DNA from: Haloterrigena sp. KLK7
Lineage (GTDB): Archaea; Halobacteriota; Halobacteria; Halobacteriales; Natrialbaceae
Length of the DNA: 64,000 bases
Reading direction: 5' to 3'
NCBI RefSeq assembly: GCF_037914945.1
Contig: NZ_CP149787.1
Location: 3,286,001 to 3,350,000, forward strand
Below, one piece after another: positions 1 to 64,000 of the stretch. Position numbers and translations under genes: made by a program. The notes under the pieces are model-generated. The model was not told where the DNA came from. It ran no database searches and saw only the letters and a list, made by a program, of their open reading frames with translations. Numbering within the stretch: position 1 is the stretch's first letter; the number at the start of each line of letters is the position of its first letter.

Positions 1-918
1 TTTGCGGCCTTCCGACTCGACGTCGCGGCACTGCTGTTTGCCGGCGCCATCGTCGGCCTCGGACGCGAGTGGCGACCCCGGACGCGCACCGACTGGATAA
101 CGATCGGCGTCGCGGGCGGGCTGATGGTCGGCGCTCATTACGGGCTGTTGTTCATCGGTCAGTCGTACGTCTCGAGCGCCGTCGCCGCGATCGTCCTGAG
201 TCTGACGCCGATCGCGACGCCGCCGCTCGCGCTCGCTCTCCTCCCGCAGGAACGGCTCCGTGCGCCCGCCGTCGTCGGGCTCTTCGTCGGGCTCGCCGGC
301 GTCGTCGTGATCGCGCTTTCGGGCGGCTCGCTCGGCGGACAGGCGATCGGCGTCGGCCTGCTGTTCGGTTCGGCGTTCGCCTTCGCGGTGGGCTCGGTGC
401 TGACCGAACGATTGCAGCGAACGCTGCCGGTACTGTCGTTGCAGACGTGGGCGATGGCTCTCGGCGCGGGGATCCTGCACGGCGTGAGCTACGCTCACCC
501 GGGCGAAACCGTCCCCTCGCTGACGGCGTGGACGACCGCGACGGTCGCCGCGCTCGCGTACCTGGGGATCGTCGCCACTGCGGGCGGGTTTCTCGCGTAC
601 TTCCTCCTGCTCGACCGCATCGGCGCGAGCCAGCTCAGTCTCGTCAATTACGCGTCGCCCGTCGTCGCCACTCTCGTCGGCTGGGCGCTGCTGGGCGAAT
701 CGATCACGCTCGCGACGATCGGCGGGTTCGGGATGATCGTCCTCGGCTTCGCCCTCTGTCAGCTCCCGTCGCTCTGGCGACTCCTGGCACCGGTCGCCGG
801 CTACAAACCGCGGCGCCGGTCGGCCGCGGGCGATTGCGTCGTCGTCGACGGCAACGTATACGTCCCCGCCGACCGCGATACCGGTCGCGCCCCCCGCGCC
901 GCGCCTACCGCGGACTGA
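1..918 (+). CDS. EamA/DMT-family permease (5'-truncated by window edge)
   Basis: The reading frame is open from base 1, so the N-terminus lies outside the window. The visible part is about 305 residues of alternating hydrophobic helices, including an Ala/Gly-rich segment with VAAIVLSLTPIATPPLALAL and a later segment with LVNYASPVVATLVGWALLGE. The latter is the hallmark of the second EamA repeat of drug/metabolite exporters (DMT superfamily). The last ~45 residues are a polar cytoplasmic tail rich in Arg and Ala. Members export small metabolites or amino acids, but the substrate cannot be inferred here. It is followed by about 300 bases without a convincing gene. Confidence 0.85.
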   Translation, partial: FAAFRLDVAALLFAGAIVGLGREWRPRTRTDWITIGVAGGLMVGAHYGLLFIGQSYVSSAVAAIVLSLTPIATPPLALALLPQERLRAPAVVGLFVGLAGVVVIALSGGSLGGQAIGVGLLFGSAFAFAVGSVLTERLQRTLPVLSLQTWAMALGAGILHGVSYAHPGETVPSLTAWTTATVAALAYLGIVATAGGFLAYFLLLDRIGASQLSLVNYASPVVATLVGWALLGESITLATIGGFGMIVLGFALCQLPSLWRLLAPVAGYKPRRRSAAGDCVVVDGNVYVPADRDTGRAPRAAPTAD

Positions 919-1215
919 CGCGTTCGGGTGCGGAGACGACCGCAGGCGCTCGTCGTTCGGATCGATCGGTTCGGAATGCACTGGTGGGACCGCGGCTCGA
1001 GTCGCGGGGGACGCCGTCCGTCCACGGATCCCGTCGGCTACCCGGCGCGCGGTCGGGACGGCGATCGCGAACTGGAGGCGGACCGCGATCGGCCCGCGGA
1101 CGACCGTCGCGTGCGCACCCTGACGACGAGCGCGGACGAGATGAGGCGGTAATTCGAGTAGATCACTCGCCTCCGACGACCAGACCGTGAGCACGAGGCT
1201 GCCGAAGACGCGCTA
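919..1215. other. Intergenic region, no convincing gene
   Basis: A stretch of about 300 bases lies between the permease and the convergent hydrolase. A 74-codon GTG-started frame (928-1152) is open on the plus strand, but its composition is Arg-rich and low in complexity, as expected for GC-rich shadow frames. No hairpin or T-tract terminator is evident. Confidence 0.4.
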
Positions 1216-2064
1216 TTACTGTCGAACGCGCGCTGCCGCCTCGCCTGCGAGGAACCGCTGGACCCAGTTATCGAACCCCGCCTTTCGCTCGAGGAAGGCG
1301 CCGTGACGGGCGCCGGAGAACATCGCGAGTTGGGAGTCGGGGAGCCCCTCGTGGGTCTCCCGGAGGACCGCCTCGGGGAAGAACGGGTCGTCGGTGCCGC
1401 CGATGACCAGCGTTCGGGGCTCGATTTCCCCGAGGCGGTCGGCCCCGTCGTAGTCGTGGACCGCGTCGAAGGAGATCGACACGTCTCGCGGATCGGCGGG
1501 ATTCGGCGGCTTGACGCGTCCGATCGCCCGAGAGAGCAGCGGGACGGCCCGCCGCCGGGCGCCCGTGAACATCTCCTCGTAGAGGCGGGCCCGGATCTCG
1601 GTCCACTCCCCCTCGAGGGCGAGGCGGTGGAGTTCGCGGGCGATCGGCCGACCGCTCCCCGCGAGCCGACAGCCCGAGACGCCGAGGACGAGGCGGTCGA
1701 CCAGTTCGGGCCGCTCGCGGGCGAGCTCCTGGGCGATCAGCCCGCCCATCGAGAGCCCCAGCACGGACGCGGCGCCGACGCGGTCCGCGAGGACGTCCTC
1801 GTAGTCGCGGGCCATCGCGGCGATCGACTGGCGGTCCTCGAGTCCGCGCGGCCGACTGACCAGGTAGACGGTGTAGTCGCCGAGAAAGCGACGGAAGGTG
1901 GCAGCGGTCGTCACCGCGTCGGTGCGGCCGTACTCCCCGTCGAACATCGCGTCGCCGATCCCGGGGATCACGAGCAGCGGCTCCGGGCCGTGGCCGACGC
2001 GGACGTACGGGTACCGGCCGTCGAACTGTCCGGTGTCGAATCGTTGCGTCAGTGTGGCTCCCAT
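1216..2064 (-). CDS. alpha/beta-fold hydrolase
   Basis: A predicted 282-residue soluble hydrolase. The nucleophile elbow GLSMGG places the catalytic Ser near residue 105. An acid candidate sits in GGTDDPFF near residue 228 and the His in SGARHGAF near residue 258, so the Ser-Asp-His triad is in canonical order. An oxyanion-type motif VIPGIGDA lies near residue 33. The frame stays open upstream to 2244, but the start at 2064 is chosen because the upstream extension is Arg/Thr-rich and unlike the fold. The family includes esterases, haloperoxidase-like enzymes and lactonases. The substrate cannot be deduced, and no operon partner is obvious. Confidence 0.85.
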   Translation of the reverse strand: MGATLTQRFDTGQFDGRYPYVRVGHGPEPLLVIPGIGDAMFDGEYGRTDAVTTAATFRRFLGDYTVYLVSRPRGLEDRQSIAAMARDYEDVLADRVGAASVLGLSMGGLIAQELARERPELVDRLVLGVSGCRLAGSGRPIARELHRLALEGEWTEIRARLYEEMFTGARRRAVPLLSRAIGRVKPPNPADPRDVSISFDAVHDYDGADRLGEIEPRTLVIGGTDDPFFPEAVLRETHEGLPDSQLAMFSGARHGAFLERKAGFDNWVQRFLAGEAAARVRQ

Positions 2065-2308
2065 TCGAATCCTCTCGAGTCGAGGGTCACCGTCGACGTG
2101 TAAAACGGTTGGACGCGCTCGTGCCGTGACGACGCGAGTCGCCCTCACAACCGTTCGCCGCGGAGCGGAACCGACTCGCCAGTAGGTAGTGGTACGGTCC
2201 GTCAGGCGGTATTGGATCACATGCCGGGCTCCGCACGCGTGCAAACGCCAACCGCTCAGTTCCTCGCCCCGTCACGATCCGGAACCCTGTTCGGTACAGA
2301 CAGCGCGG

Positions 2309-2515
2309 TTATCCACCGAGATCGAACACGTGTTCGCGACTGGCCCCACAACTCGGGCAGACGTGACGATACACGACCCGCCGGCCGTCCGTATGGCTCG
2401 TCCAGTTCCCCTCCTCGTCCACGTAGCCACACTCCGAGCATCTCTTCTCGGTGTTCTCGTAGCGCTTTCGTATCCATTCGAAATCTGACCGCCCACCAGT
2501 GCGCCGTGGTACCAT
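2309..2515 (-). CDS. HVO_0649-type small zinc-finger protein
   Basis: A 68-residue protein with two CxxC knuckles, CSECGY near residue 26 and CPSCGA near residue 53, which can bind one zinc ion. Between them is the segment DGRRVVYRHVCPSCG. The layout matches, from memory, a haloarchaeal family of very small zinc-finger proteins annotated as HVO_0649 family. Function is unknown; such proteins are usually suspected of nucleic-acid or protein binding. The ATG at 2515 is used and the stop is a TAA at 2309. Confidence 0.7.
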   Translation of the reverse strand: MVPRRTGGRSDFEWIRKRYENTEKRCSECGYVDEEGNWTSHTDGRRVVYRHVCPSCGASREHVFDLGG

Positions 2516-2597
2516 ACATCAATGTTGTCCTGACGAGCAGATAAATCTGTGGCGCTCTCGAGGGTCTCTCTCGGATACCGAAACCGCGCTACGACTG

Positions 2598-3524
2598 TTA
2601 GGGAGACAGGTCCGGCAGTCCGGCCTCGATCTCCTCGCGTCGGTCCTCGAGCCACTCGGGGAGAACGAGCCGGTCGCCGAGTTCCTCGAGTTCCTCGTCG
2701 ACCGTGTACCCCGGCGATTTGGTGGCGTACTCGAAGAGGACGGTGCCGTACTCGCGGGCGTAGACCGAGTTGAACCACTTGCGGTCGATGATCTCGGTCG
2801 GTCGCAGCCCCCGGTCGATCAGGAACTGGCGCCAGTCCTCCTGTTCGTCCTCGGCGACCTGAAACGCGACGTGATGGACGGTCCCCGCGCCGGGAACCCC
2901 GCGGCGCGCCTGCGGGTCCTCCGCGATGTCGACGACGAAGCCGAGATCGCCGTCGGCCGTGTAGCGCTTGCGCGTCCCGTCGCGGTCGGTCTGGCGGTAG
3001 CCCATCTCTTTGAGCAGGTCGCCGGTCGGATCGGCGCTCGTCAGCGAGAGCGTCACGCCGAAGAAGCCGCGGATCGCGTGGGCGTGGGGAACGGGGCTCT
3101 CCGGGAGGTTCGCCGGCGGCGCGTCCGTTCGAGCGACCAGTTCCAGCGGCAGGCCGTCGGGGTCGGTAAACGGGAGGACGGTGTCGCCGAACCGCTCGCG
3201 CGGCTCGTCCGGGTCGGCGCCGGCGTCCGCGAGTCGATCGCGCCAGTAGTCGATCGCGCCGTCGGGGACGAGAAACGACACCGCGCTGGCCTGGCCCGCG
3301 CCGACCTGCCCGGAGCGGGCGTCGGTGTAGGGGAAGAAGGTCATGCTCGTCCCCGGCGTCCCCTCGTGATCGGCGTAGAAGAGGTGATAGACCGAGACGT
3401 CGTCCTGATTGACGCTTCGCTTGACGAGCCGCAACCCGAGCGTCTCCGTGTAGAACTCGTAGTTTCGCTGGGGATCGCTCGCGATGGCGGTGACGTGGTG
3501 GAGGCCGGGAGTTGCCGTCGGCAT
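2598..3524 (-). CDS. VOC-family ring-cleaving dioxygenase-like protein
   Basis: A 308-residue protein made of two glyoxalase/VOC modules. It opens with GLHHVTAIASDPQRNYEFY, the start signature of MhqO/YkcA-type extradiol dioxygenases. A second module begins around residue 148 with HAIRGFFGVTLSL, followed by GTVHHVAFQV and, near the C-terminus, the metal-ligand region YAREYGTVLFEYATKSPGY. His-His-Glu ligands for Fe(II) or Mn(II) can therefore be placed. The family cleaves hydroquinone or catechol rings, but the substrate is not determinable here. It stands alone; the neighbouring response regulator is 84 bases upstream on the same strand. Confidence 0.85.
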   Translation of the reverse strand: MPTATPGLHHVTAIASDPQRNYEFYTETLGLRLVKRSVNQDDVSVYHLFYADHEGTPGTSMTFFPYTDARSGQVGAGQASAVSFLVPDGAIDYWRDRLADAGADPDEPRERFGDTVLPFTDPDGLPLELVARTDAPPANLPESPVPHAHAIRGFFGVTLSLTSADPTGDLLKEMGYRQTDRDGTRKRYTADGDLGFVVDIAEDPQARRGVPGAGTVHHVAFQVAEDEQEDWRQFLIDRGLRPTEIIDRKWFNSVYAREYGTVLFEYATKSPGYTVDEELEELGDRLVLPEWLEDRREEIEAGLPDLSP

Positions 3525-3608
3525 GACCGATCGTACGACGGCGGGCGGGATAACGCTGGGGCTGACGCTCGGCAGTCGGACGTCGGCGGTCGACTCTCGC
3601 AGAAGGGG

Positions 3609-4061
3609 TTACGCGGACGCGGGCGGCAGCGTCGCCTCGTCGAACCAGAACGCTTCGACGGCCCGACCGAGTTCGGTGAACTCGTCGGGGTCGCTCGGCT
3701 TGGTGAGATACGCGTTCGCACAGAGCTCGTAGCTCCGAGCGATGTCCTCGGTCGCCTCCGAGCTCGTGAGGACGAGCACCGGCGGCGCGCTCACGTCCGG
3801 ATCGGTCTTGATCGCCTCGAGGACGTCGAACCCGCTCGTTCGGGGCAGATTCAGGTCCAGGAGGACCAGACTCAGCTCGGCGGCATCGACGCCCGCCCGT
3901 TGGTCGCGGAGGAACTCGAGGGCCGTGTCACCGTCGTGAGCCGTGTGAAACGTCGTCTCGACGCCGGCCTCCCGGAACGCCTCCTCGACTAGCCGAACGT
4001 CACCGGGATTGTCTTCGACGAGCAGGATCTCTATCGGCTCGGTATCACGGTGGGTAGTCAC
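3609..4061 (-). CDS. Rcp1-like single-domain response regulator
   Basis: A 150-residue receiver domain with no output domain. The acidic pocket is in ILLVEDNPGD (residues about 12-21), the phospho-acceptor Asp lies in LVLLDLNLPRTSG, and the conserved switch residues follow as VLTSSEA (Thr/Ser) and LTKPSD (Lys). The motif set is that of CheY/Rcp1-type regulators that receive phosphate from phytochrome-like or PAS-containing kinases. The start is a GTG at 4061. No kinase is adjacent; the only sensor kinase in the window is 54 kb away, so its partner is unknown. Confidence 0.88.
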   Translation of the reverse strand: MTTHRDTEPIEILLVEDNPGDVRLVEEAFREAGVETTFHTAHDGDTALEFLRDQRAGVDAAELSLVLLDLNLPRTSGFDVLEAIKTDPDVSAPPVLVLTSSEATEDIARSYELCANAYLTKPSDPDEFTELGRAVEAFWFDEATLPPASA

Positions 4062-4349
4062 GAGGATGCACGTTTCTTCGTTGACACCACACCCCGATAA
4101 GGCTACGTACTAAAGAAATTGGATCGAACAGTTCTCGGCGAGCGATACGTGTGAATACACCCCTGGCGATACTGGCCGACTGAACGGTATATAACTAAAG
4201 ATGATGGCAGTGACGTCCTCTCGAAATTCTAGAACGCCTCGAGTCGGGTATCTGAGCTGTAAGCACGAAAATGACTCTGGAGCCGTCCCGTTGGACGCTC
4301 GAGGCTTCCGTTCGCCGCTCGTATCGCCGCCGAGACGGGCCGACGCCGG
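4062..4349. other. AT-richer intergenic region
   Basis: About 290 bases between the response regulator and the end of the DUF790 gene. The part from about 4080 to 4300 is clearly AT-richer than the flanks and contains ACGGTATATAACTAAAG near 4185-4200, which resembles an archaeal TATA element. No supported reading frame follows it. Confidence 0.35.
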
Positions 4350-5936
4350 CTACCGCTCGACGAGCGTCCCGCCGGCCAGTCCCTCCCACTCGACGCGGTA
4401 GCCGAGTTCCGAGAGGACCGCGCTCGAGTCGCTGAACCCGGCCGCTTCGAGGACCTCCTCGGCCTCGGCCAGCGCCATTCCGGCCTCGATATCGGCCGCC
4501 AGCGACTCGAGGACGGCCGGTCGAGCGAGCGTCCGCCCCACCCGCTCGTGGTCGGGAAACGCGACGTCGGCCAGCGCGTCCTCGCTGACGCCCCGTCGAG
4601 CGGCGAGGTCCTCGAGGGCGATCACGTCCTCGTCGGGGCGCAGTTCGTCCGGCAGCGCGGCGGCGCTCTCGGCGACGAGTTGACGCTCGTACTCCCGGAG
4701 GACGCCGGCGACGTCCTTCAGCCGCACGTTCCCGGAGTAGGGGATCGCCCGGAAGTCGCGGGCCGCGATCTCCTCGCCGACGCCCAGCGACTCGTCGACG
4801 GCGACGATCAGTTCGACATCCTCGAGGTCCGACAGCTGCGCGAGTTTCTTCTCGACGTACTCGGGCGTCCAGAACCCCATGATCTCGAAGTAGACGCGGA
4901 ACTCGCCGTGGCCTCCCTCGGACGAGTCCGACGAGTCCCCGCGGGCACTGCCCGCGGGACGATAGTCGAACGCGAAGTCGGGGATCATCACCCGCGTTCC
5001 CGTCGCGAGGGGCGCGGGTTCGCGCACGAGGTCCCACTCGAGGTCCAGGTTCGAGAAGCGCGCGGCGAAATCGGCCTCGACGCCGCTGTCGAAGGACACC
5101 TCGGCGACCGGGTCGGCGTCGGGGACGCGGACGGGATCCGCCTGCGAGAGCCGGAGGGTCCGTTCCGTCCCGCGGTCGTCGATCGTCGCCTCGAGACGCC
5201 ACTCGTCGGCTTTCGCGACCGTCCGGAGGAGGCGGGCGAACCGGGTGCCGTACCGGCGGGTCGCCCGGAAGAGGTGGGTCGGCCCGGTGACGATCACCTC
5301 GCGCTCGGCGATGCCGTGATCGGTCACATCACCGCTGTCTTCGCCCTCGAGTCGCCGGATCTCGTACATCAATCGCAGCCGCTTGACCGCCGAGATCAGC
5401 GCCTTCGGATCGCTCGAGCGGACGCGAACTTCGGTGGCGTCGAAGAGCGCGGTCTGTGCCAGCGAGAGGTTGTACTGGGCCACCAACTCGTCCGGCTCCC
5501 ACTGCGACGCCAGTTCGGTGAGGACCTGCCGCTCCTCGAGGTCGGCGTACAGCGCCCCCGCGACGTCGTCGGCCGAGACGCCCAGCGACTCGCCGGCGCG
5601 AACGAGGGCCGTCGCGCGCTCGTCCTCGCTCACGACGCCGACCGCCTCGGCGGCCTCGAAAGCGGCCCGACGAGCGCGTTCGGGATCGATCTCGGCGTCG
5701 GTCTCGAACGTCGCGTCGCGCTCGAGCAGCGCCGACAGCCCCCTGACGAGCTTGAAGTCCTCGGCGTCGGCCTCCAGTTCCGTCAGGGCGGCCTCGAGTT
5801 CCGCGCGGGATTCGCCGACGTGGCCCTGATACGTACCGATGACGCGGGCGGCGAGCGGACGGTGCTCCCGGTCGGCGAACTGGAGGTGGTAGCCGCCGCC
5901 GGCCCGCGAGACGCGGAGCAGGTCCTTGGTCAGCAT
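4350..5936 (-). CDS. DUF790 family nuclease (Bax1-like XPB partner)
   Basis: A 528-residue protein starting MLTKDLLRVSRAGGGY, the conserved opening of the DUF790/Bax1 family. Bax1 is the archaeal nuclease that forms a complex with XPB helicase and incises DNA at bubble structures. The central part has a PD-(D/E)xK-like look, with acidic residues around FRVYFEIMGFWTPEYVEKKL. The frame extends 9 codons upstream, but the Met at 5936 fits family starts. XPB is present in this window (12490-14013, same strand) but about 6.5 kb away rather than adjacent as in many archaea. A DNA-repair role is inferred from the family, not shown by sequence. Confidence 0.8.
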   Translation of the reverse strand: MLTKDLLRVSRAGGGYHLQFADREHRPLAARVIGTYQGHVGESRAELEAALTELEADAEDFKLVRGLSALLERDATFETDAEIDPERARRAAFEAAEAVGVVSEDERATALVRAGESLGVSADDVAGALYADLEERQVLTELASQWEPDELVAQYNLSLAQTALFDATEVRVRSSDPKALISAVKRLRLMYEIRRLEGEDSGDVTDHGIAEREVIVTGPTHLFRATRRYGTRFARLLRTVAKADEWRLEATIDDRGTERTLRLSQADPVRVPDADPVAEVSFDSGVEADFAARFSNLDLEWDLVREPAPLATGTRVMIPDFAFDYRPAGSARGDSSDSSEGGHGEFRVYFEIMGFWTPEYVEKKLAQLSDLEDVELIVAVDESLGVGEEIAARDFRAIPYSGNVRLKDVAGVLREYERQLVAESAAALPDELRPDEDVIALEDLAARRGVSEDALADVAFPDHERVGRTLARPAVLESLAADIEAGMALAEAEEVLEAAGFSDSSAVLSELGYRVEWEGLAGGTLVER

Positions 5937-6048
5937 GCGGTCGATATCGGCGCGGCGCGGCAAAAAGTGGTCCGCTCCCGAATCGGCCGACGGAACGACG
6001 GGGCCGTTCAGGCATCGAGATTACGGCGCGCCGGGTCCAAGGGCCGGT

Positions 6049-6621
6049 ATGGACGACGAGCTGCGAATCGCCTACGAGACCCACGACGGGGTCCGGGAGC
6101 TGATCGACTGTCTCCACCACGCGCTCGAGTCGATCAGCCTGAATTTCGATCGGTGGGGCGAGCAGTACGCGAAGGGACCGGGGATGTACATCGCGGTGGT
6201 CACGGGACCGTCGGTCGCGGACTTCGCGGATCCGATGGGGCGGAACACGTGGCCGACGGACCGCTGTCGCGACGTCTGTCTGGATCTCGAGAGCTTCTAC
6301 GAGACGGCCCGCGAGGTCGCGATGACGCGGGACGGTGCGCTCGTCGTCAGCGTCGACGGCGTCGTGCAGGAACAGATGGTCCGCTTTACCGATCTGCTGC
6401 CCGCGGAACTCGAGACCCTCGACGAACAGGAGGACGAGTACGAGGGGTGGATGGGGTCCCGGCACATGAGCGCGCTGGACACCTCGCGACGGACGAACGT
6501 GATCTCGACGCTGACGCTGAGCGAGGAGACCGGTCGCGTGACGATCTTCGAGGGCGGGTCGTTCGAGACCACCAAACGGACGGAACTCGGTGGCGAGTGG
6601 AACCCGGAAGCGTACTCGTGA
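6049..6621 (+). CDS. dacZ: diadenylate cyclase DacZ (c-di-AMP synthase)
   Basis: A 190-residue protein with both signature motifs of the DisA_N diadenylate cyclase fold: DGA at residues 95-97 (TRDGALVVSVDG) and RHMSA at residues 138-142, followed by STLTLSEETGRVTIFEGG. These motifs bind ATP and metal and condense two ATP into cyclic di-AMP. DacZ is the archaeal class and has been studied in Haloferax, where c-di-AMP levels affect osmotic behaviour. There is no membrane segment, so it is cytosolic. The ATG at 6049 is chosen because an upstream in-frame extension is low-complexity. It is divergent from DUF790 and its stop abuts the stop of the convergent protease gene. Confidence 0.85.
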   Translation: MDDELRIAYETHDGVRELIDCLHHALESISLNFDRWGEQYAKGPGMYIAVVTGPSVADFADPMGRNTWPTDRCRDVCLDLESFYETAREVAMTRDGALVVSVDGVVQEQMVRFTDLLPAELETLDEQEDEYEGWMGSRHMSALDTSRRTNVISTLTLSEETGRVTIFEGGSFETTKRTELGGEWNPEAYS

Positions 6622-8235
6622 TTACGGTTCCTGTCCGGGCGCCTCGCCGCTCTCACAGTCCGTGATGTACGACTGTGCCTGCGGATGGTCCGGATACAGA
6701 TCGAGAACGGTCTCCATCTTCGCCGTCGCCGTCTCGCAGTCGCCGCGCCAGTAGGCCTCGAGGCCCGCTTCGTAGGCGGACTGCATCTCGCCCGCGGTGT
6801 TTTCGATGCCCAGTTCGGTCAGGAATCCCGTCGCGATCTCGATCGGGAGGCCGAACTGGATGTCCTGGATCTGGGCATCGTTGGGACTGAACGTCGCGAC
6901 GCCGACGACCTCGCCGTCGCTGTTATACATCGGGCCGCCGCTGTTACCACCGTTGATCGCCGCGTCCGTCTGGATCGAGTTGATTCCGGTATTGAGTTCG
7001 CGCCGCGCACTGACGATACCGGTCGTCATCGTGGGCTCGAGCGTAGTGTTCGTGGAATCGAAGAACTCGCTGATACCGATATCCGGATAGCCGATGACGT
7101 ATAGGTTTTCGCCGGTGCCGAGGTCGTTCGCGCTACCGAGCGTCACCGTGGGGAGGTTCTCCCCGTCGATGTCCAGTACCGCGATATCGCGGCCCATCGA
7201 CGGCTCTCCGTCGTCCTCCTTGTAGACGGTCCCCGCGGTCTCGACCTCGGCGGACCAGCTCTCGACCTCGAGGTCGTCGTCGGTCGTCGCCTTCCCGTTG
7301 AGGACGTGCACCGACTCGGAGACGTCTCGGAGGGTCCCGTGCTCCTCGTAGTAGCTCATGATCTCCTCGTACAGTATCCGACTCGTCTCCTCCACCTGCT
7401 CGTCGGTCAAGTTTCCACTCGACGAGAACTCCTCTCGAATCGCTTCGCTCTGCTTCACCGCGAACCGCTCGTACGCCGTTTCCGTCGAGTTCTGATGGGC
7501 TCCGACGACGTGTGCGTTCGTGACGACGGTACCGTCAGGCGAGACGATAAAGCCCGATCCCACTGCGCCGGTCTGGACGTCTTCGCGTTTCGTGGTCGCG
7601 TTCCGCTCGGTGACGGCGAGCAGGCTTTTGGCTGCCTCGACGGGTCCTCGCTGGTCCTCTTCCGTCTCCGTCCGTTCGTACGCGGCCTTGCGTTCCCCGT
7701 CCTGATACAACTCGAGGATCGGTGACGATCGACCGCTCCCGATTTGGTACTGGTACTCCTGTGAGGTTCCCGACTCGTATTCGAGGTAGAGGGAGTTGTT
7801 CCGCGTGGCGTATCCGCCACTGTACTGGTAATCCGCCCCGTTCACGACGAACTCCCGGGTGTACGAAAAGTAGAGTTGCTCATCCGTCGTTTCCCAGACA
7901 CCGAGTAGATTCGGATCGACGACGTCGATCCACTGAGCCGACGGCCACGTCATCGTCCCCTCGACGACGTGGCGGACGTTCGTTATCGCGGCCTTGTCCC
8001 GCTGGATGATCTGACTCTCGACGTTCGGTGGGTCCGGCGTCTCCGCGGGTTCGTCGTCGGTTTCGGTCTCGGATTCGGTTCGCGTCGGCTCTTCGTCGCT
8101 TTCGTTCCCGTTGGTATCTGCTCCGTTGCCAGTCTCGTCGTCGGTCTGCTCGGCACAGCCGGCGAGGCCGACGCTGCCGGCCACTGGAACGGTTCGGAGC
8201 AGCCGCCGTCGAGTAATATCGCCCTCAGAATCCAT
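6622..8235 (-). CDS. HtrA-like trypsin-fold serine protease, Tat lipoprotein
   Basis: A 537-residue secreted protease. The N-terminus has twin-arginine character (TRRRLLRT) followed by the lipobox LAGC with Cys27, so it is probably a membrane-anchored lipoprotein. An acidic linker (residues 30-70) follows. The catalytic triad is readable as TNAHVVG (His242), GRDIAVLDI (Asp350) and GGNSGGPMY (Ser432). There is an unusual insertion of about 90 residues between the His and the Asp. No PDZ domain is apparent. The ~70 C-terminal residues (YEAGLEAYWRGDCETATAKM) look like a tetratricopeptide-type helical pair. The role is probably extracytoplasmic protein quality control. The gene is tail-to-tail with dacZ with no spacer. 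Confidence 0.85.
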   Translation of the reverse strand: MDSEGDITRRRLLRTVPVAGSVGLAGCAEQTDDETGNGADTNGNESDEEPTRTESETETDDEPAETPDPPNVESQIIQRDKAAITNVRHVVEGTMTWPSAQWIDVVDPNLLGVWETTDEQLYFSYTREFVVNGADYQYSGGYATRNNSLYLEYESGTSQEYQYQIGSGRSSPILELYQDGERKAAYERTETEEDQRGPVEAAKSLLAVTERNATTKREDVQTGAVGSGFIVSPDGTVVTNAHVVGAHQNSTETAYERFAVKQSEAIREEFSSSGNLTDEQVEETSRILYEEIMSYYEEHGTLRDVSESVHVLNGKATTDDDLEVESWSAEVETAGTVYKEDDGEPSMGRDIAVLDIDGENLPTVTLGSANDLGTGENLYVIGYPDIGISEFFDSTNTTLEPTMTTGIVSARRELNTGINSIQTDAAINGGNSGGPMYNSDGEVVGVATFSPNDAQIQDIQFGLPIEIATGFLTELGIENTAGEMQSAYEAGLEAYWRGDCETATAKMETVLDLYPDHPQAQSYITDCESGEAPGQEP

Positions 8236-8414
8236 TCGATGCAGAGATACTCTGCCTTATCGGTAAGTATCCTGTGGCCGATCCGACGTCACTGCCTCGA
8301 GCGGAATTCCGCGCACCGACGGTCAGTCGTCCCGTTTCGCTCGGAACGTCGTCCCATCAGTCGAGATCGGTACTGCCTCGGTACGGGTCTCGTGATCACC
8401 TCGTCGAACTCGTT

Positions 8415-8972
8415 TCACTCCGAGTCGATCGCGTCCTCGCCGAGCCGCTCGCCGCAGTTCGGACAGCGGTCGTAGCGGAGGTCGCGGCTCGCTCGATGGA
8501 CCGCTTCCATCGCGTTCCGGATCCGTTCGTCGGCGTCCAGTTCCGTCTGGTGAGAGAGGGAGGCCCCTTCGACTTCGATCAGGAACCGCGCGATCTCCGT
8601 CGCCTCGTAGGCGATGTCGTCTATCTCGTCGGCCGTGAAGAAATCGGCGTAGGCGCCGTAGAGGAACGTCGCGCCCGCTTCGCGAACCTTCTCCTCGAAG
8701 GATCGCCGCGTCTGATAGACGGACTGGCGCGTGTACCGGTCGTCCATGAAGGGAACGAGGTCGGGGAGGTTCTCACCGAGAGTCGTCATCTCGACGCCCG
8801 TCCCGGTCCGAAAGTCGGCACAGAGGCGAGCGATCGCCCATTCGCGGGCCGTGAAGGCCACTCGATCGCGAAGGAACTCGTTGACGCGGTCGTAGTCGGC
8901 GCCCTCGAGTCGCTCGAACCGATCGGTATCGGTCGCACTGCTCGTCGCGGATGAATGCGTGTCTTCGGGCAT
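8415..8972 (-). CDS. DUF5806 family protein
   Basis: A 185-residue haloarchaeal protein. The core matches, from memory, DUF5806: ADYDRVNEFLRDRVAFTARE, then WAIARLCADFRT, then GATFLYGAYADFFTADEID. It is predominantly helical. This copy has a short C-terminal tail with one zinc knuckle (CPNCGERLG), so only half of a zinc-ribbon is visible. Function is unknown. The segment with arrayed aromatic and acidic residues does not reveal an active site. The start at 8972 gives a low-complexity Ser/Thr N-terminus of ~17 residues. Confidence 0.75.
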   Translation of the reverse strand: MPEDTHSSATSSATDTDRFERLEGADYDRVNEFLRDRVAFTAREWAIARLCADFRTGTGVEMTTLGENLPDLVPFMDDRYTRQSVYQTRRSFEEKVREAGATFLYGAYADFFTADEIDDIAYEATEIARFLIEVEGASLSHQTELDADERIRNAMEAVHRASRDLRYDRCPNCGERLGEDAIDSE

Positions 8973-9196
8973 GGTTGTTTTCTGCGGTTGCCCGCGTCAC
9001 GTACACGGGTTCGACGACGATAACGCTGTCCGTCGGGCACCGTATCGGCCGATGCGTTCCATCGTTTCGGGGCCGAGCGACCGATAATTCCCGGCGTCGA
9101 AATGCCGCTTCTTTCGGTTCGCTCGCCTCGAGACCGCCAGTTTCACTTTCACTGTGGTACGCGAGTCCTTTTTACCGGCCATCCCCTCCCCGACAC

Positions 9197-9304
9197 ATGG
9201 TCCTCACGAAAACGAGCACGGGACTCGCAGTCACGGGAGCAGCGACGAGAGCGGGGTCGCGATCGGATCGCGATCGGAACGAGGTGATCGCCGGTGTCGC
9301 GTAG
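9197..9304 (+). CDS. candidate 35-residue leaderless small ORF upstream of an RHH gene
   Basis: A short frame starts at ATG 9197 and ends at TAG 9304. A T-rich TATA-like element (CCTTTTTACC, 9167-9176) is centred about 25 bases upstream of the ATG, as in leaderless haloarchaeal genes. Its stop overlaps the GTG start of the following RHH gene (9294), which would permit translational coupling. The peptide begins MVLTKTSTGLAVTGAA and ends in a charged tail. No homolog is recognised. It may be a small protein, a uORF, or simply a shared leader. Confidence 0.4.
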   Translation: MVLTKTSTGLAVTGAATRAGSRSDRDRNEVIAGVA

Positions 9305-9524
9305 TTCGTCCGACGAGATCGCGGCCGACCCGAACCACTCCCGCGCGGAGAACGGCCCGACCCTCGAGCGAGTGACGTTCCGGGCCACTGACGACCAACT
9401 CGCGGCCCTCGAGTCCCTCGTCGACGACGGCGTCTACCACTCCCGGAGCGAAGCGCTCCGGGCCGGCGTGCAACAGCTCCTCGAGCGACACCGGGACGCC
9501 GGAACCGACGGAGAGAGCCGGTAG
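9294..9524 (+). CDS. ribbon-helix-helix (CopG-type) DNA-binding protein
   Basis: A 76-residue protein with an ~25-residue flexible leader and then a ribbon-helix-helix fold. The beta strand is ERVTFRATDDQLAALESLV and the two helices end with YHSRSEALRAGVQQLLER. This is the MetJ/Arc/CopG dimeric DNA-binding class common in haloarchaea. Its operator is unknown. No toxin-like partner is adjacent, so an autonomous repressor is more likely than an antitoxin. It uses a GTG start overlapping the end of the small ORF at 9197. Confidence 0.8.
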   Translation: MSRSSSDEIAADPNHSRAENGPTLERVTFRATDDQLAALESLVDDGVYHSRSEALRAGVQQLLERHRDAGTDGESR

Positions 9525-9629
9525 GGTTCGTTCTCGAGAGGGCGGCTTTCGGATGCGGCGGGTGTCGGGTGGGGGTTCAGACGGCGAGGGGTGCAGTCGA
9601 CGGGCGGTTCGGTATCGCCTCGACGGGCC

Positions 9630-10001
9630 CTATTCGGCCGTCGCACGGACGGACCGCTCGCGCTCGGCGGCCGAAACGTACGCGTCGTAGCCGCCGAAGC
9701 TCGTCACGACGGTCCCCGTGACGACGTCGTTCCACAGCGGCAGTCCCTCGAGGCCGAGAGCGAACGGGGCGAGGAGGAGCCAGAGCCCGAGGAGCGCGAC
9801 GACCGTCGCACCGGTCGCGCTCGGCGGCCGTCGATCGTCGGTCCCGAGATGGGTGTAGCCGACGGCGAGCAGCACCAGTGTGCCGACGATGACGTCGTTC
9901 CAGCGACTGACCGGCGGCGCGCCGAAGACGAACGGGGCCGCGATCAGCCAGCAGCCGAGTATCCCGCTCCCGCCGGCGGTCAGTTTCGTCGTCGCGTACA
10001 T
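9630..10001 (-). CDS. SPW-repeat integral membrane protein
   Basis: A 123-residue four-helix membrane protein formed by two similar halves. Each half contains a Trp-bearing motif followed by a pattern of the type WNDVIVGTLV / WNDVVTGTVV, the hallmark of SPW-repeat proteins. The two repeats are roughly residues 10-55 and 68-110. Such proteins are widespread in bacteria and haloarchaea and have no assigned function. The next gene on the same strand is a Cys-rich metal-binding protein 73 bases upstream, but no operon can be asserted. Confidence 0.8.
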   Translation of the reverse strand: MYATTKLTAGGSGILGCWLIAAPFVFGAPPVSRWNDVIVGTLVLLAVGYTHLGTDDRRPPSATGATVVALLGLWLLLAPFALGLEGLPLWNDVVTGTVVTSFGGYDAYVSAAERERSVRATAE

Positions 10002-10074
10002 GATCCGGGCTCGTGACTCGATGGGCGACGGTCAGCGCTCGCACTTATCGCGTCGGCGCGCGCGGTCGGTCCGC

Positions 10075-10428
10075 TCAGGCCGACGCCATGTCTCGGCAGG
10101 TCTCCGCGCAGTCCCGGAGGGCGTCCGCACAGACCTGACAGTGTTCGGCGTCGTGGCGTTCGCACTCCTCGGCGCACTCTTCACAGGCGCCGGCGCAGGC
10201 TTCGGCGAGTTGCGCGCTGTAGTTCGAGTCGCGAGCCATGAACCGCGCGTGCATCGTCGTCAGGTCGGCGACGTCTCGGCAGAGCCGGAGACACTCGGCC
10301 ATCTCCTCGCCCTCGCCGGCGCACTCGTCGGCACACCACTCGCACGCCTGAGCGGCTTCGAAGCAGTTGTCGATACAGTCCTGCATCTCCTCGTTCTCGC
10401 TGATGTGGTCGATCTGAGTCAGTGCCAT
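10075..10428 (-). CDS. four-helix-bundle copper-binding protein (Csp/DUF326-like)
   Basis: A 117-residue protein with about 16 Cys arranged as CxxxC and CxxC pairs on predicted helices (QDCIDNCFEAAQACEWCADEC, EACAGACEECAEECERHDAEHC). This is the pattern of the cytosolic copper-storage Csp3/DUF326 four-helix bundle, in which Cys line the core and hold Cu(I). No signal peptide is visible, so it is probably cytoplasmic. A role in copper buffering follows from the family. No copper ATPase or CopY-type regulator is adjacent. Confidence 0.85.
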   Translation of the reverse strand: MALTQIDHISENEEMQDCIDNCFEAAQACEWCADECAGEGEEMAECLRLCRDVADLTTMHARFMARDSNYSAQLAEACAGACEECAEECERHDAEHCQVCADALRDCAETCRDMASA

Positions 10429-10728
10429 TGCGATCGAACGGTCGTCGGCGACCGGCTTTGTTATCCACCGGCCACGAGGAACCGACCGAACGGTGAGGGG
10501 CGATACGCGCGGCCGGAACCGCGGAATGTCCGATCGGTGAGGGGCGGTTCACGGACCATTACCGCGGGTGTGACGGCGGGTTCGTCGGCGGATCACTGCC
10601 GACTGCGACCGATCTCGTTCCCAGCCGTGACCGATCTCGTTCCGCGTCGGAGCGGCATCCGATCCGGTCGCCGCACCGATGAAATACCATGCCGCAATTT
10701 AACGACCGCCGGAACTGAAGCCCGCGGT

Positions 10729-11040
10729 GTGACTCACTCCGTCGTCCACCTCCTCGGCGTCCCGTTCGCGATCATCGCCGGCACCGGAGCCGGGGTGTTC
10801 GCGCTCCTGTCGTGGGGGATCTTTCGGGACTCGCCCTTCGGCACGGCGATCGCGCTCCTCTCGGTCGGGATGGTCGCGCTGACGATGTACCACACGATGT
10901 TGCTCGTCGTCGAGCCGGCGTCGCCGGTTCTGGACGTTCTCCGAAGCGCGGCGAACACGATCGTCGCGATCTTCATCGGCCTGCTGATACTCCGACACCG
11001 GCAGCTCCGCCGCGATCGATCGGGAGGTGGGGTCGCGTGA
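10729..11040 (+). CDS. small three-helix membrane protein, coupled to a wHTH gene
   Basis: A 104-codon gene starting with GTG at 10729. It has three hydrophobic segments (residues ~5-25, ~33-55, ~62-88) and a basic C-terminal tail (RHRQLRRDRSGG) that should face the cytoplasm. The stop TGA overlaps the GTG start of the next gene as GTGA, so translational coupling is likely. The two probably form one functional unit. The family is not confidently recognised; it resembles small haloarchaeal membrane proteins found next to ArsR/wHTH genes. An AATTTAAC element about 27 bases upstream could be the promoter. Confidence 0.7.
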   Translation: MTHSVVHLLGVPFAIIAGTGAGVFALLSWGIFRDSPFGTAIALLSVGMVALTMYHTMLLVVEPASPVLDVLRSAANTIVAIFIGLLILRHRQLRRDRSGGGVA

Positions 11041-11618
11041 ACGGACTGAGCCCCTTCGTCGGCTACAACCTGGCGATCGGCGTCGTCGTCGCCCTCGAGC
11101 TCCTGTATCTCCTCTCGCTCGAGGAGTCGGTGACGGCCTACCGTCGGTTCGTGCTCGTCACCGTCGCCGGGCTAGTGCTGGCCGTGATCGGCGGGCCGAT
11201 CGTCGAGCTGGTCGCGCCGCAGCTCGTCCACTGGGTTCACGGCACAGCGGCGTTGCTGGTCATCTTCGGCCTCTACGATCCCGTGACGAACGACGTGCGG
11301 ACGACGGAGTGGGAGCGCGTGCTGTTGACCGAGCCGTCGCGGATCCGGCGACCGGCCGAGTGGATGACGCCGATGGACGACGAGGTCCTCGGCGCGCTCC
11401 ACGGCACGGATCTCGTACTGACGCCGGCGGTCGTCGCCTTCAACACCGGGTTCAGCCGGAAGGAAGTGAACCGCCGCCTGATCGAACTCGCGGATCACGG
11501 GTTCGTCGAAAAGGTCGAACGGGGGAAGTACCGACTGACGCGACGCGGAGAGCAGTACCTCCGAGGACAGCTCTCGGCGACCTCGTCGTCGGACGCCGAA
11601 ACGGGCGTTCGGGGATGA
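11037..11618 (+). CDS. membrane-anchored winged-helix regulator
   Basis: A 193-residue protein with a GTG start overlapping the preceding stop by 4 bases. The N-terminal ~85 residues have three hydrophobic helices (YNLAIGVVVALELLYLLSL, FVLVTVAGLVLAVIGG, LVHWVHGTAALLVIFGLY). The C-terminal ~95 residues are a winged helix: DDEVLGALHGTDLVLTPAVV, then RKEVNRRLIELADHGFVEKV, then a wing with KYRLTRRGEQYL. A membrane-tethered transcription regulator paired with the upstream membrane protein is inferred. The signal sensed and target genes are unknown. Confidence 0.78.
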   Translation: MNGLSPFVGYNLAIGVVVALELLYLLSLEESVTAYRRFVLVTVAGLVLAVIGGPIVELVAPQLVHWVHGTAALLVIFGLYDPVTNDVRTTEWERVLLTEPSRIRRPAEWMTPMDDEVLGALHGTDLVLTPAVVAFNTGFSRKEVNRRLIELADHGFVEKVERGKYRLTRRGEQYLRGQLSATSSSDAETGVRG

Positions 11619-11668
11619 GCCGCTCGGCGAGTTCGACGTTCCGACGGCTCGCACCTGATCGGCCGCGA

Positions 11669-12406
11669 TTACTCGCGAAATTTCGAGAGCGTCCGGGCCC
11701 CGCGTGCGAGCGAGGCGGCGGGATCCGACGGCTCGTCGTGCTCGTAGAGCAGCCACTCGGCGCCGGCGTCGCGGGCCGCCGCCGCGCAGGCGTCGACGTC
11801 GACCTCGCCGTCGCCCAGTTCGACCGGCCGGCCCTCGGCCACGTCCTTGAGGTGGACCAGCGGAGCTCGTCCCTCGAGTCGCTCGAGTAACGCGGTCGGA
11901 TCGCGGCCGGCCGCGGCCGCCCAGCCGACGTCGAGCTCGATCAGCAGGGAGGCATCGGTCTCGTCGATCAGGAGGTCGAACGCGCTCCGGTCGTCGCCCT
12001 CGAGCGGGACGAACTCGTGGTCGTGGTTGTGATACCCCAGCGCGAGCCCGCGCTCCGCGAGTCGATCGGCCAGTTCCGAGAGCCGGGCCGCAGTCTCTCG
12101 GACGGCCGCCGCGCTCTCGAAGTGACCGTCGCCGAGATACGGGACGACGACCCGATCGCAGTCGAGAGCCGCGCAGGTTTCGGCCACGCCGTCGAGGTCG
12201 TCCTCGAGCGCGTCGATTCCGACGTGGGCGCCGGCGACCTCGAGGTCGACGTCCTCGAGGACGGCGGCGACTTCCCGCGGAGCGGTTTCACCGAAGCCGG
12301 CGAGTTCGACGCCGTCGAACTCGGTCTCGGCGACGCGGCGGAGCAGCGTCGGGAGTTCGTCCTCGAGGCCTCGTAGCGTGTACAGCTGGATCCCGGTTCG
12401 GACCAT
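11669..12406 (-). CDS. sugar phosphate isomerase/epimerase-like TIM barrel
   Basis: A 245-residue AP-endonuclease-2-type TIM barrel. Landmarks are the opening GIQLYTLRGL, FDGVELAGF near residue 30, the metal-site segment LGYHNHDHEFV near residue 145, ELDVGWAAAAG with Glu and Asp ligands, and the final ligand in EWLLYEHDEPSD. These xylose-isomerase-like proteins epimerise or isomerise sugars or inositols using a divalent metal. The substrate is unknown. The ATG at 12406 is well placed. It is transcribed in the same direction as the XPB gene that lies 83 bases upstream. Confidence 0.85.
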   Translation of the reverse strand: MVRTGIQLYTLRGLEDELPTLLRRVAETEFDGVELAGFGETAPREVAAVLEDVDLEVAGAHVGIDALEDDLDGVAETCAALDCDRVVVPYLGDGHFESAAAVRETAARLSELADRLAERGLALGYHNHDHEFVPLEGDDRSAFDLLIDETDASLLIELDVGWAAAAGRDPTALLERLEGRAPLVHLKDVAEGRPVELGDGEVDVDACAAAARDAGAEWLLYEHDEPSDPAASLARGARTLSKFRE

Positions 12407-12489
12407 GTCAGCGAGCTATCGCGCCGCGGGGGAAAGACCGTCGCATTTCGGCGTCGCTGACGCGACCGTGCGCCGTCGACGCCGACGAG

Positions 12490-14013
12490 TCACCGGTCTC
12501 GACGCCGTCCCGCGATCCGTTCCTCGCCGGTGTCCTCGGCGACGACCTCGTAGAGGAGCGCGCGACCGCCGTCGGCTTTCGGACGGAGGATCCGGCCGAG
12601 TCGCTGGGTGAACTCCCGCTCGCTGCCGCTGCCCGAGAGCACCACCGCGACCGACGCGTCGGGCACGTCGACCCCCTCGTCCAAGACGTTCGAGGTCGCG
12701 ATTCGGGTGTACGTCCCCTCGCGGAAGCGCTCCAGGATCTCCCGTCGCTCCGCCGTGCCCGTCTGATGGGTGATCGTCGGAATCAGAAACCGCTCGCTGA
12801 CGTCGTACGCGAGGTCGTTGTGGGCCGTGAAGACGATCGTCCGCTCGCCGCGGTGGTCGTCGAGGATCCCCTCGAGGGCCTCGAGCTTCGCCTCGCTGCC
12901 GAACATGATCTCTCGCGCGCGCTGGCGAGCGAGCAGGGCCTCGCGGGCCTCCGGGTCCGATCCCGACCGCTTGACCAGTTCCTGGTAGTCGGAGCCGCTC
13001 TGCATTTGAATTCCCGAGCGCGCGAGGTAGTCGGTGAACACCTCTTGATTGCGCTCGTATGCCTCGCGCTCCTCGGGAGTGAGTTCGACCGCGAGGCGCT
13101 TGATATCGTAGTTCGCCAGGTGGTCGCCCGCTAATTCGTCGGCCCCGACGCGGTGGACGAGCGGACCGACGATCCCCTCGATCACGTCGTGGGCACCGTC
13201 GGGACGTTCGAACGTCGCCGTGAGTCCGAGTCGGGCGGGCGCCGCGAGCAGGCGCGCGATCTCGCGGTAGCCCTCGCCGCCGAGGTGGTGGACCTCGTCG
13301 AAGACGACCAGCCCGAACCGGTCGCCGACCGAGTCGGCTTTGAGGTACGCCGAGTCGTACGTCGAGACCGTGATCGGCTCGAGGCGCTGCTCGCCGCCGC
13401 CGAAGCGTCCGATCGGGCACTGAAACTCCCGCTCGAGTTCCCGCTGCCACTGCTCGAGCAGGTCGATCGTCGGGACGACGACGAGCGTCGGGGTCGAGAG
13501 CCGCTCGATCGCCTTCAGCGCGATGACCGTCTTGCCGCTGCCCGTCGGGAGTTCGAGGACGCCCGCGGGCGCGCTGGAGAGCGAGTTCCGGTCGGAGTCG
13601 ACGGCGGCGTCCGCCCAGCGGTCGGTCTCGAACCACGCCGACAGCGCCTCGCGTTGGTACTCGCGGAGTTCGTACGCCGAGCGGAGGTCGGTCGGGGACT
13701 CGAGTGCGAGCACCCGATCGTCGATCCGGTCGGGATTCGCGGTCGCGTCCGCCAGCGCCGCCCGGAGATCGGCGTAGCGAAACGCGGGGACGCGCCGTCC
13801 GTCAGTGCGCGGATCGGCCGCGAGATCGGGAACCGACTCGCGAACGGCGGCGAGAGGGGCTCCCTCGAGGCCGTCGATCCGGACGGTGCCGTCCTCGTAC
13901 CGGAGCGCGATCGACGTCGAATCCGTACGGTCGTCCTGGGGCCGCGTCACGGTCTCCACTCGCGGCCGGACGACCAAATACTGTCGGACCGGCGACGGTC
14001 GGCCGGCGACCAC
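12490..14013 (-). CDS. rad25: XPB/Rad25-type DNA helicase (SF2)
   Basis: A protein of up to 507 residues with all SF2 motifs: LPTGSGKTVIALKA (Walker A), VFDEVHHLGG (DEVH box), LGLTATFERPD (motif III), TIVFTAHND (IV), ATSNVLDEGVDVP (V) and FTQRLGRILRPK (VI, with the Arg finger). The N-terminal ~85 residues match a damage-recognition-like domain, and an RED/thumb region follows motif III. The GTG at 14013 gives the longest form; a GTG at 13950 is an equally plausible start. In archaea XPB works with the nuclease Bax1, whose homolog is at 4350-5936. The gene is divergent from grpE with only 42 bases between starts. Confidence 0.9.
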   Translation of the reverse strand: MVAGRPSPVRQYLVVRPRVETVTRPQDDRTDSTSIALRYEDGTVRIDGLEGAPLAAVRESVPDLAADPRTDGRRVPAFRYADLRAALADATANPDRIDDRVLALESPTDLRSAYELREYQREALSAWFETDRWADAAVDSDRNSLSSAPAGVLELPTGSGKTVIALKAIERLSTPTLVVVPTIDLLEQWQRELEREFQCPIGRFGGGEQRLEPITVSTYDSAYLKADSVGDRFGLVVFDEVHHLGGEGYREIARLLAAPARLGLTATFERPDGAHDVIEGIVGPLVHRVGADELAGDHLANYDIKRLAVELTPEEREAYERNQEVFTDYLARSGIQMQSGSDYQELVKRSGSDPEAREALLARQRAREIMFGSEAKLEALEGILDDHRGERTIVFTAHNDLAYDVSERFLIPTITHQTGTAERREILERFREGTYTRIATSNVLDEGVDVPDASVAVVLSGSGSEREFTQRLGRILRPKADGGRALLYEVVAEDTGEERIAGRRRDR

Positions 14014-14026
14014 CGTACCTCAACCC

Positions 14027-14034
14027 TTTTATTA
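14027..14034 (+). promoter_or_regulatory. TATA box of grpE
   Basis: The octamer TTTTATTA is centred about 25 bases before the grpE ATG. This implies a leaderless or nearly leaderless transcript. It lies in the short region shared with the divergent XPB gene. Confidence 0.55.
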
Positions 14035-14055
14035 CCGCTGTTCGTTGACAGCCAC

Positions 14056-15153
14056 ATGAGCGAAGACGAGGACACGGACGCTACCGCCCGGGGTGTCCCG
14101 TCCGAGGACAACTCCGGCGACGCCGATTCGTCCGACAGCGCATCGACGACGGACGCCGACGAATCGACCGTCGAGGCCGACGCGCCGGCGACGGACTCGT
14201 CGGCCGGCGGCGAGGACTCGGAGGGGCACGCGGGCGACGAATCGAGCGCGGACGCGACCGACGGGACGGCGTCGCGACCCGAAACGAGCGACGACGTCCA
14301 GCAACTCCTCGATCGGGTCACTGAGTACGACGACGAACTCGCGCACAAGGTCAACGCCATCGTCGAGGAGGCCCGCGACCTGAACGGGACCGTCTCCGAC
14401 CAGCGCGAGGAACTCGAGGACCTGACCGAGCGCGTCGAGGAACAGGCCGCCACGATCGAGGAACTCCAGGACGAGCTCGAGGCCAGAGAGGAGCGACTCG
14501 AGGAGACCGAGGACGAGGTCGAGGACTTAAAGAGCCGACTGAAGCGCAAACAGGCGGACTTCCAGAACTACAAGAAACGCGCCAAGAAGCGCCAGGACCA
14601 GATCAAAGAGCGCGCGACCGAGGACCTCGTCGAGCGACTGCTCGGCGTCCGGGACAACCTGAAACGCGCCCTCGAGGAGGACAGCGACGATGCCGACAGC
14701 CTGCGCGAGGGCGTCGAGATGACCCTCAGGGAGTTCGACCGCATCCTCGAGGACGAGAACGTCTCCGAGATCGACCCCGAGCCCGGGACCGAGACCGACC
14801 CGCAGCGCCACGAGGTCATGATGCGCGTCGACAGCGCCCAGCCCGAAGGCACCGTCGCCGACGTCTACACGCCCGGCTACGAGATGGGCGACAAGGTCAT
14901 CCAGAACGCGCAGGTGACCGTCTCCAACGGCGAACTCGAGGGCGAGGACGGCGCCGGCGACGAGGCCGACGGGACGGACGCGACGGACGAGAGCGACGAG
15001 GATGCGGACGCCGGATCGACGGCCGATACCGACGGGGACCAGTCGGACGAGTCGACCGACGAGAACGAGGGCGCGATCGAACTCGGCGGCGAGGTCGCAG
15101 ACGAGGACGACCGGACCGGATCCGACGACGAAGCGACCGCCGACTCGGAGTGA
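14056..15153 (+). CDS. grpE: nucleotide exchange factor GrpE
   Basis: A 365-residue protein, long for GrpE (usually ~180-250) because of acidic extensions at both ends. Residues 1-85 and about 300-365 are Asp/Glu/Ser/Thr-rich. The centre holds a long coiled coil (TERVEEQAATIEELQDELEA and onward), then the GrpE signature FQNYKKRAKKR and the beta-wing domain with RHEVMMRVDS and VYTPGYEMGDKVI. It releases ADP from DnaK. It sits 201 bases upstream of dnaK in the same direction, but dnaK has its own promoter-like element. The acidic tails fit a high-salt cytoplasm. Confidence 0.95.
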   Translation: MSEDEDTDATARGVPSEDNSGDADSSDSASTTDADESTVEADAPATDSSAGGEDSEGHAGDESSADATDGTASRPETSDDVQQLLDRVTEYDDELAHKVNAIVEEARDLNGTVSDQREELEDLTERVEEQAATIEELQDELEAREERLEETEDEVEDLKSRLKRKQADFQNYKKRAKKRQDQIKERATEDLVERLLGVRDNLKRALEEDSDDADSLREGVEMTLREFDRILEDENVSEIDPEPGTETDPQRHEVMMRVDSAQPEGTVADVYTPGYEMGDKVIQNAQVTVSNGELEGEDGAGDEADGTDATDESDEDADAGSTADTDGDQSDESTDENEGAIELGGEVADEDDRTGSDDEATADSE

Positions 15154-15321
15154 GGTCGTCGATTGGATAGCGATCCAACAATTTTCCCGCTGATTTCGCG
15201 TCGATTACCGGTCGATTTCCGGCCGCGGTACGTATTCACATCCTTCCGACTGAGGCCTCGAGAGCGGCGTTCACAGCTGATACGGGATATTTTATTCGGC
15301 CCCCGATTTTCCCTAGTAACC

Positions 15322-15328
15322 TTTAAAA
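15322..15328 (+). promoter_or_regulatory. TATA box of dnaK
   Basis: TTTAAAA is centred about 30 bases before the dnaK ATG at 15355. A second AT-rich element (ATATTTTATT, 15287-15296) lies further upstream. Two elements are compatible with basal plus heat-induced initiation, but this cannot be resolved from sequence. Confidence 0.5.
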
Positions 15329-15354
15329 CAAAGTGCGCACAATAGCCCTCCACG

Positions 15355-17289
15355 ATGGCGAGCAACAAAATTCTCGGAATCGACCTCGGGACGACGAACA
15401 GCGCGTTCGCGGTGATGGAAGGCGGCGATCCGGAGATCATCGTCAACTCCGAAGGCGAACGGACGACGCCCTCCGTCGTCGCCTTTACCGACGACGAGGA
15501 GCGCCTCGTCGGGAAACCCGCGAAGAACCAGGCCGTTCAGAACCCCGAAAAGACGATTCAGTCAATCAAGCGTCACATCGGCGAGGAGGACTATACCGTC
15601 GAGATCGAGGACGAGGAGTACACGCCCGAACAGATCTCGGCGATGATCCTCCAGAAGATCAAGCGCGACGCCGAGGACTACCTCGGCGACGAGATCGAGA
15701 AGGCCGTCATCACGGTCCCGGCGTACTTCTCGGACCGACAGCGCCAGGCGACCAAGGACGCCGGCGAGATCGCCGGCTTCGAGGTCGAGCGCATCATCAA
15801 CGAGCCGACGGCCGCGTCGATGGCCTACGGCCTCGACGACGACTCCGACCAGACCGTCCTCGTCTACGACCTCGGGGGCGGGACGTTCGACGTCTCTATC
15901 CTCGATCTCGGCGGCGGCGTCTACGAGGTCGTCGCGACCAACGGTGACAACGACCTCGGTGGCGACGACTGGGACGAGGCGATCATCGACTGGCTCGCCG
16001 ACGAGTTCGAGGAGGAACACGGCATCGACCTCCGCGACGATCGACAGGCCCTCCAGCGGCTCAAGGACGCCGCCGAGGAGGCCAAGATCGAACTCTCCTC
16101 GCGCAAGGAGACCGAGATCAACCTGCCGTTCATCACGGCGACCGACGACGGCCCGATCCACCTCGAGGAATCCCTGACGCGGGCCAAGTTCGAGTCGCTC
16201 ACCAGCGACCTCATCGACCGCACCGTCGAGCCCACCGAGCAGGCCCTCGAGGACGCGGGCTACGAGAAGGACGACATCGACGAGGTGCTGCTGGTCGGCG
16301 GCTCCACGCGAATGCCCCAGGTCGAGGAGAAAGTCGAGGAGCTGACGGGCAAGGAGCCCCAGAAGAACGTCAACCCCGACGAGGCCGTCGCGCTGGGCGC
16401 GGCGATTCAGGGCGGCGTCCTCGGCGGCGAGGTCGACGACATCGTCCTGCTGGACGTCACGCCCCTCAGCCTCGGTATCGAGGTCAAGGGCGGTCTCTTC
16501 GAACGCCTCATCGAGAAGAACACGACGATTCCGACCGAGGAGTCGAAGATCTTCACGACCGCGGCGGACAACCAGACCTCGGTGCAGGTTCGGGTCTTCC
16601 AGGGCGAGCGCGAACTGGCCGAGAAGAACGAACTGCTCGGTGAGTTCCACCTGACCGGCATCCCACCGGCGCCCGCCGGAACGCCCCAGATCGAGGTCAC
16701 GTTCTCCATCGACGAGAACGGGATCGTCAACGTCTCCGCCGAGGACAAGGGCAGCGGCGAGAGCGAGGAGATCACCATCGAGGGCGGTGCCGGCCTCTCC
16801 GACGCGGAGATCGAGAAGATGCAGGAGGAAGCCGAGAAACACGCCGAGGAGGACAAGCAGAAGCGCGAGCGCATCGAGGCTCGCAACACCGCCGAGGCGA
16901 CGATCCAGCGCGCCGAGACCCTCCTCGAGGAGAACGACGAGGAGGTCGACGACGACCTCCGCGCCGACATCGAGGCCGCGATCGAGGATCTCGAGGAGAC
17001 GATCGACGACGGCGACGCCGACGCCGAGGACATCGAGGCCGCGACCGAGGACCTGAGCAAGGAGCTCCAGGAGATCGGCAAGCAGATCTACCAGGAGGCC
17101 GGCGCCGCGGGCGCTGGCGGCGCTGGTGGTGCGGCCGGTGGCGCCGCGGGCGGCGCTGCGGGCGCCGGCCCCGGCGGCATGGGCGGCGGTCCGAACCCCG
17201 GTCCCGACGCCGGCGCTGCTGCCGGCGGCGAGGACGAGGAGTACGTCGACGCCGACTTCGAAGACGTCGACGACGAGGACGAGGACTGA
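15355..17289 (+). CDS. dnaK: molecular chaperone DnaK (Hsp70)
   Basis: A 644-residue Hsp70. The ATPase domain shows [13 protein letters not shown] near residue 7, [13 protein letters not shown] near residue 170 and [12 protein letters not shown] near residue 315. The substrate-binding domain begins after [14 protein letters not shown], and the helical lid is followed by a Gly/Ala-rich linker (about residues 583-625) and the acidic end [16 protein letters not shown]. It refolds proteins with DnaJ and GrpE. Gene order grpE-dnaK-dnaJ is preserved, but an unrelated minus-strand gene lies between dnaK and dnaJ. Hairpin-rich DNA follows the stop. Confidence 0.98.
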
Positions 17290-17313
17290 AAGGACGAGTT
17301 CGAGTCGTCGGCT

Positions 17314-17425
17314 CGGAAGACGAACGAAGTGAGTCTTCCGTAGTTTCGAAAAGTGAGCGAAGCGAACTTTTCGAAGTAGACGACGAGTAAGTCGTCGTCT
17401 GCAGCCCGTCAGACGTAGTCTGACG
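17314..17425 (+). repeat. cluster of four consecutive hairpins after dnaK
   Basis: Four perfect inverted repeats follow one another: stem CGGAAGAC with loop GAACGAAGTGA (17314-17340); stem TTCGAAAAGT with an 11-base loop (17345-17375); stem AGACGACGA with loop GTAAG (17378-17400); stem CGTCAGAC with loop GTA (17407-17425). Stems are 8-10 bp with no mismatch. No T-tract follows, so they are not ordinary terminators. They could stabilise the dnaK mRNA 3' end or be palindromic repeat elements. The first loop is nearly identical to one inside the aldo/keto reductase gene at 39329-39339. Confidence 0.8.
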
Positions 17426-17575
17426 ACGTCGACGACGAGGCCGAAGACGACGAGTAACGAGTGGAGCCTGCTTCACTGTTTTTCGTCGCGCTGTTCGTTC
17501 CAGATCGATCGACCGTCAGAATCGGGGTTGTGGGCCGTGTTGCAACGTCGGTCTGCGGTACAGTCCGGGTAGTGG

Positions 17576-18118
17576 TTAGAGCCACCCATCCGCTTCCGTG
17601 ACGTCGATGCCGTGCCGTCTGAAAAGCTGCTTCCCGGTCTCGTACGCGGACTCGGTCCCGGCATAGAGGCGGGACGGAAGCATGACGTAGCGACGCTTTC
17701 GCTCGTCGTCGGCGTTGTACCGAACGACGAACCGGGGCCGCGTTAGGATCGTATTCCCTTCCCTAGCGATCACGGAGTCGATAGCATCGATCGGAATCTC
17801 CTGATCGTCAGTGAAGTTGTACTTCCGCGCACGGTACTTCGCTACGGTGAATCCGCCCAGTAGTAACAGTACGAACGCGGTACCAGCCCACGGAACGGCC
17901 GCCCCTAGCCAGACCAACCCGCCGATGAGGACGAGATAGAGGACAATAATGCCGAGCCGCCGCCGCAGGCTCCCCCGTTTTAGTATCCCCTCGTACATCG
18001 TGCGCAAGTTCCGCCTAGACTGGTGTGTCAGCCGAACAGTGTCACTATCAACGAGGCATCGACCAGTTTTCGTCCGAAACGAGTCGGCGTCCTCAGTTCT
18101 CGTGATAGACATGTGCAA
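17576..18118 (-). CDS. two-helix membrane protein with a PH-like cytoplasmic domain, hypothetical
   Basis: A 180-residue protein. After ~45 polar residues there are two closely spaced hydrophobic segments (GIIVLYLVLIGGLVWLG and WAGTAFVLLLLGGF), then a ~95-residue domain with alternating strands (EIPIDAIDSVIAREGN, RPRFVVRYN, RRYVMLPS) and a final helix. This resembles bacterial PH-domain membrane proteins (bPH2 type), but the match is by pattern only. The Met at 18112 is an alternative start. An AT-rich TATA-like sequence (18147-18156, opposite strand) precedes it. It interrupts the dnaK-dnaJ interval and is less GC-rich than the chaperones. Confidence 0.65.
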   Translation of the reverse strand: MHMSITRTEDADSFRTKTGRCLVDSDTVRLTHQSRRNLRTMYEGILKRGSLRRRLGIIVLYLVLIGGLVWLGAAVPWAGTAFVLLLLGGFTVAKYRARKYNFTDDQEIPIDAIDSVIAREGNTILTRPRFVVRYNADDERKRRYVMLPSRLYAGTESAYETGKQLFRRHGIDVTEADGWL

Positions 18119-18606
18119 CCCTCTTAGGTGTATTTTCGAGTTGAAGGATATAAATAATTTCTAATATTAACGGTATGGAAGATCGAGACGTAGCACACAG
18201 TCGAATACTCGAGTCTCAGTTTCGGAAGCTAACCGTGTGCGGTACGTATCCGTCACCCTCGGAAAACGAAGGTGGGATGAATGATGGTACGTGAGTCTTC
18301 TATCGCTTTTGAGTTACCGTAGCGGTCGAGGTACAAGCGCTGCACCCGCGAGCGACCGGAAGCGCGGCGCTACGCGCCGCGGAAAGACGAACGGACGAAG
18401 CCCGTGAGTCAGGGAGCGAGCGGCCTTTTTAGCGTAGATTTTTGCGCCAGCGCGGGACCGAAGGTCCCGCGGGCCGTGCGAACGGGCGCGAAGCGTCCGT
18501 GAGCAGACGAGCGGTGAGTGAACGAAGTGAACGAACCCGAGGCGGAAAAAGGTACTTCTGGAACGTTCGTTTCAAGTGTCTCAATCGAGTATCGGTTTGA
18601 CAACGA
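18119..18606. other. repeat-rich intergenic region before dnaJ
   Basis: Nearly 490 bases without a gene. The left part (to about 18310) is AT-rich and holds the promoter of the minus-strand gene. The right part contains the palindromic cluster at 18363-18500 and the dnaJ promoter region. No tRNA or known RNA was recognised. Confidence 0.6.
18363..18500 (+). repeat. palindromic repeat cluster upstream of dnaJ
   Basis: Three compact hairpins are visible: CGCGGCGC with loop TAC (18363-18381), CGCGGGACC with loop GAA (18451-18471), and an 8-bp stem with one G-T pair and loop GAA (18482-18500). Between the first two is a segment with GGCCTTTTTAGCGTAGA, a style of sequence recalled from repeated intergenic elements in Natrialbales genomes. 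It is probably a REP-like element; function unknown. Confidence 0.65.
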
Positions 18607-19779
18607 ATGAGCGAGGACTTCTACGACGTACTCGGTGTGGACCAGGACGCGTCCGCCGAGGAGATCAAACAGGCCTACCGGCAGAAGGCCACCGAATATC
18701 ATCCGGACGTGAGCGACGACCCCGACGCCGAGGAGAAATTCAAGAAGATCCAGAAGGCGAAGAAGGTCCTCACCGACGAGGAAAAGCGAAGCGCGTACGA
18801 CCGCATGGGCCACGACCGCTACGAGCAGGCCGAGAAACACGGCTTCGACGCCAGCGAGGGCGGCGCCGGTGCCGGCGGAATGGGCGGCGGCCCGTTCGGC
18901 GGCATGGGCGGCGGTGGCGGGATGGGCGGCGGCGGGCTCGGCGACATCTTCGAGCAGGTCTTCGGCGGCGGTGGCGGCGGCCGCGGGCGCCGGCGACCGC
19001 GCAAGGGTCGGGACCTGCGGACCGAACTCGAGATCGACCTCGAGGAGGCCTACGAGGGCGCCCAGAAGCAGTTCACCGTCGAGCGGCCCGAGGAGTGCGA
19101 CGTCTGCGAGGGCGAGGGCCACCCGCCGGAGGCGGACTCCCAGACCTGTCCGGAGTGTCAGGGCCGCGGCCAGGTGACGCAGGTCCAGCAGACGCCGCTG
19201 GGACGGGTCCAGCAGACGACCGCCTGTCCGCGCTGTGAGGGCGACGGGACGCTGTACTCCGAGACCTGCGACGAGTGTCGCGGCGAGGGCTACGTGCGCA
19301 ACGAGGCCACCCTGACCGTCGAGGTCCCGGCGGGCATCCAGGAGGGTCAGACGCTCCGGATGGAACGCGAGGGCGCGCCCAGCCCCGAGGGCGGCCGGCG
19401 CGGCGACCTCCTGATCGACGTCTCGGTCCGCGACCACGAGGAGTTCGAGCGCGAGGGCGACGACCTCCGGTATCGGCTCCCCATCTCGTTCCCGCAGGCC
19501 ACCTTCGGCGACACCGTCGAGATCCCGACGCTGGACGGGACCGTCGAACTCGACGTTCCGGACGGAACCCAGAGCGGCGAGACCTTCCGCCTCGAGGGGA
19601 AGGGGATGCCTCGCCTGCGCGGCCGCGGGAACGGCGACCTCTACGTGCAGGTGCAGGTCGTCACCCCCGAGAGCTTAAACGAGGAACAGCGCGAGGCCCT
19701 CGAGGCGTTCGCCGAGGCCGGCGGCGACGAGATCGAAGTCAAGGAAGGGTTCTTCGAGAAGATCAAGCGGGCGTTTTAG
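18607..19779 (+). CDS. dnaJ: molecular chaperone DnaJ (Hsp40, type I)
   Basis: A 390-residue protein with all type I DnaJ parts: a J-domain with HPD at residues 32-34 that stimulates DnaK ATPase, a Gly-rich region (about 80-130), a zinc-binding domain with four Cys repeats (CDVCEGEG, CPECQGRG, CPRCEGDG, CDECRGEG) and the C-terminal peptide-binding barrel. The first two Cys repeats are separated by a His/Pro segment of normal length. Its partner dnaK is 1.3 kb upstream. Confidence 0.97.
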   Translation: MSEDFYDVLGVDQDASAEEIKQAYRQKATEYHPDVSDDPDAEEKFKKIQKAKKVLTDEEKRSAYDRMGHDRYEQAEKHGFDASEGGAGAGGMGGGPFGGMGGGGGMGGGGLGDIFEQVFGGGGGGRGRRRPRKGRDLRTELEIDLEEAYEGAQKQFTVERPEECDVCEGEGHPPEADSQTCPECQGRGQVTQVQQTPLGRVQQTTACPRCEGDGTLYSETCDECRGEGYVRNEATLTVEVPAGIQEGQTLRMEREGAPSPEGGRRGDLLIDVSVRDHEEFEREGDDLRYRLPISFPQATFGDTVEIPTLDGTVELDVPDGTQSGETFRLEGKGMPRLRGRGNGDLYVQVQVVTPESLNEEQREALEAFAEAGGDEIEVKEGFFEKIKRAF

Positions 19780-20047
19780 GTCGGCAATCTGATCCTCGCT
19801 TCCCGACGGCACTGCGCCGAATCGTTTCGAATCACTGACGTCGTCGTCCGGTGTTCCCGTCGACGCGTCTCCGCCGGGACCGGTCTTGCGTGCAGTACGA
19901 CTCGTGGTAACTCTCTAACCCGTGGTATCGGATAGTTGTGTGACAGGTTCATCTCCCCACGGAGCGTAGTTCAGACGGGTTTCCACCGTCGTCGGCGGAC
20001 TCGAGACCGAGCCCGACCGACGACGAGAAATCCACAGGAGGGAACTC

Positions 20048-20452
20048 ATGGTATCGAACGAAACGCAAGCGGAAATCGAAGAGTATCTCGGGACGGTTCC
20101 GAGCTGGATCGACGCGCTCCCGGAGCCGGCCGCCGACCACAGCTGGGGGATCGTCCGCGACCTCCAGCTCGAAGAGACCGAACTCGAGGGGCGAGAGAAG
20201 GCGCTGGTCGCCCTCGGCGCGGCGGCGGCGATGCAGTGTCCGTACTGCGTGCACTTCCACAGGGAGGAGGCGAAACTCGAGGACGTGACCGACGACGAAC
20301 TGTCCGAAGCGATCGGCGTCGCCAGCGGCGTGCGATACTTCTCGACGGTACTCCACGGCGCGGAGATCGACCAGGAGTCGTTCGTCTCCGAGACCGAGGA
20401 GATCGTCGACCACGTCAGGGATCAGCGGGCCGCGGCGCCGAGCGACGACTGA
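20048..20452 (+). CDS. AhpD-fold carboxymuconolactone decarboxylase-like protein
   Basis: A 134-residue helical protein with the redox motif [10 protein letters not shown], a CxxC pair followed by the conserved HxxxxxK/A arrangement of AhpD-like enzymes, at about residues 63-72. The family includes alkylhydroperoxidase reductants and decarboxylases; a thiol peroxidase-type role is the more likely one because both Cys and the His are present. A strong purine-rich Shine-Dalgarno sequence (AGGAGGGAA) lies just before the ATG at 20048, which is unusual among these mostly leaderless genes. It stands alone. Confidence 0.85.
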
Positions 20453-20597
20453 ACGACCGGGACACCGGTCTCGCGGTATTTCTTCCGAACGCCGTCGGTG
20501 CGATCGACTGGAGCGACTCGCCTCCGTCCTATGCGTGGTACGGAAACACCCAACACAGCTATGCCGACTGTCGTCGAACGAACACGTGGGGATACCC

Positions 20598-21194
20598 ATG
20601 TCACACAAAATCCTGCTGCTCGCGGGCGACTTCGTCGAAGACTACGAGGTAATGGTCCCGTTCCAGGCGCTCCAGATGGTCGGCCACGAGGTCCACGCCG
20701 TCTGTCCCGAGAAGGAGGCCGGCGACGCCTGTCCGACGGCGATCCACGACTTCGAGGGCGACCAGACCTATACCGAGAAGCCGGGCCACAATTTCGAGCT
20801 AAATCACGACTTCGACGCCGTCGATCCCGCCGAGTACGACGCCCTCGTCGTCCCCGGCGGCCGCGCGCCCGAGTACCTCCGGACCTACGACGAGGTCCTC
20901 GAGATCACCCGCCACTTCTTCGAGGAAGACAAACCCGTCGCGGCGCTCTGTCACGGCGTCCAGATCCTCGCGGCCGCGGACGTCCTCGAGGGCCGAACCT
21001 GTACCGGCTATCCGGCGCTCGAGGCCGACGTGACGATTGCCGGCGGCGAGTGGGAAGACGGCGTCACGCGCGACGGCACCCTCGTGACGGGACAGGCGTG
21101 GCCGGACCACCCCGAGTGGCTCGCGGCGTTCCTCGACGTGCTCGGCACCGAGATCGATCACGCGGACGCCGCGCCGGCCGCCGCGGACGACTGA
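20598..21194 (+). CDS. DJ-1/PfpI family protein
   Basis: A 198-residue member of the DJ-1/PfpI superfamily. It opens with [14 protein letters not shown], including the conserved Glu that interacts with the nucleophile, and contains ALCHGVQIL with the catalytic Cys on the elbow at about residue 116, followed by the conserved His. Relatives act as glyoxalases, deglycases or chaperones, but substrate is undetermined. The ATG at 20598 fits the family; an in-frame extension upstream is not homologous. A second, divergent paralog is at 49683. A strong terminator hairpin follows. Confidence 0.88.
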
Positions 21195-21264
21195 CGGAGC
21201 ATCCGCGTCGCGGTCGCCGACTGCAGCATCGTCCACCGTCGTACGACGGCCGTTGACGGCCCCT

Positions 21265-21291
21265 CGCCGACTCGAGTCGGCGCGCTTTTTT
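21265..21291 (+). terminator. hairpin plus T-tract terminator after the PfpI gene
   Basis: An 18-base perfect palindrome (arms CGCCGACTC / GAGTCGGCG, 21265-21282) is followed closely by six T residues (21286-21291). This would end transcription of the PfpI gene before the next ATG at 21315. Confidence 0.7.
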
Positions 21292-21314
21292 CGCCACGCT
21301 TCCCAGCCTCGAGT

Positions 21315-22073
21315 ATGAACGCTGGGACGGTCGACGACCTACTGACTCGCGAACTCCGGGACGATCGCACGGCCTTGGTCGACGCGACGGACCGGGAGTT
21401 CGACCACCACTGGCTGTGTACGACCGCGTGGAAGGCCGGGAACTTCCTGCGACACGCGGGCGTTCGCGAGGGCGTCACCGTCGGCGTCGTCGGGGAGACG
21501 CCGCTCTCGCTGCTGGCCTTCTTCGGGACGACGCTGCTCGAGGGGACGACGCGGTTCGATCCGCCCGCGGACCTCGCCGACGCCGAGGAGTTCCGGGCGC
21601 TCGTGGCGCCGGTTCGGGACCTCGAGTCCGACGCCTACGACCTCCCGCGCGGCGCCCAGCGCGTCGGCTACGGGGCGAAACCCGACGAGCCGGACATCCA
21701 CCACTTCGACGCCGGCGTCTGGAGCGAGAACCCCGCGTTCCCGCCGCTGGATATCGACCCCGAAACCGCGCTGCTGACCGACGGCGATCGGACGGTGAGT
21801 CACGGCGAGGTCCTCGAGGGCGCCGCTGGCGTGGTCGAGGAGTACGGACTCGAGGCAGGGGATCGGGTGGTCGTTCGTGCGCCGCTGGCGGATCCTCGGA
21901 CCGTCGCGGCGGGCGTTCTCGCGCCGCTGCTGGCTGAGGGGGCCGTCGTGCTCACCGGCGAGACCGAGGAGACGGCGGTCGAACGCGGCGCGTACGCCGT
22001 CTCGAGTAATAGGGACGACTCGAACGGAGTTCCCGAACCGAACCGAATCGACGTGAGCGACGTGTCGCTCTGA
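21315..22073 (+). CDS. acyl-CoA-synthetase-like N-terminal fragment protein
   Basis: A 252-residue protein that looks like an N-terminal part of an ANL (AMP-dependent acyl-CoA synthetase) enzyme: TALVDATDREFDHHWLCTTA early, and later a second short ANL-like stretch (TALLTDGDRTVSHGEVLEGA, then EYGLEAGDRVVVRAPL). The nucleotide-binding P-loop (typically SSGTTGxPK) and the C-terminal lysine domain are both missing. It is therefore unlikely to be an active ligase. It could be a specialised haloarchaeal binding protein or a remnant. The reading frame is intact and codon use is like the neighbours. Confidence 0.6.
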   Translation: MNAGTVDDLLTRELRDDRTALVDATDREFDHHWLCTTAWKAGNFLRHAGVREGVTVGVVGETPLSLLAFFGTTLLEGTTRFDPPADLADAEEFRALVAPVRDLESDAYDLPRGAQRVGYGAKPDEPDIHHFDAGVWSENPAFPPLDIDPETALLTDGDRTVSHGEVLEGAAGVVEEYGLEAGDRVVVRAPLADPRTVAAGVLAPLLAEGAVVLTGETEETAVERGAYAVSSNRDDSNGVPEPNRIDVSDVSL

Positions 22074-22384
22074 CTCGATTTCGATCTGACTCGGCGGCTC
22101 GAGCGATCACTTCTGTTTCGTCAGATTTCGTGACGACTGGGACTACCCTGCTATCGTGGCAACTGGGAGATGCCACATCCTTCCCAGCCGACTCACTCAC
22201 TTCGTTCGCTCGTCCACTGGAAGACGCTTCGCGTCTTCGAAGCATTCGCTCGTGATACTCGCGAAGACCTCGCGCAGTTTCGTCGCGGGCCTTCGCTATC
22301 GCTCAGACCCGCGACAGCGCGCGCCACCGTATGCCCTACACACACCGCGAACGGGCGGTCGAACGGCAATCTCACACGAACCAC
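22074..22384. other. intergenic region with a hairpin
   Basis: About 310 bases between two converging genes. A perfect hairpin (stem GAAGACGC, loop TTC, 22220-22238) is present. Just before it, the sequence CTCACTTCGTTCGCTC resembles the reverse complement of the loop found in the dnaK-distal hairpin. No gene is supported. Confidence 0.45.
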
Positions 22385-23959
22385 TCAGAGTTCTCGATAC
22401 GGCAGGCCCTCGAGCGCGGGCCCCGAGAGCACGTCGCCGTCGTGGGTAAAGCGCGAGCCGTGGCAGGGACAGTCCCAGGTCCGCTCGGCGTCGTTCCACC
22501 GGACGAGACAGCCCATGTGCGGACAGACCGCCGAGACCGCGTGGACCGAGCCCTCCTCGTCGCGGTAGACGCCCATCGGGCGTCCGGTCCGGCGAGTAAT
22601 CTGCCCCTCCCCGGGGGCCGGGATATCGGCGCCGTCGGCGCGGAGCGAGGCGAGGACGGACTTGATGCGGTCGCCGACGAAACTGCCGCCGACTTTCGCG
22701 TTCTCCTCGAGGTAGGTCTTGGCGGCCGACTTCGGCGGGAACCGCTGGGGATCGAACACGTCAGCGTGCGGGCTCGAGCCCTCGACGATCAGGTCGGCGA
22801 GGATCATCCCCGCGGCGGTGCCGCCGGACATCCCCCAGCCCTTGAACCCGGTGCCGACGTAGACGTGCTCGGAGAAGGGATCGAGCGGCCCGATGAACGG
22901 GACCTCGTCGACCGGCGAGTAGTCCATCGTCGACCAGCGGTACTCGATCGACTCGACAGTGAAGTGCTCGCGGGCGAACCGCTCGCAGCGGCGATACCGC
23001 TCTGAGGTCGGCGGCCCGCTGACGCTCGGCTTGTGGCTCTGGCCGCCGACGAGGAGGAGTTCCCCCGGTTCGTCGGTGTCGTCCGCCGGTTCCGCGGGCT
23101 GCGTTCGAATCGTGGCCGGCGGCGAGGCCGTGTTGTAGTACATCCCCTCGGGTGGCTCCTCGTCGACGCGGACCGCCAGCAGGTAGGCCCGATGGGGGTG
23201 CATCCGCGAGAAGTAGCCGGCCCGATCGAAGAAGGGGAAGTGCGTCGCGACCACGACGTCGTCGGCGGCGACCGCGCCGCGTTCCGTCTCGACGCGACAG
23301 GGCTCGCCGGGGTCGATATCGACCGCGCGGGTCTCCTCGAAGACGGCGCTGTCACCGTCGTCCTCGTGGATCTGCTCGGCGATCGCGAGCAGGTACTTCC
23401 GCGGGTGGAACTCCGCCTGGTCGTCGAACCGAACCGCCCCCTCGGTCTCGAACGGGAGGGGCGTCTCCTCGACGTACGCGGCCGGGAGCCCGAGCCGCTG
23501 GGCCGTCTCCGCCTCCGTGCTGACCTGCGAGACGTCGTCGGACGAGGCCGCGTACGTGTAGGCCGGCGTCCGCCGGAAGTCGCAGTCGATACCGTGCTCC
23601 TCGACGCGCCGTTCGACGGCGTCGATCGCCGCCTCGTTCGCCTGCGCGTACTGCCTCGCCTTCTCCGGTCCGAACTCGGAGACGAGCGTGTCGTAGATCA
23701 GCCCGTGCTGAGAGGTCAGCTTGGCCGTCGTGTGACCGGTCGTGCTCTCGACGATGCGGTCCGACTCGAGGACTGCCACTGTCTTTCCGGCCTCCTGCAA
23801 CTCGATCGCGGCGGTCAGCCCGGTGATGCCGCCACCGACGACGGCGACGTCCACCTCGAGGTCGCCCTCGAGCGGGTCGTAGTCGGTGGTCGGCGTCGTG
23901 GCCAGCCACAGCGATTCCGGGCGCGGGGACGCGGATTCGGGATCGAAATCGTCTGACAT
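22385..23959 (-). CDS. FAD-dependent oxidoreductase fused to a Rieske [2Fe-2S] domain
   Basis: A 524-residue protein. The N-terminal FAD domain (DAO fold) begins with VDVAVVGGGITGLTAAIELQ near residue 33 and ends with the FAD-contact motif VGTGFKGWGMSGGTAAGMI near residue 375. The last ~90 residues are a Rieske domain with CPHMGC and CPCHGS, giving the Cys-His/Cys-His ligands. Similar fusions are common in haloarchaea and Actinobacteria, usually with unknown amine or amino-acid substrate. No signal peptide is visible. Divergent promoter DNA separates it from the exchanger gene. Confidence 0.9.
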   Translation of the reverse strand: MSDDFDPESASPRPESLWLATTPTTDYDPLEGDLEVDVAVVGGGITGLTAAIELQEAGKTVAVLESDRIVESTTGHTTAKLTSQHGLIYDTLVSEFGPEKARQYAQANEAAIDAVERRVEEHGIDCDFRRTPAYTYAASSDDVSQVSTEAETAQRLGLPAAYVEETPLPFETEGAVRFDDQAEFHPRKYLLAIAEQIHEDDGDSAVFEETRAVDIDPGEPCRVETERGAVAADDVVVATHFPFFDRAGYFSRMHPHRAYLLAVRVDEEPPEGMYYNTASPPATIRTQPAEPADDTDEPGELLLVGGQSHKPSVSGPPTSERYRRCERFAREHFTVESIEYRWSTMDYSPVDEVPFIGPLDPFSEHVYVGTGFKGWGMSGGTAAGMILADLIVEGSSPHADVFDPQRFPPKSAAKTYLEENAKVGGSFVGDRIKSVLASLRADGADIPAPGEGQITRRTGRPMGVYRDEEGSVHAVSAVCPHMGCLVRWNDAERTWDCPCHGSRFTHDGDVLSGPALEGLPYREL

Positions 23960-24336
23960 GGGGTATCAACGGCTCGTGCTATCGACACTCGGAACAAAAG
24001 GGGTGTGGGGTGATAACGCACGGTCGCCTCGCGGGCGGGACGAAAAGAACGGGAGGAGGGCGGCAGCCACCGCCGTCGCGCAGCGTTTCGATTCGGCGGG
24101 TCGCTCGAGCGGGGAACGGCAAGGGGTAGGCTTTACTCGCTCCTGGGATAGAGTGCAGCTATGTGCGAGCTGAGGCGGTACAGCCGACACAGCCGGTATC
24201 GACGGCGGGGGGCTAGCGGGCCCCTCGGCGCCGACCCGAAGCGACCGACGAACCGCGGTCGAGACGGCGCCGGTTTCGATCCGACCACCGGTCGGAACGG
24301 TCCGCCCGGACGGTCGGGCACACGGGGGCGACCGCT
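23960..24336. other. divergent promoter region
   Basis: About 375 bases between the FAD/Rieske gene and the cation exchanger. It is GC-rich with no supported reading frame and no clear TATA element near the exchanger GTG. No palindrome longer than 6 bp arms was noticed. Confidence 0.4.
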
Positions 24337-25698
24337 GTGAAGAAGCGACTGCTGGGGACGATCGCGGCGGCCGTCGGCCTGACGGCGCCGTGGGTCGCCG
24401 TCTGGCTGCTAACCGTCGGTCTCCCCGCGGTCGGCTACGATCCGGCGCTGTCCGCGAGTCTGTCGACGCTCGCGACCGTCGCGGTCAGCGGTGTCTCGAT
24501 CCTCGGGGCCGCGTTCCTGCTCGCGTGGGCGGCCGAGACCGCCGAGAAGGACGTCCCGAGCGCGTTCGCGATCGCGATCCTCGCGGTGCTGGCGGTCGCG
24601 CCGGAGTACGCGGTCGACGCCCTCTACGCCTGGAACGCGGGGCAGTTCGCGGGAACGGAACGCGGGATCGAAGCGGGCAATCTCGCGGTCGCGAACATGA
24701 CCGGCGCGAACCGCATCCTCATCGGACTGGGCTGGTCCGGCATCGCGCTGTTCACGGTGTTCCGACGCGGTTCGACGGACGATCCCGCCGTCGAGGATCG
24801 CGACGGCTACCTGCGGGACGCGGTCTCGATCGATCCCGACATCAGCCTCGAGATCGTCTTCCTCCTGCTGGCGACGCTGTGGGCGTTCCTGGTGCCGCTG
24901 AACGGCGGGATCGATATCCTCGACATGCTGGTTCTGGTCGGCATCTACGTCGCGTACATCGCGGTCGTGATCCGCGGCGACGTCGAGCCCGACGACGTTC
25001 ACACCGGCGTCCCGGCCTATCTCCAGTCGTTTTCCAGACCGCTGCGGATCGCCACCGTCGTCGCGCTGTTCGCGTACTCCGGGCTGGTGATCTTCGTCGC
25101 CGTCGAGCCCTTCGCCCACGGCCTCGAGGAACTCGGCACGGCGGCCGGGATTCCGCCGTTCTTCATGATTCAGTGGATCGCGCCGCTGGCCTCCGAGTCG
25201 CCGGAACTGATCGTCGTCGCCTATCTGGTGAACAAGGCGCGGTCGACGGCCGGGTTCAACGCCCTGATCTCGTCGAAGCTCAACCAGTGGACGCTGCTCA
25301 TCGGGACGCTCGTGGTCGTCTACTCGCTCGCGCTGGGCGAGTACGGAGCCCTCGCGTTCGATTCCAAGCAGTCGGCCGAGATCTGGCTCACGGCCGCCCA
25401 ATCGTTATTCGCGCTCGCCCTCCTGATCGACTTCGAGATCACCGCCCGCGAGGCGATCGTGCTGCTCGTGCTGTTCGTCTCGCAGGTCCTGCTCGAGTTC
25501 GCCGTGATCCGGGAGGTCGTCACGCTTCCGATCACGACCTACGAGATGCTCATCGCGTACAGCGTCGTCTACATCGTACTCGGACTGGCGCTGTTCGTCC
25601 ACCGCCGTGAGGAGTTCCGATACCTCGTCAAGCGGAGCATCGGGACGATAACCAGCGCGTTCCCGGGGCGCGATCGACCGCAGCACGCCGACGACTGA
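24337..25698 (+). CDS. sodium/calcium exchanger family antiporter
   Basis: A 453-residue membrane protein with about ten hydrophobic helices. The two inverted alpha-repeats of the CaCA superfamily are recognisable: [16 protein letters not shown] followed by [20 protein letters not shown], and [18 protein letters not shown] followed by [15 protein letters not shown]. The acidic residues in these motifs bind the cation. It exchanges Na+ or H+ against Ca2+ or a similar cation. Two cytoplasmic loops carry charged residues (residues ~148-165 and ~215-235). The start is GTG 24337. Monocistronic by position. Confidence 0.85.
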
Positions 25699-25769
25699 GC
25701 GCCGCGGGCCGACCGCTGCGGCGAACCGGAGAACGATCCGTTTTTGCACCGATTCCCCCAATCGGCCGT

Positions 25770-26315
25770 ATGGAGAAGCTCATCGAGTCGCTTTCCGACG
25801 CCCCGATCATCGACAAGGACGGCTACGAGTACCTCGTCCACCCGATTAGCAACGGCGTGCCGATGCTCGACCCCGACCTGCTGCGCGAGGTCGTCGTCGA
25901 GGTCATGCAGACGGCCGACCTGAACGTCGACAAGATCGTCGCCCCGGAGGCGATGGGGATCCACCTCGCGACCGCCCTCTCCCTGCAGACGGACATCCCG
26001 CTGGTCGTGATCCGCAAGCGCCCCTACGGCCTCGAGGGCGAGGTCTCGCTCCACCAGCAGACCGGCTACTCGGAGTCGGAGATGTACATCAACGACGTCG
26101 AGGACGGCGACCGCGTCCTCATCGTCGACGACATGCTGTCGACCGGCGGCACGCTGGCGGCCATCTGTACCGCGCTGGACGACATCGGCGCCGACATCGT
26201 CGACATCGTGGTCGTGTTGCGGAAGGTCGGCGACTCCGCGCTCGACGACACGAAGTTCGATGCCACGAGCCTGCTCGACATCACCGTCGAGGACGGCGAC
26301 GTGACGGTCCACTGA
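25770..26315 (+). CDS. hpt: HGPRTase-like hypoxanthine/guanine phosphoribosyltransferase
   Basis: A 181-residue purine phosphoribosyltransferase of the archaeal type. The PRPP loop is [16 protein letters not shown] near residues 109-124. Earlier [17 protein letters not shown] and [20 protein letters not shown] form the hood. It converts hypoxanthine or guanine (some homologs prefer adenine) with PRPP to the nucleotide. The NCS2 nucleobase permease starts 176 bases downstream in the same direction, consistent with uptake and salvage being linked. Confidence 0.9.
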
Positions 26316-26491
26316 TCGGCGCTCGTTCGGTTCCCGTCGTTGTCCCGCGAGACCAGTGGGTAGCAGCGGCTCCCCGTCGCTGATATCGGGATTCTATGCA
26401 CGATAATGGATATAGTGGGCCCCGATCGACCACTCGATGAGCGCATATACGAGACTTTTTGTACATCGATTCGCTACGGGGTGGGTATAGT

Positions 26492-27892
26492 ATGTCGAAC
26501 GAAACTGACGGGGGCATTCAGATCGAATACGGCGTCGACGACAAACCGCCGTTGCCGAAATCGATCCTGCTGGGGTTGCAACACGTCGCGGTGATGATCG
26601 TGCCGGCGACGGCGGTGGCGTACGTCGTCGCGAATGGGGTCGGTCTCGAGGCCGACGCGGCCTATCTCGTCCAGATGGTCCTGCTGTTTTCCGGACTGGC
26701 AACGATGGTCCAGGCGTACACCGTCGGCCCGGTCGGCGCGCGGCTGCCGATCGTCATGGGCTCGAGTTTCACCTTCGTCGGCGCGACGATCGATATCGGT
26801 GCTAGTTTCGGGATGGCCGCCGTCTTCGGCGCGATCCTCGTCACCGGCTTCGTCGTCGAGGGACTCATCGGCTGGCAGTTCAAACGCATCAAACCCTTCT
26901 TCCCGCCGCTGGTGACCGGCCTCGTCGTGGTCATCATCGGTCTCTACCTGATCCCCGTCGCGATGGACTACGCCGCCGGCGGGGCGGACGCACCGGACTT
27001 CGGTGCCCTCCACCACATCGGACTCGCCGGACTCGTGCTGGCCATCGCCGTCGGGCTCAATATGTTCACGCGCGGCGTCACGCGACTGTTGTCCGTGCTG
27101 GTCGCGATCATCGTCGGCTACGCGGCCGCCATCGCACTCACGTTCGCCACCGGGCTCGAGCTCGTCTCCTTCTCGGACGTCGGTAGCGCCGCCTGGGTCG
27201 CGCTTCCGTCGCCGACCCACTTCGGATTCGAGTTCGAGCCGATCGCGATCGCCACGTTCGCCGTCCTCTTTCTGGTCTCCTCGATGGAGACCGTCGGTGA
27301 CATGTCCGGCGTCACGGCCGCCGAGGGGCGGAATCCGACCGACGAGGAGTTCCGCGGCGGCCTGTTCAACGACGGTCTGCTGAGTTCGATCGGCTCGATC
27401 TTCGGCGCGTTCCCGATTACCTCGTTCTCCCAGAACGTCGGCATCGTCAACTTCACCGGCGTGATGAGCCGCCACGTCGTCGGCATCGGCGGCGTCTTCC
27501 TCGCCGTCCTCGGACTGAGCCCCAAAGTCGGCGCCGCCGTCACGACCATCCCCAGCGCGGTCTTCGGCGGCGCGGTGCTGCTGATGGCCGGGATGGTCGC
27601 CGCGAGCGGGTTCCGACTGATCGTCACGCACGTGGACCTCGATCGCCGGAACACGGTCATCGTCGCCGTCTCGCTCGGCCTCGGTCTCGGCATCGCGACG
27701 ACGCCCGAGGCCCTCGCGGGACTGCCGAGCCGCGCCGAGCTGTTCTTCGGCCAGCCGGTCATCGTGACCGCGCTGTCGGCGCTGGCGCTCAACACGCTCG
27801 TCCCCGGCGACTCGAGCCCGCTGTTCGACGCCGTGCCCGCCGCGGAGACGTCGGAGGCGGAGTCGCCGACGGTTGGACCGAGCGACGACTGA
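26492..27892 (+). CDS. NCS2 family uracil/xanthine-type permease
   Basis: A 466-residue membrane protein with 12-14 helices. Diagnostic segments are SILLGLQHVAVMIVPATAVA at the start, the substrate-site region FAVLFLVSSMETVGDMSGVT, and the later SIFGAFPITSFSQNVGIV. These belong to nucleobase:cation symporter 2. The exact base transported (uracil, xanthine or guanine) cannot be told. The ATG at 26492 is preferred over 26459. Upstream AT-rich DNA (26440-26470) with CATATACGAG could hold its own promoter, so it may be only partly co-transcribed with hpt. Confidence 0.9.
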   Translation: MSNETDGGIQIEYGVDDKPPLPKSILLGLQHVAVMIVPATAVAYVVANGVGLEADAAYLVQMVLLFSGLATMVQAYTVGPVGARLPIVMGSSFTFVGATIDIGASFGMAAVFGAILVTGFVVEGLIGWQFKRIKPFFPPLVTGLVVVIIGLYLIPVAMDYAAGGADAPDFGALHHIGLAGLVLAIAVGLNMFTRGVTRLLSVLVAIIVGYAAAIALTFATGLELVSFSDVGSAAWVALPSPTHFGFEFEPIAIATFAVLFLVSSMETVGDMSGVTAAEGRNPTDEEFRGGLFNDGLLSSIGSIFGAFPITSFSQNVGIVNFTGVMSRHVVGIGGVFLAVLGLSPKVGAAVTTIPSAVFGGAVLLMAGMVAASGFRLIVTHVDLDRRNTVIVAVSLGLGLGIATTPEALAGLPSRAELFFGQPVIVTALSALALNTLVPGDSSPLFDAVPAAETSEAESPTVGPSDD

Positions 27893-28020
27893 TCCCGTCG
27901 ACGAGCTATCGTTCGGCCCCGAACGCGAGTCGAACGCCGAATCGGCCGGCGTTCTCGCATTTGAGACGGTCACCGACCCCTGAAAAATCCTTTATCCGGC
28001 CGTTCGTGGTACCGCCGGCC

Positions 28021-28578
28021 ATGCCAGACGTCGCAATCGTCGGCGGCGGCCCCGCCGGCCTGAGCGCAGCACTCTTCACCGCGAAGAACGACCTCGAGAC
28101 CGTCGTCTTCGACACCGACGAGACGTGGATGCACAAGGCCCATCTGTTCAACTACCCCGGAATCCGGAGCATCAGCGGCAGCGAGTTCATGGAACTGACT
28201 CGCGGACAGGTGAGGGACCGCGGTGCCGACGTCCGCGTGGGCGAGGAAGTATCCGACGTCGAACCGGGCGACGACGACTTCACCGTCGAGACTGAGGACG
28301 GCGAGTACGACGCCGACTACGTCGTCCTCGCGACGGGCGCGGACCGCTCGATGGCCGAGGACCTCGAGGTCGAGTTCGACGAGGACGGGACCGTCGACGT
28401 GGACCTGGACACCGAGACGAGCGTCGACGACCTCTACGCGACGGGCGCGATGGTCCGCGACGAGGAGTGGCAGGCCGTCATCGCCGCCGGCGACGGCGCT
28501 TCGGCGGCGCTCGACATCTTAAGCAAGGAGAAGGGCGAGCACTTCCACGACTTCGACGTCCCGGACGACGTGCCGTGA
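28021..28578 (+). CDS. short thioredoxin-reductase-like FAD protein lacking the redox CxxC
   Basis: A 185-residue protein with the FAD-binding start VAIVGGGPAGLSAALFTAKN, the TrxR-like FNYPGI segment, and the second FAD motif DYVVLATGADRS, ending with DDLYATGAMV and EEWQAVIAAGDGASAALDIL. Unlike true thioredoxin reductases (~320 residues) the NADPH-binding domain and the redox-active CxxC are absent; the two FAD halves are directly joined. Such mini-TrxR proteins recur in haloarchaea. Function is unknown; FAD binding is likely. A TTTATCC element about 27 bases upstream suits a leaderless start. Confidence 0.8.
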   Translation: MPDVAIVGGGPAGLSAALFTAKNDLETVVFDTDETWMHKAHLFNYPGIRSISGSEFMELTRGQVRDRGADVRVGEEVSDVEPGDDDFTVETEDGEYDADYVVLATGADRSMAEDLEVEFDEDGTVDVDLDTETSVDDLYATGAMVRDEEWQAVIAAGDGASAALDILSKEKGEHFHDFDVPDDVP

Positions 28579-28656
28579 TTCGGCCCGCGACTCGCCGCCG
28601 CGCGGCCTGCGTGTTCGGGGCCCACGACTAAGCGAATTCTCGTCGCGATTTCACGT

Positions 28657-29181
28657 ATGGACACCACTAGCGCCGACCGCATCGACGACTTCGAGGAGCT
28701 GTTCCACCACAAGCTCGCCCAGATGTACTACACCGAGCAGGAACTCGTCGAGACGTTAGACGAGATGGCGATCAACGCGACCAACGACAAGATGAGCGAG
28801 GGGTTCGCGGACCACCGCGACGAGACCCGGACCCACGTCCAGCGTCTCGAGGAGGTCTTCGCGGCCCTCGACCGGCCGGCGGAGCGGCGGGAGGATCCGG
28901 TCCTCGACGCGCTCGAGCAGGAGCGGCAGACCCTCGAGGACGCCATCGAGGACGACATGCTCAACATGGCCTATCTGAACGCCGCGATGATGACCGAGCG
29001 CATCGAGATGACGGCCTACGAGGGGCTGTCGACGATGGCGAAACAGATCGGCTACGACGAGGAGATCCGCGAGCCGCTCGAGTCCAATCACGACGAGGAG
29101 GAGTCGACCTACCGCGAACTGTCGGCGATGCAGACGGCCTCCGACATGAAGTCGCTGTGGGACCGACTGACGCCCTCGTAA
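28657..29181 (+). CDS. DUF892 (YciE/YciF) ferritin-like stress protein
   Basis: A 174-residue four-helix protein of the DUF892 family. It begins after a short leader with FEELFHHKLAQMYYTEQELV and contains Glu/His residues on helices (HRDETRTHVQRLEEVF; NAAMMTERIEMTAYEGL; NHDEEESTYRELSAM) that can bind a di-iron centre. The family is linked to stress and ferroxidase-like chemistry in bacteria. No partner gene is adjacent. Confidence 0.85.
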   Translation: MDTTSADRIDDFEELFHHKLAQMYYTEQELVETLDEMAINATNDKMSEGFADHRDETRTHVQRLEEVFAALDRPAERREDPVLDALEQERQTLEDAIEDDMLNMAYLNAAMMTERIEMTAYEGLSTMAKQIGYDEEIREPLESNHDEEESTYRELSAMQTASDMKSLWDRLTPS

Positions 29182-29719
29182 CGTCGCTCCCGAGACGCCC
29201 GCATCGGACGCCGCGGGACGCGATTCGAGTCCGTTTTCTTCGATCCGCTCCGGAACGCCGGTAAAGCCCGTCGGGACTGGGCGCTATCGATCCCGACCCG
29301 AGACCATGCATGAGTATGTCACCCACATACTTTATACTCGTGGCCGTCCCAGTACGGTGTACAGTCGGGCGATAGCAAGTCCGACGGCCGACGGACGCAT
29401 CGCGCTCGACGGCGGGCCGCGCACCTTCGTGGCGTATTGCAACGGGCGTCCACCGTCGCTCCGGACCCGTTATCCGCGCGGCCCGTTCCGCGACCGTCGA
29501 GACGAAACCGATCGAAGCGACCTTTTCACCGGTCAGTCCACCGGGAGCGGGGTCGGCTCGAGGCTCGCGTCGGAACGTCCCCGCTCTCGGATTAGCCGCG
29601 TTCCGCGATCGACTCGTCGCCCGTTCGGGAGCCGCTCGGCTCGAACGGCGCGCCGATCCGGCGTGGGTATATATCACACAGTGATCTTTTTGGTCTCGAA
29701 CGGGTAATTGCGTGCAAGA
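29182..29719. other. long intergenic region with TATA-like elements and inverted repeats
   Basis: About 540 bases without a convincing gene. A nested inverted repeat lies at 29312-29339 (GTATGT / ACATAC inside GAGTAT / ATACTC) with ACTTTATACTC next to it. A second TATA-like element at 29668-29674 precedes the HAD gene and is followed by the palindrome ATCAC-ACA-GTGAT (29673-29685). The open frame starting at 29306 is Arg-rich and looks spurious. A small RNA from the 29330 element is possible but unproven. Confidence 0.45.
29668..29685 (+). promoter_or_regulatory. TATA box with adjoining palindrome upstream of the HAD gene
   Basis: TATATAT (29668-29674) overlaps the start of ATCAC-ACA-GTGAT, a palindrome with 5-bp arms. 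A repressor bound there would cover the TATA box. The factor is unknown. Confidence 0.4.
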
Positions 29720-30385
29720 ATGCAGTACGACGCCGTTCTGTTCGACTTCGATGGCGTCGTGGTCGAGAACCCCTCGCCGCGACGCATGTACGACGCGCTC
29801 ACGCGTACCTACGAGAAACTCGGCTGCTCCGATCCGGCGGCCGAGACGGTTCAGGAGGTACTGAGCGGCGACTTCGAGTCGATCGCCGACCGCTGTCGCC
29901 GGCTCGAGGTCGACACGGACACCTTCTGTTCGCAGGCGGCCCGCGAGATGATCCGGACCCAGCTCGCGGACGTCGAACGCGGCCTGCGTTCGATGTACGA
30001 CGACGTCACCGCGGTTCGCTCGCTCGAGTTACCGCTGGGGGTCGTCAGCGACAACCACCCGACCGTGGTCTCGCGACTGCTCGATCGCTTCGGCCTCCGG
30101 TCGCTGTTCGAGGCCGTCTACGGCTGCCCGCTCACCCCCGACGGTCTCGACCGTCGCAAGCCCGACCCGACCAACATCGAACGCGCGATGGGCTCCCTCG
30201 AGGCCGAGTCGGCGCTGTACGTCGGCGATCGACCGGTCGACGTGCGGGCGGCCCGCAACGCGGGCATCGACTCGGCGCTGGTCACGCGCGCGGGCGACGA
30301 GATGGAAACGGAGACGGCGGAGTCGCCCGACGCGTCTCCCACCTATCGGCTGGCCTCGCTCACCCAGTTGCCGATGGTCCTCTAG
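29720..30385 (+). CDS. HAD-superfamily hydrolase (phosphoglycolate phosphatase-like)
   Basis: A 221-residue HAD protein. Motif I is LFDFDGVVVENPS with both catalytic Asp residues near residue 8. Motif II Ser/Thr candidate is in GVVSDNHPTVV, the motif III Lys in RRKPDPTNIE and motif IV in ALYVGDRPVDV. A helical cap occupies roughly residues 18-90. These enzymes dephosphorylate small metabolites; substrate unknown. The ATG at 29720 is preferred to a TTG at 29708. Confidence 0.85.
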   Translation: MQYDAVLFDFDGVVVENPSPRRMYDALTRTYEKLGCSDPAAETVQEVLSGDFESIADRCRRLEVDTDTFCSQAAREMIRTQLADVERGLRSMYDDVTAVRSLELPLGVVSDNHPTVVSRLLDRFGLRSLFEAVYGCPLTPDGLDRRKPDPTNIERAMGSLEAESALYVGDRPVDVRAARNAGIDSALVTRAGDEMETETAESPDASPTYRLASLTQLPMVL

Positions 30386-30583
30386 ACCGGCGTTCGACTC
30401 CAGCCGGCCGTCCCGCCGACGTCCGTGGTCACCGAGACGTTCCTGCCGACCTCCGTTCCTCGAGACCGTCCCGCGGAGACGAATCCAGGGACACCCGTCG
30501 CGAGGTTCTCGAGGCTGCGTTGTCCGTCGACCGTCCGGCTACTACCGCAATTTCGATCTCGGTCGCGACCGTCGGCGCCGCAG

Positions 30584-30913
30584 TCAGGCCCGCCGTTCGT
30601 CGAAGTGCTCCGTACAGAGCACGTGATAGACGGTGTCGTCGGGGACGACGTCGCCCGCCGGCGTCTCCTTGAACAGCGTAACGCCGTACGCCGCGTCCTC
30701 GTCGCAGTCGACGCAGGTCCCGGGCCCGTGCTGCGTGCCGGTGCTCCGGTGGCCGGCGCCCGTGTACGCGTCGCCCGCCGTCCGGAACTCGGCGCAGTCG
30801 CGACAGAGCCGCCACCGGTTGTCGATATCGGCGAGTTCGAAGATGTGATAGGCCATCTCGTGCTGAGTGAACGGTACCGCCGCGTTACAGAAGAGACAGT
30901 CCGCGGACGTCAT
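30584..30913 (-). CDS. small Cys-rich (zinc-binding) hypothetical protein
   Basis: A 109-residue protein with three CxxC pairs (CLFCNA at the N-terminus, CRDCAEF near residue 37, CVDCDED near residue 68) and a late Cys-His pair (VLCTEH). It could bind two zinc ions. No named family is recognised. The start is the ATG at 30913, so it is divergent from the gene at 31061 with about 150 bases between. The frame is open far upstream, but only this part has protein-like composition. Confidence 0.65.
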   Translation of the reverse strand: MTSADCLFCNAAVPFTQHEMAYHIFELADIDNRWRLCRDCAEFRTAGDAYTGAGHRSTGTQHGPGTCVDCDEDAAYGVTLFKETPAGDVVPDDTVYHVLCTEHFDERRA

Positions 30914-31060
30914 GGACGACCCTGCTCCGAGAGGGTGTGTAACGGTTTCCCACGAACTGTCAGGGACGGACGCGCTACCGAGGAGACCGCGAGTCGACGG
31001 CCCGGCTTCGCCGCAGATTCCGGCCATCGCTTTTTGCGCTCGAGGGTGGGAGTCCCCGGT

Positions 31061-31993
31061 ATGAACGACGCGGACTGGGACGAGCTCCGATCGCAGTGTG
31101 CGGCCCTCGAGTCCGGCGCGCAGCTCCTGACGCCGCTGTCCGAGCGGCCGTTTCGCGTCCAGACGACCGCCGAGGACCGGATCGTCGTCCGCTTCGCGGA
31201 CAGCACCGAGGAACGCCCGCTCTGGCGCGAACAGTTCGGCGTCTTCGACGAGCGACTCGAGGACCAGGGGATGGCCGTCGACGACCTGCAGCCGGGCGTC
31301 GAGCCCTACGCGACGGTCCTCACGCTCTCCGACTCGTACGCCGTCGCGGACGACGCGATCGTCAGGGACGACGACGCGACCGGCGGCGAGAGCCCGTTTC
31401 TCGTCTCGGCGGCCGACGCGCGGACGCCGCCGGAGCGACTCCACGACGACGCCCTGCTGCTGGCTCACCTCGTCGAGTACCTCAACGTCGACGACCACGA
31501 CGCCCTCGAGTCGCTCGATACCGACGCCCTGACCGACTACTACGTCCTCGCCTCGGACGTCCAGCGCGGCGCCGACGGAGTCCGCGCGACGGCCCGCGAC
31601 GAACTGCTCGAGCGGCTCGGCCCCGATCAGGAGCTCCACGGCCGCTTCGGGACGGTCCGGCGGACGACCCGCACGCGCCGCCGTCCGAAGGACGACGAGA
31701 CCGTCCTCGCCGCCCTCGACGAGCGCGGGATCCCCCGCGAGTGGGTCCTCGGCGTCGATCCGGACAAACTCGACGTCGTCCTGTCGGTGACAGACCTCGA
31801 GGAGGACGCGGTGTTCGACACCGACGAGGACGTCTACGTCCAGAAGATCGGCGTCGACGAGGACGAGAAGTACTCGCGGCTGCAGGGGCTGGCCGACCGC
31901 ATCGACGAGCTCGCCGACGCCGAGGGCGAGGCGCTCACCGACGACCTCGAGGCGCTCGAGGACCGCCTCGAGGAGGCGCTGACGGCCGGCTAG
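31061..31993 (+). CDS. hypothetical acidic haloarchaeal protein
   Basis: A 310-residue soluble, very acidic protein. Three regions can be seen: an N-terminal alpha/beta part (residues 1-100), a helical middle (about 120-185) and a C-terminal part with a basic segment VRRTTRTRRRPKDDETVLAA, followed by strands and a last charged helix (about 280-308). No catalytic motif or zinc site is visible, and the family is not recognised. The start is an ATG after CCCGGT at 31061. It is divergent from the small Cys-rich gene. Confidence 0.65.
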   Translation: MNDADWDELRSQCAALESGAQLLTPLSERPFRVQTTAEDRIVVRFADSTEERPLWREQFGVFDERLEDQGMAVDDLQPGVEPYATVLTLSDSYAVADDAIVRDDDATGGESPFLVSAADARTPPERLHDDALLLAHLVEYLNVDDHDALESLDTDALTDYYVLASDVQRGADGVRATARDELLERLGPDQELHGRFGTVRRTTRTRRRPKDDETVLAALDERGIPREWVLGVDPDKLDVVLSVTDLEEDAVFDTDEDVYVQKIGVDEDEKYSRLQGLADRIDELADAEGEALTDDLEALEDRLEEALTAG

Positions 31994-32125
31994 TCGTCGG
32001 AGCCTGACCCGAGACAATCCGACGCGCCGGCGAGCGATCGCCCGGTGGCGACGCCGGTCGTTCGACGGCCACCGTCGTGGAATCCGATACCCGTTTCCGG
32101 CAGCCGCACCTACCGACGGACAGCC

Positions 32126-33082
32126 ATGCGTTCCCGCTCGACGGGCACCCGATTCCTGATGGTCGCCGTCGGCTGCCTGCTCCTCCTGACGTCGCTCGGG
32201 CTGGCCGGACTCGGCTATCTGGCGCTCGCCGCCCTCTGGCGGTCGGCCCCGGACCCCGCGACGACCGTGCTCGTCGTCGTCGGCGCCGGACTGCTCGTCG
32301 GCTATCTGAGCTACCGGTTCGGGACGGCGGCGGTCCTCTCGCGGCTCGAGGCCGTCGAACTCCCGCGGTCGCGGGCGCCGGCCCTCTATCGCCGTCTCGA
32401 CCGCCTCGAGGAGCGGATGGGCGTCGACGCGCCGACGCTCTACGTCGCCCGGCTACCGGCGCCGAACGCGTTCGCCATCGGGACGGCGCGCCGCGGCGCG
32501 ATCGTCCTCGATCGGTCGCTACTGCGGTTGCTGACCGTCGACGAACTCGAGGGACTGCTCGCCCACGAGCTCGCCCACCTCGAGGGGTACGACGCGTTCG
32601 TCCAGACGCTCGCGTTCAGCGTGTTCCGAACGGTCACCGGGCTCCTCTTCCTGCTGTGCGCGCCGCTCCTGGTGGCGATCGTCGGCACCGCCAGAGCCGT
32701 CGCGTGGATGCGCGGCCGACCCGGCGCGTGGACCCACACGACGTTCGGCCGCCTCCTGGGTCGACTCGAGCGCGGCGTCCAGCTGGCGTTCCTGCTGGTG
32801 ACGCTCGCCGTCCGGGCCCACTCGCGCCGACGGGAGTACGCCGCCGACGACCGCGCGGCCGCGGTCACCGGGAACCCGATCGCGCTCGCCCGCGCGCTCC
32901 GGAAGATCCAGCGCGTGGCCGATCCGCGCCGCGGACTGCTCTCGCCGCTGTACGTTCACACTGATGAAGACGACTGGACGCAGCTGTTCTCGACCCATCC
33001 CGACACGAGCGAGCGGATCGAACGGCTGATCGAACGGACGCGGACCGCTCCGTCGAACGGTCGACCGCAGCGGGTCCAGTGA
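32126..33082 (+). CDS. M48 family membrane metalloprotease (HtpX-like)
   Basis: A 318-residue membrane protease. Two hydrophobic helices (about residues 9-38 and 45-62) precede the catalytic domain. The zinc motif HELAH is at residues 147-151 (LLAHELAHLEGYDAF), two more hydrophobic segments follow, and the third ligand is in SRRREYAADDRAA. The arrangement is that of HtpX-like proteases for membrane-protein quality control. The ATG at 32126 is preferred because upstream codons are Arg/Pro-rich. Confidence 0.9.
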   Translation: MRSRSTGTRFLMVAVGCLLLLTSLGLAGLGYLALAALWRSAPDPATTVLVVVGAGLLVGYLSYRFGTAAVLSRLEAVELPRSRAPALYRRLDRLEERMGVDAPTLYVARLPAPNAFAIGTARRGAIVLDRSLLRLLTVDELEGLLAHELAHLEGYDAFVQTLAFSVFRTVTGLLFLLCAPLLVAIVGTARAVAWMRGRPGAWTHTTFGRLLGRLERGVQLAFLLVTLAVRAHSRRREYAADDRAAAVTGNPIALARALRKIQRVADPRRGLLSPLYVHTDEDDWTQLFSTHPDTSERIERLIERTRTAPSNGRPQRVQ

Positions 33083-33196
33083 CCGCCTCGAGTCGGTCGG
33101 AGAGCGTTTCGGACTCCGAACGGCTATCGGCGAACGAGATGGCCGGGGACGGTGACTCGAGGAAGAGACGCGCCGATAGCGAACGCGGCGGATCGG

Positions 33197-33463
33197 TCAC
33201 GCACCGGTCCACCCGCAGTCGACGCACCTGCGGACGCCGCCGTCGGCGATCGTCGTTCCCGAACAGGTCGGACAGGCGCTCACGCGCGTGCCGCCGTCGG
33301 TGGCCACGCGCTCTCGAGTCCGCTCGCGCTCGAGGTCGGCCGGCAGCGACGGATGACAGGTCGCACAGACGCGTTCGGTCCGCCGATGGGTCATGGTCTC
33401 CGTTCGGGTTCGATGCTCGAAGCAGCGGGCTACCTCGTCACCGCAGCGTTCGCATTCGACCAT
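33197..33463 (-). CDS. small zinc-ribbon protein, hypothetical
   Basis: An 88-residue protein with four CxxC-type knuckles: CERCGDEVARC near the start, CATCHP near residue 33, CPTCSG near residue 64 and CVDCGW near the end. Two zinc-binding modules are likely, the second a classic zinc ribbon. The family is not named. Upstream on its strand is ACTTATTGTG, a TATA-like element about 28 bases from the ATG. Confidence 0.65.
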   Translation of the reverse strand: MVECERCGDEVARCFEHRTRTETMTHRRTERVCATCHPSLPADLERERTRERVATDGGTRVSACPTCSGTTIADGGVRRCVDCGWTGA

Positions 33464-33727
33464 TGTGTGCTAACAACCACCACACCACACAATAAGTGTT
33501 TCCCACATGTTGTGATATAGCGATGATCTACGCTAGTTCGTCACCCGTATTCCGAATTATAGACGAGGTCGTCGAATACATTCCCATATCGGTTGGGCAT
33601 TCGGCGTGGAACGCGGCGAGGGAGTCGACCGTGACCGACAGCGCTCGAGCGTTCGTGGCGCGACGGACAGACTCAGGGGTCCACGAACCCGCAAATACTT
33701 TTGGCTGCACGGGTCGTACCTCGAATC

Positions 33728-34354
33728 ATGTACGTGCGGGACGCGAAAAACAGGGAAGAGGTCTGGTTGCTCGATCACATCGAGGCGATGGGGCTCGACG
33801 AGACGGCGTTCCGCTCGCGCGACTACGTCGTCGCGGTGGACGAGGCGTCCGGCGAGAAGGCCGGGTTCGGCCGGATCAGGATCCACAAAACCGACGACAC
33901 TGCGCCGGCTGACGCCGATTCCGATCGCGCCGGCGGGCGCGCGAACGACGTCTGCGAGCTGACCAGTATCGGCGTCCTCGAGGGCTGGCGCGAACAGGGC
34001 GTCGGCGCACACGTCGTCGAGCGGCTCGTCGAGTACGCCGGGGATCAGGGGTTCGACACCGTCTACACGCTGACGAGCGAGGGGAGCTACCTCGCCCAGT
34101 TCGGCTTCGAGCGCGTCGAGGAGTCGGAACTGCCGGCGGTCCTGCGGGACCGACTCGAGGACAAGCGCGAGGGGGTCGATCCGGACGCCGTGCCGCTGGC
34201 GATCGACGTCGACCGGTTCCGGATGCCCGACCGCCTCCGCGAGGCGTTCAAGCGGGCCCCCGAGGGCCGGGACGACGTGTCGAACGACGAGTCGGCCGAG
34301 GACTTCGGGATCGACTCCGAGTCGGCGACGTACAAGTACGATACGGGCCGGTAG
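33728..34354 (+). CDS. GNAT family N-acetyltransferase
   Basis: A 208-residue protein with the GNAT acetyl-CoA signature in the right order: DVCELTSIGVLEGWREQGVG (beta4 and pyrophosphate loop) near residue 76, then VVERLVEYAGDQGFDTVYTL and the FGFERVEESELP beta6-beta7 region. A ~60-residue acidic tail follows. The opening RDAKNREEVWLLDHIEAMG is typical of haloarchaeal members. The acceptor substrate is unknown. A TATA-like AAATACTT is about 30 bases upstream of the ATG. Confidence 0.85.
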   Translation: MYVRDAKNREEVWLLDHIEAMGLDETAFRSRDYVVAVDEASGEKAGFGRIRIHKTDDTAPADADSDRAGGRANDVCELTSIGVLEGWREQGVGAHVVERLVEYAGDQGFDTVYTLTSEGSYLAQFGFERVEESELPAVLRDRLEDKREGVDPDAVPLAIDVDRFRMPDRLREAFKRAPEGRDDVSNDESAEDFGIDSESATYKYDTGR

Positions 34355-34418
34355 CTCGCCGCGAGAGGTGTTGTGACCTCGAGTCCGCCGGTAACGCCGG
34401 TGGCGATCGGGGAACGGC

Positions 34419-34655
34419 TCAGTTACGCCGATCCCCTAACCGCTGTGGCTGCCTGTCGAAGCCGTGAGAGAACGCGACCCACGCGATCGCGGAGACGGCG
34501 AGGATCGGCGGCAGGATCGCGAACCCCCACAGCGGATCCAGCCCCCACCCGAGCAACAGGACGAGGTTCGCCAGTCCGATCGCCAGAAACGGGGCGACGT
34601 ACAGCGCCGCCCGACGGCGGTCTCGGTCGTCGTCGGTCGGTACCGGCGGTTCCAT
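34419..34655 (-). CDS. small two-helix membrane protein
   Basis: A 78-residue protein. After an Arg/Asp-rich N-terminus there are two hydrophobic segments (YVAPFLAIGLANLVLLLGWG and FAILPPILAVSAIAWVAF) and a polar tail with HGFDRQP. It is a typical small haloarchaeal membrane protein of unknown role. The ATG at 34655 gives a sensible N-terminus; longer in-frame starts add low-complexity sequence. Confidence 0.7.
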   Translation of the reverse strand: MEPPVPTDDDRDRRRAALYVAPFLAIGLANLVLLLGWGLDPLWGFAILPPILAVSAIAWVAFSHGFDRQPQRLGDRRN

Positions 34656-34841
34656 ACCGGCCCTACCACGGCATCGCTGAAAAACGGTCGTGCCGGGACG
34701 GGCGACGGTCACGGAATCGTGTGCGTGTGAGTCGCTACCGTCGCCGGTCACGAGAATCCCGCGGTGGAGATATCACGATTCGGGACGATACTGGCCACCT
34801 TCATCAACCTTCAAGCCCCAGCCCGTCAATCGGTAACGATA

Positions 34842-36524
34842 ATGTTCGATCAAGACGATCTCGAGGAAATCCGTGCCAGCAAGGAGGAGTGGCACGAGGA
34901 GGAGGTCGCGCCCGTCCTCGAGCGCTTCGGCGAGCGCAAGGAGACGTTCACCACCGATACGGGAGGGCAGGAGGTCGATCGGCTCTACACGCCGGACGAC
35001 GTCGCGGACCTCGACTATCAGGAGGACCTGGGGAACCCGGGCGAGCCGCCGTACACGCGCGGGGTCTACTCCACGGGCTACCGCGGTCGGCTGTGGACGA
35101 TGCGCCAGTACGCCGGCTTCTCGACGCCGGAGGACACCAACGAGCGCTACCACTACCTGCTCGACGAGGGCCAGACGGGGCTCTCGATGGCCTTCGACCT
35201 GCCGACCCAGATGGGCTACGACTCCGACGACTCGATGGCCGCCGGCGAGGTCGGCAAGGCCGGCGTCGCCATCGACTCGCTGTCCGACATGGAGACCGTC
35301 TTCGACGGTATCCCGCTCGACGAGGTCTCGACGTCGATGACGATCAACGCGCCCGCGTCGGTGCTGCTGGCGATGTACATCGCGGTCGGCGATCAGCAGG
35401 GCGTCGACCGCTCGGAACTGCGGGGGACGATCCAGAACGACCTCCTGAAGGAGTACATCGCGCGCAACACCTACATCTACCCGCCCGAGCCGTCGATGCG
35501 GATCATCACGGACATCTTCGAGTTCTGTGCCGACGAGACGCCGAAGTTCAACACGATCTCGATCTCGGGCTATCACATCCGCGAGGCGGGTTCGACGGCC
35601 GCTCAGGAGTTGGCCTTCACGCTGGGCGACGGCATCGAGTACGTCGAGACGGCCATCGACGCCGGACTCGACGTCGACGAGTTCGCGCCCCAGCTCTCGT
35701 TCTTCTTCAACGGCCACAACAACATTTTCGAGGAGGTCGCCAAGTTCCGCGCCGCGCGGCGGATGTGGCACGACATCATCGAGGAGCGGTTCGACCCGGA
35801 CGACCCCAAGTCCAAGCAGCTGAAGTTCCACACCCAGACCGCGGGCTCGATGCTGACCGCCCAGCAGATCGAGAACAACGTCGTCCGCGTCGCCTACCAG
35901 GCACTGGCCGCGGTGCTCGGCGGCACGCAGAGTCTCCACACCAACGGCAAGGACGAGGCGCTCGCGCTGCCCACCGAGGAATCGGTTCGGACCGCCCTGC
36001 GCACCCAGCAGATCCTCGCCCACGAATCCGGCGCCGCGGACACCATCGACCCGCTGGCGGGCAGCTACTACGTCGAATCGCTGACCGACGAGGTCGAAGA
36101 AGAGGCCTACGAGATTCTCGAGGAGGTCGAGGAACGCGGCGGGATGCTCGAGGCCGTCGAGCAGCAGTGGGTTCAGCGCCAGATTCAGGACACCGCGTTC
36201 GACCGTCAGAAGGAGATCGAGGAGAAAGAGCGGATCATCGTCGGCGTCAACGAGTTCGAAGTCGACGAGGACCCCCAGATGGACGTCGAGGAAGTCACCC
36301 AGGAAGACCAGCAGCGCCAGATCGACAGCCTCGAGACGGTCCGCGCCGAGCGCGACGACGAGGCCGTCGACGCGAAACTCGAGGCGCTGCGCGAGGCCGC
36401 GCAGGGAGAAGAGAACCTGATGCCCCGCATCATCGAGGCGGTGAAGGTCTACGCGACGGTCGGCGAGATCTGTAACGTCATGCGCGACGAGTTCGGCGAG
36501 TACCAGCCCGGCGGCGCGGTTTGA
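34842..36524 (+). CDS. methylmalonyl-CoA mutase, large (catalytic) subunit
   Basis: A 560-residue protein corresponding to the substrate-binding TIM-barrel domain of methylmalonyl-CoA mutase. Recognisable segments are [53 protein letters not shown] and [20 protein letters not shown]. The B12-binding domain is absent, as usual for archaeal two-subunit enzymes, so a separate small chain must be encoded elsewhere. It interconverts methylmalonyl-CoA and succinyl-CoA. The epimerase gene lies 4.1 kb downstream. The ATG at 34842 follows a purine-rich AACGATA leader. Confidence 0.93.
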
Positions 36525-36700
36525 CGAACTGAACTCACGAGTTGATTCGAGTAACGCTACCGATGTGTCTCGAGTAACACTCGTTTACAGACGCTGCCGT
36601 CGGGCGATTCGGAGGCAACACTCCGTTGAGCGGGGAACTCGGGGGAACGGTCCGCTCTGTTTATCCGAATATCGACCGACGGCGTTGCCGTGAGTCACTC

Positions 36701-38962
36701 ATGAGCGAGCGATCCGACGAGCGGCCGAATCCGGTACCCGAATCAGCGACCGACTATACCGCGACGTCCCGTCGGCGCCTGTTGCAGGCCGCGGCGGCCG
36801 CCGGCGGCGTCGTCGCGCTGGGCGATATCGCGGGCGCCCAAGAGGCGGAGACGATCGAACTGGGCGGCGAGACCAGCGGCTGGCAGGGCGTCGCGCCCGA
36901 CGACATCGAAGGCGAGACGAACCCGACGCTGGAACTCGAGGCCGGCACGACCTACGAGGTCACGTGGGAGAACCTCGACGGACAGCCACACAACTTCGTC
37001 ATCGAGAGCGGCGAGGGCGAGGAACTCGAGCGGACGGAGCTCATGATGCAGCAGGGCGAGACGCAGACCCTCGAGTTCGAGGCGACGAGCGAGATGGCGG
37101 AGTACTACTGCGAACCCCATTCGGCGACGATGCGCGGGGATATCTCGGTCGGCGGCGGTGGAGGCGGGGCGGAACAAGACGAGGCGGCCGACGGAGAGCC
37201 CGAAGCCTTCTTCGAACCGGGCGCGGAGATCGGCGTGCAAACGCTCGCATCGGGCATGACGGCGCCGACGGACATGGCGGTCGCCGACGAGGAGCAGGAG
37301 CGATACTTCGTCGCCGACCAGACGGGCGAGCTCTGGGTCGTCACGGACGACGGCCTGCAGGACGAGCCGTTCCTCGACGTCAGCGATCGGCTGGTCGAAC
37401 TCGGTACGTTCGAGGGCGACTACGCCGATCCGGAGCAGGACTACGACGAACGGGGCCTCCTCGGGATCGAGTTCCATCCCGAGTTCGCGGAGAACGGGCG
37501 CTTCTTCGTCCACTACAGCGCGCCGCCGAACGACGAGACGCCGGATGGCTGGAGCCACGTCGAGGTCGTCTCCGAGTTTCAGGCCACCGATGACCTGAGC
37601 GCGGGCGACCCCGACTCGGAACGGGTCCTGATGGAGTTCCAGAAGCCCCAGTACAACCACGACGCCGGACCGATGGCGTTCGGTCCCGACGGCTACCTCT
37701 ACGTCCCGATGGGCGACGGCGGCGGGGCCAACGACGACATGGAGGGCCACGTCGAGGACTGGTACGACGGGAACGAGGGCGGGAACGGGCAGGACGTCAG
37801 CGAGAACCTCCTCGGCAGCGTTCTCCGCGTCGACGTCGATCAAGAGGGCGAGGACCGACCGTACGCCATCCCGGAGGACAACCCGCTCGTCGATTCGGAA
37901 GAGGGACTCGACGAACACTACGCGTGGGGCTTCCGGAACCCGTTCGGGATCTCCTTCGACAGCGACGGACGGCTGTTCGTCTCCGACGCCGGCCAGGACC
38001 TCTTCGAGGAGGCGAACCTCGTCGAGGCCGGCGGCAACTACGGCTGGAACGTCAAGGAGGGGACCCACTGCTTCAGCACGGAGAGTCCCAGCCAGCCCCC
38101 GGAGGATTGTCCCGACTCGGCGCCCGACGAACCGCCGTACAACGGACAGGAACTGCAGGACCCGATCGTCGAATATCCCCACGTCTATCAGGAGCAAGTG
38201 GTCGGCATCACGATCATCGGCGGCCACGTCTACGAGGCCGGCGACGTCGCCGACCTCGACGGGAAGTACGTCTTCGGCGACTGGACGGCCGACCCGGCGC
38301 GACAGTCCCCGCAAGGGCGAATACTCGCCGCTTCGGAGCCGAGTGACGGGGACGGAGGGATGACCGGCAACGGCGGCGGCAACCAGACCGAAGGGATGAG
38401 TCCCGACGACCAGGCGGTTCAAGAGAACGTGACGTCCGGTGAGGGCGGTATCGAAGAGGGAGGCTTCGAGAACGAGACGAACGCGACCAACGAGACGGCC
38501 GACGCCGGCGCAGACGTCGGCGGTGGCGGCCAAGAGCAGGTCGTCCCGCGAGACGAACTCTGGGACATGGAGGAACTCCAGCTCGCTGGCTCCGAAGACG
38601 GAACGTTCCCGTACTTCGTCCGCCAGTTCGGGCAGGACCTCGAGGGCAACGTCTACGTGCTCGCCAATCAGGTGGGCGTCCCGGAAGGCGACACGGGCAC
38701 GGTCTTCGAGATCGTCCCACCGGGAGAGGGCGAATCGCTGGAAGCGCCCGAAGAGGGCGAAGCGGTCGCACCCGAGGAGCAGGAGGCCGACGAGAACGCG
38801 ACCGAGGACACGCAGGACGAGCCGATCGCCGAGGACGGGAACGCCACGGACAACGAGAGCGTCGCGGACGGGAACGTCACGTCCGGGGAGAACGCGACCG
38901 ACAACGAGACGCCGAGCGCGAACGTGACGGTCACCGAGAACGAGACCGCTAACGGCTCCTGA
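36701..38962 (+). CDS. Tat-exported cupredoxin fused to PQQ-type sugar dehydrogenase
   Basis: A 753-residue exported protein. The N-terminus is a Tat signal (SRRRLLQAAAAAGGVVALG) cut after AGA. Residues ~50-150 are a plastocyanin-like domain with type 1 copper ligands in GQPHNFVIE and YYCEPHSATM. Residues ~180-560 are a glucose/sorbosone dehydrogenase beta-propeller with ERGLLGIEFHPEF, DGYLYVPMGDGGG and WGFRNPFGISFD. After an internal Gly/Asn-rich loop, the C-terminus is an acidic tail dense in N-glycosylation sequons. The cupredoxin could take electrons from the quinoprotein. The substrate is unknown. Confidence 0.88.
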   Translation: MSERSDERPNPVPESATDYTATSRRRLLQAAAAAGGVVALGDIAGAQEAETIELGGETSGWQGVAPDDIEGETNPTLELEAGTTYEVTWENLDGQPHNFVIESGEGEELERTELMMQQGETQTLEFEATSEMAEYYCEPHSATMRGDISVGGGGGGAEQDEAADGEPEAFFEPGAEIGVQTLASGMTAPTDMAVADEEQERYFVADQTGELWVVTDDGLQDEPFLDVSDRLVELGTFEGDYADPEQDYDERGLLGIEFHPEFAENGRFFVHYSAPPNDETPDGWSHVEVVSEFQATDDLSAGDPDSERVLMEFQKPQYNHDAGPMAFGPDGYLYVPMGDGGGANDDMEGHVEDWYDGNEGGNGQDVSENLLGSVLRVDVDQEGEDRPYAIPEDNPLVDSEEGLDEHYAWGFRNPFGISFDSDGRLFVSDAGQDLFEEANLVEAGGNYGWNVKEGTHCFSTESPSQPPEDCPDSAPDEPPYNGQELQDPIVEYPHVYQEQVVGITIIGGHVYEAGDVADLDGKYVFGDWTADPARQSPQGRILAASEPSDGDGGMTGNGGGNQTEGMSPDDQAVQENVTSGEGGIEEGGFENETNATNETADAGADVGGGGQEQVVPRDELWDMEELQLAGSEDGTFPYFVRQFGQDLEGNVYVLANQVGVPEGDTGTVFEIVPPGEGESLEAPEEGEAVAPEEQEADENATEDTQDEPIAEDGNATDNESVADGNVTSGENATDNETPSANVTVTENETANGS

Positions 38963-39085
38963 GGTCGCCGTCGCCGCGTCGTCCCGGTCGACGGTCCGGT
39001 CCCGCTCGAGTCGGCTCGAGCCACCGGGCAAGGCCGGTCCTCGAGCCGTGGGCAACTGTGGGCTCCCTTCGCCGGCCCGGATTTG

Positions 39086-40006
39086 ATGGCTATCGACGTG
39101 AAAGACGACGCCATGCGCGAGAACGCCTCCACGGCGACCGTTACCGCAGGGGACGCCGAGATTCCGGCGCTCGGATTCGGCACCGCCAGAATGACCGGCG
39201 ACGAGTGCCGACGAGCCGTCGAGACCGCCCTCGAGGTCGGCTACCGGCACGTCGACACCGCCCAGATGTACGACAACGAGCGCGCCGTCGGCGAGGCCCT
39301 CGCCGCCAGCGACGTCGCTCGCGAGGACGAACGCAGTGAGTCCTCGGAGAAGCGAGCGGGAGCAACGCGACACGTGAGCCGCGAGGACGTCTTCGTCGTC
39401 ACCAAGGTCCACCCCGATAACGCCGCGCGCGAGGACGTTCTCGCGTCGACCCGCGCGAGCCTCGAGCGACTCGGACTCTCGACGGTCGATTGCCTCCTGC
39501 TTCACGCGCCGAGCGACCGCGCGCCGCTCGCGGAGACGCTGGCCGCGATGAACGACCTGCAGGACGAGGGCGCCGTCGATCACGTCGGCGTCAGCAACTT
39601 CTCGGTCGACGAACTCGAGTCCGCCCGCGAGCTGTCCGAGACGCCGATCGTCGCGAACCAGGTGAAGTACCACCCCTATCATCACCGAGACGACCTGCTC
39701 GAGTACTGCGTCGAGCGCGACGTCTGCCTGACGGCGTACAGCCCGCTCGCGGAGGGGACCGTGCCGGGCGACGACCGACTCGCCGAGATCGGCGAGCCCT
39801 ACGACAAGTCGGCGTCGCAGGTCGCGCTGCGCTGGCTCGTCCAGCAACCGAACGTGGCGGTGATCCCGAAGGCCTCGAGCCGCGAGCACATCGCGGCCAA
39901 CGCCGACATCTTCGACTTCGAACTCTCGGACGACGAGCTGGCGGCGGTCGCCGACGTCGGCGACGGACTCTGGGATCAGCTGGCCGTCACGCTCGGATTG
40001 CGTTGA
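39086..40006 (+). CDS. aldo/keto reductase with a 20-residue in-frame insertion
   Basis: A protein of about 306 residues with the AKR active site: Asp and Tyr in HVDTAQMYDNERAVG, Lys in VVTKVHPDN, His in LLLHAPSD. NADPH-binding landmarks PIVANQVKYHPYHH and VIPKASSREHI follow. Alignment by eye with AKR patterns shows an extra segment between ASDVAR and REDVFVVTK; at DNA level this is a 60-base insert flanked by a 9-base direct repeat and containing a palindrome. The insert lies on a surface loop before the catalytic Lys, so activity may persist. Starts at 39086 or 39113 are both possible. Confidence 0.88.
   Translation: MAIDVKDDAMRENASTATVTAGDAEIPALGFGTARMTGDECRRAVETALEVGYRHVDTAQMYDNERAVGEALAASDVAREDERSESSEKRAGATRHVSREDVFVVTKVHPDNAAREDVLASTRASLERLGLSTVDCLLLHAPSDRAPLAETLAAMNDLQDEGAVDHVGVSNFSVDELESARELSETPIVANQVKYHPYHHRDDLLEYCVERDVCLTAYSPLAEGTVPGDDRLAEIGEPYDKSASQVALRWLVQQPNVAVIPKASSREHIAANADIFDFELSDDELAAVADVGDGLWDQLAVTLGLR
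39321..39389 (+). repeat. 60-bp palindromic mini-insertion inside the aldo/keto reductase
   Basis: The 9-mer GCGAGGACG occurs at 39321-39329 and again at 39381-39389, exactly 60 bases apart. Inside is a hairpin with stem CGAGGAC (39322-39328), loop GAACGCAGTGA (39329-39339) and stem GTCCTCG (39340-39346). The loop differs by one base from that of the first hairpin after dnaK. The direct repeat looks like a target duplication or a replication-slippage boundary. Confidence 0.6.
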
Positions 40007-40139
40007 GCTCCCGTCCTCGATAGCGGGGGGTGTAGTAATCGCTGCTTCCGCGGCGGAAAATGCCTTTCTATACAGTGAGGAGACCGATTAGGAGAACAAC
40101 AGTCACAACTACTAAGCCCGTGCTCGGCCACCATATCGC

Positions 40140-40472
40140 ATGGTAACACTGGGCACAGTATTCGAATTACTAACGAACGAACGTAGACGGTACGCGCTCT
40201 ATTACCTCTACGAACAGGACGGTCCGGTGACTATCAGCGACTTGGTCGAAACGATCGACAGATGGGAAGACGGGTCACCTCCACAGGAGAGTACGCTGGA
40301 TACGTTCGACGAGATAGCGCTCGATCTGAAGCACCACCAGCTCCCCAAGTCCGCCGAGGTCGAGTTCATTCAGTACGAACCGGAACGGGGAACCGTCCAA
40401 ATTCAAGGATCGCCCGAAAAGTTCGATACGTTCGTGACGATAGCGCGATTGATCGAAGACCCGTCGGAGTGA
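40140..40472 (+). CDS. DUF7344-type winged-helix protein
   Basis: A 110-residue haloarchaeal regulator-like protein. VFELLTNERRRYALYYLYEQ is the opening helix of DUF7344 domains, followed by VTISDLVETIDRWED and a late part LDLKHHQLPKSAEVEFIQYE in place of the usual HxxLPKL recognition segment. It should bind DNA, but targets are unknown. Upstream DNA is AT-rich (40060-40135), consistent with its own promoter. Confidence 0.75.
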   Translation: MVTLGTVFELLTNERRRYALYYLYEQDGPVTISDLVETIDRWEDGSPPQESTLDTFDEIALDLKHHQLPKSAEVEFIQYEPERGTVQIQGSPEKFDTFVTIARLIEDPSE

Positions 40473-40638
40473 TACCGCATCCCCGTTCAGCTCTGGGCCG
40501 CAGAAGGCCGACAGTCGGCTCGGCCAGTACGCAGACGCCACGAACGGACTCGATCGGGGGATCGAAAGCCGAGAGAACCTGCCGTTCACCCCACGGAAAT
40601 CCCGACGATATTTGTCGATCCCTGGAAAAGAGCCACCG

Positions 40639-41022
40639 ATGCACTTCGATCACGCAGGGATCGCGACCGAGGACGCACGGGAGCTCGCGGCGCTGTACGG
40701 CGACCTCTTCGGCCTCGAGGTCGCCCACGAGGAGGAGTTCGACGGGATGCGCGTCGTCTTCCTCGACTGCGGCGAGGGCTACGTCGAACTGCTCGAGCCG
40801 CTCGAGGAGGGCACCATCGCGAGCTATCTCGAGGACAACGGCGCCGGAATCCACCACCTCGCGCTCGCGACCGACGATATCGAGGCCGGACTCGAGACGG
40901 CGCGCGAACACGACGTCGCGTTGATCGACGACGAACCGCGGCCCGGCGCGTGGGGCCACTCGGTGGCCTTCCTCCACCCAAAGGACACCGGCGGGATTCT
41001 GATCGAACTCGTCGAGCACTGA
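40639..41022 (+). CDS. mce: methylmalonyl-CoA epimerase
   Basis: A 127-residue VOC protein that opens MHFDHAGIATEDARELAALY, with metal ligands in DHAGIA (His), EEFDGMRVVFLD, GIHHLALAT (His) and GGILIELVEH (Glu). This pattern is that of methylmalonyl-CoA epimerase, which converts between the S and R forms for the mutase. Its gene lies 4.1 kb from the mutase large subunit, which supports the assignment. The ATG at 40639 is preceded by a TATA-like GATATTTG about 27 bases upstream. Confidence 0.88.
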   Translation: MHFDHAGIATEDARELAALYGDLFGLEVAHEEEFDGMRVVFLDCGEGYVELLEPLEEGTIASYLEDNGAGIHHLALATDDIEAGLETAREHDVALIDDEPRPGAWGHSVAFLHPKDTGGILIELVEH

Positions 41023-41068
41023 TTCGGGAGCGAAAACGCGGTCGGACGGATCGGCGCTTCGAGACGGC

Positions 41069-41458
41069 TTACTCGAGTCGATTCTCGCTCTCGCCCGGTT
41101 CACCGCGGTCGACGTCGATGCGGTGGGGTTCCGGTCGCTCGCTCTCGCTGCCGCCGCTCCCGCCGACCGGAATCTTCGTCCGGAGTTCGCTGGCGAACGA
41201 CTGGACCTGATCGACCAGCGTCTCGACCTCCTCCGCGAACTCGTCGACGGTGCGCTCGACGTAGTGGACGCGCTGGGCCGGAATCCGTCGCACGATGTCC
41301 CGTCCCTCGTCGTCCTCGCCGGTCTTGATGATCCAGTGGTCCTGGAAGTAGGCGATGTGCTCGTTGGGCACCGACGTCTCGACGGTCTCGTCCGGTTCGT
41401 CGTATACGATCGTCGCCTCGCCGATGTCGCGCTCGAGTTCGAGGTCCTCGTCTACCAT
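41069..41458 (-). CDS. hypothetical acidic haloarchaeal protein
   Basis: A 129-residue soluble acidic protein. The core has beta-rich segments (ATIVYDEPDETVETSVPNE, HIAYFQDHWIIKTGED, RRIPAQRVHYVER) and one amphipathic helix (EFAEEVETLVDQVQSFASEL), with a disordered, charged tail. No motif points to a function. It is convergent with mce and its start is an ATG at 41458. Confidence 0.6.
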   Translation of the reverse strand: MVDEDLELERDIGEATIVYDEPDETVETSVPNEHIAYFQDHWIIKTGEDDEGRDIVRRIPAQRVHYVERTVDEFAEEVETLVDQVQSFASELRTKIPVGGSGGSESERPEPHRIDVDRGEPGESENRLE

Positions 41459-41546
41459 ACGAGTACTAGCACGTGAGCGCGCGTAGAATCACTGCTTGCG
41501 AGCGACCGGTCTCGCGTTCGGGCCCGGTCCCGATCGCCCGGGGGTG

Positions 41547-42221
41547 CTATCCGAAGTTCTCGATCAGCGCGTCGTCGGGATCCCCGCCGGCGTCCTCGAT
41601 CGCGTCCGCGACGAGCGTCACGAACTCCTCGAAGCCGAACGCGTAGATCCGACCGTCCTCAAAGTAGTTCTCGAGCGCGTCCTCGAGTCCCGCGTCGTCG
41701 GCGGCGTCGAGGACGACGACGTCCGCACCCGCGTCCTCGAGGGCCTCGAGGCGGTCGGTGTGGGCCGGCGCGTCGGCCCGATAGACGACGACCGCGTCGT
41801 GGCCCGACTCGTGGGCCGCTTCGGCGATGGCGACCGCGGGGCCGACGCCCGGGCCGCCCGCGACGGCGACGACGTCCTCGTCGCCCTCGTAGGTGATCGT
41901 CCCGAACGGCCCCTCGACGTGGACGGTCTCGCCGCCCTCGAGGTCGGCCAGCCACGGCGAGAGATCGCCGTCGGGGTCGATCCCGACCGTGATCTCGAAG
42001 GTCTCGTCGACAGACGGCGACGAGAGCGTGTAGTGGCGCATGACGACCTCGTCCTCGTCGATCTCCTCCTCGTCGTCGACGTCTCGAGGCACGGCTCGGA
42101 GCAGGACGAACTGCCCGGGACGGGCATCGAACCCGTCGGGCGTCTCGAGCTCGAGCGCGACGGTGTCGGGACCTACTTCGCGGATCGATTCGACGGTGAC
42201 TGGCGTCCCCTCGATTGGCAT
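41547..42221 (-). CDS. FAD-dependent ferredoxin-reductase-like oxidoreductase
   Basis: A 224-residue flavin reductase. The FAD-binding barrel contains GFDARPGQFVLLRAV and the signature RHYTLSSPSVDE (RxYS/T motif). The NAD-binding half begins VVAVAGGPGVGPAVAIAE, with a late FGFEEFV near the C-terminus. It resembles the ferredoxin-NADP reductase-like module of multi-subunit oxygenases and hydrogenases. No oxygenase lies next to it. It could serve the ferredoxin used by the korAB enzyme encoded beyond the divergent promoter, but this is inference. Confidence 0.85.
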   Translation of the reverse strand: MPIEGTPVTVESIREVGPDTVALELETPDGFDARPGQFVLLRAVPRDVDDEEEIDEDEVVMRHYTLSSPSVDETFEITVGIDPDGDLSPWLADLEGGETVHVEGPFGTITYEGDEDVVAVAGGPGVGPAVAIAEAAHESGHDAVVVYRADAPAHTDRLEALEDAGADVVVLDAADDAGLEDALENYFEDGRIYAFGFEEFVTLVADAIEDAGGDPDDALIENFG

Positions 42222-42524
42222 GTCGACCACGTTTAACGGCCGGTCGAAAAGGCGTTCCGTTCCCCGACGAGTCGCCGTTCGCGACCGCCGAGACCGAGCG
42301 ATTCGATCGACCGCGGATCGCGCCCGGAGCGATAACACGAATCCGGCTGCAGGACCGCTCTACCGCGTCTTCTGTCGCTCGAGTCCGTGTTGCGTTTCTG
42401 CGATTAATTCGGTACTGAGTAAGGAAAACTGTCCTTCCGGCCCGAACATATCAGCGACTGTTGCGGCGGTCCGGCTGTGCTTTCAGAAGCCTTTTCATTT
42501 ACTGGGGGCAAGGCTCAGCATAAC
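42222..42524. other. divergent promoter region between flavin reductase and korA
   Basis: About 300 bases. A TTTTCATTTAC element at about 42490-42500 is a plausible TATA region for korA, around 28 bases from its ATG. Nothing else was recognised. Confidence 0.4.
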
Positions 42525-44282
42525 ATGGCTGAGGACCTCAACTGGGCGGTTGGAGGCGAGGCCGGGGACGGTATCGACTCCACGGGTAAGATCTTCGCTC
42601 AGGCACTCGCTCGAGCCGGACGGCACGTATTCACGTCGAAAGACTTCGCGTCGCGTATCCGCGGCGGCTACACGGCCTACAAGATTCGGACCTCCGTCGA
42701 GGAGGTCCAGAGCGTCGTCGATCGCCTGGACATTCTGGTCGCGCTCACGCAGCGAACCATCGACGAGAACCTCGACGAACTCCACGAGGGGAGCGCCATT
42801 ATTTACGACGGTGAGCGCTCCTGGGAGGCCGAGATTCCCGACGAGATGACGGCGGTCGACGTTCCGCTGAAGTCGCTGGCCGAGGACGCCGGCGGCGCGA
42901 TCATGCGCAACATCGTCGCGCTCGGCGCCGCGTGTAAGATCACCGGCTTCGACGTCGAGTACCTGGACGAGGCCCTCGAGAAGCGCTTCGGCGGCAAGGG
43001 CTCGCAGATCGTCGAGAACAACAAGGAGGCCGCTCGCCTCGGCCAGGAGTACGTCGAGGAGAACTACGACCTCGATCACCTCGGCTACAACGTCGAGACG
43101 ACGGACAACGACTACGTCCTGCTCAACGGCAACGAGGCCGTCGGCATGGGCGCGATCGCGGCCGGCTGCCGGTTCTACTCCGGCTACCCGATCACGCCCG
43201 CGACGTCGATCATGGAGTACCTGACGGGCCGGATCGAGGACTACGGCGGTCACGTCGTCCAGGCCGAAGACGAGCTGTCGGCGATCAACATGGCCCTGGG
43301 CGCCGCGCGGTCCGGCGCTCGAGCCATGACCGCGACGTCCGGCGCCGGGATCGACCTGATGACCGAGACGTTCGGGCTGGTCGCGACCAGCGAGACGCCG
43401 CTGGTCATCGCCGACGTCCAGCGTTCGGGCCCCTCGACGGGGATGCCGACGAAGCAGGAGCAGGGCGACCTCAACATGGCGCTGTACGGCGGCCACGGCG
43501 AGGTGCCGCGGTTCGTCATCACGCCGACGTCGATCACCGAGTGTTTCTGGAAGACCGTCGAGGCGTTCAACCTCGCCGAGAAGTACCAGACGCCGGTCTT
43601 CCTGGTCTCGGACCTGGCGATGTCCGTCACCGAGCAGACGTTCCCGCCGGAGGCCTTCGACATGAGCGAGGTCGAGATCGACCGCGGCAAGCTCGTCGAC
43701 GAGGACGAGGTCGACGAGTGGCTCGACGAACAGGGCCACTTCCGCGCCCACGCCGTCACCGACGACGGCGTCAGCCCGCGTGCCATCCCCGGCACGATCG
43801 ACGGTGCGCACATGTCCACCGGCCTCGAGCACGACGAGCTCGGTCGCCGGACCGAGGACCAGGACGAACGCGTCCAGCAGGTCGACAAGCGCTACCGGAA
43901 GGTCGAGACCGCCCAGGAGGAAGAGGACTGGGACTATCGCGAGTTCGGCGACGAAGACGCCGACAACCTCATCCTCTCGTGGGGATCGAACGAGGGCGCG
44001 CTCGTCGAGGCGCTCGACTACCTCGAGGAGGACGGCATCGACGTCCGCGTGATCTCGGTGCCCTACATCTTCCCGCGGCCCGACCTGTCCGACGAGATCG
44101 AGGCCGCCGACGACGTGATCGTCGTCGAGTGTAACGCGACCGGCCAGTTCGCCGACCTGATCGAACACGACGCACTTACCCGCGTCAAGCGCATTAACAA
44201 GTATACTGGCGTCCGCTTCAAGGCGGACGAACTCGCCGAACAGATCACCGAACAACTCTCCGCGGAGGTGCCTGCACAATGA
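42525..44282 (+). CDS. korA: 2-oxoacid:ferredoxin oxidoreductase subunit alpha (gamma/alpha fusion), probably KorA
   Basis: A 585-residue protein with the gamma domain first (GGEAGDGIDSTGKIFAQALA near residue 8, then SKDFASRIRGGYTAYKIR) and the alpha domain from about residue 200 (NEAVGMGAIAAGCRFYSGYPI, then PATSIMEYL). This fused form is typical of haloarchaea. The enzyme oxidises a 2-oxoacid with CoA and ferredoxin. From memory the lengths of both chains (585 and 287) fit the halobacterial 2-oxoglutarate enzyme better than the pyruvate enzyme. Substrate choice is not provable here. The stop overlaps the next start by ATGA. Confidence 0.85.
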   Translation: MAEDLNWAVGGEAGDGIDSTGKIFAQALARAGRHVFTSKDFASRIRGGYTAYKIRTSVEEVQSVVDRLDILVALTQRTIDENLDELHEGSAIIYDGERSWEAEIPDEMTAVDVPLKSLAEDAGGAIMRNIVALGAACKITGFDVEYLDEALEKRFGGKGSQIVENNKEAARLGQEYVEENYDLDHLGYNVETTDNDYVLLNGNEAVGMGAIAAGCRFYSGYPITPATSIMEYLTGRIEDYGGHVVQAEDELSAINMALGAARSGARAMTATSGAGIDLMTETFGLVATSETPLVIADVQRSGPSTGMPTKQEQGDLNMALYGGHGEVPRFVITPTSITECFWKTVEAFNLAEKYQTPVFLVSDLAMSVTEQTFPPEAFDMSEVEIDRGKLVDEDEVDEWLDEQGHFRAHAVTDDGVSPRAIPGTIDGAHMSTGLEHDELGRRTEDQDERVQQVDKRYRKVETAQEEEDWDYREFGDEDADNLILSWGSNEGALVEALDYLEEDGIDVRVISVPYIFPRPDLSDEIEAADDVIVVECNATGQFADLIEHDALTRVKRINKYTGVRFKADELAEQITEQLSAEVPAQ

Positions 44283-45142
44283 GCTCAGACGTACGATTCA
44301 CCGACTTCAAATCCGACAAGCAGCCGACCTGGTGTCCCGGATGCGGCGACTTCGGGACGATGAACGGCATGATGAAAGCCCTCGCCGAAACCGGCAACGA
44401 CCCCGACAACACCTTCGTGGTCGCCGGGATCGGCTGTTCCGGCAAGATCGGGACTTACATGCACAGCTACGCCCTTCACGGGGTCCACGGCCGTGCGCTC
44501 CCGGTCGCCACCGGGGTCAAGATGGCCCGTCCGGACATCGAAGTGATGGCCGCCGGCGGGGACGGTGACGGCTACTCGATCGGTGCCGGTCACTTCGTCC
44601 ACGCCGTCCGCCGAAACGTCGACATGTCCTACGTCGTCATGGACAACCGCATCTACGGGCTGACGAAGGGCCAGGCCTCGCCGACCTCGCGGTCGGACTT
44701 CGAGACCTCGACGACCCCTGAAGGGCCCAAGCAGCCGCCGGTCAATCCGCTGGCCCTCGCGCTGGCCTCGGGTGCCTCCTTCATCGCCCAGTCCTTTGCC
44801 TCCGACGCGCTGCGCCACCAGGAGATCATCCAGGAAGCGATCGAGCACGACGGCTTCGGCTTCGTCAACGTCTTCAGCCCCTGTGTCACGTTCAACGACG
44901 TCGACACCTACGACTACTTCCGCGACAACCTCGTCGACCTCCAGGACGAGGGCCACGATCCGAACGACTACGAGGCCGCCAAGGAAGTCATCCTCGACAG
45001 CGACAAGGAGTACCAGGGCGTCATGTACCAGGACGAGAACTCCGTCCCGTACCACGAGAAACACGGCGTCACTGAGGACATGTCCGAGATTCCCGAGGGC
45101 GCGCCCGAGGACGCGATGGACCTCGTCCGCGAGTTCTACTGA
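44279..45142 (+). CDS. korB: 2-oxoacid:ferredoxin oxidoreductase subunit beta, probably KorB
   Basis: A 287-residue thiamine-diphosphate subunit. The [4Fe-4S]/ThDP start is QPTWCPGCGDFGTMNGMM, followed by GIGCSGKIG with a second ligand Cys and the ThDP-Mg motif AAGGDGDGYSIG through MDNRIYGLTKGQ. A further Cys is in NVFSPCVTFND. With the alpha chain it completes the ferredoxin-dependent oxidoreductase. The ATGA overlap indicates translational coupling. The call as Kor rather than Por rests on length and general similarity only. Confidence 0.85.
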   Translation: MSSDVRFTDFKSDKQPTWCPGCGDFGTMNGMMKALAETGNDPDNTFVVAGIGCSGKIGTYMHSYALHGVHGRALPVATGVKMARPDIEVMAAGGDGDGYSIGAGHFVHAVRRNVDMSYVVMDNRIYGLTKGQASPTSRSDFETSTTPEGPKQPPVNPLALALASGASFIAQSFASDALRHQEIIQEAIEHDGFGFVNVFSPCVTFNDVDTYDYFRDNLVDLQDEGHDPNDYEAAKEVILDSDKEYQGVMYQDENSVPYHEKHGVTEDMSEIPEGAPEDAMDLVREFY

Positions 45143-45161
45143 CGGCCGACGGACCGACGCG

Positions 45162-45167
45162 TTTTTT
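45162..45167 (+). terminator. T-tract terminator after korB
   Basis: Six T residues about 20 bases after the korB stop lie between the GC-rich flanks GACGCG and CGCGCG. This is a likely U-rich termination site. Confidence 0.4.
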
Positions 45168-45197
45168 CGCGCGCTACCGGAACAGCAACGGCACTAT

Positions 45198-45229
45198 CAG
45201 TAGTTGGTAATACGGTTTCTTTATTCAGA
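45198..45229 (+). repeat. left inverted repeat of the islet
   Basis: Begins CAGTAGTTGG and ends ATTCAGA. The reverse complement of the sequence at 47083-47114 matches it at 28 of 32 positions. Confidence 0.75.
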
Positions 45230-45453
45230 ATTAGGTGCGAAACTGATATGCCGGATTCGGTAAGTACGTGTGCGTATTGACTGCCGAGGTTCCTACCGGT
45301 TTTCGATAGTGTCTACCGGACCGTACTAAGTGTAGGTTATGCATTGGGCAAGACAATCTAGCGACGGCTGGAAGAAAGGCCATATACACGTCTCACTCTA
45401 TTACATTGAGTTCCGAACAGGATTTAGCTAACGGCTTTATGAACTATTGATTC

Positions 45454-45813
45454 TCAGGAACACTCAAGTTGATCTGATCCGTGCCGTTCCATCCATATCT
45501 CTAGTCCTCGAAAAACTGGCGTGAGATCGTTTACCATTTCTGTTTCTTCGTATTCTACTCGTGGAGGAATTTCGTCGTACTGTGTACGTTCAAGAAACCC
45601 AACTTCGACAAGTTCATCGAGTCGTCGAGAGAGTGTATTCGGCGAAAGTTCGAGCGAATCTTGGAGTTCGCCGAAACGGATCGACTGCTTGTCTGTAGTG
45701 ACAATTTCATTGAGGATTGCTAAGGTATGTGCCTTCCCAAGAAGTGAGAAGAGCGTACTCTCATCAACCCCTTCACCCCGTTTTGATCCTTGACTTCCTT
45801 TGCCCTCGCTCAT
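45454..45813 (-). CDS. HxlR family transcriptional regulator
   Basis: A 119-residue protein from the Met at 45813; the frame is open to 45894 but the family begins near SLLGKAHTLAILNEI. The winged helix shows RFGELQDSLELSPNTLSRRL and VGFLERTQYDEIPPRVEYEE, followed by the HxlR-typical GLEIWMERH. Such regulators often respond to quinones or electrophiles and control a divergent reductase, which is the layout here. A 17-base palindrome (45820-45836) lies directly upstream and is a likely operator. The codon use is less GC-biased than in flanking genes. Confidence 0.88.
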   Translation of the reverse strand: MSEGKGSQGSKRGEGVDESTLFSLLGKAHTLAILNEIVTTDKQSIRFGELQDSLELSPNTLSRRLDELVEVGFLERTQYDEIPPRVEYEETEMVNDLTPVFRGLEIWMERHGSDQLECS

Positions 45814-45819
45814 AGCACC

Positions 45820-45836
45820 ACTACGAAATTCGTAGT
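45820..45836 (-). promoter_or_regulatory. palindromic operator candidate of the HxlR gene
   Basis: ACTACGAAATTCGTAGT is a perfect palindrome with 8-bp arms and one central base. It lies 7-23 bases upstream of the ATG at 45813, over the expected transcription start. This suits autoregulation by the HxlR protein. No second exact copy was found before the divergent reductase. Confidence 0.6.
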
Positions 45837-46030
45837 AATAGATGTTCCGAAGAGGAGTATCCTCAGTTGGGATACTACAAGAGGAGCAAGCCACGTACTT
45901 CAGGTTTCAATTGAGACGGGTATGGATTGATACGTTGATCCCCTCACTTCCACTCTCGGTAGTAGCAACCAGACTCCTAACTTGGTAGCTTTTCACGTCC
46001 CCACTCATGGGCTAGAACGGGAGACTATTG

Positions 46031-46819
46031 ATGAAAATCGGAATGATTGGCGCAGGGAATGTCGGGAGTACAGCCGCTCAGAACTTCGTTGAAGCAGGCC
46101 ACGAGGTTATGATTAGCAATTCTCGGGGACCAGAAACACTCACCGATCTCGTTGACGATCTGGGAAGCAACGCTCATGCGGGGACCGTCTCTGAGGCAGC
46201 CGATTTCGGCGAAGTCGTCATGGAGGCGATTCCGTTCAATGCATACAAATCCCTCCCTGCGGACATTCTCAGTGATAAGATCGTTATCAGTGCCTCAAAT
46301 TATTATCCGGGGCGTGATGGACTAACCGACGTAGGGAAGACACATACGGACCTCATTGCGGATCATCTCGAAGACTCAAGAGTCATCAAGGCATTCAATT
46401 CTATTTATTGGGAAAACCTCCGAGACGGACAACGGCTTGAGGCCGATCCGGATGATCGTTTTGCGATATTTATCGCTGGGGATGATGATGAGGCGAAAAG
46501 TGTAGTTTCGAGTCTTATCGAAGATATTGGATTCACTCCTGTGGATACAGGTCTACTTACTGAGGGAGGCCGTCACATACAACCGGGTTCGCCGATCTAT
46601 ACTGGCTCACTGACCGCGAGTGAGGCACGGACACGGTTAGCGGCACTCAAAGCGACTGTGGCTGCATATGAAAACGGCTATTACAGCCCCTCGCAGGAAG
46701 TCACAATCCAAGAACTAGCTAATGAATTAGACATGAGTGAAGAGTCTCTCTCAGAACATCTTCGTCGGGGGACAGAACAACTCATCAATCAATATCTTAA
46801 GTCATTCCCCTTTAGTTAA
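46031..46819 (+). CDS. NADP/F420-type reductase fused to a C-terminal HTH_10 domain
   Basis: A 262-residue protein. The N-terminal ~200 residues are an F420-dependent NADP reductase-like Rossmann domain: MKIGMIGAGNVGSTAAQNF, SNSRGPETLTDL, EAIPFNAYKSLP, KAFNSIYWEN and PIYTGSLTASEAR. The last ~55 residues (ATVAAYENGYYSPSQEV, then TIQELANELDMSEESLSEHL, then RRGTEQLINQYL) match the HTH_10 domain of Bat-like haloarchaeal regulators. An enzyme ending in a DNA-binding domain is unusual and suggests a redox-sensing regulator. The ATG at 46031 is used. It is divergent from the HxlR gene. Confidence 0.82.
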   Translation: MKIGMIGAGNVGSTAAQNFVEAGHEVMISNSRGPETLTDLVDDLGSNAHAGTVSEAADFGEVVMEAIPFNAYKSLPADILSDKIVISASNYYPGRDGLTDVGKTHTDLIADHLEDSRVIKAFNSIYWENLRDGQRLEADPDDRFAIFIAGDDDEAKSVVSSLIEDIGFTPVDTGLLTEGGRHIQPGSPIYTGSLTASEARTRLAALKATVAAYENGYYSPSQEVTIQELANELDMSEESLSEHLRRGTEQLINQYLKSFPFS

Positions 46820-46860
46820 GACTCACAAGCTCTACGGTTGAAGTCTATGCCGTCATGGGA

Positions 46861-46965
46861 TTCACCAGAGCCGAACTGGCCAATGAGCTGAATATGAGTA
46901 AATAGTCAATCTCATAATATCTTCGGCAAGGAACGGAGCAACTCATCAATCAATATCTTGATTGA
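46861..46965 (+). pseudogene. decayed second copy of the HTH_10 tail
   Basis: Translation from 46861 reads FTRAELANELNMSK, stop, SIS, stop, then YLRQGTEQLINQYLD and stop. It is clearly similar to the C-terminus of the preceding gene, but has in-frame stops at 46903 and 46915. A stretch including CTCATCAATCAATATCTT is identical at DNA level in both copies. It is the residue of a tandem duplication or of a second family member. Confidence 0.75.
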
Positions 46966-47204
46966 GAACCTATTTCCAGCCACTAATAATCCGTTATTAT
47001 CCAATTTTAACAACTATCGAACAGGTGGATGGCTACTCCGGTAACGCTTTCACCTGTACTTAACGCGACTTTCACGACCACCTCTGAATAAAGAAACCGT
47101 GCTACTATCTACTGCTCTGGCGAGAGCGGGAGCGGAAACGATTGGGGATCGGTCGTCGAGCGGAATCGCTCGGACTCGAGTCCGAACACCGAGACGCAGC
47201 CCGA
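46966..47204. other. islet right end and junction to GC-rich DNA
   Basis: AT-rich sequence with no gene up to the right inverted repeat at 47083-47114, then about 90 bases of ordinary GC-rich DNA up to the end of the DUF6517-like gene. Confidence 0.5.
47083..47114 (-). repeat. right inverted repeat of the islet
   Basis: Reads TCTGAATAAAGAAACCGT on the plus strand (18 bases perfect to the left end in reverse complement) and ends with CTACTG, which pairs with the CAGTAG of the left end. Confidence 0.75.
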
Positions 47205-47861
47205 TCAGACGGGGTGTTCGACGGACTCCATCAGTTCCTCGACGGTCGCCGACTCGGCGGCGAGCGCGGCGGGATGACTGCCGACCAGCACCAGCCGATC
47301 GCCCTCGTGAGCGAACGACGTCACCGCGAGGTCGACGTCGATCCGTTCGCCCTCGAACGTCGTCGTCCCCTCGAAGACGTCGACCGACCGTCCGTCGCCG
47401 AGGATATCGAGGCCGAACGACTCCCGATGCGTGAGGTTCTCGATCGAGACGCCGCTGTGCTCGAGTTCGCCACCGTACTCCGAGAGCAGGTCCTCGTTGC
47501 TCAGTTCGCCGATCGGATTGAACGACCGGCCCGCGACCGAGACGTCCGGAACCGAGATCGCGGCGAAGGCACAGCCCTCGCTCGCGGTGCCGCGGAATTC
47601 GATCTCCTTCGTGTACGTCGAGGTCCAGACGGTCGCTTCGACGTCGCGCTCGACGCCGACGTCGACGCGCTCCTCGATCGATCGCTGCTCGATCGCGCGT
47701 TCCTCGTAGCCGGCCGTTTCGAGCGCGCTGTCGGTCGGTGCCGCGCGTTCGGCCGCGACCTCGAGCGGGGCGTTTCCGAGTGCGAAATCGAGACAGCCGG
47801 CAGCGAGCGCGAGCGAGCCGGTCACTCCGGCCGCGAGAAGCGTTCGTCGAGACGTACTCAT
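47205..47861 (-). CDS. lipoprotein, DUF6517-like
   Basis: A 218-residue protein. The N-terminus is a Tat-like signal with lipobox (TSRRTLLAAGVTGS, then LALAAGC with Cys23), so it should be lipid-anchored outside the membrane. The mature part is beta-rich with RFSFNPIGELS-like and GTTTFEGERIDVDLAVTSFA segments. From memory this resembles the haloarchaeal DUF6517 family, but the match is by pattern. The ATG at 47861 starts the signal peptide; the longer frame is rejected. Confidence 0.65.
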   Translation of the reverse strand: MSTSRRTLLAAGVTGSLALAAGCLDFALGNAPLEVAAERAAPTDSALETAGYEERAIEQRSIEERVDVGVERDVEATVWTSTYTKEIEFRGTASEGCAFAAISVPDVSVAGRSFNPIGELSNEDLLSEYGGELEHSGVSIENLTHRESFGLDILGDGRSVDVFEGTTTFEGERIDVDLAVTSFAHEGDRLVLVGSHPAALAAESATVEELMESVEHPV

Positions 47862-48013
47862 TATCCTGACCTTCGCCAGCATCCGTATATTCCTTGTGGC
47901 AGGCCGGCTTCGGCTGTCAGCGCGGCGAAATGAGGCGAATCGCCGTGTCCCGTTGCTCGGTGGCGACGGCGAACACAGCAAGCGTTATCGGGGTCGACCC
48001 CACCCGTTTAGGC

Positions 48014-49135
48014 ATGACCGAGTTCGCCAACCGGGTCGAGCAAGTGTCGATCAGCGGGATTCGCGAAGTGTTCGAAGCCGCGAGCGAGGACGCGATCAAC
48101 CTCGGACTGGGACAGCCGGACTTTCCGACGCCCGCCCACGCCCGCCGCGGGGCGATCGAGGCGATCGAGTCGGGCCACACGGACGCCTACACGTCGAACA
48201 AGGGGACCCGCAGCCTCCGCGAAGCGATCTCGGCGAAGTACGACCGAGACTACGGCCTCGAGATCGACCCCGAAGACCTCATCGCCACCTCGGGCGGCAG
48301 CGAGGCCCTACACCTCGTCCTGCAGGCCCACGTCGACCCGGGCGAGGAGGTCATCTTCCCGGATCCCGGGTTCGTCTCCTACGACGCCCTGACTCACATC
48401 GCCGACGGGACGCCCAAACCCGTGGGGCTGCGCGAGGACCTCACGCTCGATCCCGCGACGGTCGAGGAGGCGATCACCGACGACACCGCCGTCTTCGTCG
48501 TCAACAGCCCCGCGAACCCGACCGGTGCCGTCCAGAGTGAAGAGGACATGCGCGAGTTCGCCCGTATCGCCGACGAGCACGACGTGCTCTGTCTCTCCGA
48601 CGAGGTCTACGAGCACATCGTCTTCGAGGGCGAGCACCGCTCGCCGATGGAGTTCGCCGAGACGGACAACGTGGTCGTCGTCAGCGCCTGCTCCAAAACG
48701 TACTCGATGACCGGCTGGCGACTGGGCTGGGTCGCCGCCTCCAATCGCCGCATCGAGCGGATGCTGCGCGTCCACCAGTACGGGCAGGCCTGTGCCTCCG
48801 CGCCCGCCCAGTACGCCGCCGAGGCGGCTCTTACGGGCCCGCAGGAGCCGGTCGAGGAGATGGTCGAGACGTTCGAACGGCGACGCGACCTCGTCGTCGA
48901 CGGCCTCGAGGACGCCGGTCTCGAAGTCCCCACGCCGGCGGGCGCCTTCTACGCGATGCCGAAGGTTCCCGAGGGCTGGTGCGACGAGGTGCTGGACCGC
49001 GGCGTGGTCGTGGTCCCGGGCGACGCCTTCGGGGAGAACGGCGCGGGCTACGCCCGGCTCTCGTACGCGACGGGCACCGAGGAGCTGAAGGAAGCCCTCG
49101 AGATCATCGACGACGCGACGCGGGCGGTTCGGTAG
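48014..49135 (+). CDS. class I/II pyridoxal-phosphate aminotransferase
   Basis: A 373-residue fold-type I aminotransferase. Markers are NLGLGQPDFPTPAHA, YTSNKGTRSLREAI, SGGSEALHLVL, NSPANPTGAV with the Asn, LSDEVYEHIVF, and the Schiff-base lysine in SACSKTYSMTGWRLGW, followed by the substrate Arg in YARLSYATG. It belongs to the aspartate/aromatic aminotransferase group; the specific amino acid is not evident. The ATG at 48014 is chosen because the 40-codon upstream frame is not homologous. Confidence 0.9.
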   Translation: MTEFANRVEQVSISGIREVFEAASEDAINLGLGQPDFPTPAHARRGAIEAIESGHTDAYTSNKGTRSLREAISAKYDRDYGLEIDPEDLIATSGGSEALHLVLQAHVDPGEEVIFPDPGFVSYDALTHIADGTPKPVGLREDLTLDPATVEEAITDDTAVFVVNSPANPTGAVQSEEDMREFARIADEHDVLCLSDEVYEHIVFEGEHRSPMEFAETDNVVVVSACSKTYSMTGWRLGWVAASNRRIERMLRVHQYGQACASAPAQYAAEAALTGPQEPVEEMVETFERRRDLVVDGLEDAGLEVPTPAGAFYAMPKVPEGWCDEVLDRGVVVVPGDAFGENGAGYARLSYATGTEELKEALEIIDDATRAVR

Positions 49136-49169
49136 GTGCCGACCGGGATCGGCGGGCGCGATCCGCCGG

Positions 49170-49571
49170 TCACTTCGACGACCGACTGACGACTCGAGGC
49201 GCCGTCTCGGGATCCAACAGACACTCCGCGGGGAGTTCGTCCCGGCGGCCGTCCAGGAGCTCGACGACGGTCCTGATCTCGTCGAATCGGGGGCCTCGCG
49301 TCACGCGGTGAGCGTTCCGATCCCACTCGATGTAGCCGTAGTCGGCCAGCTTCGGAAGGTGGACGTGGTGTGCGCGAAGGATGTCTTCGTCCGCATCGGG
49401 TATCCCCCGACCGCTCGAGAGGTGTCTGCGAAGCAGTTCGTCGTTCGACCCGGCGACGTCCGACGAGACGCCGTCGGGTCGCGAGACGTGCTGTGGCGTG
49501 CGGTCGAGCAGGTCAACGAGTAATTCCCGGCGGTACTCGGCCGCGAGCGCGTCGAACATGTGGTCGATCAT
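49170..49571 (-). CDS. DUF7344-type winged-helix regulator
   Basis: A 133-residue protein. It opens FDALAAEYRRELLVDLLDR, contains HHVHLPKLADYGYIEWD, the recognition and wing part typical of haloarchaeal DUF7344/ArsR-like proteins, and ends with a charged helix. It is convergent with the aminotransferase. Targets are unknown. Two internal Met codons near the start (residues 1 and 5) are both possible. Confidence 0.78.
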   Translation of the reverse strand: MIDHMFDALAAEYRRELLVDLLDRTPQHVSRPDGVSSDVAGSNDELLRRHLSSGRGIPDADEDILRAHHVHLPKLADYGYIEWDRNAHRVTRGPRFDEIRTVVELLDGRRDELPAECLLDPETAPRVVSRSSK

Positions 49572-49682
49572 CTATTGTCTCCCCCTCGGGACCCAGTGAC
49601 ACCTTCGATAGCATTAAACGGGAGACATTTTCACCGCCGGTCTCTGTTTTGAGTAACCGAGTGACGAGCGGGCTCGCCCGCC

Positions 49683-50246
49683 CTACTGCGCGAACTCCTC
49701 GAGCAGCGTCTCGCAGAACGCCTCGAGGTCGTCCGGGTTCCGGCTCGTGATCAGTCCGTCGTCGACGACGACCTCCTCGTCGACCCACTCGCCGCCGGCG
49801 TTGCGGACGTCGGTCTGGAGGCTGTGGTAGGACGTCAGCCGCCGTCCGTCCACGACGTCGGCCTCGATCAGCGTCCACGGGCCGTGGCAGATCACGGCCG
49901 TCGGCTTGTCAGCTTTCACGTGGGTTCGAAGGAGTTCGACGCCCTCGTCCCGCGTTCGGAGGGTGTCCGCGCCGACGGTTCCCCCGGGGACGATCACTGC
50001 GTCGTAGTCGTCCGCGGAAACCTCGTCGAAGCTCTTCTCGATCTCGTAGCTCTCGCTCTCTTCTAAGTCGTTGTTGACCGTCTGTCCCTCGCCGGTCTCG
50101 CTCCCGACGACGTCGACCGTCGCGCCGGCGTCGGTGACGAGGTCCTTCGGTTCGACGAACTCCACCTCTTCGGTGCCCTCCTGTGCGAGGAACACTGCGA
50201 CCGTGACGTCCTCGAGTTCGCTGCCGTCGACGTCGATGTCTACCAT
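49683..50246 (-). CDS. DJ-1/PfpI family protein (PfpI/DUF4066-like amidotransferase fold)
   Basis: A 187-residue DJ-1/PfpI protein. After a short leader come VTVAVFLAQEGTEEVEF with the conserved Glu and AVICHGPWTLIEADVV with the catalytic Cys and the adjacent His near residue 109. The stretch DAGATVDVVGSE is family-typical. It is a divergent paralog of the gene at 20598. Enzymatic role (deglycase, protease or other) is unresolved. The ATG at 50246 is used. Confidence 0.88.
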   Translation of the reverse strand: MVDIDVDGSELEDVTVAVFLAQEGTEEVEFVEPKDLVTDAGATVDVVGSETGEGQTVNNDLEESESYEIEKSFDEVSADDYDAVIVPGGTVGADTLRTRDEGVELLRTHVKADKPTAVICHGPWTLIEADVVDGRRLTSYHSLQTDVRNAGGEWVDEEVVVDDGLITSRNPDDLEAFCETLLEEFAQ

Positions 50247-50347
50247 GTCCGCGAACACGGTCGTCGAAGGGAGAAGCGTTGGACTTGCGGATGCAGCCGC
50301 GGCGAGCCGCCCATCGGACGGCCTCGTTGGCCGTCAGGAACTGTAGC

Positions 50348-50354
50348 CTTATAC
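50348..50354 (+). promoter_or_regulatory. TATA box of the quinone reductase gene
   Basis: CTTATAC is centred 31 bases before the ATG at 50382 and 16 before the ATG at 50367. Archaeal spacing favours 50382 as the translated start. Confidence 0.5.
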
Positions 50355-50381
50355 GCCTCTGCGGGCATGATACCGAACGAG

Positions 50382-51347
50382 ATGCGCGCTGTACGCCTTC
50401 AGGAACACGGCGACGCAGACGTACTGCAGGTCGACGAGATCGACCGACCCGAGCCCGACGCGGACGAACTGCTCGTCGAAGTGGTCGCCGCGGGGGTCAA
50501 CCCCGTCGACACCTACTTCCGGGACGGCTCGTACGAACCGGTCGACGTGCCCTTCACGCCAGGCGTCGATTTCGCCGGCGTCGTCGCGGAGACGGGCGAC
50601 GCCGTCGGAGACTTCTCGGAGGGCGACCGCGTCTTCGGCACCGGCATCGGCAACGGCACCTTCCAGGGATCCTATGCCGAGTACGCGACGGTGCCGACCG
50701 ACCGCGTCGTTCACCTCCCCGACGGCGCGGACCTGACCGAGGCCGGCGCGGCGGGCGTCGCCGCGGTCACGGCCTGGCGCGCGCTGGTCGACCACGCCGC
50801 CCTCGACCCCGCCGAGTACTGCCTAGTCCACGGCGGCTCCGGCGGCGTCGGCCACGCCGCCGTCCAGATCGCTGACGCGGTCAGCGCTCGAGTCGTCACT
50901 ACCGCTTCGGACGAGTATCACGACGCCCTCGAGAACCTCGGCGCCGAAACGGTCCTCGACTACGCGCGCGACGACCTCGCGGACGCCGTCATGGAGGCCA
51001 GCGACGGCGGCGTCGACGCCGTGCTGGACCACCGGCTGGACGACTACCTCCAGTTCGACGCGGACGTCGCCGCCACCGGCTGTCGCGTCGTCGGGATCGG
51101 CGAGAACAGCCCCGATCCCGGCTTCTCGAACGACGGCGCCGCGCGCTCGAAGGACGTCAGCTACCAGTTCATGAGCATGTTCAACACGCCGGACCTGCGC
51201 GTCCCGCTTCGCGGCGTCGCCCACCTCATGGCGAGCGGCGAGCTGTCGATCGAACTCGCGCGAACGTACGACCTCGAGGAGGCCTCGCAGGCCCAGCGCG
51301 ACGTGATGACCGACAGCTTCCTCGGGAAGCTGGTCCTCGAGCCCTAA
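50382..51347 (+). CDS. NADPH:quinone reductase-like MDR oxidoreductase
   Basis: A 321-residue medium-chain dehydrogenase/reductase without zinc ligands. It shows AVRLQEHGDADVLQVDEI, VAAGVNPVDTYFR, PFTPGVDFAGVVAETGD and, in the cofactor domain, CLVHGGSGGVGHAAVQIAD followed by ARVVTTASDEY. The enzyme reduces quinones or enones with NADPH. It could form part of the electrophile response, but no regulator is adjacent. The ATG at 50382 fits the TATA spacing better than 50367. Confidence 0.88.
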   Translation: MRAVRLQEHGDADVLQVDEIDRPEPDADELLVEVVAAGVNPVDTYFRDGSYEPVDVPFTPGVDFAGVVAETGDAVGDFSEGDRVFGTGIGNGTFQGSYAEYATVPTDRVVHLPDGADLTEAGAAGVAAVTAWRALVDHAALDPAEYCLVHGGSGGVGHAAVQIADAVSARVVTTASDEYHDALENLGAETVLDYARDDLADAVMEASDGGVDAVLDHRLDDYLQFDADVAATGCRVVGIGENSPDPGFSNDGAARSKDVSYQFMSMFNTPDLRVPLRGVAHLMASGELSIELARTYDLEEASQAQRDVMTDSFLGKLVLEP

Positions 51348-51592
51348 CACGCGCGGGTTTCGGAGGGGTCGACCCGCTCCTGTGCGGTGGCGCGCGCTGT
51401 GCCGCGACGAGTGAACAACGAGTCGCGGGAAAATCGTGCGAGGGATGAGCGAGTGAGCAAAGCGAACGAGTGAATCGGTTGGGGAGGACGTGGAGCTCCC
51501 TGCTGCCACGTGAGCAGCGCGTATACATCGCTGTTCAGTACGCCGACAGAGTCACAGTTCGCTATCGAACTCGAGCGATCCGACGGCGTCCG

Positions 51593-51997
51593 TTACCGGA
51601 GCGGTCCACAGACGGCCTCCTGCCGGTCCAACAGCCTCCGTCCCGCATCGCGGAGCGTGAGCGTCTCCGTCTCCGAATCGTAGTCGATCGCGCCCGCGGC
51701 GACCAGCTTCGGGATGTGGAGATGGTGCAACGAGATGCGAGCCTCTCGGACGTCCCGCGACGGGGCACCGGCGAGATCCGAAATCGCTCCCGGATCGGGG
51801 TTCCGCGTCTCGGTCGCGATCGCTTCCGCGACCTCGGACAGCGTCGCCGTACCGTCGGCGCGCTCGAGGTACCGTAACAGCGTCCGTCGCTGCTGATCCG
51901 CCAGCAGTCCCATCGCCGTCCCGATGGCGTCGGCGCTCGAGTCGTCGATATCGGCGTGCGTCGACGGAGAATTCGTCGGTGGGATCATACCCTCCAT
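51593..51997 (-). CDS. DUF7344-type winged-helix regulator
   Basis: A protein of 134 residues (131 if started at the Met at 51988). Features are AMGLLADQQRRTLLRYLERAD, TATLSEVAEAIATE, and ISLHHLHIPKLVAAGAIDYD, ending with LRDAGRRLL. This is the haloarchaeal DUF7344 winged helix. A TATA element (TATTTAAC, plus-strand 52011-52018) is centred 26 bases from the Met at 51988, which suggests that leaderless start. Role unknown. Confidence 0.78.
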   Translation of the reverse strand: MEGMIPPTNSPSTHADIDDSSADAIGTAMGLLADQQRRTLLRYLERADGTATLSEVAEAIATETRNPDPGAISDLAGAPSRDVREARISLHHLHIPKLVAAGAIDYDSETETLTLRDAGRRLLDRQEAVCGPLR

Positions 51998-52115
51998 AGG
52001 CGCCACACGGTATTTAACCGGGCTGTGAGTTCGATCGAAACACTCGATACGTATCGGCCGATGTAACCACTCTGACGACCGGAATCGTCGACTCCGCCCT
52101 CGAGGAGAGGAGCCG

Positions 52116-53123
52116 TCAGACGAGGTCAGCGACCGCGTCCATCGTCGTCTCCTTCTCCGCTTCGCTCATCTCGTTGACGAAGCCGATCCGAACCGCGTCG
52201 ACGCCCTCGAGGCTCGCGTACTCCTCGACCCATTCGCGGACCTCCGCGGGCGTCCCCGCGGGCGCGAGGTCGTCTAGCACGTCGTCGGGGAGGGCGGCAG
52301 CCATCGCGTCGGTGTCCCGATCCTGCCAGGCGGCTCGAACGTCCTCGACGACGTCGGAATACCCCTGCTGGGCGACCGAATCGCCGTAGTAGGGGCCGTA
52401 GGCCCCCAACATGAACGCGATGGTCGACCGCGCCTTCTCGCGGGCGGCCTCGCGGTCCTCGCTGGCGATGCCGCGAACGATCGGAGCCACGCGCAGGTCC
52501 TCGAGCGTCTCGTCCGCGAGTTCCGCGCCTCGTTCGAGGTCCGCGAGGCGCTCCTCGAGGCCGTCTCTCGTGAACAGCTGGGGCGTCCAGCCGTCGCCGA
52601 AGCGGCCGGCCATCTCGGTCGCTTTCGGACCGAGAGTGCCGAGGTCGATCGGCGGCGGGCTCTCGGGTACCTCGCGCTCGTAGTTGAGCCCGGCGATATC
52701 GAAGATCTCGCCCTCGTAGGCGGGGTTCCCATCGTCGTAGACCGAGCGGATCACCTCGATGGCCTCGCGCGTGCGTCGGAGCGGTCGGTCGAACTCGAGG
52801 CCGTGCCAGCGCTCGGTGATCGCGGGCGAACTCGGGCCGAGACCGAGGCGAAACCGGCCGTCGGACGCGTCGTGCATCGTCAGCGCGGTCTGGGCGAGCA
52901 GCGCCGGCGAGCGGCCGTACGGCGAGACGACGTCGTTGGAGATGCCCAGTTCGTCGGTCCGGTCGGCGGCCAGCGTCAGCGGCGGGACGATGTTCCAGCC
53001 GGTCGTCTCGCCGACCGTGAGCCGGTCGAAGCCGAGTTGCTCTGCCTGCACGGCGCGCTCGGCGACGCCCTGCGGGCGCTCGTAATCGGTGAGTCGCACC
53101 AGCAGATCCAGTTCGGCGTTCAC
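52116..53123 (-). CDS. F420-dependent LLM-class oxidoreductase, TIGR04024/NP1902A-like
   Basis: A 335-residue luciferase-like TIM barrel. Segments include LGFDRLTVGETTGWNIVPPL, RFRLGLGPSSPAITERWHG and YEREVPESPPPIDLGTLGPK, followed by RFGDGWTPQLFTRDGL. These match the haloarchaeal TIGR04024 group as recalled. LLM proteins of this kind bind coenzyme F420; the substrate is unknown. The gene is monocistronic by position. Confidence 0.85.
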   Translation of the reverse strand: MNAELDLLVRLTDYERPQGVAERAVQAEQLGFDRLTVGETTGWNIVPPLTLAADRTDELGISNDVVSPYGRSPALLAQTALTMHDASDGRFRLGLGPSSPAITERWHGLEFDRPLRRTREAIEVIRSVYDDGNPAYEGEIFDIAGLNYEREVPESPPPIDLGTLGPKATEMAGRFGDGWTPQLFTRDGLEERLADLERGAELADETLEDLRVAPIVRGIASEDREAAREKARSTIAFMLGAYGPYYGDSVAQQGYSDVVEDVRAAWQDRDTDAMAAALPDDVLDDLAPAGTPAEVREWVEEYASLEGVDAVRIGFVNEMSEAEKETTMDAVADLV

Positions 53124-53302
53124 GCTGTGCCCCTCCGTGACGGTGGAATCGGTCGGCGTCTTGCCATCGTTCCGTACCGCGTCACGGATTCACATAAAAT
53201 TGAAGCGTTGCAGTCCAGTCGCGCGAGCGCCCCGCTCCAGTCGCGAGTTCGCCGGGCGATCCCTACCAGGATGGTCTCGACGTGCGCTCGTTGCGCCCGG
53301 AG

Positions 53303-55030
53303 CTACCGTTCGTAGAGCGCCGTCTCGCCGTCCGGCGTTCGATACCGGGCGAGCGTCGTTCGTCCGGCGTTCTCGGGATTCTCGTCCTTGTCGACGGCGT
53401 AGACGGTATAGGTGCAGTGATCGCGCGTGAACTCGACGACGGCGTAGCCGTGGCGGTGCCAGTCGACGTACTCGAGGTGCTCGTTTTCCGATTTGGCGAG
53501 ATCGCCGAGCGCGTCGTCGGCCCAGTCGCCGGGGAAGTCGATGACGTCGGCGGCGTTGACGCTCGAGACGGCTGGCGTCATCAGTTCGACGCCGATCCGG
53601 TCGGACGTCTCGAACGGCTCGATCTCGCCGTAGCCCGACTTGACGTAGCCGGCCAGCGACGCGTGGAGGTCGCCGGTCAGCACGACGAAGTTCCGCGGAT
53701 CGGCGTCGGCGACGTGTTGCATGAGTTCCCAGCGCTCGTGTTGGAAGCCGTCCCAGGAGTCGTGGAGCAGTTCGACCTGATACCAGCCGTCGCCGACGGT
53801 CAGGGGCATCGTCAGCACCTCGTTGGCCCAGACCGTCCAGACGGCGTCGGACTCGCTGACCCAGTCCTCGAAGTAGCGCTTCTGCTCGCGGCCGAGCATC
53901 GTCCGTCCCTGCGCTTCTTCGTCCGTACAGGTGATCCGGGCGTCGCCACAGGGCGGACCGTCGCGGTAGAGACGTTCGTCGGTGACGGTCAGATCCACGA
54001 GGTCGCCGAACTGGAGGTCCCGCCACAACCGGAGCTGTTCTCGCAGTTCCGGCTCGCTCGGATCGAACTCGACGCGGGCGGGGACGTACTCGACCCACGC
54101 CTGAATGCCGTCGGCCGTGATCTCCAGTGCCGTCTCCGGCCGCTCGCCGCCGTCCTTGTCCGGGAGCACCGGTGCATCGGCGTCGTCGTCCCAGTACCGG
54201 TTGTTCCCGATCTCGTGATCGTCCCAGCCGTGGATAACCGTGTGCCGTTCGAGTCCCTCCTGGAGGTATTCGTTCCCCTTGTAGACCCGGTAAAGCGACC
54301 GGAAGTCGGCCAGCGACTCCGCCAGACCGGCGCCGCTGGGGAGGTCGATATCGCGCCCGTCCTTGATATCCGTCGTCGGCGAGGTGTAGGCGCCGTTCGC
54401 GGACTCGTAGATGAAGTCCCCGAGGTGGACGACGAAGTCGACGTCTTCGGCCGCGATATGGCGGTAGGCTCCGTAGTAGCCGTTCTGGTAGTCCTGACAG
54501 GTCAGGACCGCGAACGACAGCGAGTCGGGGCTCGCACCGGCCGCCGGCAGCGTCCGACAGCGGCCGGTCCGCGTGGCGACGCCGTCGTAGACGAACCGGT
54601 AGTAGTAGCGCCGATCCGACTCGAGTGCCCCGTCGAGATCGACTTTCACCGTGTAATCGTGCGCGCTCGAGAGCCTGTCAGCGGGCACCGTCCCCTCGTG
54701 GACCACGTCCTCGAAGTCGTCGTCGGTCGCGACCTGCACGCCGACCGGTTCTCCGGAGACGACCGCGTCGGGAGCGACCCGCGTCCAGAGAATGACGCCG
54801 CTCGAGGTCGGCCCGCCGCTGGCCACGGACTGCGGAAACGTCGCGTCGGGATCGGCCGTCCCGTCGACGGCGAAGACGCTGCGATCGTCGACAGACTGCG
54901 CCGCCACCGGCCGTACGACGTCGCGCTGGGCGAGGATCGCTGCGAGGCCGCCGGCGACCGAGGTGGTGCCGATGCTCTCGAGAAAGCCGCGTCGGTTCGT
55001 CCGTCGCCGTGTGCCATCTCGCTCGGGCAT
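53303..55030 (-). CDS. PhoD-like alkaline phosphatase, Tat-secreted
   Basis: A 575-residue secreted phosphatase. The N-terminus carries a twin-arginine signal (RRRTNRRGFLESIGTTSVAGG) cut near AAQS. The N-terminal PhoD domain has VASGGPTSSGVILWTRVAP. The metallophosphatase core shows VLTCQDYQNGYYGAYRHIA, VHLGDFIYES, IHGWDDHEIGNNRYW and VLTGDLHASL, which supply the metal ligands. It releases phosphate from phosphodiesters outside the cell. Upstream DNA (55045-55100) is AT-rich with several TATA-like runs. No phosphate-box motif can be named. Confidence 0.92.
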   Translation of the reverse strand: MPERDGTRRRTNRRGFLESIGTTSVAGGLAAILAQRDVVRPVAAQSVDDRSVFAVDGTADPDATFPQSVASGGPTSSGVILWTRVAPDAVVSGEPVGVQVATDDDFEDVVHEGTVPADRLSSAHDYTVKVDLDGALESDRRYYYRFVYDGVATRTGRCRTLPAAGASPDSLSFAVLTCQDYQNGYYGAYRHIAAEDVDFVVHLGDFIYESANGAYTSPTTDIKDGRDIDLPSGAGLAESLADFRSLYRVYKGNEYLQEGLERHTVIHGWDDHEIGNNRYWDDDADAPVLPDKDGGERPETALEITADGIQAWVEYVPARVEFDPSEPELREQLRLWRDLQFGDLVDLTVTDERLYRDGPPCGDARITCTDEEAQGRTMLGREQKRYFEDWVSESDAVWTVWANEVLTMPLTVGDGWYQVELLHDSWDGFQHERWELMQHVADADPRNFVVLTGDLHASLAGYVKSGYGEIEPFETSDRIGVELMTPAVSSVNAADVIDFPGDWADDALGDLAKSENEHLEYVDWHRHGYAVVEFTRDHCTYTVYAVDKDENPENAGRTTLARYRTPDGETALYER

Positions 55031-55177
55031 ACGGTAGTACCCGCGGAGAACAGCGAAGTAACATTATATTTCATATACCTTAATAAATATACTCACCACT
55101 GTCTCTAGGAGAAATATATTCGCCTACGTTCAGACGAGCATCTCGAGCGAGACCACGAGACGGTGACTGGACCGACG

Positions 55178-56575
55178 TCACTCGTCAGGACGGTTCTGTC
55201 GGTAGTCCAGACAGAGTAGCCCCGCGCGGGCCTGAATCGCGACGAGTTTCCAGATCGGAATCGTCTCGTAGTCCAATCGGTCTCGCATCTCCCCGATTCG
55301 CTCGCGGAAGGTCTCCTCGAGCGCAGCTTTCGTTCCCGTGAGCGTCTCGCGAGCGTCCTCGTCGGCGCTCATCGCGGCGTGATCGATCGACCGCAACAAC
55401 ATGCCGAGGTACGTCAGCAGATGATACTGCCTGAGGTAGCGTTCGTCGACGTGCTCGGCGACGGTCGCCGGCCTGTCCGTCTCTGCGGCCGATTCCGCCC
55501 ACTCGAGTTTCGACTCGTCGACGTGTTCGAAGTGGGCGGCGACGCCCGACGCCTCACGCGCCATCGGCCCGTCCGGGAGGTGCTCGCTGACGGAGTCGAC
55601 CGCGCTCTTCATCGCCTCAAGGATCGGCCGCCGGTTTCGAACTCCCTCCCGAATGACGTCCTCGTGGGAGCGATCCAGTTCGCTTCGATCCTCGATCCGC
55701 GGGTCGTAGAAGTACGGCAGTTCGACGGCGAACTCGACGACGTCGTCGGTGAAGCGGCTGGCGTAGTCGTAGGCGTTGCCGCCGAGGAGTTCGGCGTCGA
55801 GTTCGGGGTCGTCGTCGGTCTCACGCGCGTCAAACCGGTCGGCGAAGGTCGGAAGCCGATAGACCGCGTCGTCGAGCGCCTCGTCATCGAACCGTTCCGG
55901 TTCGCCCAGATCGAGCGGGACCCCGTACGCCTCCGGAAGTGACGTGAGCGCGTCGTAGAGCGGGGCGTGCGGTTCGGTGAAGAGGAAGTAACAACCGCCG
56001 AAGGCGGCGTTGTGGAAGCTGTAGATAAACTCCGGTCGATAGCTCTCGATCAGATCGGCCAGCGCGCGCGTCGACGGAATCGGGTCGTCGTACGAGTAGC
56101 CCTCGCGTTCGACGGGGAACGTGGCCTCGACCTGCTCGTCCGGCGGCGGTCGGTAGAAGTTCTGCGCGTAGTTCGAGAGCGTAAACGGCCCGTCGAACCA
56201 GCCTTCGTTGAGTCGGACGCCGTCCGGATCGGCGACCGGCATACAGACGAACTCGTAATCGAGCGACGCCCGCAACTCGTCGTTCGTCGCGAGTTCGTGG
56301 AGCAGGAAGTCGATCGTCATCGAGCCGATCGGTTCGTTCGGATGGGGCGCGCCGAACAGGAGCGCGCTCCGGTCGCCGTCACCGACGGTCACCGTCCATA
56401 ACGTCTCGCCGTCCGCGCTCTCGCCGCGTTCTTCGTACTCGACGTGGTCGTGCTCGGCCGCGAGCGTCCGGTCGCGATCGCGGTGTTCGTCGACCGTGAA
56501 GAACGACTCGTAGCGGGGGATCGCGTCGTCGATCCATTCGAACGCGCGCGACGGTGCCGACGGGGAACCTGTCAT
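55178..56575 (-). CDS. M14 family zinc carboxypeptidase-like protein
   Basis: A 465-residue protein. The M14 signature HxxE appears as GAPHPNEPIGSMTIDFLL, with a later His in YSFHNAAFGGCYF as the third zinc ligand. The substrate pocket residues are not obvious. The second half is helical (VRNRRPILEAMKSAVDSV onward) and lacks known domains. There is no signal peptide. The relatives include carboxypeptidases and succinylglutamate desuccinylase-like enzymes, so the substrate could be a peptide or amide. The ATG at 56575 is preferred over longer starts. Confidence 0.8.
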   Translation of the reverse strand: MTGSPSAPSRAFEWIDDAIPRYESFFTVDEHRDRDRTLAAEHDHVEYEERGESADGETLWTVTVGDGDRSALLFGAPHPNEPIGSMTIDFLLHELATNDELRASLDYEFVCMPVADPDGVRLNEGWFDGPFTLSNYAQNFYRPPPDEQVEATFPVEREGYSYDDPIPSTRALADLIESYRPEFIYSFHNAAFGGCYFLFTEPHAPLYDALTSLPEAYGVPLDLGEPERFDDEALDDAVYRLPTFADRFDARETDDDPELDAELLGGNAYDYASRFTDDVVEFAVELPYFYDPRIEDRSELDRSHEDVIREGVRNRRPILEAMKSAVDSVSEHLPDGPMAREASGVAAHFEHVDESKLEWAESAAETDRPATVAEHVDERYLRQYHLLTYLGMLLRSIDHAAMSADEDARETLTGTKAALEETFRERIGEMRDRLDYETIPIWKLVAIQARAGLLCLDYRQNRPDE

Positions 56576-56683
56576 GCGGCCTCGAATTCCGTGCGCACGA
56601 CCATAAGTGCCGCCGACCATTCCATGGAAGAAAGGACCGCTGCGTCGCACGGTCGGGTCGCGTCACAACGGAACTGAACGCGA

Positions 56684-56980
56684 CTACGGAGGCGTCGATC
56701 CCTCATCTTCGAGGATCTTCGCACAGATCTCTTCGGCCGCCTCGAGGTGATCGTCGGCTCCCTCGTGGTCCGTTTCGTCGACTTCCCCGAGCAGGTGCTG
56801 GACCTTCGCGACCCGCTCGAGGACCGTCTCCCGCTCGAGGTCGCTCGTCGCGACGTCGGCGGCGACGGCTTCGGCCTCGCCGAGCCAGCGGTTCGCCGTC
56901 CGATCGATCGGGAGTTCGGCGGTCGCCTCGAGGTGGCGATGGAGTTCCTGTGTCCGCCCGGAAAGCGAGTCGTCAGTCAC
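56684..56980 (-). CDS. hypothetical helical protein
   Basis: A 98-residue helical acidic protein if started at the GTG at 56980; the frame is open to 57082 but would overlap the start of the dehydrogenase gene. Helices are TQELHRHLEATAELPIDRTA, RWLGEAEAVAADVA and ERVAKVQHLLGEVD. No motif suggests function. It is divergent from the FAD-linked dehydrogenase. Confidence 0.6.
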   Translation of the reverse strand: MTDDSLSGRTQELHRHLEATAELPIDRTANRWLGEAEAVAADVATSDLERETVLERVAKVQHLLGEVDETDHEGADDHLEAAEEICAKILEDEGSTPP

Positions 56981-57075
56981 GCGTACCGATACAGCGGCGA
57001 GTCCCGTAGTGGTGTCCGTCGACAGTTCTCGAAGCAGTGGGAAATATTGATGCGGGACGTGGATAATGGGGACAT

Positions 57076-58500
57076 ATGACACACGACTGTTCGTTCCTCG
57101 AGGCCCTCGACCTGGAGGACGATCAGGTCTCGGTCGCGGCGGGTCGCCGGGAATCGCACGCGGACGATTTCGGCACCGAAGGGAGCGGCCGCGGCGCGCT
57201 CCCGGACGCGGTCGTCTACCCCGAGCGCACGGCCGACGTTGCGGCCGTCCTCGAGGCCGCGACCGAGCGCGGCGTTCCCGTTACGCCCTACGCGGCGGGG
57301 ACGGGACTCGAAGGCAACGCCGTCCCGGCCCGCGGCGGGATCAGCCTCGATCTGACGCGGATGGACGCCGTCGTCGACTACCGGCCCGACGACTTCCAGA
57401 TCGACGTCGGGCCTGGGATTATCGGCTCGGCCGTCGACGAGCACGTCGCACCGGACGGGCTCTTCTTCCCGCCGCTGCCCTCCTCGGGGGACATCTCCAC
57501 GATCGGCGGGATGATCGCGACCGACGCCAGCGGGATGCAGACGGTCAGGTACGGCGAGGTCGCCGACTGGGTGCTCGGCCTCGAGGCCGTGCTCGCGGAC
57601 GGGACCGTCATCGAGACCGGATCGCGGGCGAGCAAGACCTCGAGCGGCTACAACCTGACTGACCTGCTCGTCGGCAGCGAGGGGACGCTGGCCGTGGTCA
57701 CCGAGGCCACCCTCGAGTTGGCGGGTCGCCCCGAGCAGATCCGGGGCGGGCGGGCCATCTTCGAGACGCTCGACGACGCGGCCGAGGCCATCGCCGAGGC
57801 GGTGCGCACCGAGGTCGACGTCGCCAAGATCGAACTCGTCGACGGGCTGAGCGCCCGGATGGCGAACCGCTATCTCGGCAGCGACCTCCCCGACGCACCG
57901 ATGGTCTTCCTCGAGTTCCACGCCAACCACGGGATCGAGACGGAAATCGACCTCTGCCGGACGATCTTCGAGGGCCACGACGTCCGCCAGTTCGAAACGA
58001 GCGCCGACGAGGCGGCGATGGCCGACCTCTGGGAGGCCCGCCGGGAACTGGCGTACGCCATGCGGAACTACGAACCGGATCTCCGGCCGCTCCACCCCGG
58101 CGACGTGACGGTGCCGATCAGTTCCTACCCCGAGATCGTCCGCGAGGTCAAACGGCTCGCCGACGAACACGACCTCCTCGTCCCCTGTTACGGGCACGCG
58201 GGGGACGGCAACCTCCACTACAGTCCCCTCGTCGATCCGGACGATCCCGAACAGCTCGAGCGCGGCGAGCGGGTGTACAAGGAGATCGTCGACCTGGCGA
58301 TCGACATCGGTGGCACCGCGACCGGCGAACACGGCATCGGTCAGGGGAAGCGAGCGTATCTCGAGCCGGAACACGGCGCGGGCGCCGTCGACGCCATGCG
58401 ATCGATCAAGCACGCGCTCGATCCGACGGGAACGCTGAACCCGGGCAAGCTCTTCCCCGAGACGGCCGACGGCGAGCGGGTTCGGAAGCCGGATCGCTGA
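57076..58500 (+). CDS. FAD-linked D-lactate/glycolate dehydrogenase (GlcD-type)
   Basis: A 474-residue VAO/PCMH-type flavoprotein. The FAD site is PYAAGTGLEGNAVPARGGIS through SSGDISTIGGMIATDASGM and GSEGTLAVVTEATLEL. The C-terminal cap has CYGHAGDGNLHYSPLVDP, TGEHGIGQGKRAYLEPEHG and TGTLNPGKLFP. These are hallmarks of D-lactate dehydrogenase and GlcD. Which hydroxy acid is used cannot be stated. No iron-sulfur partner is adjacent, which favours a stand-alone D-lactate dehydrogenase. Confidence 0.92.
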   Translation: MTHDCSFLEALDLEDDQVSVAAGRRESHADDFGTEGSGRGALPDAVVYPERTADVAAVLEAATERGVPVTPYAAGTGLEGNAVPARGGISLDLTRMDAVVDYRPDDFQIDVGPGIIGSAVDEHVAPDGLFFPPLPSSGDISTIGGMIATDASGMQTVRYGEVADWVLGLEAVLADGTVIETGSRASKTSSGYNLTDLLVGSEGTLAVVTEATLELAGRPEQIRGGRAIFETLDDAAEAIAEAVRTEVDVAKIELVDGLSARMANRYLGSDLPDAPMVFLEFHANHGIETEIDLCRTIFEGHDVRQFETSADEAAMADLWEARRELAYAMRNYEPDLRPLHPGDVTVPISSYPEIVREVKRLADEHDLLVPCYGHAGDGNLHYSPLVDPDDPEQLERGERVYKEIVDLAIDIGGTATGEHGIGQGKRAYLEPEHGAGAVDAMRSIKHALDPTGTLNPGKLFPETADGERVRKPDR

Positions 58501-58513
58501 CGGCGAGGCCGAG

Positions 58514-60415
58514 TCACGACGGCTGCGCGTCGTCGACCGTCTCCGCGAACTCGACGTCGGTGATCTCGAACCGCGCGCCGCCGTCGGCGTCGGTCGCCGC
58601 GATCGACCAGTCGTGGTGGTCGACGATATCGGCGACGATCGACAGTCCGAGTCCCGTCCCCCCGTCGCCGGTCGTGTATCCCGGTTCGAAGAGTCGGTCG
58701 GGATCGTCTTCGAAGCCGCGGCCCGTGTCCGCCACGTAGAACCCGTCCTCGAGCGCGCCCACGGTGACGGTGATGGCGCTGCCGTCGCGTTCGACGGGAC
58801 TGCGAGGCCGCGACTCGAGGGACGTTCCGTGCTCCACGCCGGCCTCGGAAGCGTCGGCGCTCGAGGGCCCGGAAGACGCGCCGGGTCCGCCGTCGTCCGC
58901 GGGAGCGCGTGACCGAGGACTCCTCGAACCGTGTTCGACGGTTCCCTGACGAGTTCGCGAGTCAGGGCTCGTGGAACCGTGTTCGATAGCGTTTCGAAAG
59001 AGGTTCTCGAGCAACTGGCGGAGCTGCGTGCGGTCGGCGCGGATCGTCCGATCGTCGACGACGGAGAGCGCGGCGTCGCCCGTGTCGACCGTCTCCCAGG
59101 CGGCCCTCGCCGCCGACCCGAGGGCGATCGGTTCGGGCTCGAGGGCGGTCCGGCCCTGGCGAGCGAGCGTCAGGACGTCGTCGATCAGTTTCTCCATGCG
59201 CTCGTGGGACCGAGCGATCGTGCGGACGTGTTCGGGATCGTACTCCTCCTCGAGCATGTCGAGATAGCCCTTCGACACCGTCAGCGGATTGCGGAGGTCG
59301 TGACTGACCACGCTCGCGAACTCGTCGAGCTTGCGGTTCTTGCGCTCGAGTTCGCGCTCCCGCCGGACGCGGTCGGTCACGTCGCGGACGACGATCGTCC
59401 AGCCGATGGGAGAGCCGCGGCCGTCGATCGGTGAGACCGAGAGCTCGTAGATGCGACGCTCGGCGCCGTCGCCGAGCGTGAACTGTGCGTCGCGGCCGTC
59501 TCCGCCGTCGGACGATGAATCGATCACCGCGTCGACGTCGACCGTCGGAACGACGTCGTCGACGGGGGTGCCGACGAGCGCGTCGCGGTCCCGATCGAAA
59601 CGACGCTGTGCGACCGGATTGCTGTCGATGATCCGGCGATCGGCGTCGACGACGAGCACGCCGTCCTCGAGGTTGGCGACGACCTCGTTGCGCGCGATCG
59701 GTGCGAGCTCGAGGAGCCGGTAGCGGTAGAGGCCGAACGTGATCGCGAGCCCGGTGATCGTCAGTCCGATCGGCGTCGTCCCGATGATCTCGAGGGACGA
59801 GCTCGCGACGACGGCCGACGCCCACGGGACCGCCATCGCGACGAGGACGACGATCCCCTGCCAGCGGTAGAGGCTGCTGCTCCGGACGGTGACGTCGAGG
59901 ACGACGACAGCGGTAGCCGCGAGACAGAGCGTCGCGTAGCCGAGGTGGACGAACAGCCCGAGGTTCGGCTCCGCAGTGACGACCGTCGCCGACCGGCCCC
60001 ACGGGACGTTCATCGCGACCGTCGCCTCGGCCGGCGGCCCCCAGAGGACGCGGGTCCGACCGTTGAGGGCCAACAGTCCGAGCATGACCAGCGGCTCGAT
60101 CGCCAACAGCCCGAGCCGGCGGCGAGTGAGCCAGCGGTCCCGGCCCGTGTACTCGAGGGCGAACACGAGGAACAGCGTCGGGATGACGGCGGCGGATATC
60201 CACTGGAGATTCGCCCAGCGCACCTTCCAGACGAACGCCGTCGACTCGATCTCGAGGACGTGCGTTCCCAACCAGAGCGCGACGCTCGCCATCAGTACGG
60301 CGAGGGCTTCCGAACCGGCGGTCGGACGCGATCGCCACGCCGCGACCGCAGTACCGACGGCGATGACGAGAGACAGCGACAGAACGATGCTGTACGGGTT
60401 GATCATCCAGCCCAT
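58514..60415 (-). CDS. membrane sensor histidine kinase (7TM-PAS-HisKA-HATPase) with a repeat insertion
   Basis: A 633-residue kinase. The first ~225 residues contain seven hydrophobic helices of the haloarchaeal N-terminal 7TM type. A PAS domain follows (NLEDGVLVVDADRRIIDSNP). The H-box is FASVVSHDLRNPL with the phospho-His, and the ATPase motifs are NLFRNAIEHGS (N), VADTGRGF (G1) and GTGLGLSIV (G2). Between N and G1 there is an unusual low-complexity insertion of ~65 residues in which EHGS/EHGT recurs three times. It probably signals to a receiver elsewhere. Confidence 0.9.
   Translation of the reverse strand: MGWMINPYSIVLSLSLVIAVGTAVAAWRSRPTAGSEALAVLMASVALWLGTHVLEIESTAFVWKVRWANLQWISAAVIPTLFLVFALEYTGRDRWLTRRRLGLLAIEPLVMLGLLALNGRTRVLWGPPAEATVAMNVPWGRSATVVTAEPNLGLFVHLGYATLCLAATAVVVLDVTVRSSSLYRWQGIVVLVAMAVPWASAVVASSSLEIIGTTPIGLTITGLAITFGLYRYRLLELAPIARNEVVANLEDGVLVVDADRRIIDSNPVAQRRFDRDRDALVGTPVDDVVPTVDVDAVIDSSSDGGDGRDAQFTLGDGAERRIYELSVSPIDGRGSPIGWTIVVRDVTDRVRRERELERKNRKLDEFASVVSHDLRNPLTVSKGYLDMLEEEYDPEHVRTIARSHERMEKLIDDVLTLARQGRTALEPEPIALGSAARAAWETVDTGDAALSVVDDRTIRADRTQLRQLLENLFRNAIEHGSTSPDSRTRQGTVEHGSRSPRSRAPADDGGPGASSGPSSADASEAGVEHGTSLESRPRSPVERDGSAITVTVGALEDGFYVADTGRGFEDDPDRLFEPGYTTGDGGTGLGLSIVADIVDHHDWSIAATDADGGARFEITDVEFAETVDDAQPS
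58926..58986 (-). repeat. direct repeat and palindrome inside the kinase insertion
   Basis: GAACCGTGTTCGA occurs at 58926-58938 and at 58974-58986, 48 bases apart, which is one 16-residue unit of the protein. Between them, CCCTGAC and GTCAGGG flank a 10-base loop. A third, degenerate EHGT copy lies further along near 58825-58845. Confidence 0.65.
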
Positions 60416-60537
60416 CCGTGACTACCTCCTTCTGCGCCAACGATGGCCAAGTGTCTACCGGCCTGCCAATGTGGGACCGATGCGATCGCTCCGTCGAGCG
60501 GCCGTCACCCGTTCTCGAGGACCTTTCGGCGCCCGTC

Positions 60538-62232
60538 TCAGTCGTGGACCAGCACGTCGAGGACGTCGGGACCGTCGCGGGCCAGCGCGTCCTCGAGTGA
60601 GCCCTCGATGTCGTCTGGCGTCTCGACGAGTTCGGCTCGGGCCCCGTGGCTCTCGGCGTTTTTGACGAGATCCACGCCGGGGTCGAACTCCATGCCGACG
60701 AACTCGTAGTCCTCCTCCTCGCCGCCCATGAGGTGGAGTGTGTTGTCCTTGAGGATGCGGTAGTTGCGGTTGTCCGAGATGACGACCGTCAGGTCCAGAT
60801 CGTAGCGCGCGGCGCTGTAGATCGAGTGGGGGTAGTACTGATAGGAGCCGTCGCCGATGAAGCCGACCACGTCGCGGGGGTCCTCGCGCTGCTCCTCCGC
60901 GATGGCCGCGCCGACCGCGGCCGGGAGGCCGTAGCCGAGGCCGCCGCCCTTGTTCGAGATGTACTGTTCGGGCGCGAACTCCCAGCGCGTCAGCATGGCG
61001 TACTTCGAGGTGACGCCCTCGTCGACGATGGCCGCGTCGCCGGCCACGCGCTCCATCGCGTCGACGAGCTGGGCCTTCGAGGAGCGGGAATCGTCGTCGT
61101 CCCCGTCGCCCTCGCCGTAGCCCGACATCTTGGCCTCGACCATCTCCTTGACCTCGGCGACCGCCTCGAGGCGGTCGCTCACGACGTCCGCGGAGAGCTT
61201 CCCCTGAACGCGCTCGGTGAGTTCCTGCATGACCAACCCGGGGTCGCCGACGACGGCCGCGTCGGCGGGTTGATTCTTCCCGACCTCCCAGGCGTCGTCG
61301 CTGAGATGGATGCAGGTCGTGTCCGGATCGACCAGCGCCTCCTCGTGGCGGGTCAGCGTCGTGTTCGTCGAGACGCCGGCGAAGCAGATCGTGTCGGTGT
61401 CCATCAGCATCGCGGCCGCGTCCTCGCTGGTCGGCAGGTACGAGACCCACTGGTCGTGGTCGGTCGGGAAGTCGACCTCGCAGGAGAGGATCTCGCCGTG
61501 GACGCGGGCACCGGTCGCCTCGGCGAGTTCGACCGCCGCGGCGACGGCGTCGGCGCCCGAGCGGGCGACGTGGTCGCCGACGACCAACACGGGATCGTCG
61601 GCCTCGGCCAGCAGCTCTGCGGCGCGCTCGAGTTGCGCGGGATCGCCGCTGCCGGCGTTCGGGATCGGCCCCAGTCGCTCGGGCTCGGCGTCGGTCTCGG
61701 CCATCGTGACGTCCAGTGGCAGGGCGAGGAAGACCGGCCCGGTCGGCGGCGTCATCGCGACGCGGAACGCCCGCCGGAGCATCGTCGGCAGCGCCGCGAC
61801 GTCGAGGACCTCGTCGGACCACTTGCAGAACTGGCGAGCCATGTCCGCGAGGCGACCGGAGAGGATCGGTTCCTCGTGGCGGAAGTCGGTGCTGTGGTTA
61901 CCCGCGGTGACGACCAGCGGCGCGCCGGCGACCTTGGCCGCATAGAGGTTCCCCAACCCGTGAGCCAGTCCGGGCGCGATGTGGAGGTTCGCCACGCCGA
62001 CCGGCGTGATCGAGTCGTCGTGGTGGGCGTGGTACCGACGCCGCTGGGCGTAGCCGCCGGCCATCCCGACCGCGATGTCCTCGTGGAGCCCGAGCCGGTA
62101 CTCGAGGTCGCTCTCGCCGATGGCCTGGACGATCGGCAGCTCCGTCGTTCCGGGGTTCCCGAAGACGTAGTCGACGCCGTAGGACTCGAGCGCGTCCGTA
62201 ACGAGGTCGGCTCCGGTGTATCCGTCTGCCAT
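60538..62232 (-). CDS. thiamine-diphosphate-dependent enzyme (benzoylformate decarboxylase/ALS-like)
   Basis: A 564-residue protein of the POX/ALS family. The conserved activating Glu is Glu51 in LGLHEDIAVGMAGGYA. The ThDP-metal motif is FIGDGSYQYYPHSIYSAARY through VISDNRNYRILK. The middle domain (about 190-330) is the Rossmann-like core. The N-terminal FGNPGTTELPIVQA and the SGNHSTDFRHEEP-type stretch match benzoylformate decarboxylase-like members, but acetolactate synthase-type relatives are also similar. The substrate is unknown. The ATG at 62232 is used. Confidence 0.87.
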   Translation of the reverse strand: MADGYTGADLVTDALESYGVDYVFGNPGTTELPIVQAIGESDLEYRLGLHEDIAVGMAGGYAQRRRYHAHHDDSITPVGVANLHIAPGLAHGLGNLYAAKVAGAPLVVTAGNHSTDFRHEEPILSGRLADMARQFCKWSDEVLDVAALPTMLRRAFRVAMTPPTGPVFLALPLDVTMAETDAEPERLGPIPNAGSGDPAQLERAAELLAEADDPVLVVGDHVARSGADAVAAAVELAEATGARVHGEILSCEVDFPTDHDQWVSYLPTSEDAAAMLMDTDTICFAGVSTNTTLTRHEEALVDPDTTCIHLSDDAWEVGKNQPADAAVVGDPGLVMQELTERVQGKLSADVVSDRLEAVAEVKEMVEAKMSGYGEGDGDDDDSRSSKAQLVDAMERVAGDAAIVDEGVTSKYAMLTRWEFAPEQYISNKGGGLGYGLPAAVGAAIAEEQREDPRDVVGFIGDGSYQYYPHSIYSAARYDLDLTVVISDNRNYRILKDNTLHLMGGEEEDYEFVGMEFDPGVDLVKNAESHGARAELVETPDDIEGSLEDALARDGPDVLDVLVHD

Positions 62233-62377
62233 GCCCGCCAGTGACACGGGACAGTACATCAAAGTGTGCGTTACGGTGTACCGCACCGGTTGCGCGGACC
62301 GCGGGCGTGCATCCGCGACGGGAATCGTCGGCCGTTCGATGGCCGCCCGTCCGCAGCGAACGGGGTGCCGGCACGGG

Positions 62378-62384
62378 TATTATG
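62378..62384 (+). promoter_or_regulatory. TATA box of the UbiA-family gene
   Basis: TATTATG is centred about 27 bases before the ATG at 62408. A leaderless transcript is expected. Confidence 0.5.
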
Positions 62385-62407
62385 TATCAGTTCGTTGTCG
62401 ATCAGGT

Positions 62408-63274
62408 ATGGCCCTCGCGAGAACCGGCTCGGGCCCGCGAGCGACGGCGCGAGCGTTCTGGTCGCAGGTCCACCCCGTGTTCATGACGCCGCCGGTCGCG
62501 GCGGCGCTGTTCGGGGGGATCCTCGCCGGGCGCATCGATCCGCTGCCCGCGGCGATCCACGCCGTCGCGATCTTCGCCGCGGTCTACACGGCCCACGTCA
62601 AGGACGGCTACGTCGACTTCCACGTTCGCGGCGAGGACGACGACCATCCGCTGACCGAGCGGGGCTGTCGCGTGGGATTGGCGCTCTCGACGACGGTGTT
62701 CGCCGTCTGCTGTGTGCTGTTGGGTCTGCTCGTTGACCCGATCGCGGCCGCGCTGACGCTGCCGACGTGGCTGATCGCTTACTACCACGCGCCGCAGTTG
62801 GACACGAACCCCCTCACGGCGACGACCGGCTACCCGCTCGGGATCGCCCTCGCGATCCTCGGCGGGTTCTACGTGCAGGCCGGCGCGGTCACCGCCGTCG
62901 CGCTGGGGTTCGCCCTGATCTTCCTCGTGCTCCTGTCGGGAATCAAGGTCATCGACGACGCGCAGGACTACGACTACGACCGCTCGATCGAGAAACGCAC
63001 CGTCGCCGTCGCCGTCGGTCCGGACCGGGCGTACGCGCTGGCGTACGGGCTAATGGTGACGGCGCTGCTGGCCGTCCTCGCCTTCGCCGTCGCGCGCGTC
63101 TTCCCGCCGACGACGGCCCTCGCTGCGCTCGCCTTCGGCGCGGTCGCGCTCGTCGCTCGCCGCGCGGAGCCGACCATCGCCACGATGTTGCTCGTCCGCG
63201 GCTCCTACGTCTTCCTCGCCGTGCTCGTCACCGCCGTCTGGTTCGAGCCGCTCGCCGGCGTCGGGCTCCCGTGA
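62408..63274 (+). CDS. UbiA family prenyltransferase
   Basis: A 288-residue membrane protein with eight to nine hydrophobic helices. The second Asp-rich motif is IKVIDDAQDYDYDRSIEKRT, which binds Mg2+ and prenyl diphosphate; the first site is less conventional (VYTAHVKDGYVDFHVRGED, with Asp and Lys). The family attaches isoprenoids to ring acceptors in menaquinone, heme or lipid synthesis. The acceptor is unknown and no quinone gene is adjacent. The first motif being non-canonical (no NDxxD) is worth noting. Confidence 0.82.
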   Translation: MALARTGSGPRATARAFWSQVHPVFMTPPVAAALFGGILAGRIDPLPAAIHAVAIFAAVYTAHVKDGYVDFHVRGEDDDHPLTERGCRVGLALSTTVFAVCCVLLGLLVDPIAAALTLPTWLIAYYHAPQLDTNPLTATTGYPLGIALAILGGFYVQAGAVTAVALGFALIFLVLLSGIKVIDDAQDYDYDRSIEKRTVAVAVGPDRAYALAYGLMVTALLAVLAFAVARVFPPTTALAALAFGAVALVARRAEPTIATMLLVRGSYVFLAVLVTAVWFEPLAGVGLP

Positions 63275-63302
63275 GCGAACCGCGACGAGTCGGCGGCGCT
63301 GC

Positions 63303-63560
63303 TCACTCCTCGTCGGACGCTTTCGGCGGCTTCCAGTCCATTTTGAGGGTGATCGTCTCGCGTGAACCCCGCAGGATCGACGACCGCTCGCGAACGCCCA
63401 GTTCGTAGGCGATCGTCGGCGACGGCCGGAGGGAGACCGTCTTGTTCCCCGTCCGGATCGACGCCGGGCCGTCGCCCTCGAGTTCGTCGGCCAGTTCGCG
63501 GAGCCGTTCGGCGGCCTCGTCGCGCGTGAGTTCCTCGGCGGAGAGGGTCTTGTCCACCAT
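63303..63560 (-). CDS. amphi-Trp domain protein
   Basis: An 85-residue protein of the amphi-Trp family: SAEELTRDEAAERLRELADE helix, then the beta-rich part SIRTGNKTVSLRPSPTIAYE and the ending ETITLKMDWKPPKAS with the characteristic late Trp. The fold is a short helix plus amphipathic strands; function unknown. The frame is open upstream, but the ATG at 63560 begins the conserved part. Confidence 0.85.
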   Translation of the reverse strand: MVDKTLSAEELTRDEAAERLRELADELEGDGPASIRTGNKTVSLRPSPTIAYELGVRERSSILRGSRETITLKMDWKPPKASDEE

Positions 63561-63784
63561 ACGAGAGCCTCCAACGAACGCCGGAAAAAGCGATATGCCT
63601 AACGAAGATGGCCTCGAGTCCTCGCCGGACGCGAGTCGATGACGTTCGCAGCGATAGCAGCGGTCACGAGGCGGTACTGACGATCTTGGTTCCCTCTCAC
63701 GAGTCCACACACTGTACACAACTCATAACTCACATCGTGATCCGACCGAATTTCGCGGTCACTACAGATGCGAATGTGTCAACA

Positions 63785-63793
63785 AAATATATA
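63785..63793 (+). promoter_or_regulatory. TATA box of the last gene
   Basis: AAATATATA is centred about 28 bases before the ATG at 63817 in an AT-rich region. Confidence 0.5.
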
Positions 63794-63816
63794 GCGGCTG
63801 AAAACAAGGAGAGTAT

Positions 63817-64000
63817 ATGGAGCCGTCATTTCGTCGTGATACGCTCATTTTCCTCAGTGTATTTGCAGCAGGCCTCATACTAGTCGGCGTTCTCGAGGCA
63901 GTTTTGCTCGGACGCACACCCTCCGTGTTTCTTCGTGACGTATTCACCGACCCCATTTGGCTGTTCCACTGTGTGCTACTGACAGCCATATGGTTTCGGA
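63817..64000 (+). CDS. membrane protein, 3'-truncated by the window edge
   Basis: The frame opens at ATG 63817 and is still open at the end of the window (61 residues visible). It has a charged start (MEPSFRRDT), a hydrophobic helix (LIFLSVFAAGLILVGVLEAV) and the beginning of a second one (PIWLFHCVLLTAIWF). The DNA around the start is AT-rich. No family is recognised. Confidence 0.6.
   Translation, partial: MEPSFRRDTLIFLSVFAAGLILVGVLEAVLLGRTPSVFLRDVFTDPIWLFHCVLLTAIWFR

Follow-up and report, generated by a model that had tools for sequence, protein, structure and literature searches.

An aldo/keto reductase (AKR) gene of Haloterrigena sp. KLK7 carries the sequence GCGAGGACG twice, and an earlier note had taken the 60 bases from one copy to the next for an in-frame palindromic insert with the behaviour of Rickettsia palindromic elements (RPE). 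What this segment is, where else it occurs, and how it could have entered a gene without breaking the reading frame was analyzed for the window, i.e. the whole stretch of 64,000 nucleotides that contains the gene, and for other genomes.

The insert in the aldo/keto reductase gene

The AKR protein was identified as a clear member of PF00248 by domain search. The exact duplication at a distance of 60 bases was found inside its open reading frame, as had been noted (Table 1). On its own, a direct repeat of this spacing is close to chance and unremarkable; nine exact 9-mer repeats at distance 60 were counted in the window, compared to a mean of 3.6 per distance. Counted from the YDNE..VG motif up to and including the VFVVTK motif, 46 residues were present in this AKR vs. 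26 in the orthologues of 17 genomes, among them two congeneric ones, and the 20 additional in-frame residues of the earlier note were thus recovered. These residues were missing in the congeneric genomes G004 and G005 and in every other genus compared. At this point three other genomes of the genus had longer inserts, of 39, 39 and 57 residues (117, 117 and 171 bp); including the 60 bp of the present gene, all insert lengths were multiples of three. Filled alleles were assigned to G000 to G003, and the empty site was CGCGAGGACGTC in G004 and several other orthologues (GTCGACCGCGAGGACGTCTTC in G004).

Table 1. Positions in the window of the AKR gene, of the parts of its insert, and of related hairpins
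Feature	Position	Strand	Basis or remark
AKR host gene, PF00248, 307 aa	39083..40006	+	Catalytic residues present by inspection
In-frame insert, 60 bp, encodes about EDERSESSEKRAGATRHVSR	39321..39380	+	Empty and filled orthologues; 39330-39389 is equivalent, boundary ambiguous due to the 9-bp repeat
GCGAGGACG, 5' copy, also 5' arm of the hairpin	39321..39329	+	
GCGAGGACG, 3' copy, corresponds to ancestral host sequence	39381..39389	+	Orthologue comparison
25-nt hairpin CGAGGAC-GAACGCAGTGA-GTCCTCG, 7-bp arms around an 11-nt tip	39322..39346	+	
Invariant tip GAACGCAGTGA = GA-AC-GCA-GT-GA	39329..39339	+	Possible tandem G.A pairs, 2 bp, GNA triloop
Second module, degenerate in AKR (GGAGAAGCGAGCGGGAGC...GTGAGC)	39347..39380	+	Intact in relatives as GCGAGC-GGT-GAA-ACC-GCGAGC
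Hairpin of the same type, non-coding, 8-bp arms	17314..17340	+	Downstream of dnaK
Hairpin of the same type, non-coding, 10-bp arms	17345..17375	+	Downstream of dnaK

The fold of the whole 69 nt was no better than that of shuffled sequences (z -0.82), and the claim made here therefore rests on the 25-nt hairpin. The palindrome described in the earlier note must be reduced accordingly: the hairpin is present, but only 25 nt are palindromic, and the remaining approximately 35 nt belong to a second, degenerate module. In the AlphaFold model of AKR, insert residues 79-94 had pLDDT values below 50 and were located between the helix 66-78 and the strand 104-109, with mostly more than 90 for the barrel. 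The insert is thus predicted to form a disordered hydrophilic loop with an intact fold around it.

Another gene of the window (36626-38962) encodes a secreted-looking protein with a twin-arginine-like start, a sugar-dehydrogenase-like body, and a long acidic C-terminal tail rich in Asn-Xaa-Thr/Ser (ENATEDT...NETANGS) that is possibly N-glycosylated.

Architecture and covariation of the hairpin

The core of the element is a hairpin of 25 nt, in which a variable arm of 5-10 bp, the invariant tip GA-RC-GNA-GY-GA and the complementary arm follow each other; the sequence behaves as arm-GA-RC-GNA-GY-GA-arm'. Exactly this structure was returned by RNA folding. The GA/GA positions within the tip, on either side of RC-GNA-GY, may form tandem sheared pairs, by analogy with other nucleic-acid motifs. 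Two base pairs capped by a GNA loop make up a DNA mini-hairpin known for its extraordinary stability (PMC4686876). The hairpin is often followed by the second module, GC-GA-GCGGT-GAA-ACCGC-GA-GC, which is built on the same plan.

The sample used to assay pairing of the arms covered 2.06 Mb of the own genome and two others (G016 and G060); as a control, left and right flanks were exchanged between sites. Among 100 GARCGNAGYGA tips with matched R and Y, 28 had complementary arms of at least 4 bp, compared to 1.67 expected from the swap control. This excess was not found in the same sample for tips with mismatched R and Y (1 of 22) or for those lacking the GNA loop or the GA flanks, all of which were near expectation. 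In a scan that assumed neither the mismatch nor the loop sequence, GA/GA ranked first among the 2x2 mismatches, and GNA first among the loops enclosed by it.

Covariation was scored for 31 coding-array sequences that had not been selected by their arms. The score was 0.461, compared to 0.184 +/- 0.025 after shuffling and at most 0.204 when the partner was slid, and eight of nine pairs had changed on both sides. At the protein level, the arms force the residue pairs D-S, A-A, V-T and G-P, visible in the peptides EDERSESS, EAERSEAS, EVERSETS and EGERSEPS. When the peptide was encoded by random synonymous codons weighted by usage in the own genome, the hairpin arose in only 1.5-3% of the trials. 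No match to Rfam was obtained with three loci.

In the sample of G016 (L137-L156; concatenated offsets 67482, 67528 and 67574), three copies of tgcGAGCGGTGAAACCGCGAgca, a hairpin of the second-module kind, were found 46 bp apart downstream of a gene.

Distribution in genomes

The own genome has a second copy of the 69-nt stretch (88% identity). It lies on the minus strand (1274912-1274980), where it forms the N-terminus of an FrhB-like gene and is read in the same frame as in AKR. Of 61 related genomes, 23 had matches, almost all of which were in open reading frames, on the sense strand and in the frame REDERSESSEKRAGAxRHASRED; the existence of further in-gene copies, on which the earlier reading depended, was thus established.

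A search of 84,980 species genomes gave 41 occurrences of the exact 25-nt pattern CGAGGACGARCGNAGYGAGTCCTCG, in every case in Halobacteria, and there in several families. At least 31 of the 41 copies were called in genes, all of them sense and in frame 0 (EDERSESS); among the other ten, several seem to belong to genes truncated at the end of the extracted piece or overlooked by the gene caller, for which a home-made codon model was used. A covariance model of the hairpin had 4-40 matches in 18 of the 19 genomes that were searched from the same order, the own genome included. Other members of the phylum had 0-2 matches each with one exception, the 1.9-Mb genome G118 from outside the Halobacteria, in which seven were counted. 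Searches of phage and viral-contig collections gave no match to the element, and hence no evidence for viral carriage.

Host genes and insertion sites

The hosts of the copies in related genomes were unrelated to each other. They comprised a CobW-type GTPase, histidine ammonia-lyase (HutH), a P-type ATPase, DNA topoisomerase VI subunit B (Top6B), an HRQ1-like helicase, LeuD, a SagB-type nitroreductase, and others. Further hosts, with the exact 25-nt pattern, were IleRS, LeuRS, Trm1, HMG-CoA reductase and pyruvate dehydrogenase E2 (PDH E2). In Pfam and NCBIfam, the insert-bearing proteins matched their own enzyme families only. Many unrelated haloarchaeal genes, even essential ones, carry the element in frame with no obvious damage.

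Some sites were shared widely. In IleRS the element occupied one and the same site in the four genera Haladaptatus, Halapricum, Halomicrococcus and Halorussus (L320, L336, L341 and L345), and in the CobW-type GTPase inserts were found at the same codon in four genera. Within one genus the latter gene was filled in G036 and empty in G009; its empty site in G026 was CGCGAGGACGAG. The P-type ATPase was filled in one Haloterrigena (G001) and empty in four (G000, G002, G004 and G005), with an empty site reading Arg-Glu-Gly, and a Halomontanus plasmid had a two-unit array in this position. The empty site of Top6B lies within a variable linker and was poorly alignable.

In three hosts, AKR (CGCGAGGACG), CobW-type GTPase and P-type ATPase, the empty sites resembled the element's own end (CGNGAGGNCG), and likewise its start. 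The direct repeat of 9-10 bp that flanks the insert is both host site and start of the element, and is indistinguishable from a target-site duplication. The arms can differ from the host sequence beside them: the CobW gene of G017 has GAGGCC, which was seen in no empty relative.

Arrays of differing length were collected at a hot spot in many genera, namely the N-terminus of the FrhB-like gene adjoining a gene of the nitrite/sulfite-reductase type (L002 1501-1569, L311, L315, L326, L327, L329 and L335; MGTN, MGTD or MGID plus EDERSESS...). In the Halorientalis plasmid pHOS100 (L308, 1467-2018), the N-terminal region of a hypothetical protein encoded right after parA consists of three copies of the element.

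Proposed origin of the insert

The AKR insert is interpreted with good confidence as one copy of a palindromic element dispersed in Halobacteria. Its conserved feature is a nucleic-acid hairpin of invariant tip and variable, matching arms, often with a second module; entry by homology- or microhomology-guided copying and selection for loop lengthening are inferred parts of this interpretation. Copies would enter genes by gene conversion or template switching, although such an event has yet to be observed and an enzyme to be identified, and the very stable hairpin may aid the copying step. The targets would be host sequences already reading Arg-Glu-Asp/Gly, by which strand and frame would be fixed together. 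Empty sites that resemble the element's own start are to be expected from insertion of this kind, a step that is itself inferred. Selection would then keep those copies that only lengthen a surface loop, and complementarity of the arms might be maintained by templated repair or compensatory mutation.

A farther-reading version can be offered only tentatively and is rather doubtful at present. It would regard the element as a mobile or self-spreading class of hairpins that keep their tip but have their arms rewritten with each new copy; fold-back copying at matching host sequence would turn host codons into one arm, and loops of essential enzymes would have been lengthened repeatedly across the Halobacteria.

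Copies outside genes and alternative explanations

Hairpins were found in non-coding DNA as well. Window positions 17290-17460, downstream of dnaK, contain consecutive strong hairpins, two of the GARCGNAGYGA type (Table 1) followed by AGACGACGA-GTAA-GTCGTCGTCT and GTCAGAC-GTA-GTCTGAC, with a predicted fold of -78 kcal/mol for 171 nt.

Orientation was surveyed in about 2.4 Mb, for which three of the genomes were sampled around model matches, for hairpins with arms of at least 4 bp. The results bear on the possibility that the hairpin acts as RNA, i.e. as an element of the mRNA or its 3' end (stability, termination, protein binding) on the transcribed strand, with the coding copies being such hairpins carried into open reading frames. 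In-gene copies were sense in 15 cases and antisense in none. In convergent intergenic regions, the hairpin was nearer to the gene that has the tip on its sense strand in 24 of 25 cases, typically 10-270 nt from the stop codon, and this placement suggests a role in RNA at 3' ends; the computed RNA fold agrees exactly with the proposed structure. Between tandem genes, by contrast, 23 copies were antisense and 15 sense, and 14 copies were located between divergent genes. Moreover, the tip equals a known extraordinarily stable hairpin of DNA as well (PMC4686876), and the gene caller behind the orientation counts was home-made. Since the convergent regions speak for a function as RNA and the tandem ones against it, this explanation is kept beside that by insertion, as a possibility that was judged unlikely but not dismissed. 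The two are not mutually exclusive, and insertion alone leaves the orientation of the intergenic copies unexplained.

Mobilization in trans as a REP- or MITE-like element, by a Y1 transposase (IS200/IS605 or RAYT type) that acts on single-stranded hairpins, was considered improbable. Hairpins on single-stranded DNA are the substrate type of Y1 enzymes, and Y1 transposases (PF01797) were present in 16 of 26 related genomes. However, no Y1 domain was found in G001, G002 and G003, which have the longest AKR arrays, or in G040 with 14 hairpin matches, and the arms differ between copies, whereas the copies of one transposon should share them.

Origin at the protein level, i.e. a selected hydrophilic, ERSE-rich linker of halophilic proteins with the hairpin as a by-product of codon choice, is very improbable. 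It could appeal to GARCGNAGYGAG, which is nearly the degenerate code for Glu-Arg-Ser-Glu, and to the ERSE frame held by the in-gene copies. Yet R and Y covary within the tip (68 matched vs. 12 mismatched tips in the own-genome sample) and the arms go with matched tips; the covarying arms produce the residue pairs listed above; the hairpin is rare under synonymous recoding; and non-coding DNA, for instance downstream of dnaK, contains the same tip and arms. This origin was rejected as contradicted by covariation and codon simulation. An ancestral AKR segment lost in relatives, for which the only argument is its occurrence in four congeneric species, was rejected as practically ruled out by its absence from all other genera compared and two congeners and by the same unit in unrelated genes.

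Insertion of a dispersed hairpin element, as proposed above, extends in-frame palindromic insertion, known from Rickettsia, to a whole archaeal class with many sequenced and some genetically tractable members. A structural signature is added, a tip that stays constant between arms that covary, and it points to the way in which these elements spread. Recurrent odd insertions of the ERSE type in haloarchaeal enzymes are explained, which matters for annotation, alignment and structure prediction, and IleRS, LeuRS, Top6B and others provide natural sets of empty and filled alleles with which insertion tolerance can be tested.

Comparison with known repeat elements

No earlier description of the haloarchaeal hairpin element was found in the open-access literature; most subscription papers were outside the scope of this search, and novelty is claimed provisionally.

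RPEs are short palindromic repeats of about 150 bp that form ten families in Rickettsia. They are inserted in frame into many unrelated genes, including those of core metabolism, encode a consistent peptide, and occur also outside genes (PMC10969869, PMC3733652). The haloarchaeal element resembles them in that its copies are dispersed inside and outside genes and lie in frame in unrelated open reading frames with the host fold kept. Unlike RPEs, which have about 100-150 bp and a long palindrome, its unit comprises about 60 bp with a 25-nt hairpin core, and it resides in archaea and has a constant tip with covarying arms. No RPE model was matched by the insert-bearing host proteins in Pfam and NCBIfam; a direct DNA comparison with RPE sequences was not included. 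The likeness to RPE drawn in the earlier note thus holds for the behaviour, in-frame inserts in unrelated genes, whereas membership by sequence is not supported: the element was not filed as an RPE because unit length, host group and build differ and the host proteins match only their own enzyme families.

REPs are palindromes of 20-40 bp with a GTAG or CGTC tag, in many copies per genome and mainly extragenic (PMC3733652). The REP/RAYT system shares with the present element the short palindrome in many copies per genome, but differs in its extragenic location, whereas at least 31 of 41 exact copies of the haloarchaeal element are in genes. Y1 enzymes were present in 16 of 26 related genomes and were not found in some haloarchaeal genomes with many copies of the element.

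From Haloquadratum walsbyi, MITEs, PATEs and small mobile repeats are known as transposase-free mobile repeats, with terminal inverted repeats or near-terminal palindromes related to IS605 ends; SMR-A has about 110 bp. In-frame coding copies are not known to be described for them, in contrast to the many of the hairpin element, and the size and ends differ, without a comparison of sequences, although both kinds of repeat are haloarchaeal (PMC3119063).

The closest structural counterpart of the tip is the GNA mini-hairpin d(GCGAAGC), since RC-GNA-GY contains the same GNA loop closed by two pairs; the mini-hairpin is a structural motif studied in vitro, whereas the haloarchaeal element is a family of genomic repeats (PMC4686876).

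Follow-up and report, generated by a model that had tools for sequence, protein, structure and literature searches.

A transposase-free gene islet with ISH3-like ends in a haloarchaeon resembles the mobile insertion cassettes of bacteria

An islet of 1917 bp at positions 45198-47114 of the 64,000-nt window analyzed here, a stretch of the genome of Haloterrigena sp. KLK7 (G000), is probably a cassette of passenger genes that corresponds, in an archaeon, to a mobile insertion cassette of bacteria and that depends for its movement on a long ISH3-like transposase acting in trans. The parts of this reading that genome comparison itself establishes, at the level of sequence, are the dispersed ends, the 4-bp duplications, the empty sites, the interchangeable cargo, and the existence of large transposons with near-identical ends, a duplication of equal length and a transposase gene. 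We infer, as the mechanism that these data support best, that the long ISH3-like transposase acts on such cassettes in trans, and also that the window copy was inserted by transposition and did not result from recombination with an element that already occupied the site.

The block is framed by two 32-bp terminal inverted repeats, the left one at 45198-45229 (forward strand) and the right one at 47083-47114 (reverse strand), both located by repeat comparison and a consensus scan. They match at 28 of 32 bases, with a perfect inner 18 bp, and the coordinates and counts given for them in the preliminary description are exact to the base. The consensus shared by the two repeats (≤3 mismatches) is found at these two places in the window and at no others in it, and in none of 100 shuffles. 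An AT-richer composition and a different codon use had also been reported, and both are confirmed: GC content is 46.9% within the block vs 65.8% in the 1.5 kb on each side, and the regulator and the reductase have GC3 values of 0.39 and 0.46, vs 0.84-0.91 for four neighboring genes. Upstream, the left repeat begins 55 bp after the stop codon of korB (44279-45142, forward strand); downstream lies a lipoprotein-like gene (47205-47864, reverse strand; its start was chosen by eye), the 3' end of which is conserved in the relatives G001-G004, also where the site is empty. The preliminary description saw no target duplication, a statement that has to be revised: the duplication length of the element family is 4 bp, and the flanks CTAT (45194-45197) and CTCT (47115-47118) match at three of four positions. 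Compared with the CTAT present on both sides of the orthologous insertion in G002 and with the CCGT of the empty site, CTCT reads as a degenerate duplication of CTAT.

Inside the repeats are two open genes, which form one divergent pair. The first (45454-45813, reverse strand) encodes an HxlR/MarR-type winged-helix regulator of 119 aa (Pfam HxlR, E 5.7e-14); its start was set to that of four annotated plasmid copies (L237-L240), in which the CDS is 360 nt long, and the open frame runs on to 45894. The second (46031-46819, forward strand) encodes a 262-aa fusion of an NpdG-like NAD(P)/F420 oxidoreductase domain with a C-terminal HTH_10 domain (Pfam F420_oxidored, 1.7e-20; HTH_10, 4.7e-11), and the corresponding CDS is 789 nt long in three plasmid copies and 774 nt in that of Halobacterium hubeiense. 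The regulator and the divergent enzyme are thus as first described, and the ‘gene remnant’ next to them is ruled out as a separate gene. That segment (46873-46959, forward strand) is a 78% direct repeat of 46712-46798 in the HTH_10 region, and we take it to have arisen by tandem duplication of part of the reductase gene, at its 3' end, because the copies in H. hubeiense (L240), G003 (L227) and G007 (L228) have the segment once. No transposase is enclosed, as stated from the outset: apart from the two genes, the block has just one ORF of at least 85 aa, which is 90 aa long and runs antisense to the regulator.

The ends of the islet belong to a dispersed family with the consensus CAGTAGWTRGTARYRCGRTTTCTTTATTCAG. 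A scan of the GTDB genome collection for a 17-base core gave 117 stretches; many of the bacterial ones match in the core alone and look like chance, and most of the haloarchaeal ones extend outward into CAGTAG...GTA..AC. With the full consensus, ends were found in 19 of 41 genomes comprising the window genome and its relatives, and in 93 of 293 genomes drawn from the order, so they are by no means confined to this locus; the reversed pattern, used as a control, gave 0 in both scans. A virus was considered as a vehicle too, one viral contig matching the pattern with a single weak end (24/31) of the same sequence as in L018. The window genome itself has eight ends at ≤3 mismatches, and two further paired elements occur there, one of 432 bp between ATAA/ATAA flanks and one of 1295 bp between GTAT/GTAT flanks; in the longer of the two, one end has diverged.

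Among all collected loci there are 82 adjacent, distinct and convergent pairs of ends, 109 bp to 10.1 kb long (a non-nested count; an earlier tally with nested rows had 86 rows, 43 of them perfect). The 4-bp flanks are identical in 43 pairs, match at three of four positions in 16 and at two or fewer in 23, and 5000 shuffles of the right flanks gave a mean of 4.4 identical pairs and a maximum of 12 vs the 43 observed. These loci were collected mostly for holding an end or a transposase and are therefore not a random sample, with flank identity playing no part in their selection. TA is central in 133 of 164 flanks, which gives the target the form NTAN. The set is rich in short elements (110-500 bp), several of which, at about 110 bp, show a target duplication, and also in units that combine open cargo genes and perfect duplications with the lack of a recognized transposase ORF.

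Presence and absence of these elements varies among close relatives, as follows from the contrast between empty and occupied sites at two loci. At the L156 site, the target CTAA stands on both sides of the element in G002 and once in G001. At the site of the element G000:C1:1339832, the flanks are contiguous in G002, G004, G005 and G007, and in G001 and G003 they lie about 400 bp apart with a family end present. The alignments at the L162 site are gappy, with the 4-bp target unreadable in G002 and G004, and presence or absence alone was used there. Some insertions are, to judge from L146 and L164, which share one orthologous site, simply inherited. On this comparison of genomes the family elements do transpose, and the original inference of a mobile insertion, drawn from repeats and composition, is supported by the dispersed ends, the empty sites and the 4-bp duplications of the family.

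The insertion site of the islet has a history of its own. In G001, G003 and G004 nothing is inserted at the korB-lipoprotein junction, so the block is not a fixture of all relatives, and in G002 a 2643-bp element with a perfect CTAT/CTAT duplication occupies the identical nucleotide. Its subterminal sequences indicate that it is apparently oriented as the window block is, and its cargo is different, consisting of a Cys/Met PLP enzyme, a MOSC protein and a monooxygenase-like protein. Two independent insertions would be the simplest history. A serious rival, which we nevertheless regard as unlikely, is that an ancestral element already sat at the korB site and that homologous recombination between conserved ends swapped the cargo in one lineage, in which case the window block did not transpose as a unit. 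Such an exchange would fit the insertion of both elements at the same nucleotide, as well as the distribution of CTAT, which in the five genomes aligned at this site is present in G000 and G002 only, the three others having CCGT. It would also fit three elements (L006, L054, L088) that have common ends of about 200 bp and 185 bp around different middles, at unrelated sites and with three duplications. The phylogeny speaks against it: the identity and the tree of korA-korB both place G002 with G001 and G003, which are empty, and leave G000 outside, so that a common ancestral insertion would need several losses or a transfer. The end sequences of the two korB insertions also differ, those of the window element being closest to the ends of other elements. 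Finally, the 145-bp korB intergenic stretch is GC-rich and contains just two NTAN sites, and with targets so scarce, it is not improbable that the same one was hit twice independently. We also do not favor a site-specific attachment site at korB, given that the duplication follows the general NTAN pattern and that the stretch offers two such sites only.

Whatever the history of this site, ends and cargo look reshuffled. The first 70 bp of the window element share 91% identity with the end of an element in Natrinema zhouii (L108), and the last 75 bp share 91% with an end in Haloterrigena turkmenica (G004; L210); it is from this affinity of its two ends to different elements that we draw the reshuffling. 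The same interior can also be found at unrelated sites, as in L079 and L251 (85% identity over 812 bp). The cargo is varied: a Pfam scan (E 0.01) of 20 ORFs from 17 paired elements gave matches for 12 and none for 8, and the matches include an EamA transporter, an FkbM methyltransferase, a GNAT acetyltransferase, Sensor, BAT/HTH_10, SPW, tRNA-synt_1b and a weak HTH_11. The element with tRNA-synt_1b cargo (L007) has a weak right end (22/31) and flanks matching at three of four positions, and the flanks of an element with a HEPN_Apea protein (L245) match at two of four.

Candidates for the source of the transposase are seven pairs of more than 4 kb (4.9-10.1 kb) that bear family-type ends, with CAGT at both ends of all seven and perfect 4-bp duplications in six. 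Each encodes a homolog (600-630 aa) of the 618-aa transposase of L244, with 64-100% identity over the main aligned part; the proteins of L302 and L303 align piecewise, in a way that suggests a frameshift. At 28-30 of 31 positions the right ends in L243 and L244 agree with the two window ends, and that of L301, which is of another subtype, is more distant (21-23/31). The transposases of L243 and L244 match Pfam DDE_Tnp_1, and NCBIfam ISH3 with scores of 119 and 131 bits where the cut-off is 225, and a YRRRWGIET[GD]FR motif is present in all five transposases examined of the seven. The putative helper transposon looks like ISH3, and we do not file it as a member of that family. Three short elements (L246, L252, L290) keep scraps of the transposase and/or RAMP genes of the large transposons, which ties the short and the long elements together.

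A search of G000 for a long ISH3-like transposase found none at E 1e-20 among the four of nine candidates scored, which would mean that the cassette encountered its helper in a different host or that the helper has since disappeared. With the ISH3 model, G000 yielded one 420-aa ORF over the cut-off and two fragments, and no more (6/6 scored); no end better than 20/31 lies in the 4-6 kb around these three, and we rejected the genome's own ISH3 as the helper. The subterminal sequence GTGAAACTCGCGTTCAGTACAG, one of two types seen in the cassettes, was not found (≤4 mismatches) in the 61 loci L263-L323, which comprise transposase genes or the DNA around them, and neither was a transposase that goes with this second type. 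Other transposase loci were set aside as a source of the ends: when CRGT inverted repeats were sought in the surroundings of 20 of them, whose proteins have 23-39% identity to that of L244 in the cases aligned, the best match was 17/26, which we take as chance. Three of the 20 (L300, L316, L319) have one family end beside transposase or RAMP genes, without a recognized partner.

The islet could also be a decayed transposon, once autonomous, from which the transposase was deleted and in which the passenger genes were retained, so that it would be a relic outside any working system. We consider this doubtful. The imperfect duplication, the degenerate duplicate of the 3' end of the reductase gene and the failure to find a long helper in G000 would all agree with decay, and L246, L252 and L290 demonstrate that deletion derivatives of the large transposons exist. 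Against this, the window element contains the gene pair and the antisense ORF only, with no transposase ORF found, and units that lack a recognized transposase ORF and yet have open cargo and perfect duplications are common in the set.

The gene pair occurs elsewhere. Plasmid copies in Halalkalicoccus, Natrinema sp. DC36, Halostagnicola larsenii and H. hubeiense have DNA identities of 96.6%, 95.6%, 97.3% and 87.3%, further copies are found in G003 (88% protein identity) and G007 (78%), and G011 has a 55% relative with an internal stop. On these identities the pair is one that has moved between genera, as had been proposed for a ‘redox’ regulator/reductase pair; that part of the proposal stands, and the word ‘redox’ is for the regulator only a family resemblance, its best NCBIfam match being RrpB at 43 bits with a cut-off of 175. 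None of the seven other cargo copies has both ends. The Natrinema sp. DC36 copy (L238) keeps a right end (23/31), the Halalkalicoccus copy (L237) shares the left segment 45271-45388 and has a possible trace of the left end, and an inward-facing end lies about 2.2 kb from the cargo in G003 (L227). Each of the four plasmid copies is missing one end or both, and the cassette may therefore not be the only vehicle of the pair. The absence of one or both ends from all these copies, together with the abundance of 110-500 bp elements with family ends, would also suit two separate short elements that flank DNA acquired laterally by another route, for example from a plasmid, a reading already disfavored and very improbable given the single inward-pointing end on each side, the fit of both flanks to the same 4-bp empty site, and the orthologous G002 unit, which is one element with a perfect duplication.

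We therefore return to the passenger-gene cassette moved in trans and present the following proposal for its movement. The divergent gene pair, with no transposase of its own, sits between two terminal repeats of the family. A larger transposon that is present in the same cell and has the same ends would supply a long ISH3-like DDE transposase, and this enzyme would cut out or copy the cassette and insert it at an NTAN site with a 4-bp duplication. Counting against this proposal are the imperfection of the window duplication, the 39 of 82 pairs without a perfect duplication (23 of them with two or fewer matching bases), the failure to find a long helper in G000 or the second subterminal type in the 61 loci, the absence of a complete pair of ends from the seven other cargo copies, and the plain inheritance of some insertions.

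The large relatives of the cassettes have a further feature of interest, namely genes of the HRAMP kind. Cas7-like and Cas5-like genes are present in six of the seven large elements, all except L299, with PADLOC matches to the Csm3 and Cmr3 models (1.1e-5 to 7.5e-7). A Cas7-like protein was found in 72 of 293 genomes, and we examined 40 of the 94 loci among the listed matches. In the clade near the transposon form (n=26), a family end lies within about 110 bp beyond the Cas5-like gene in 12 loci, one further locus (L354) has its end on the side of the transposase, and a transposase homolog is present in 8; half of this clade has no end at 23/31, for which diverged ends or stable loci could both be responsible. 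A more distant clade (n=14) has neither a family end nor a transposase homolog (0/14). HRAMP is described, in the portions of the two papers available to us, as an array-less, defense-like system with nucleases (PMC8730458; PMC12669027). Like it, the large elements carry Cas7-like and Cas5-like genes, with the difference that one clade here adjoins terminal repeats and often a transposase; HRAMP itself lies outside the window unit. Those portions of the two papers make no mention of transposon ends for HRAMP, nor do they describe one of its clades as a passenger or part of a transposon. It is conceivable, if improbable, that cassettes and HRAMP-bearing transposons constitute one system, in which the Cas7/Cas5-like, type III-derived, array-less module of the helper guides or protects transposition and the transposase also moves cassettes of interchangeable cargo across genera. 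Such a role would be analogous to that of the modules of CRISPR-associated transposons. If our preferred reading of the islet is true, at least one HRAMP clade is transposon cargo or machinery, and what it does could be studied in the context of transposition.

Three sets of known elements invite comparison. Transposase-free elements with terminal repeats, namely the MITEs, SMRs and ISH2-type elements of Haloquadratum, are already known from haloarchaea, and the MITEs are said to need a transposase in trans; in the part of that survey on which we draw, four of five MITE families are non-coding and shorter than 500 bp, the longest being about 520 bp (PMC3119063). The window unit differs from a MITE in its 1917 bp and its complete regulator/enzyme pair. 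The shortest family elements are similar in size to SMR-A (about 110 bp), and several of them have a target duplication, which SMRs are said not to cause (PMC3119063). The ISH3 family, as characterized in the available part of PMC2266710, has CRGT ends, a direct repeat of 4-5 bp, a Y-(2)-R-(3)-E-(3)-R motif, archaeal hosts and a length of 1225-1500 bp. The helper candidates agree with it in their CAGT ends, 4-bp repeat (6/7) and YRRRWGIET[GD]FR motif, and differ in their length of 4.9-10.1 kb, their transposase of about 610 aa and the sub-threshold ISH3 scores of the two proteins scanned (131 and 119 bits); the window unit differs in having no transposase at all.

The closest likeness is to the mobile insertion cassettes of bacteria. 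These units, such as MIC231A1 of Bacillus cereus and mic-qnrD, consist of two inverted repeats around one or more passenger genes, have no transposase and show a target duplication, and MIC231A1 is moved in trans by the IS231A transposase, according to the part of the account at our disposal (PMC3913671). A mobile unit of the form seen in the window had been thought new, and as a kind it is not, bacteria having it already under this name. The window unit is alike in its bracketing inverted repeats (28/32), its passenger genes and its lack of a transposase. Its target duplication is imperfect (3/4, CTAT/CTCT), that at the same site in G002 is perfect, and so are those of 43 of the 82 family pairs; a like-ended transposon with its own DDE transposase exists in other haloarchaea, and none was found in G000. 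The unit thus has the testable defining features of a mobile insertion cassette, save for the imperfect duplication, and is an archaeal variant with ISH3-like ends. It differs in that its family is haloarchaeal, with ISH3-type CAGT ends, a 4-bp NTAN duplication and many kinds of cargo, and in that the putative helper, which would act in trans, is a transposon of 5-10 kb that often bears HRAMP genes. Our literature search, judged mostly from titles and listings, found no description of such a unit in haloarchaea. If the reading is right, one family of transposon ends provides haloarchaea with a reservoir of cassettes of one or a few genes each, with an effect like that of the mobile insertion cassettes of bacteria; this would be a concrete route for haloarchaeal gene exchange and would allow small, AT-rich, strain-specific islets to be recognized.

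The product of window 46031-46819 joins an F420/NADP oxidoreductase domain to a C-terminal HTH_10 DNA-binding domain, and may possibly be an enzyme-coupled transcription factor; the gene is of similar length in its four annotated plasmid copies. Besides the window cassette, the same genome carries two paired elements, one of 1295 bp with an EamA transporter as cargo and a GTAT duplication (L158:645-1939, contig C2) and one of 432 bp with an ATAA duplication (L162:533-964, contig C1). At the site of the latter, a stretch of about 400 bp is present in two relatives (G001 and G003), together with a family end, the haloarchaeal terminal inverted repeat that bounds the window cassette; the site is empty in G002, G004 (Haloterrigena turkmenica), G005 and G007.

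Tiny elements of 109-110 bp, with the outer ends of the cassette family and one arm diverged, were observed at L248, L247, L055, L093 and L254, several of them flanked by perfect 4-bp duplications; a single genome (L248) has four inside 18 kb (2013-2122, 6397-6506, 16021-16130 and 16359-16468). Doubled ends, an outer pair enclosing an inner pair, occur in elements at L006:2375-3133, L054:2178-2859 and L088:2272-2949, which share conserved ends of 185-200 bp around differing middles. Their insertion sites are unrelated, and the duplications there are ATAT, CTAC and GTAG. A possible cassette at L007:1303-2872, with a weak right end and flanks TTAA/ATAA, would carry a 327-aa TrpRS/TyrRS-like tRNA-synt_1b protein.

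Cas7/Cas5-like genes of the HRAMP type, described in the literature as an array-less, defence-like system, lie inside six large transposons, each with the long ISH3-like transposase (L244:1533-7873, L301:4961-11429, L302:4461-11734, L303:614-10704, L322:1381-7949 and L243:2003-8630), and five of the six have perfect 4-bp duplications. Neither the family end nor this transposase was found at any of 14 loci of a distant HRAMP clade (L371-L384). Within the L243 transposon, adjoining the RAMP genes, a TnpB-like protein (4593-5255) matches OrfB_IS605 below that model's cut-off and has a Cas12f1-like TNB domain.
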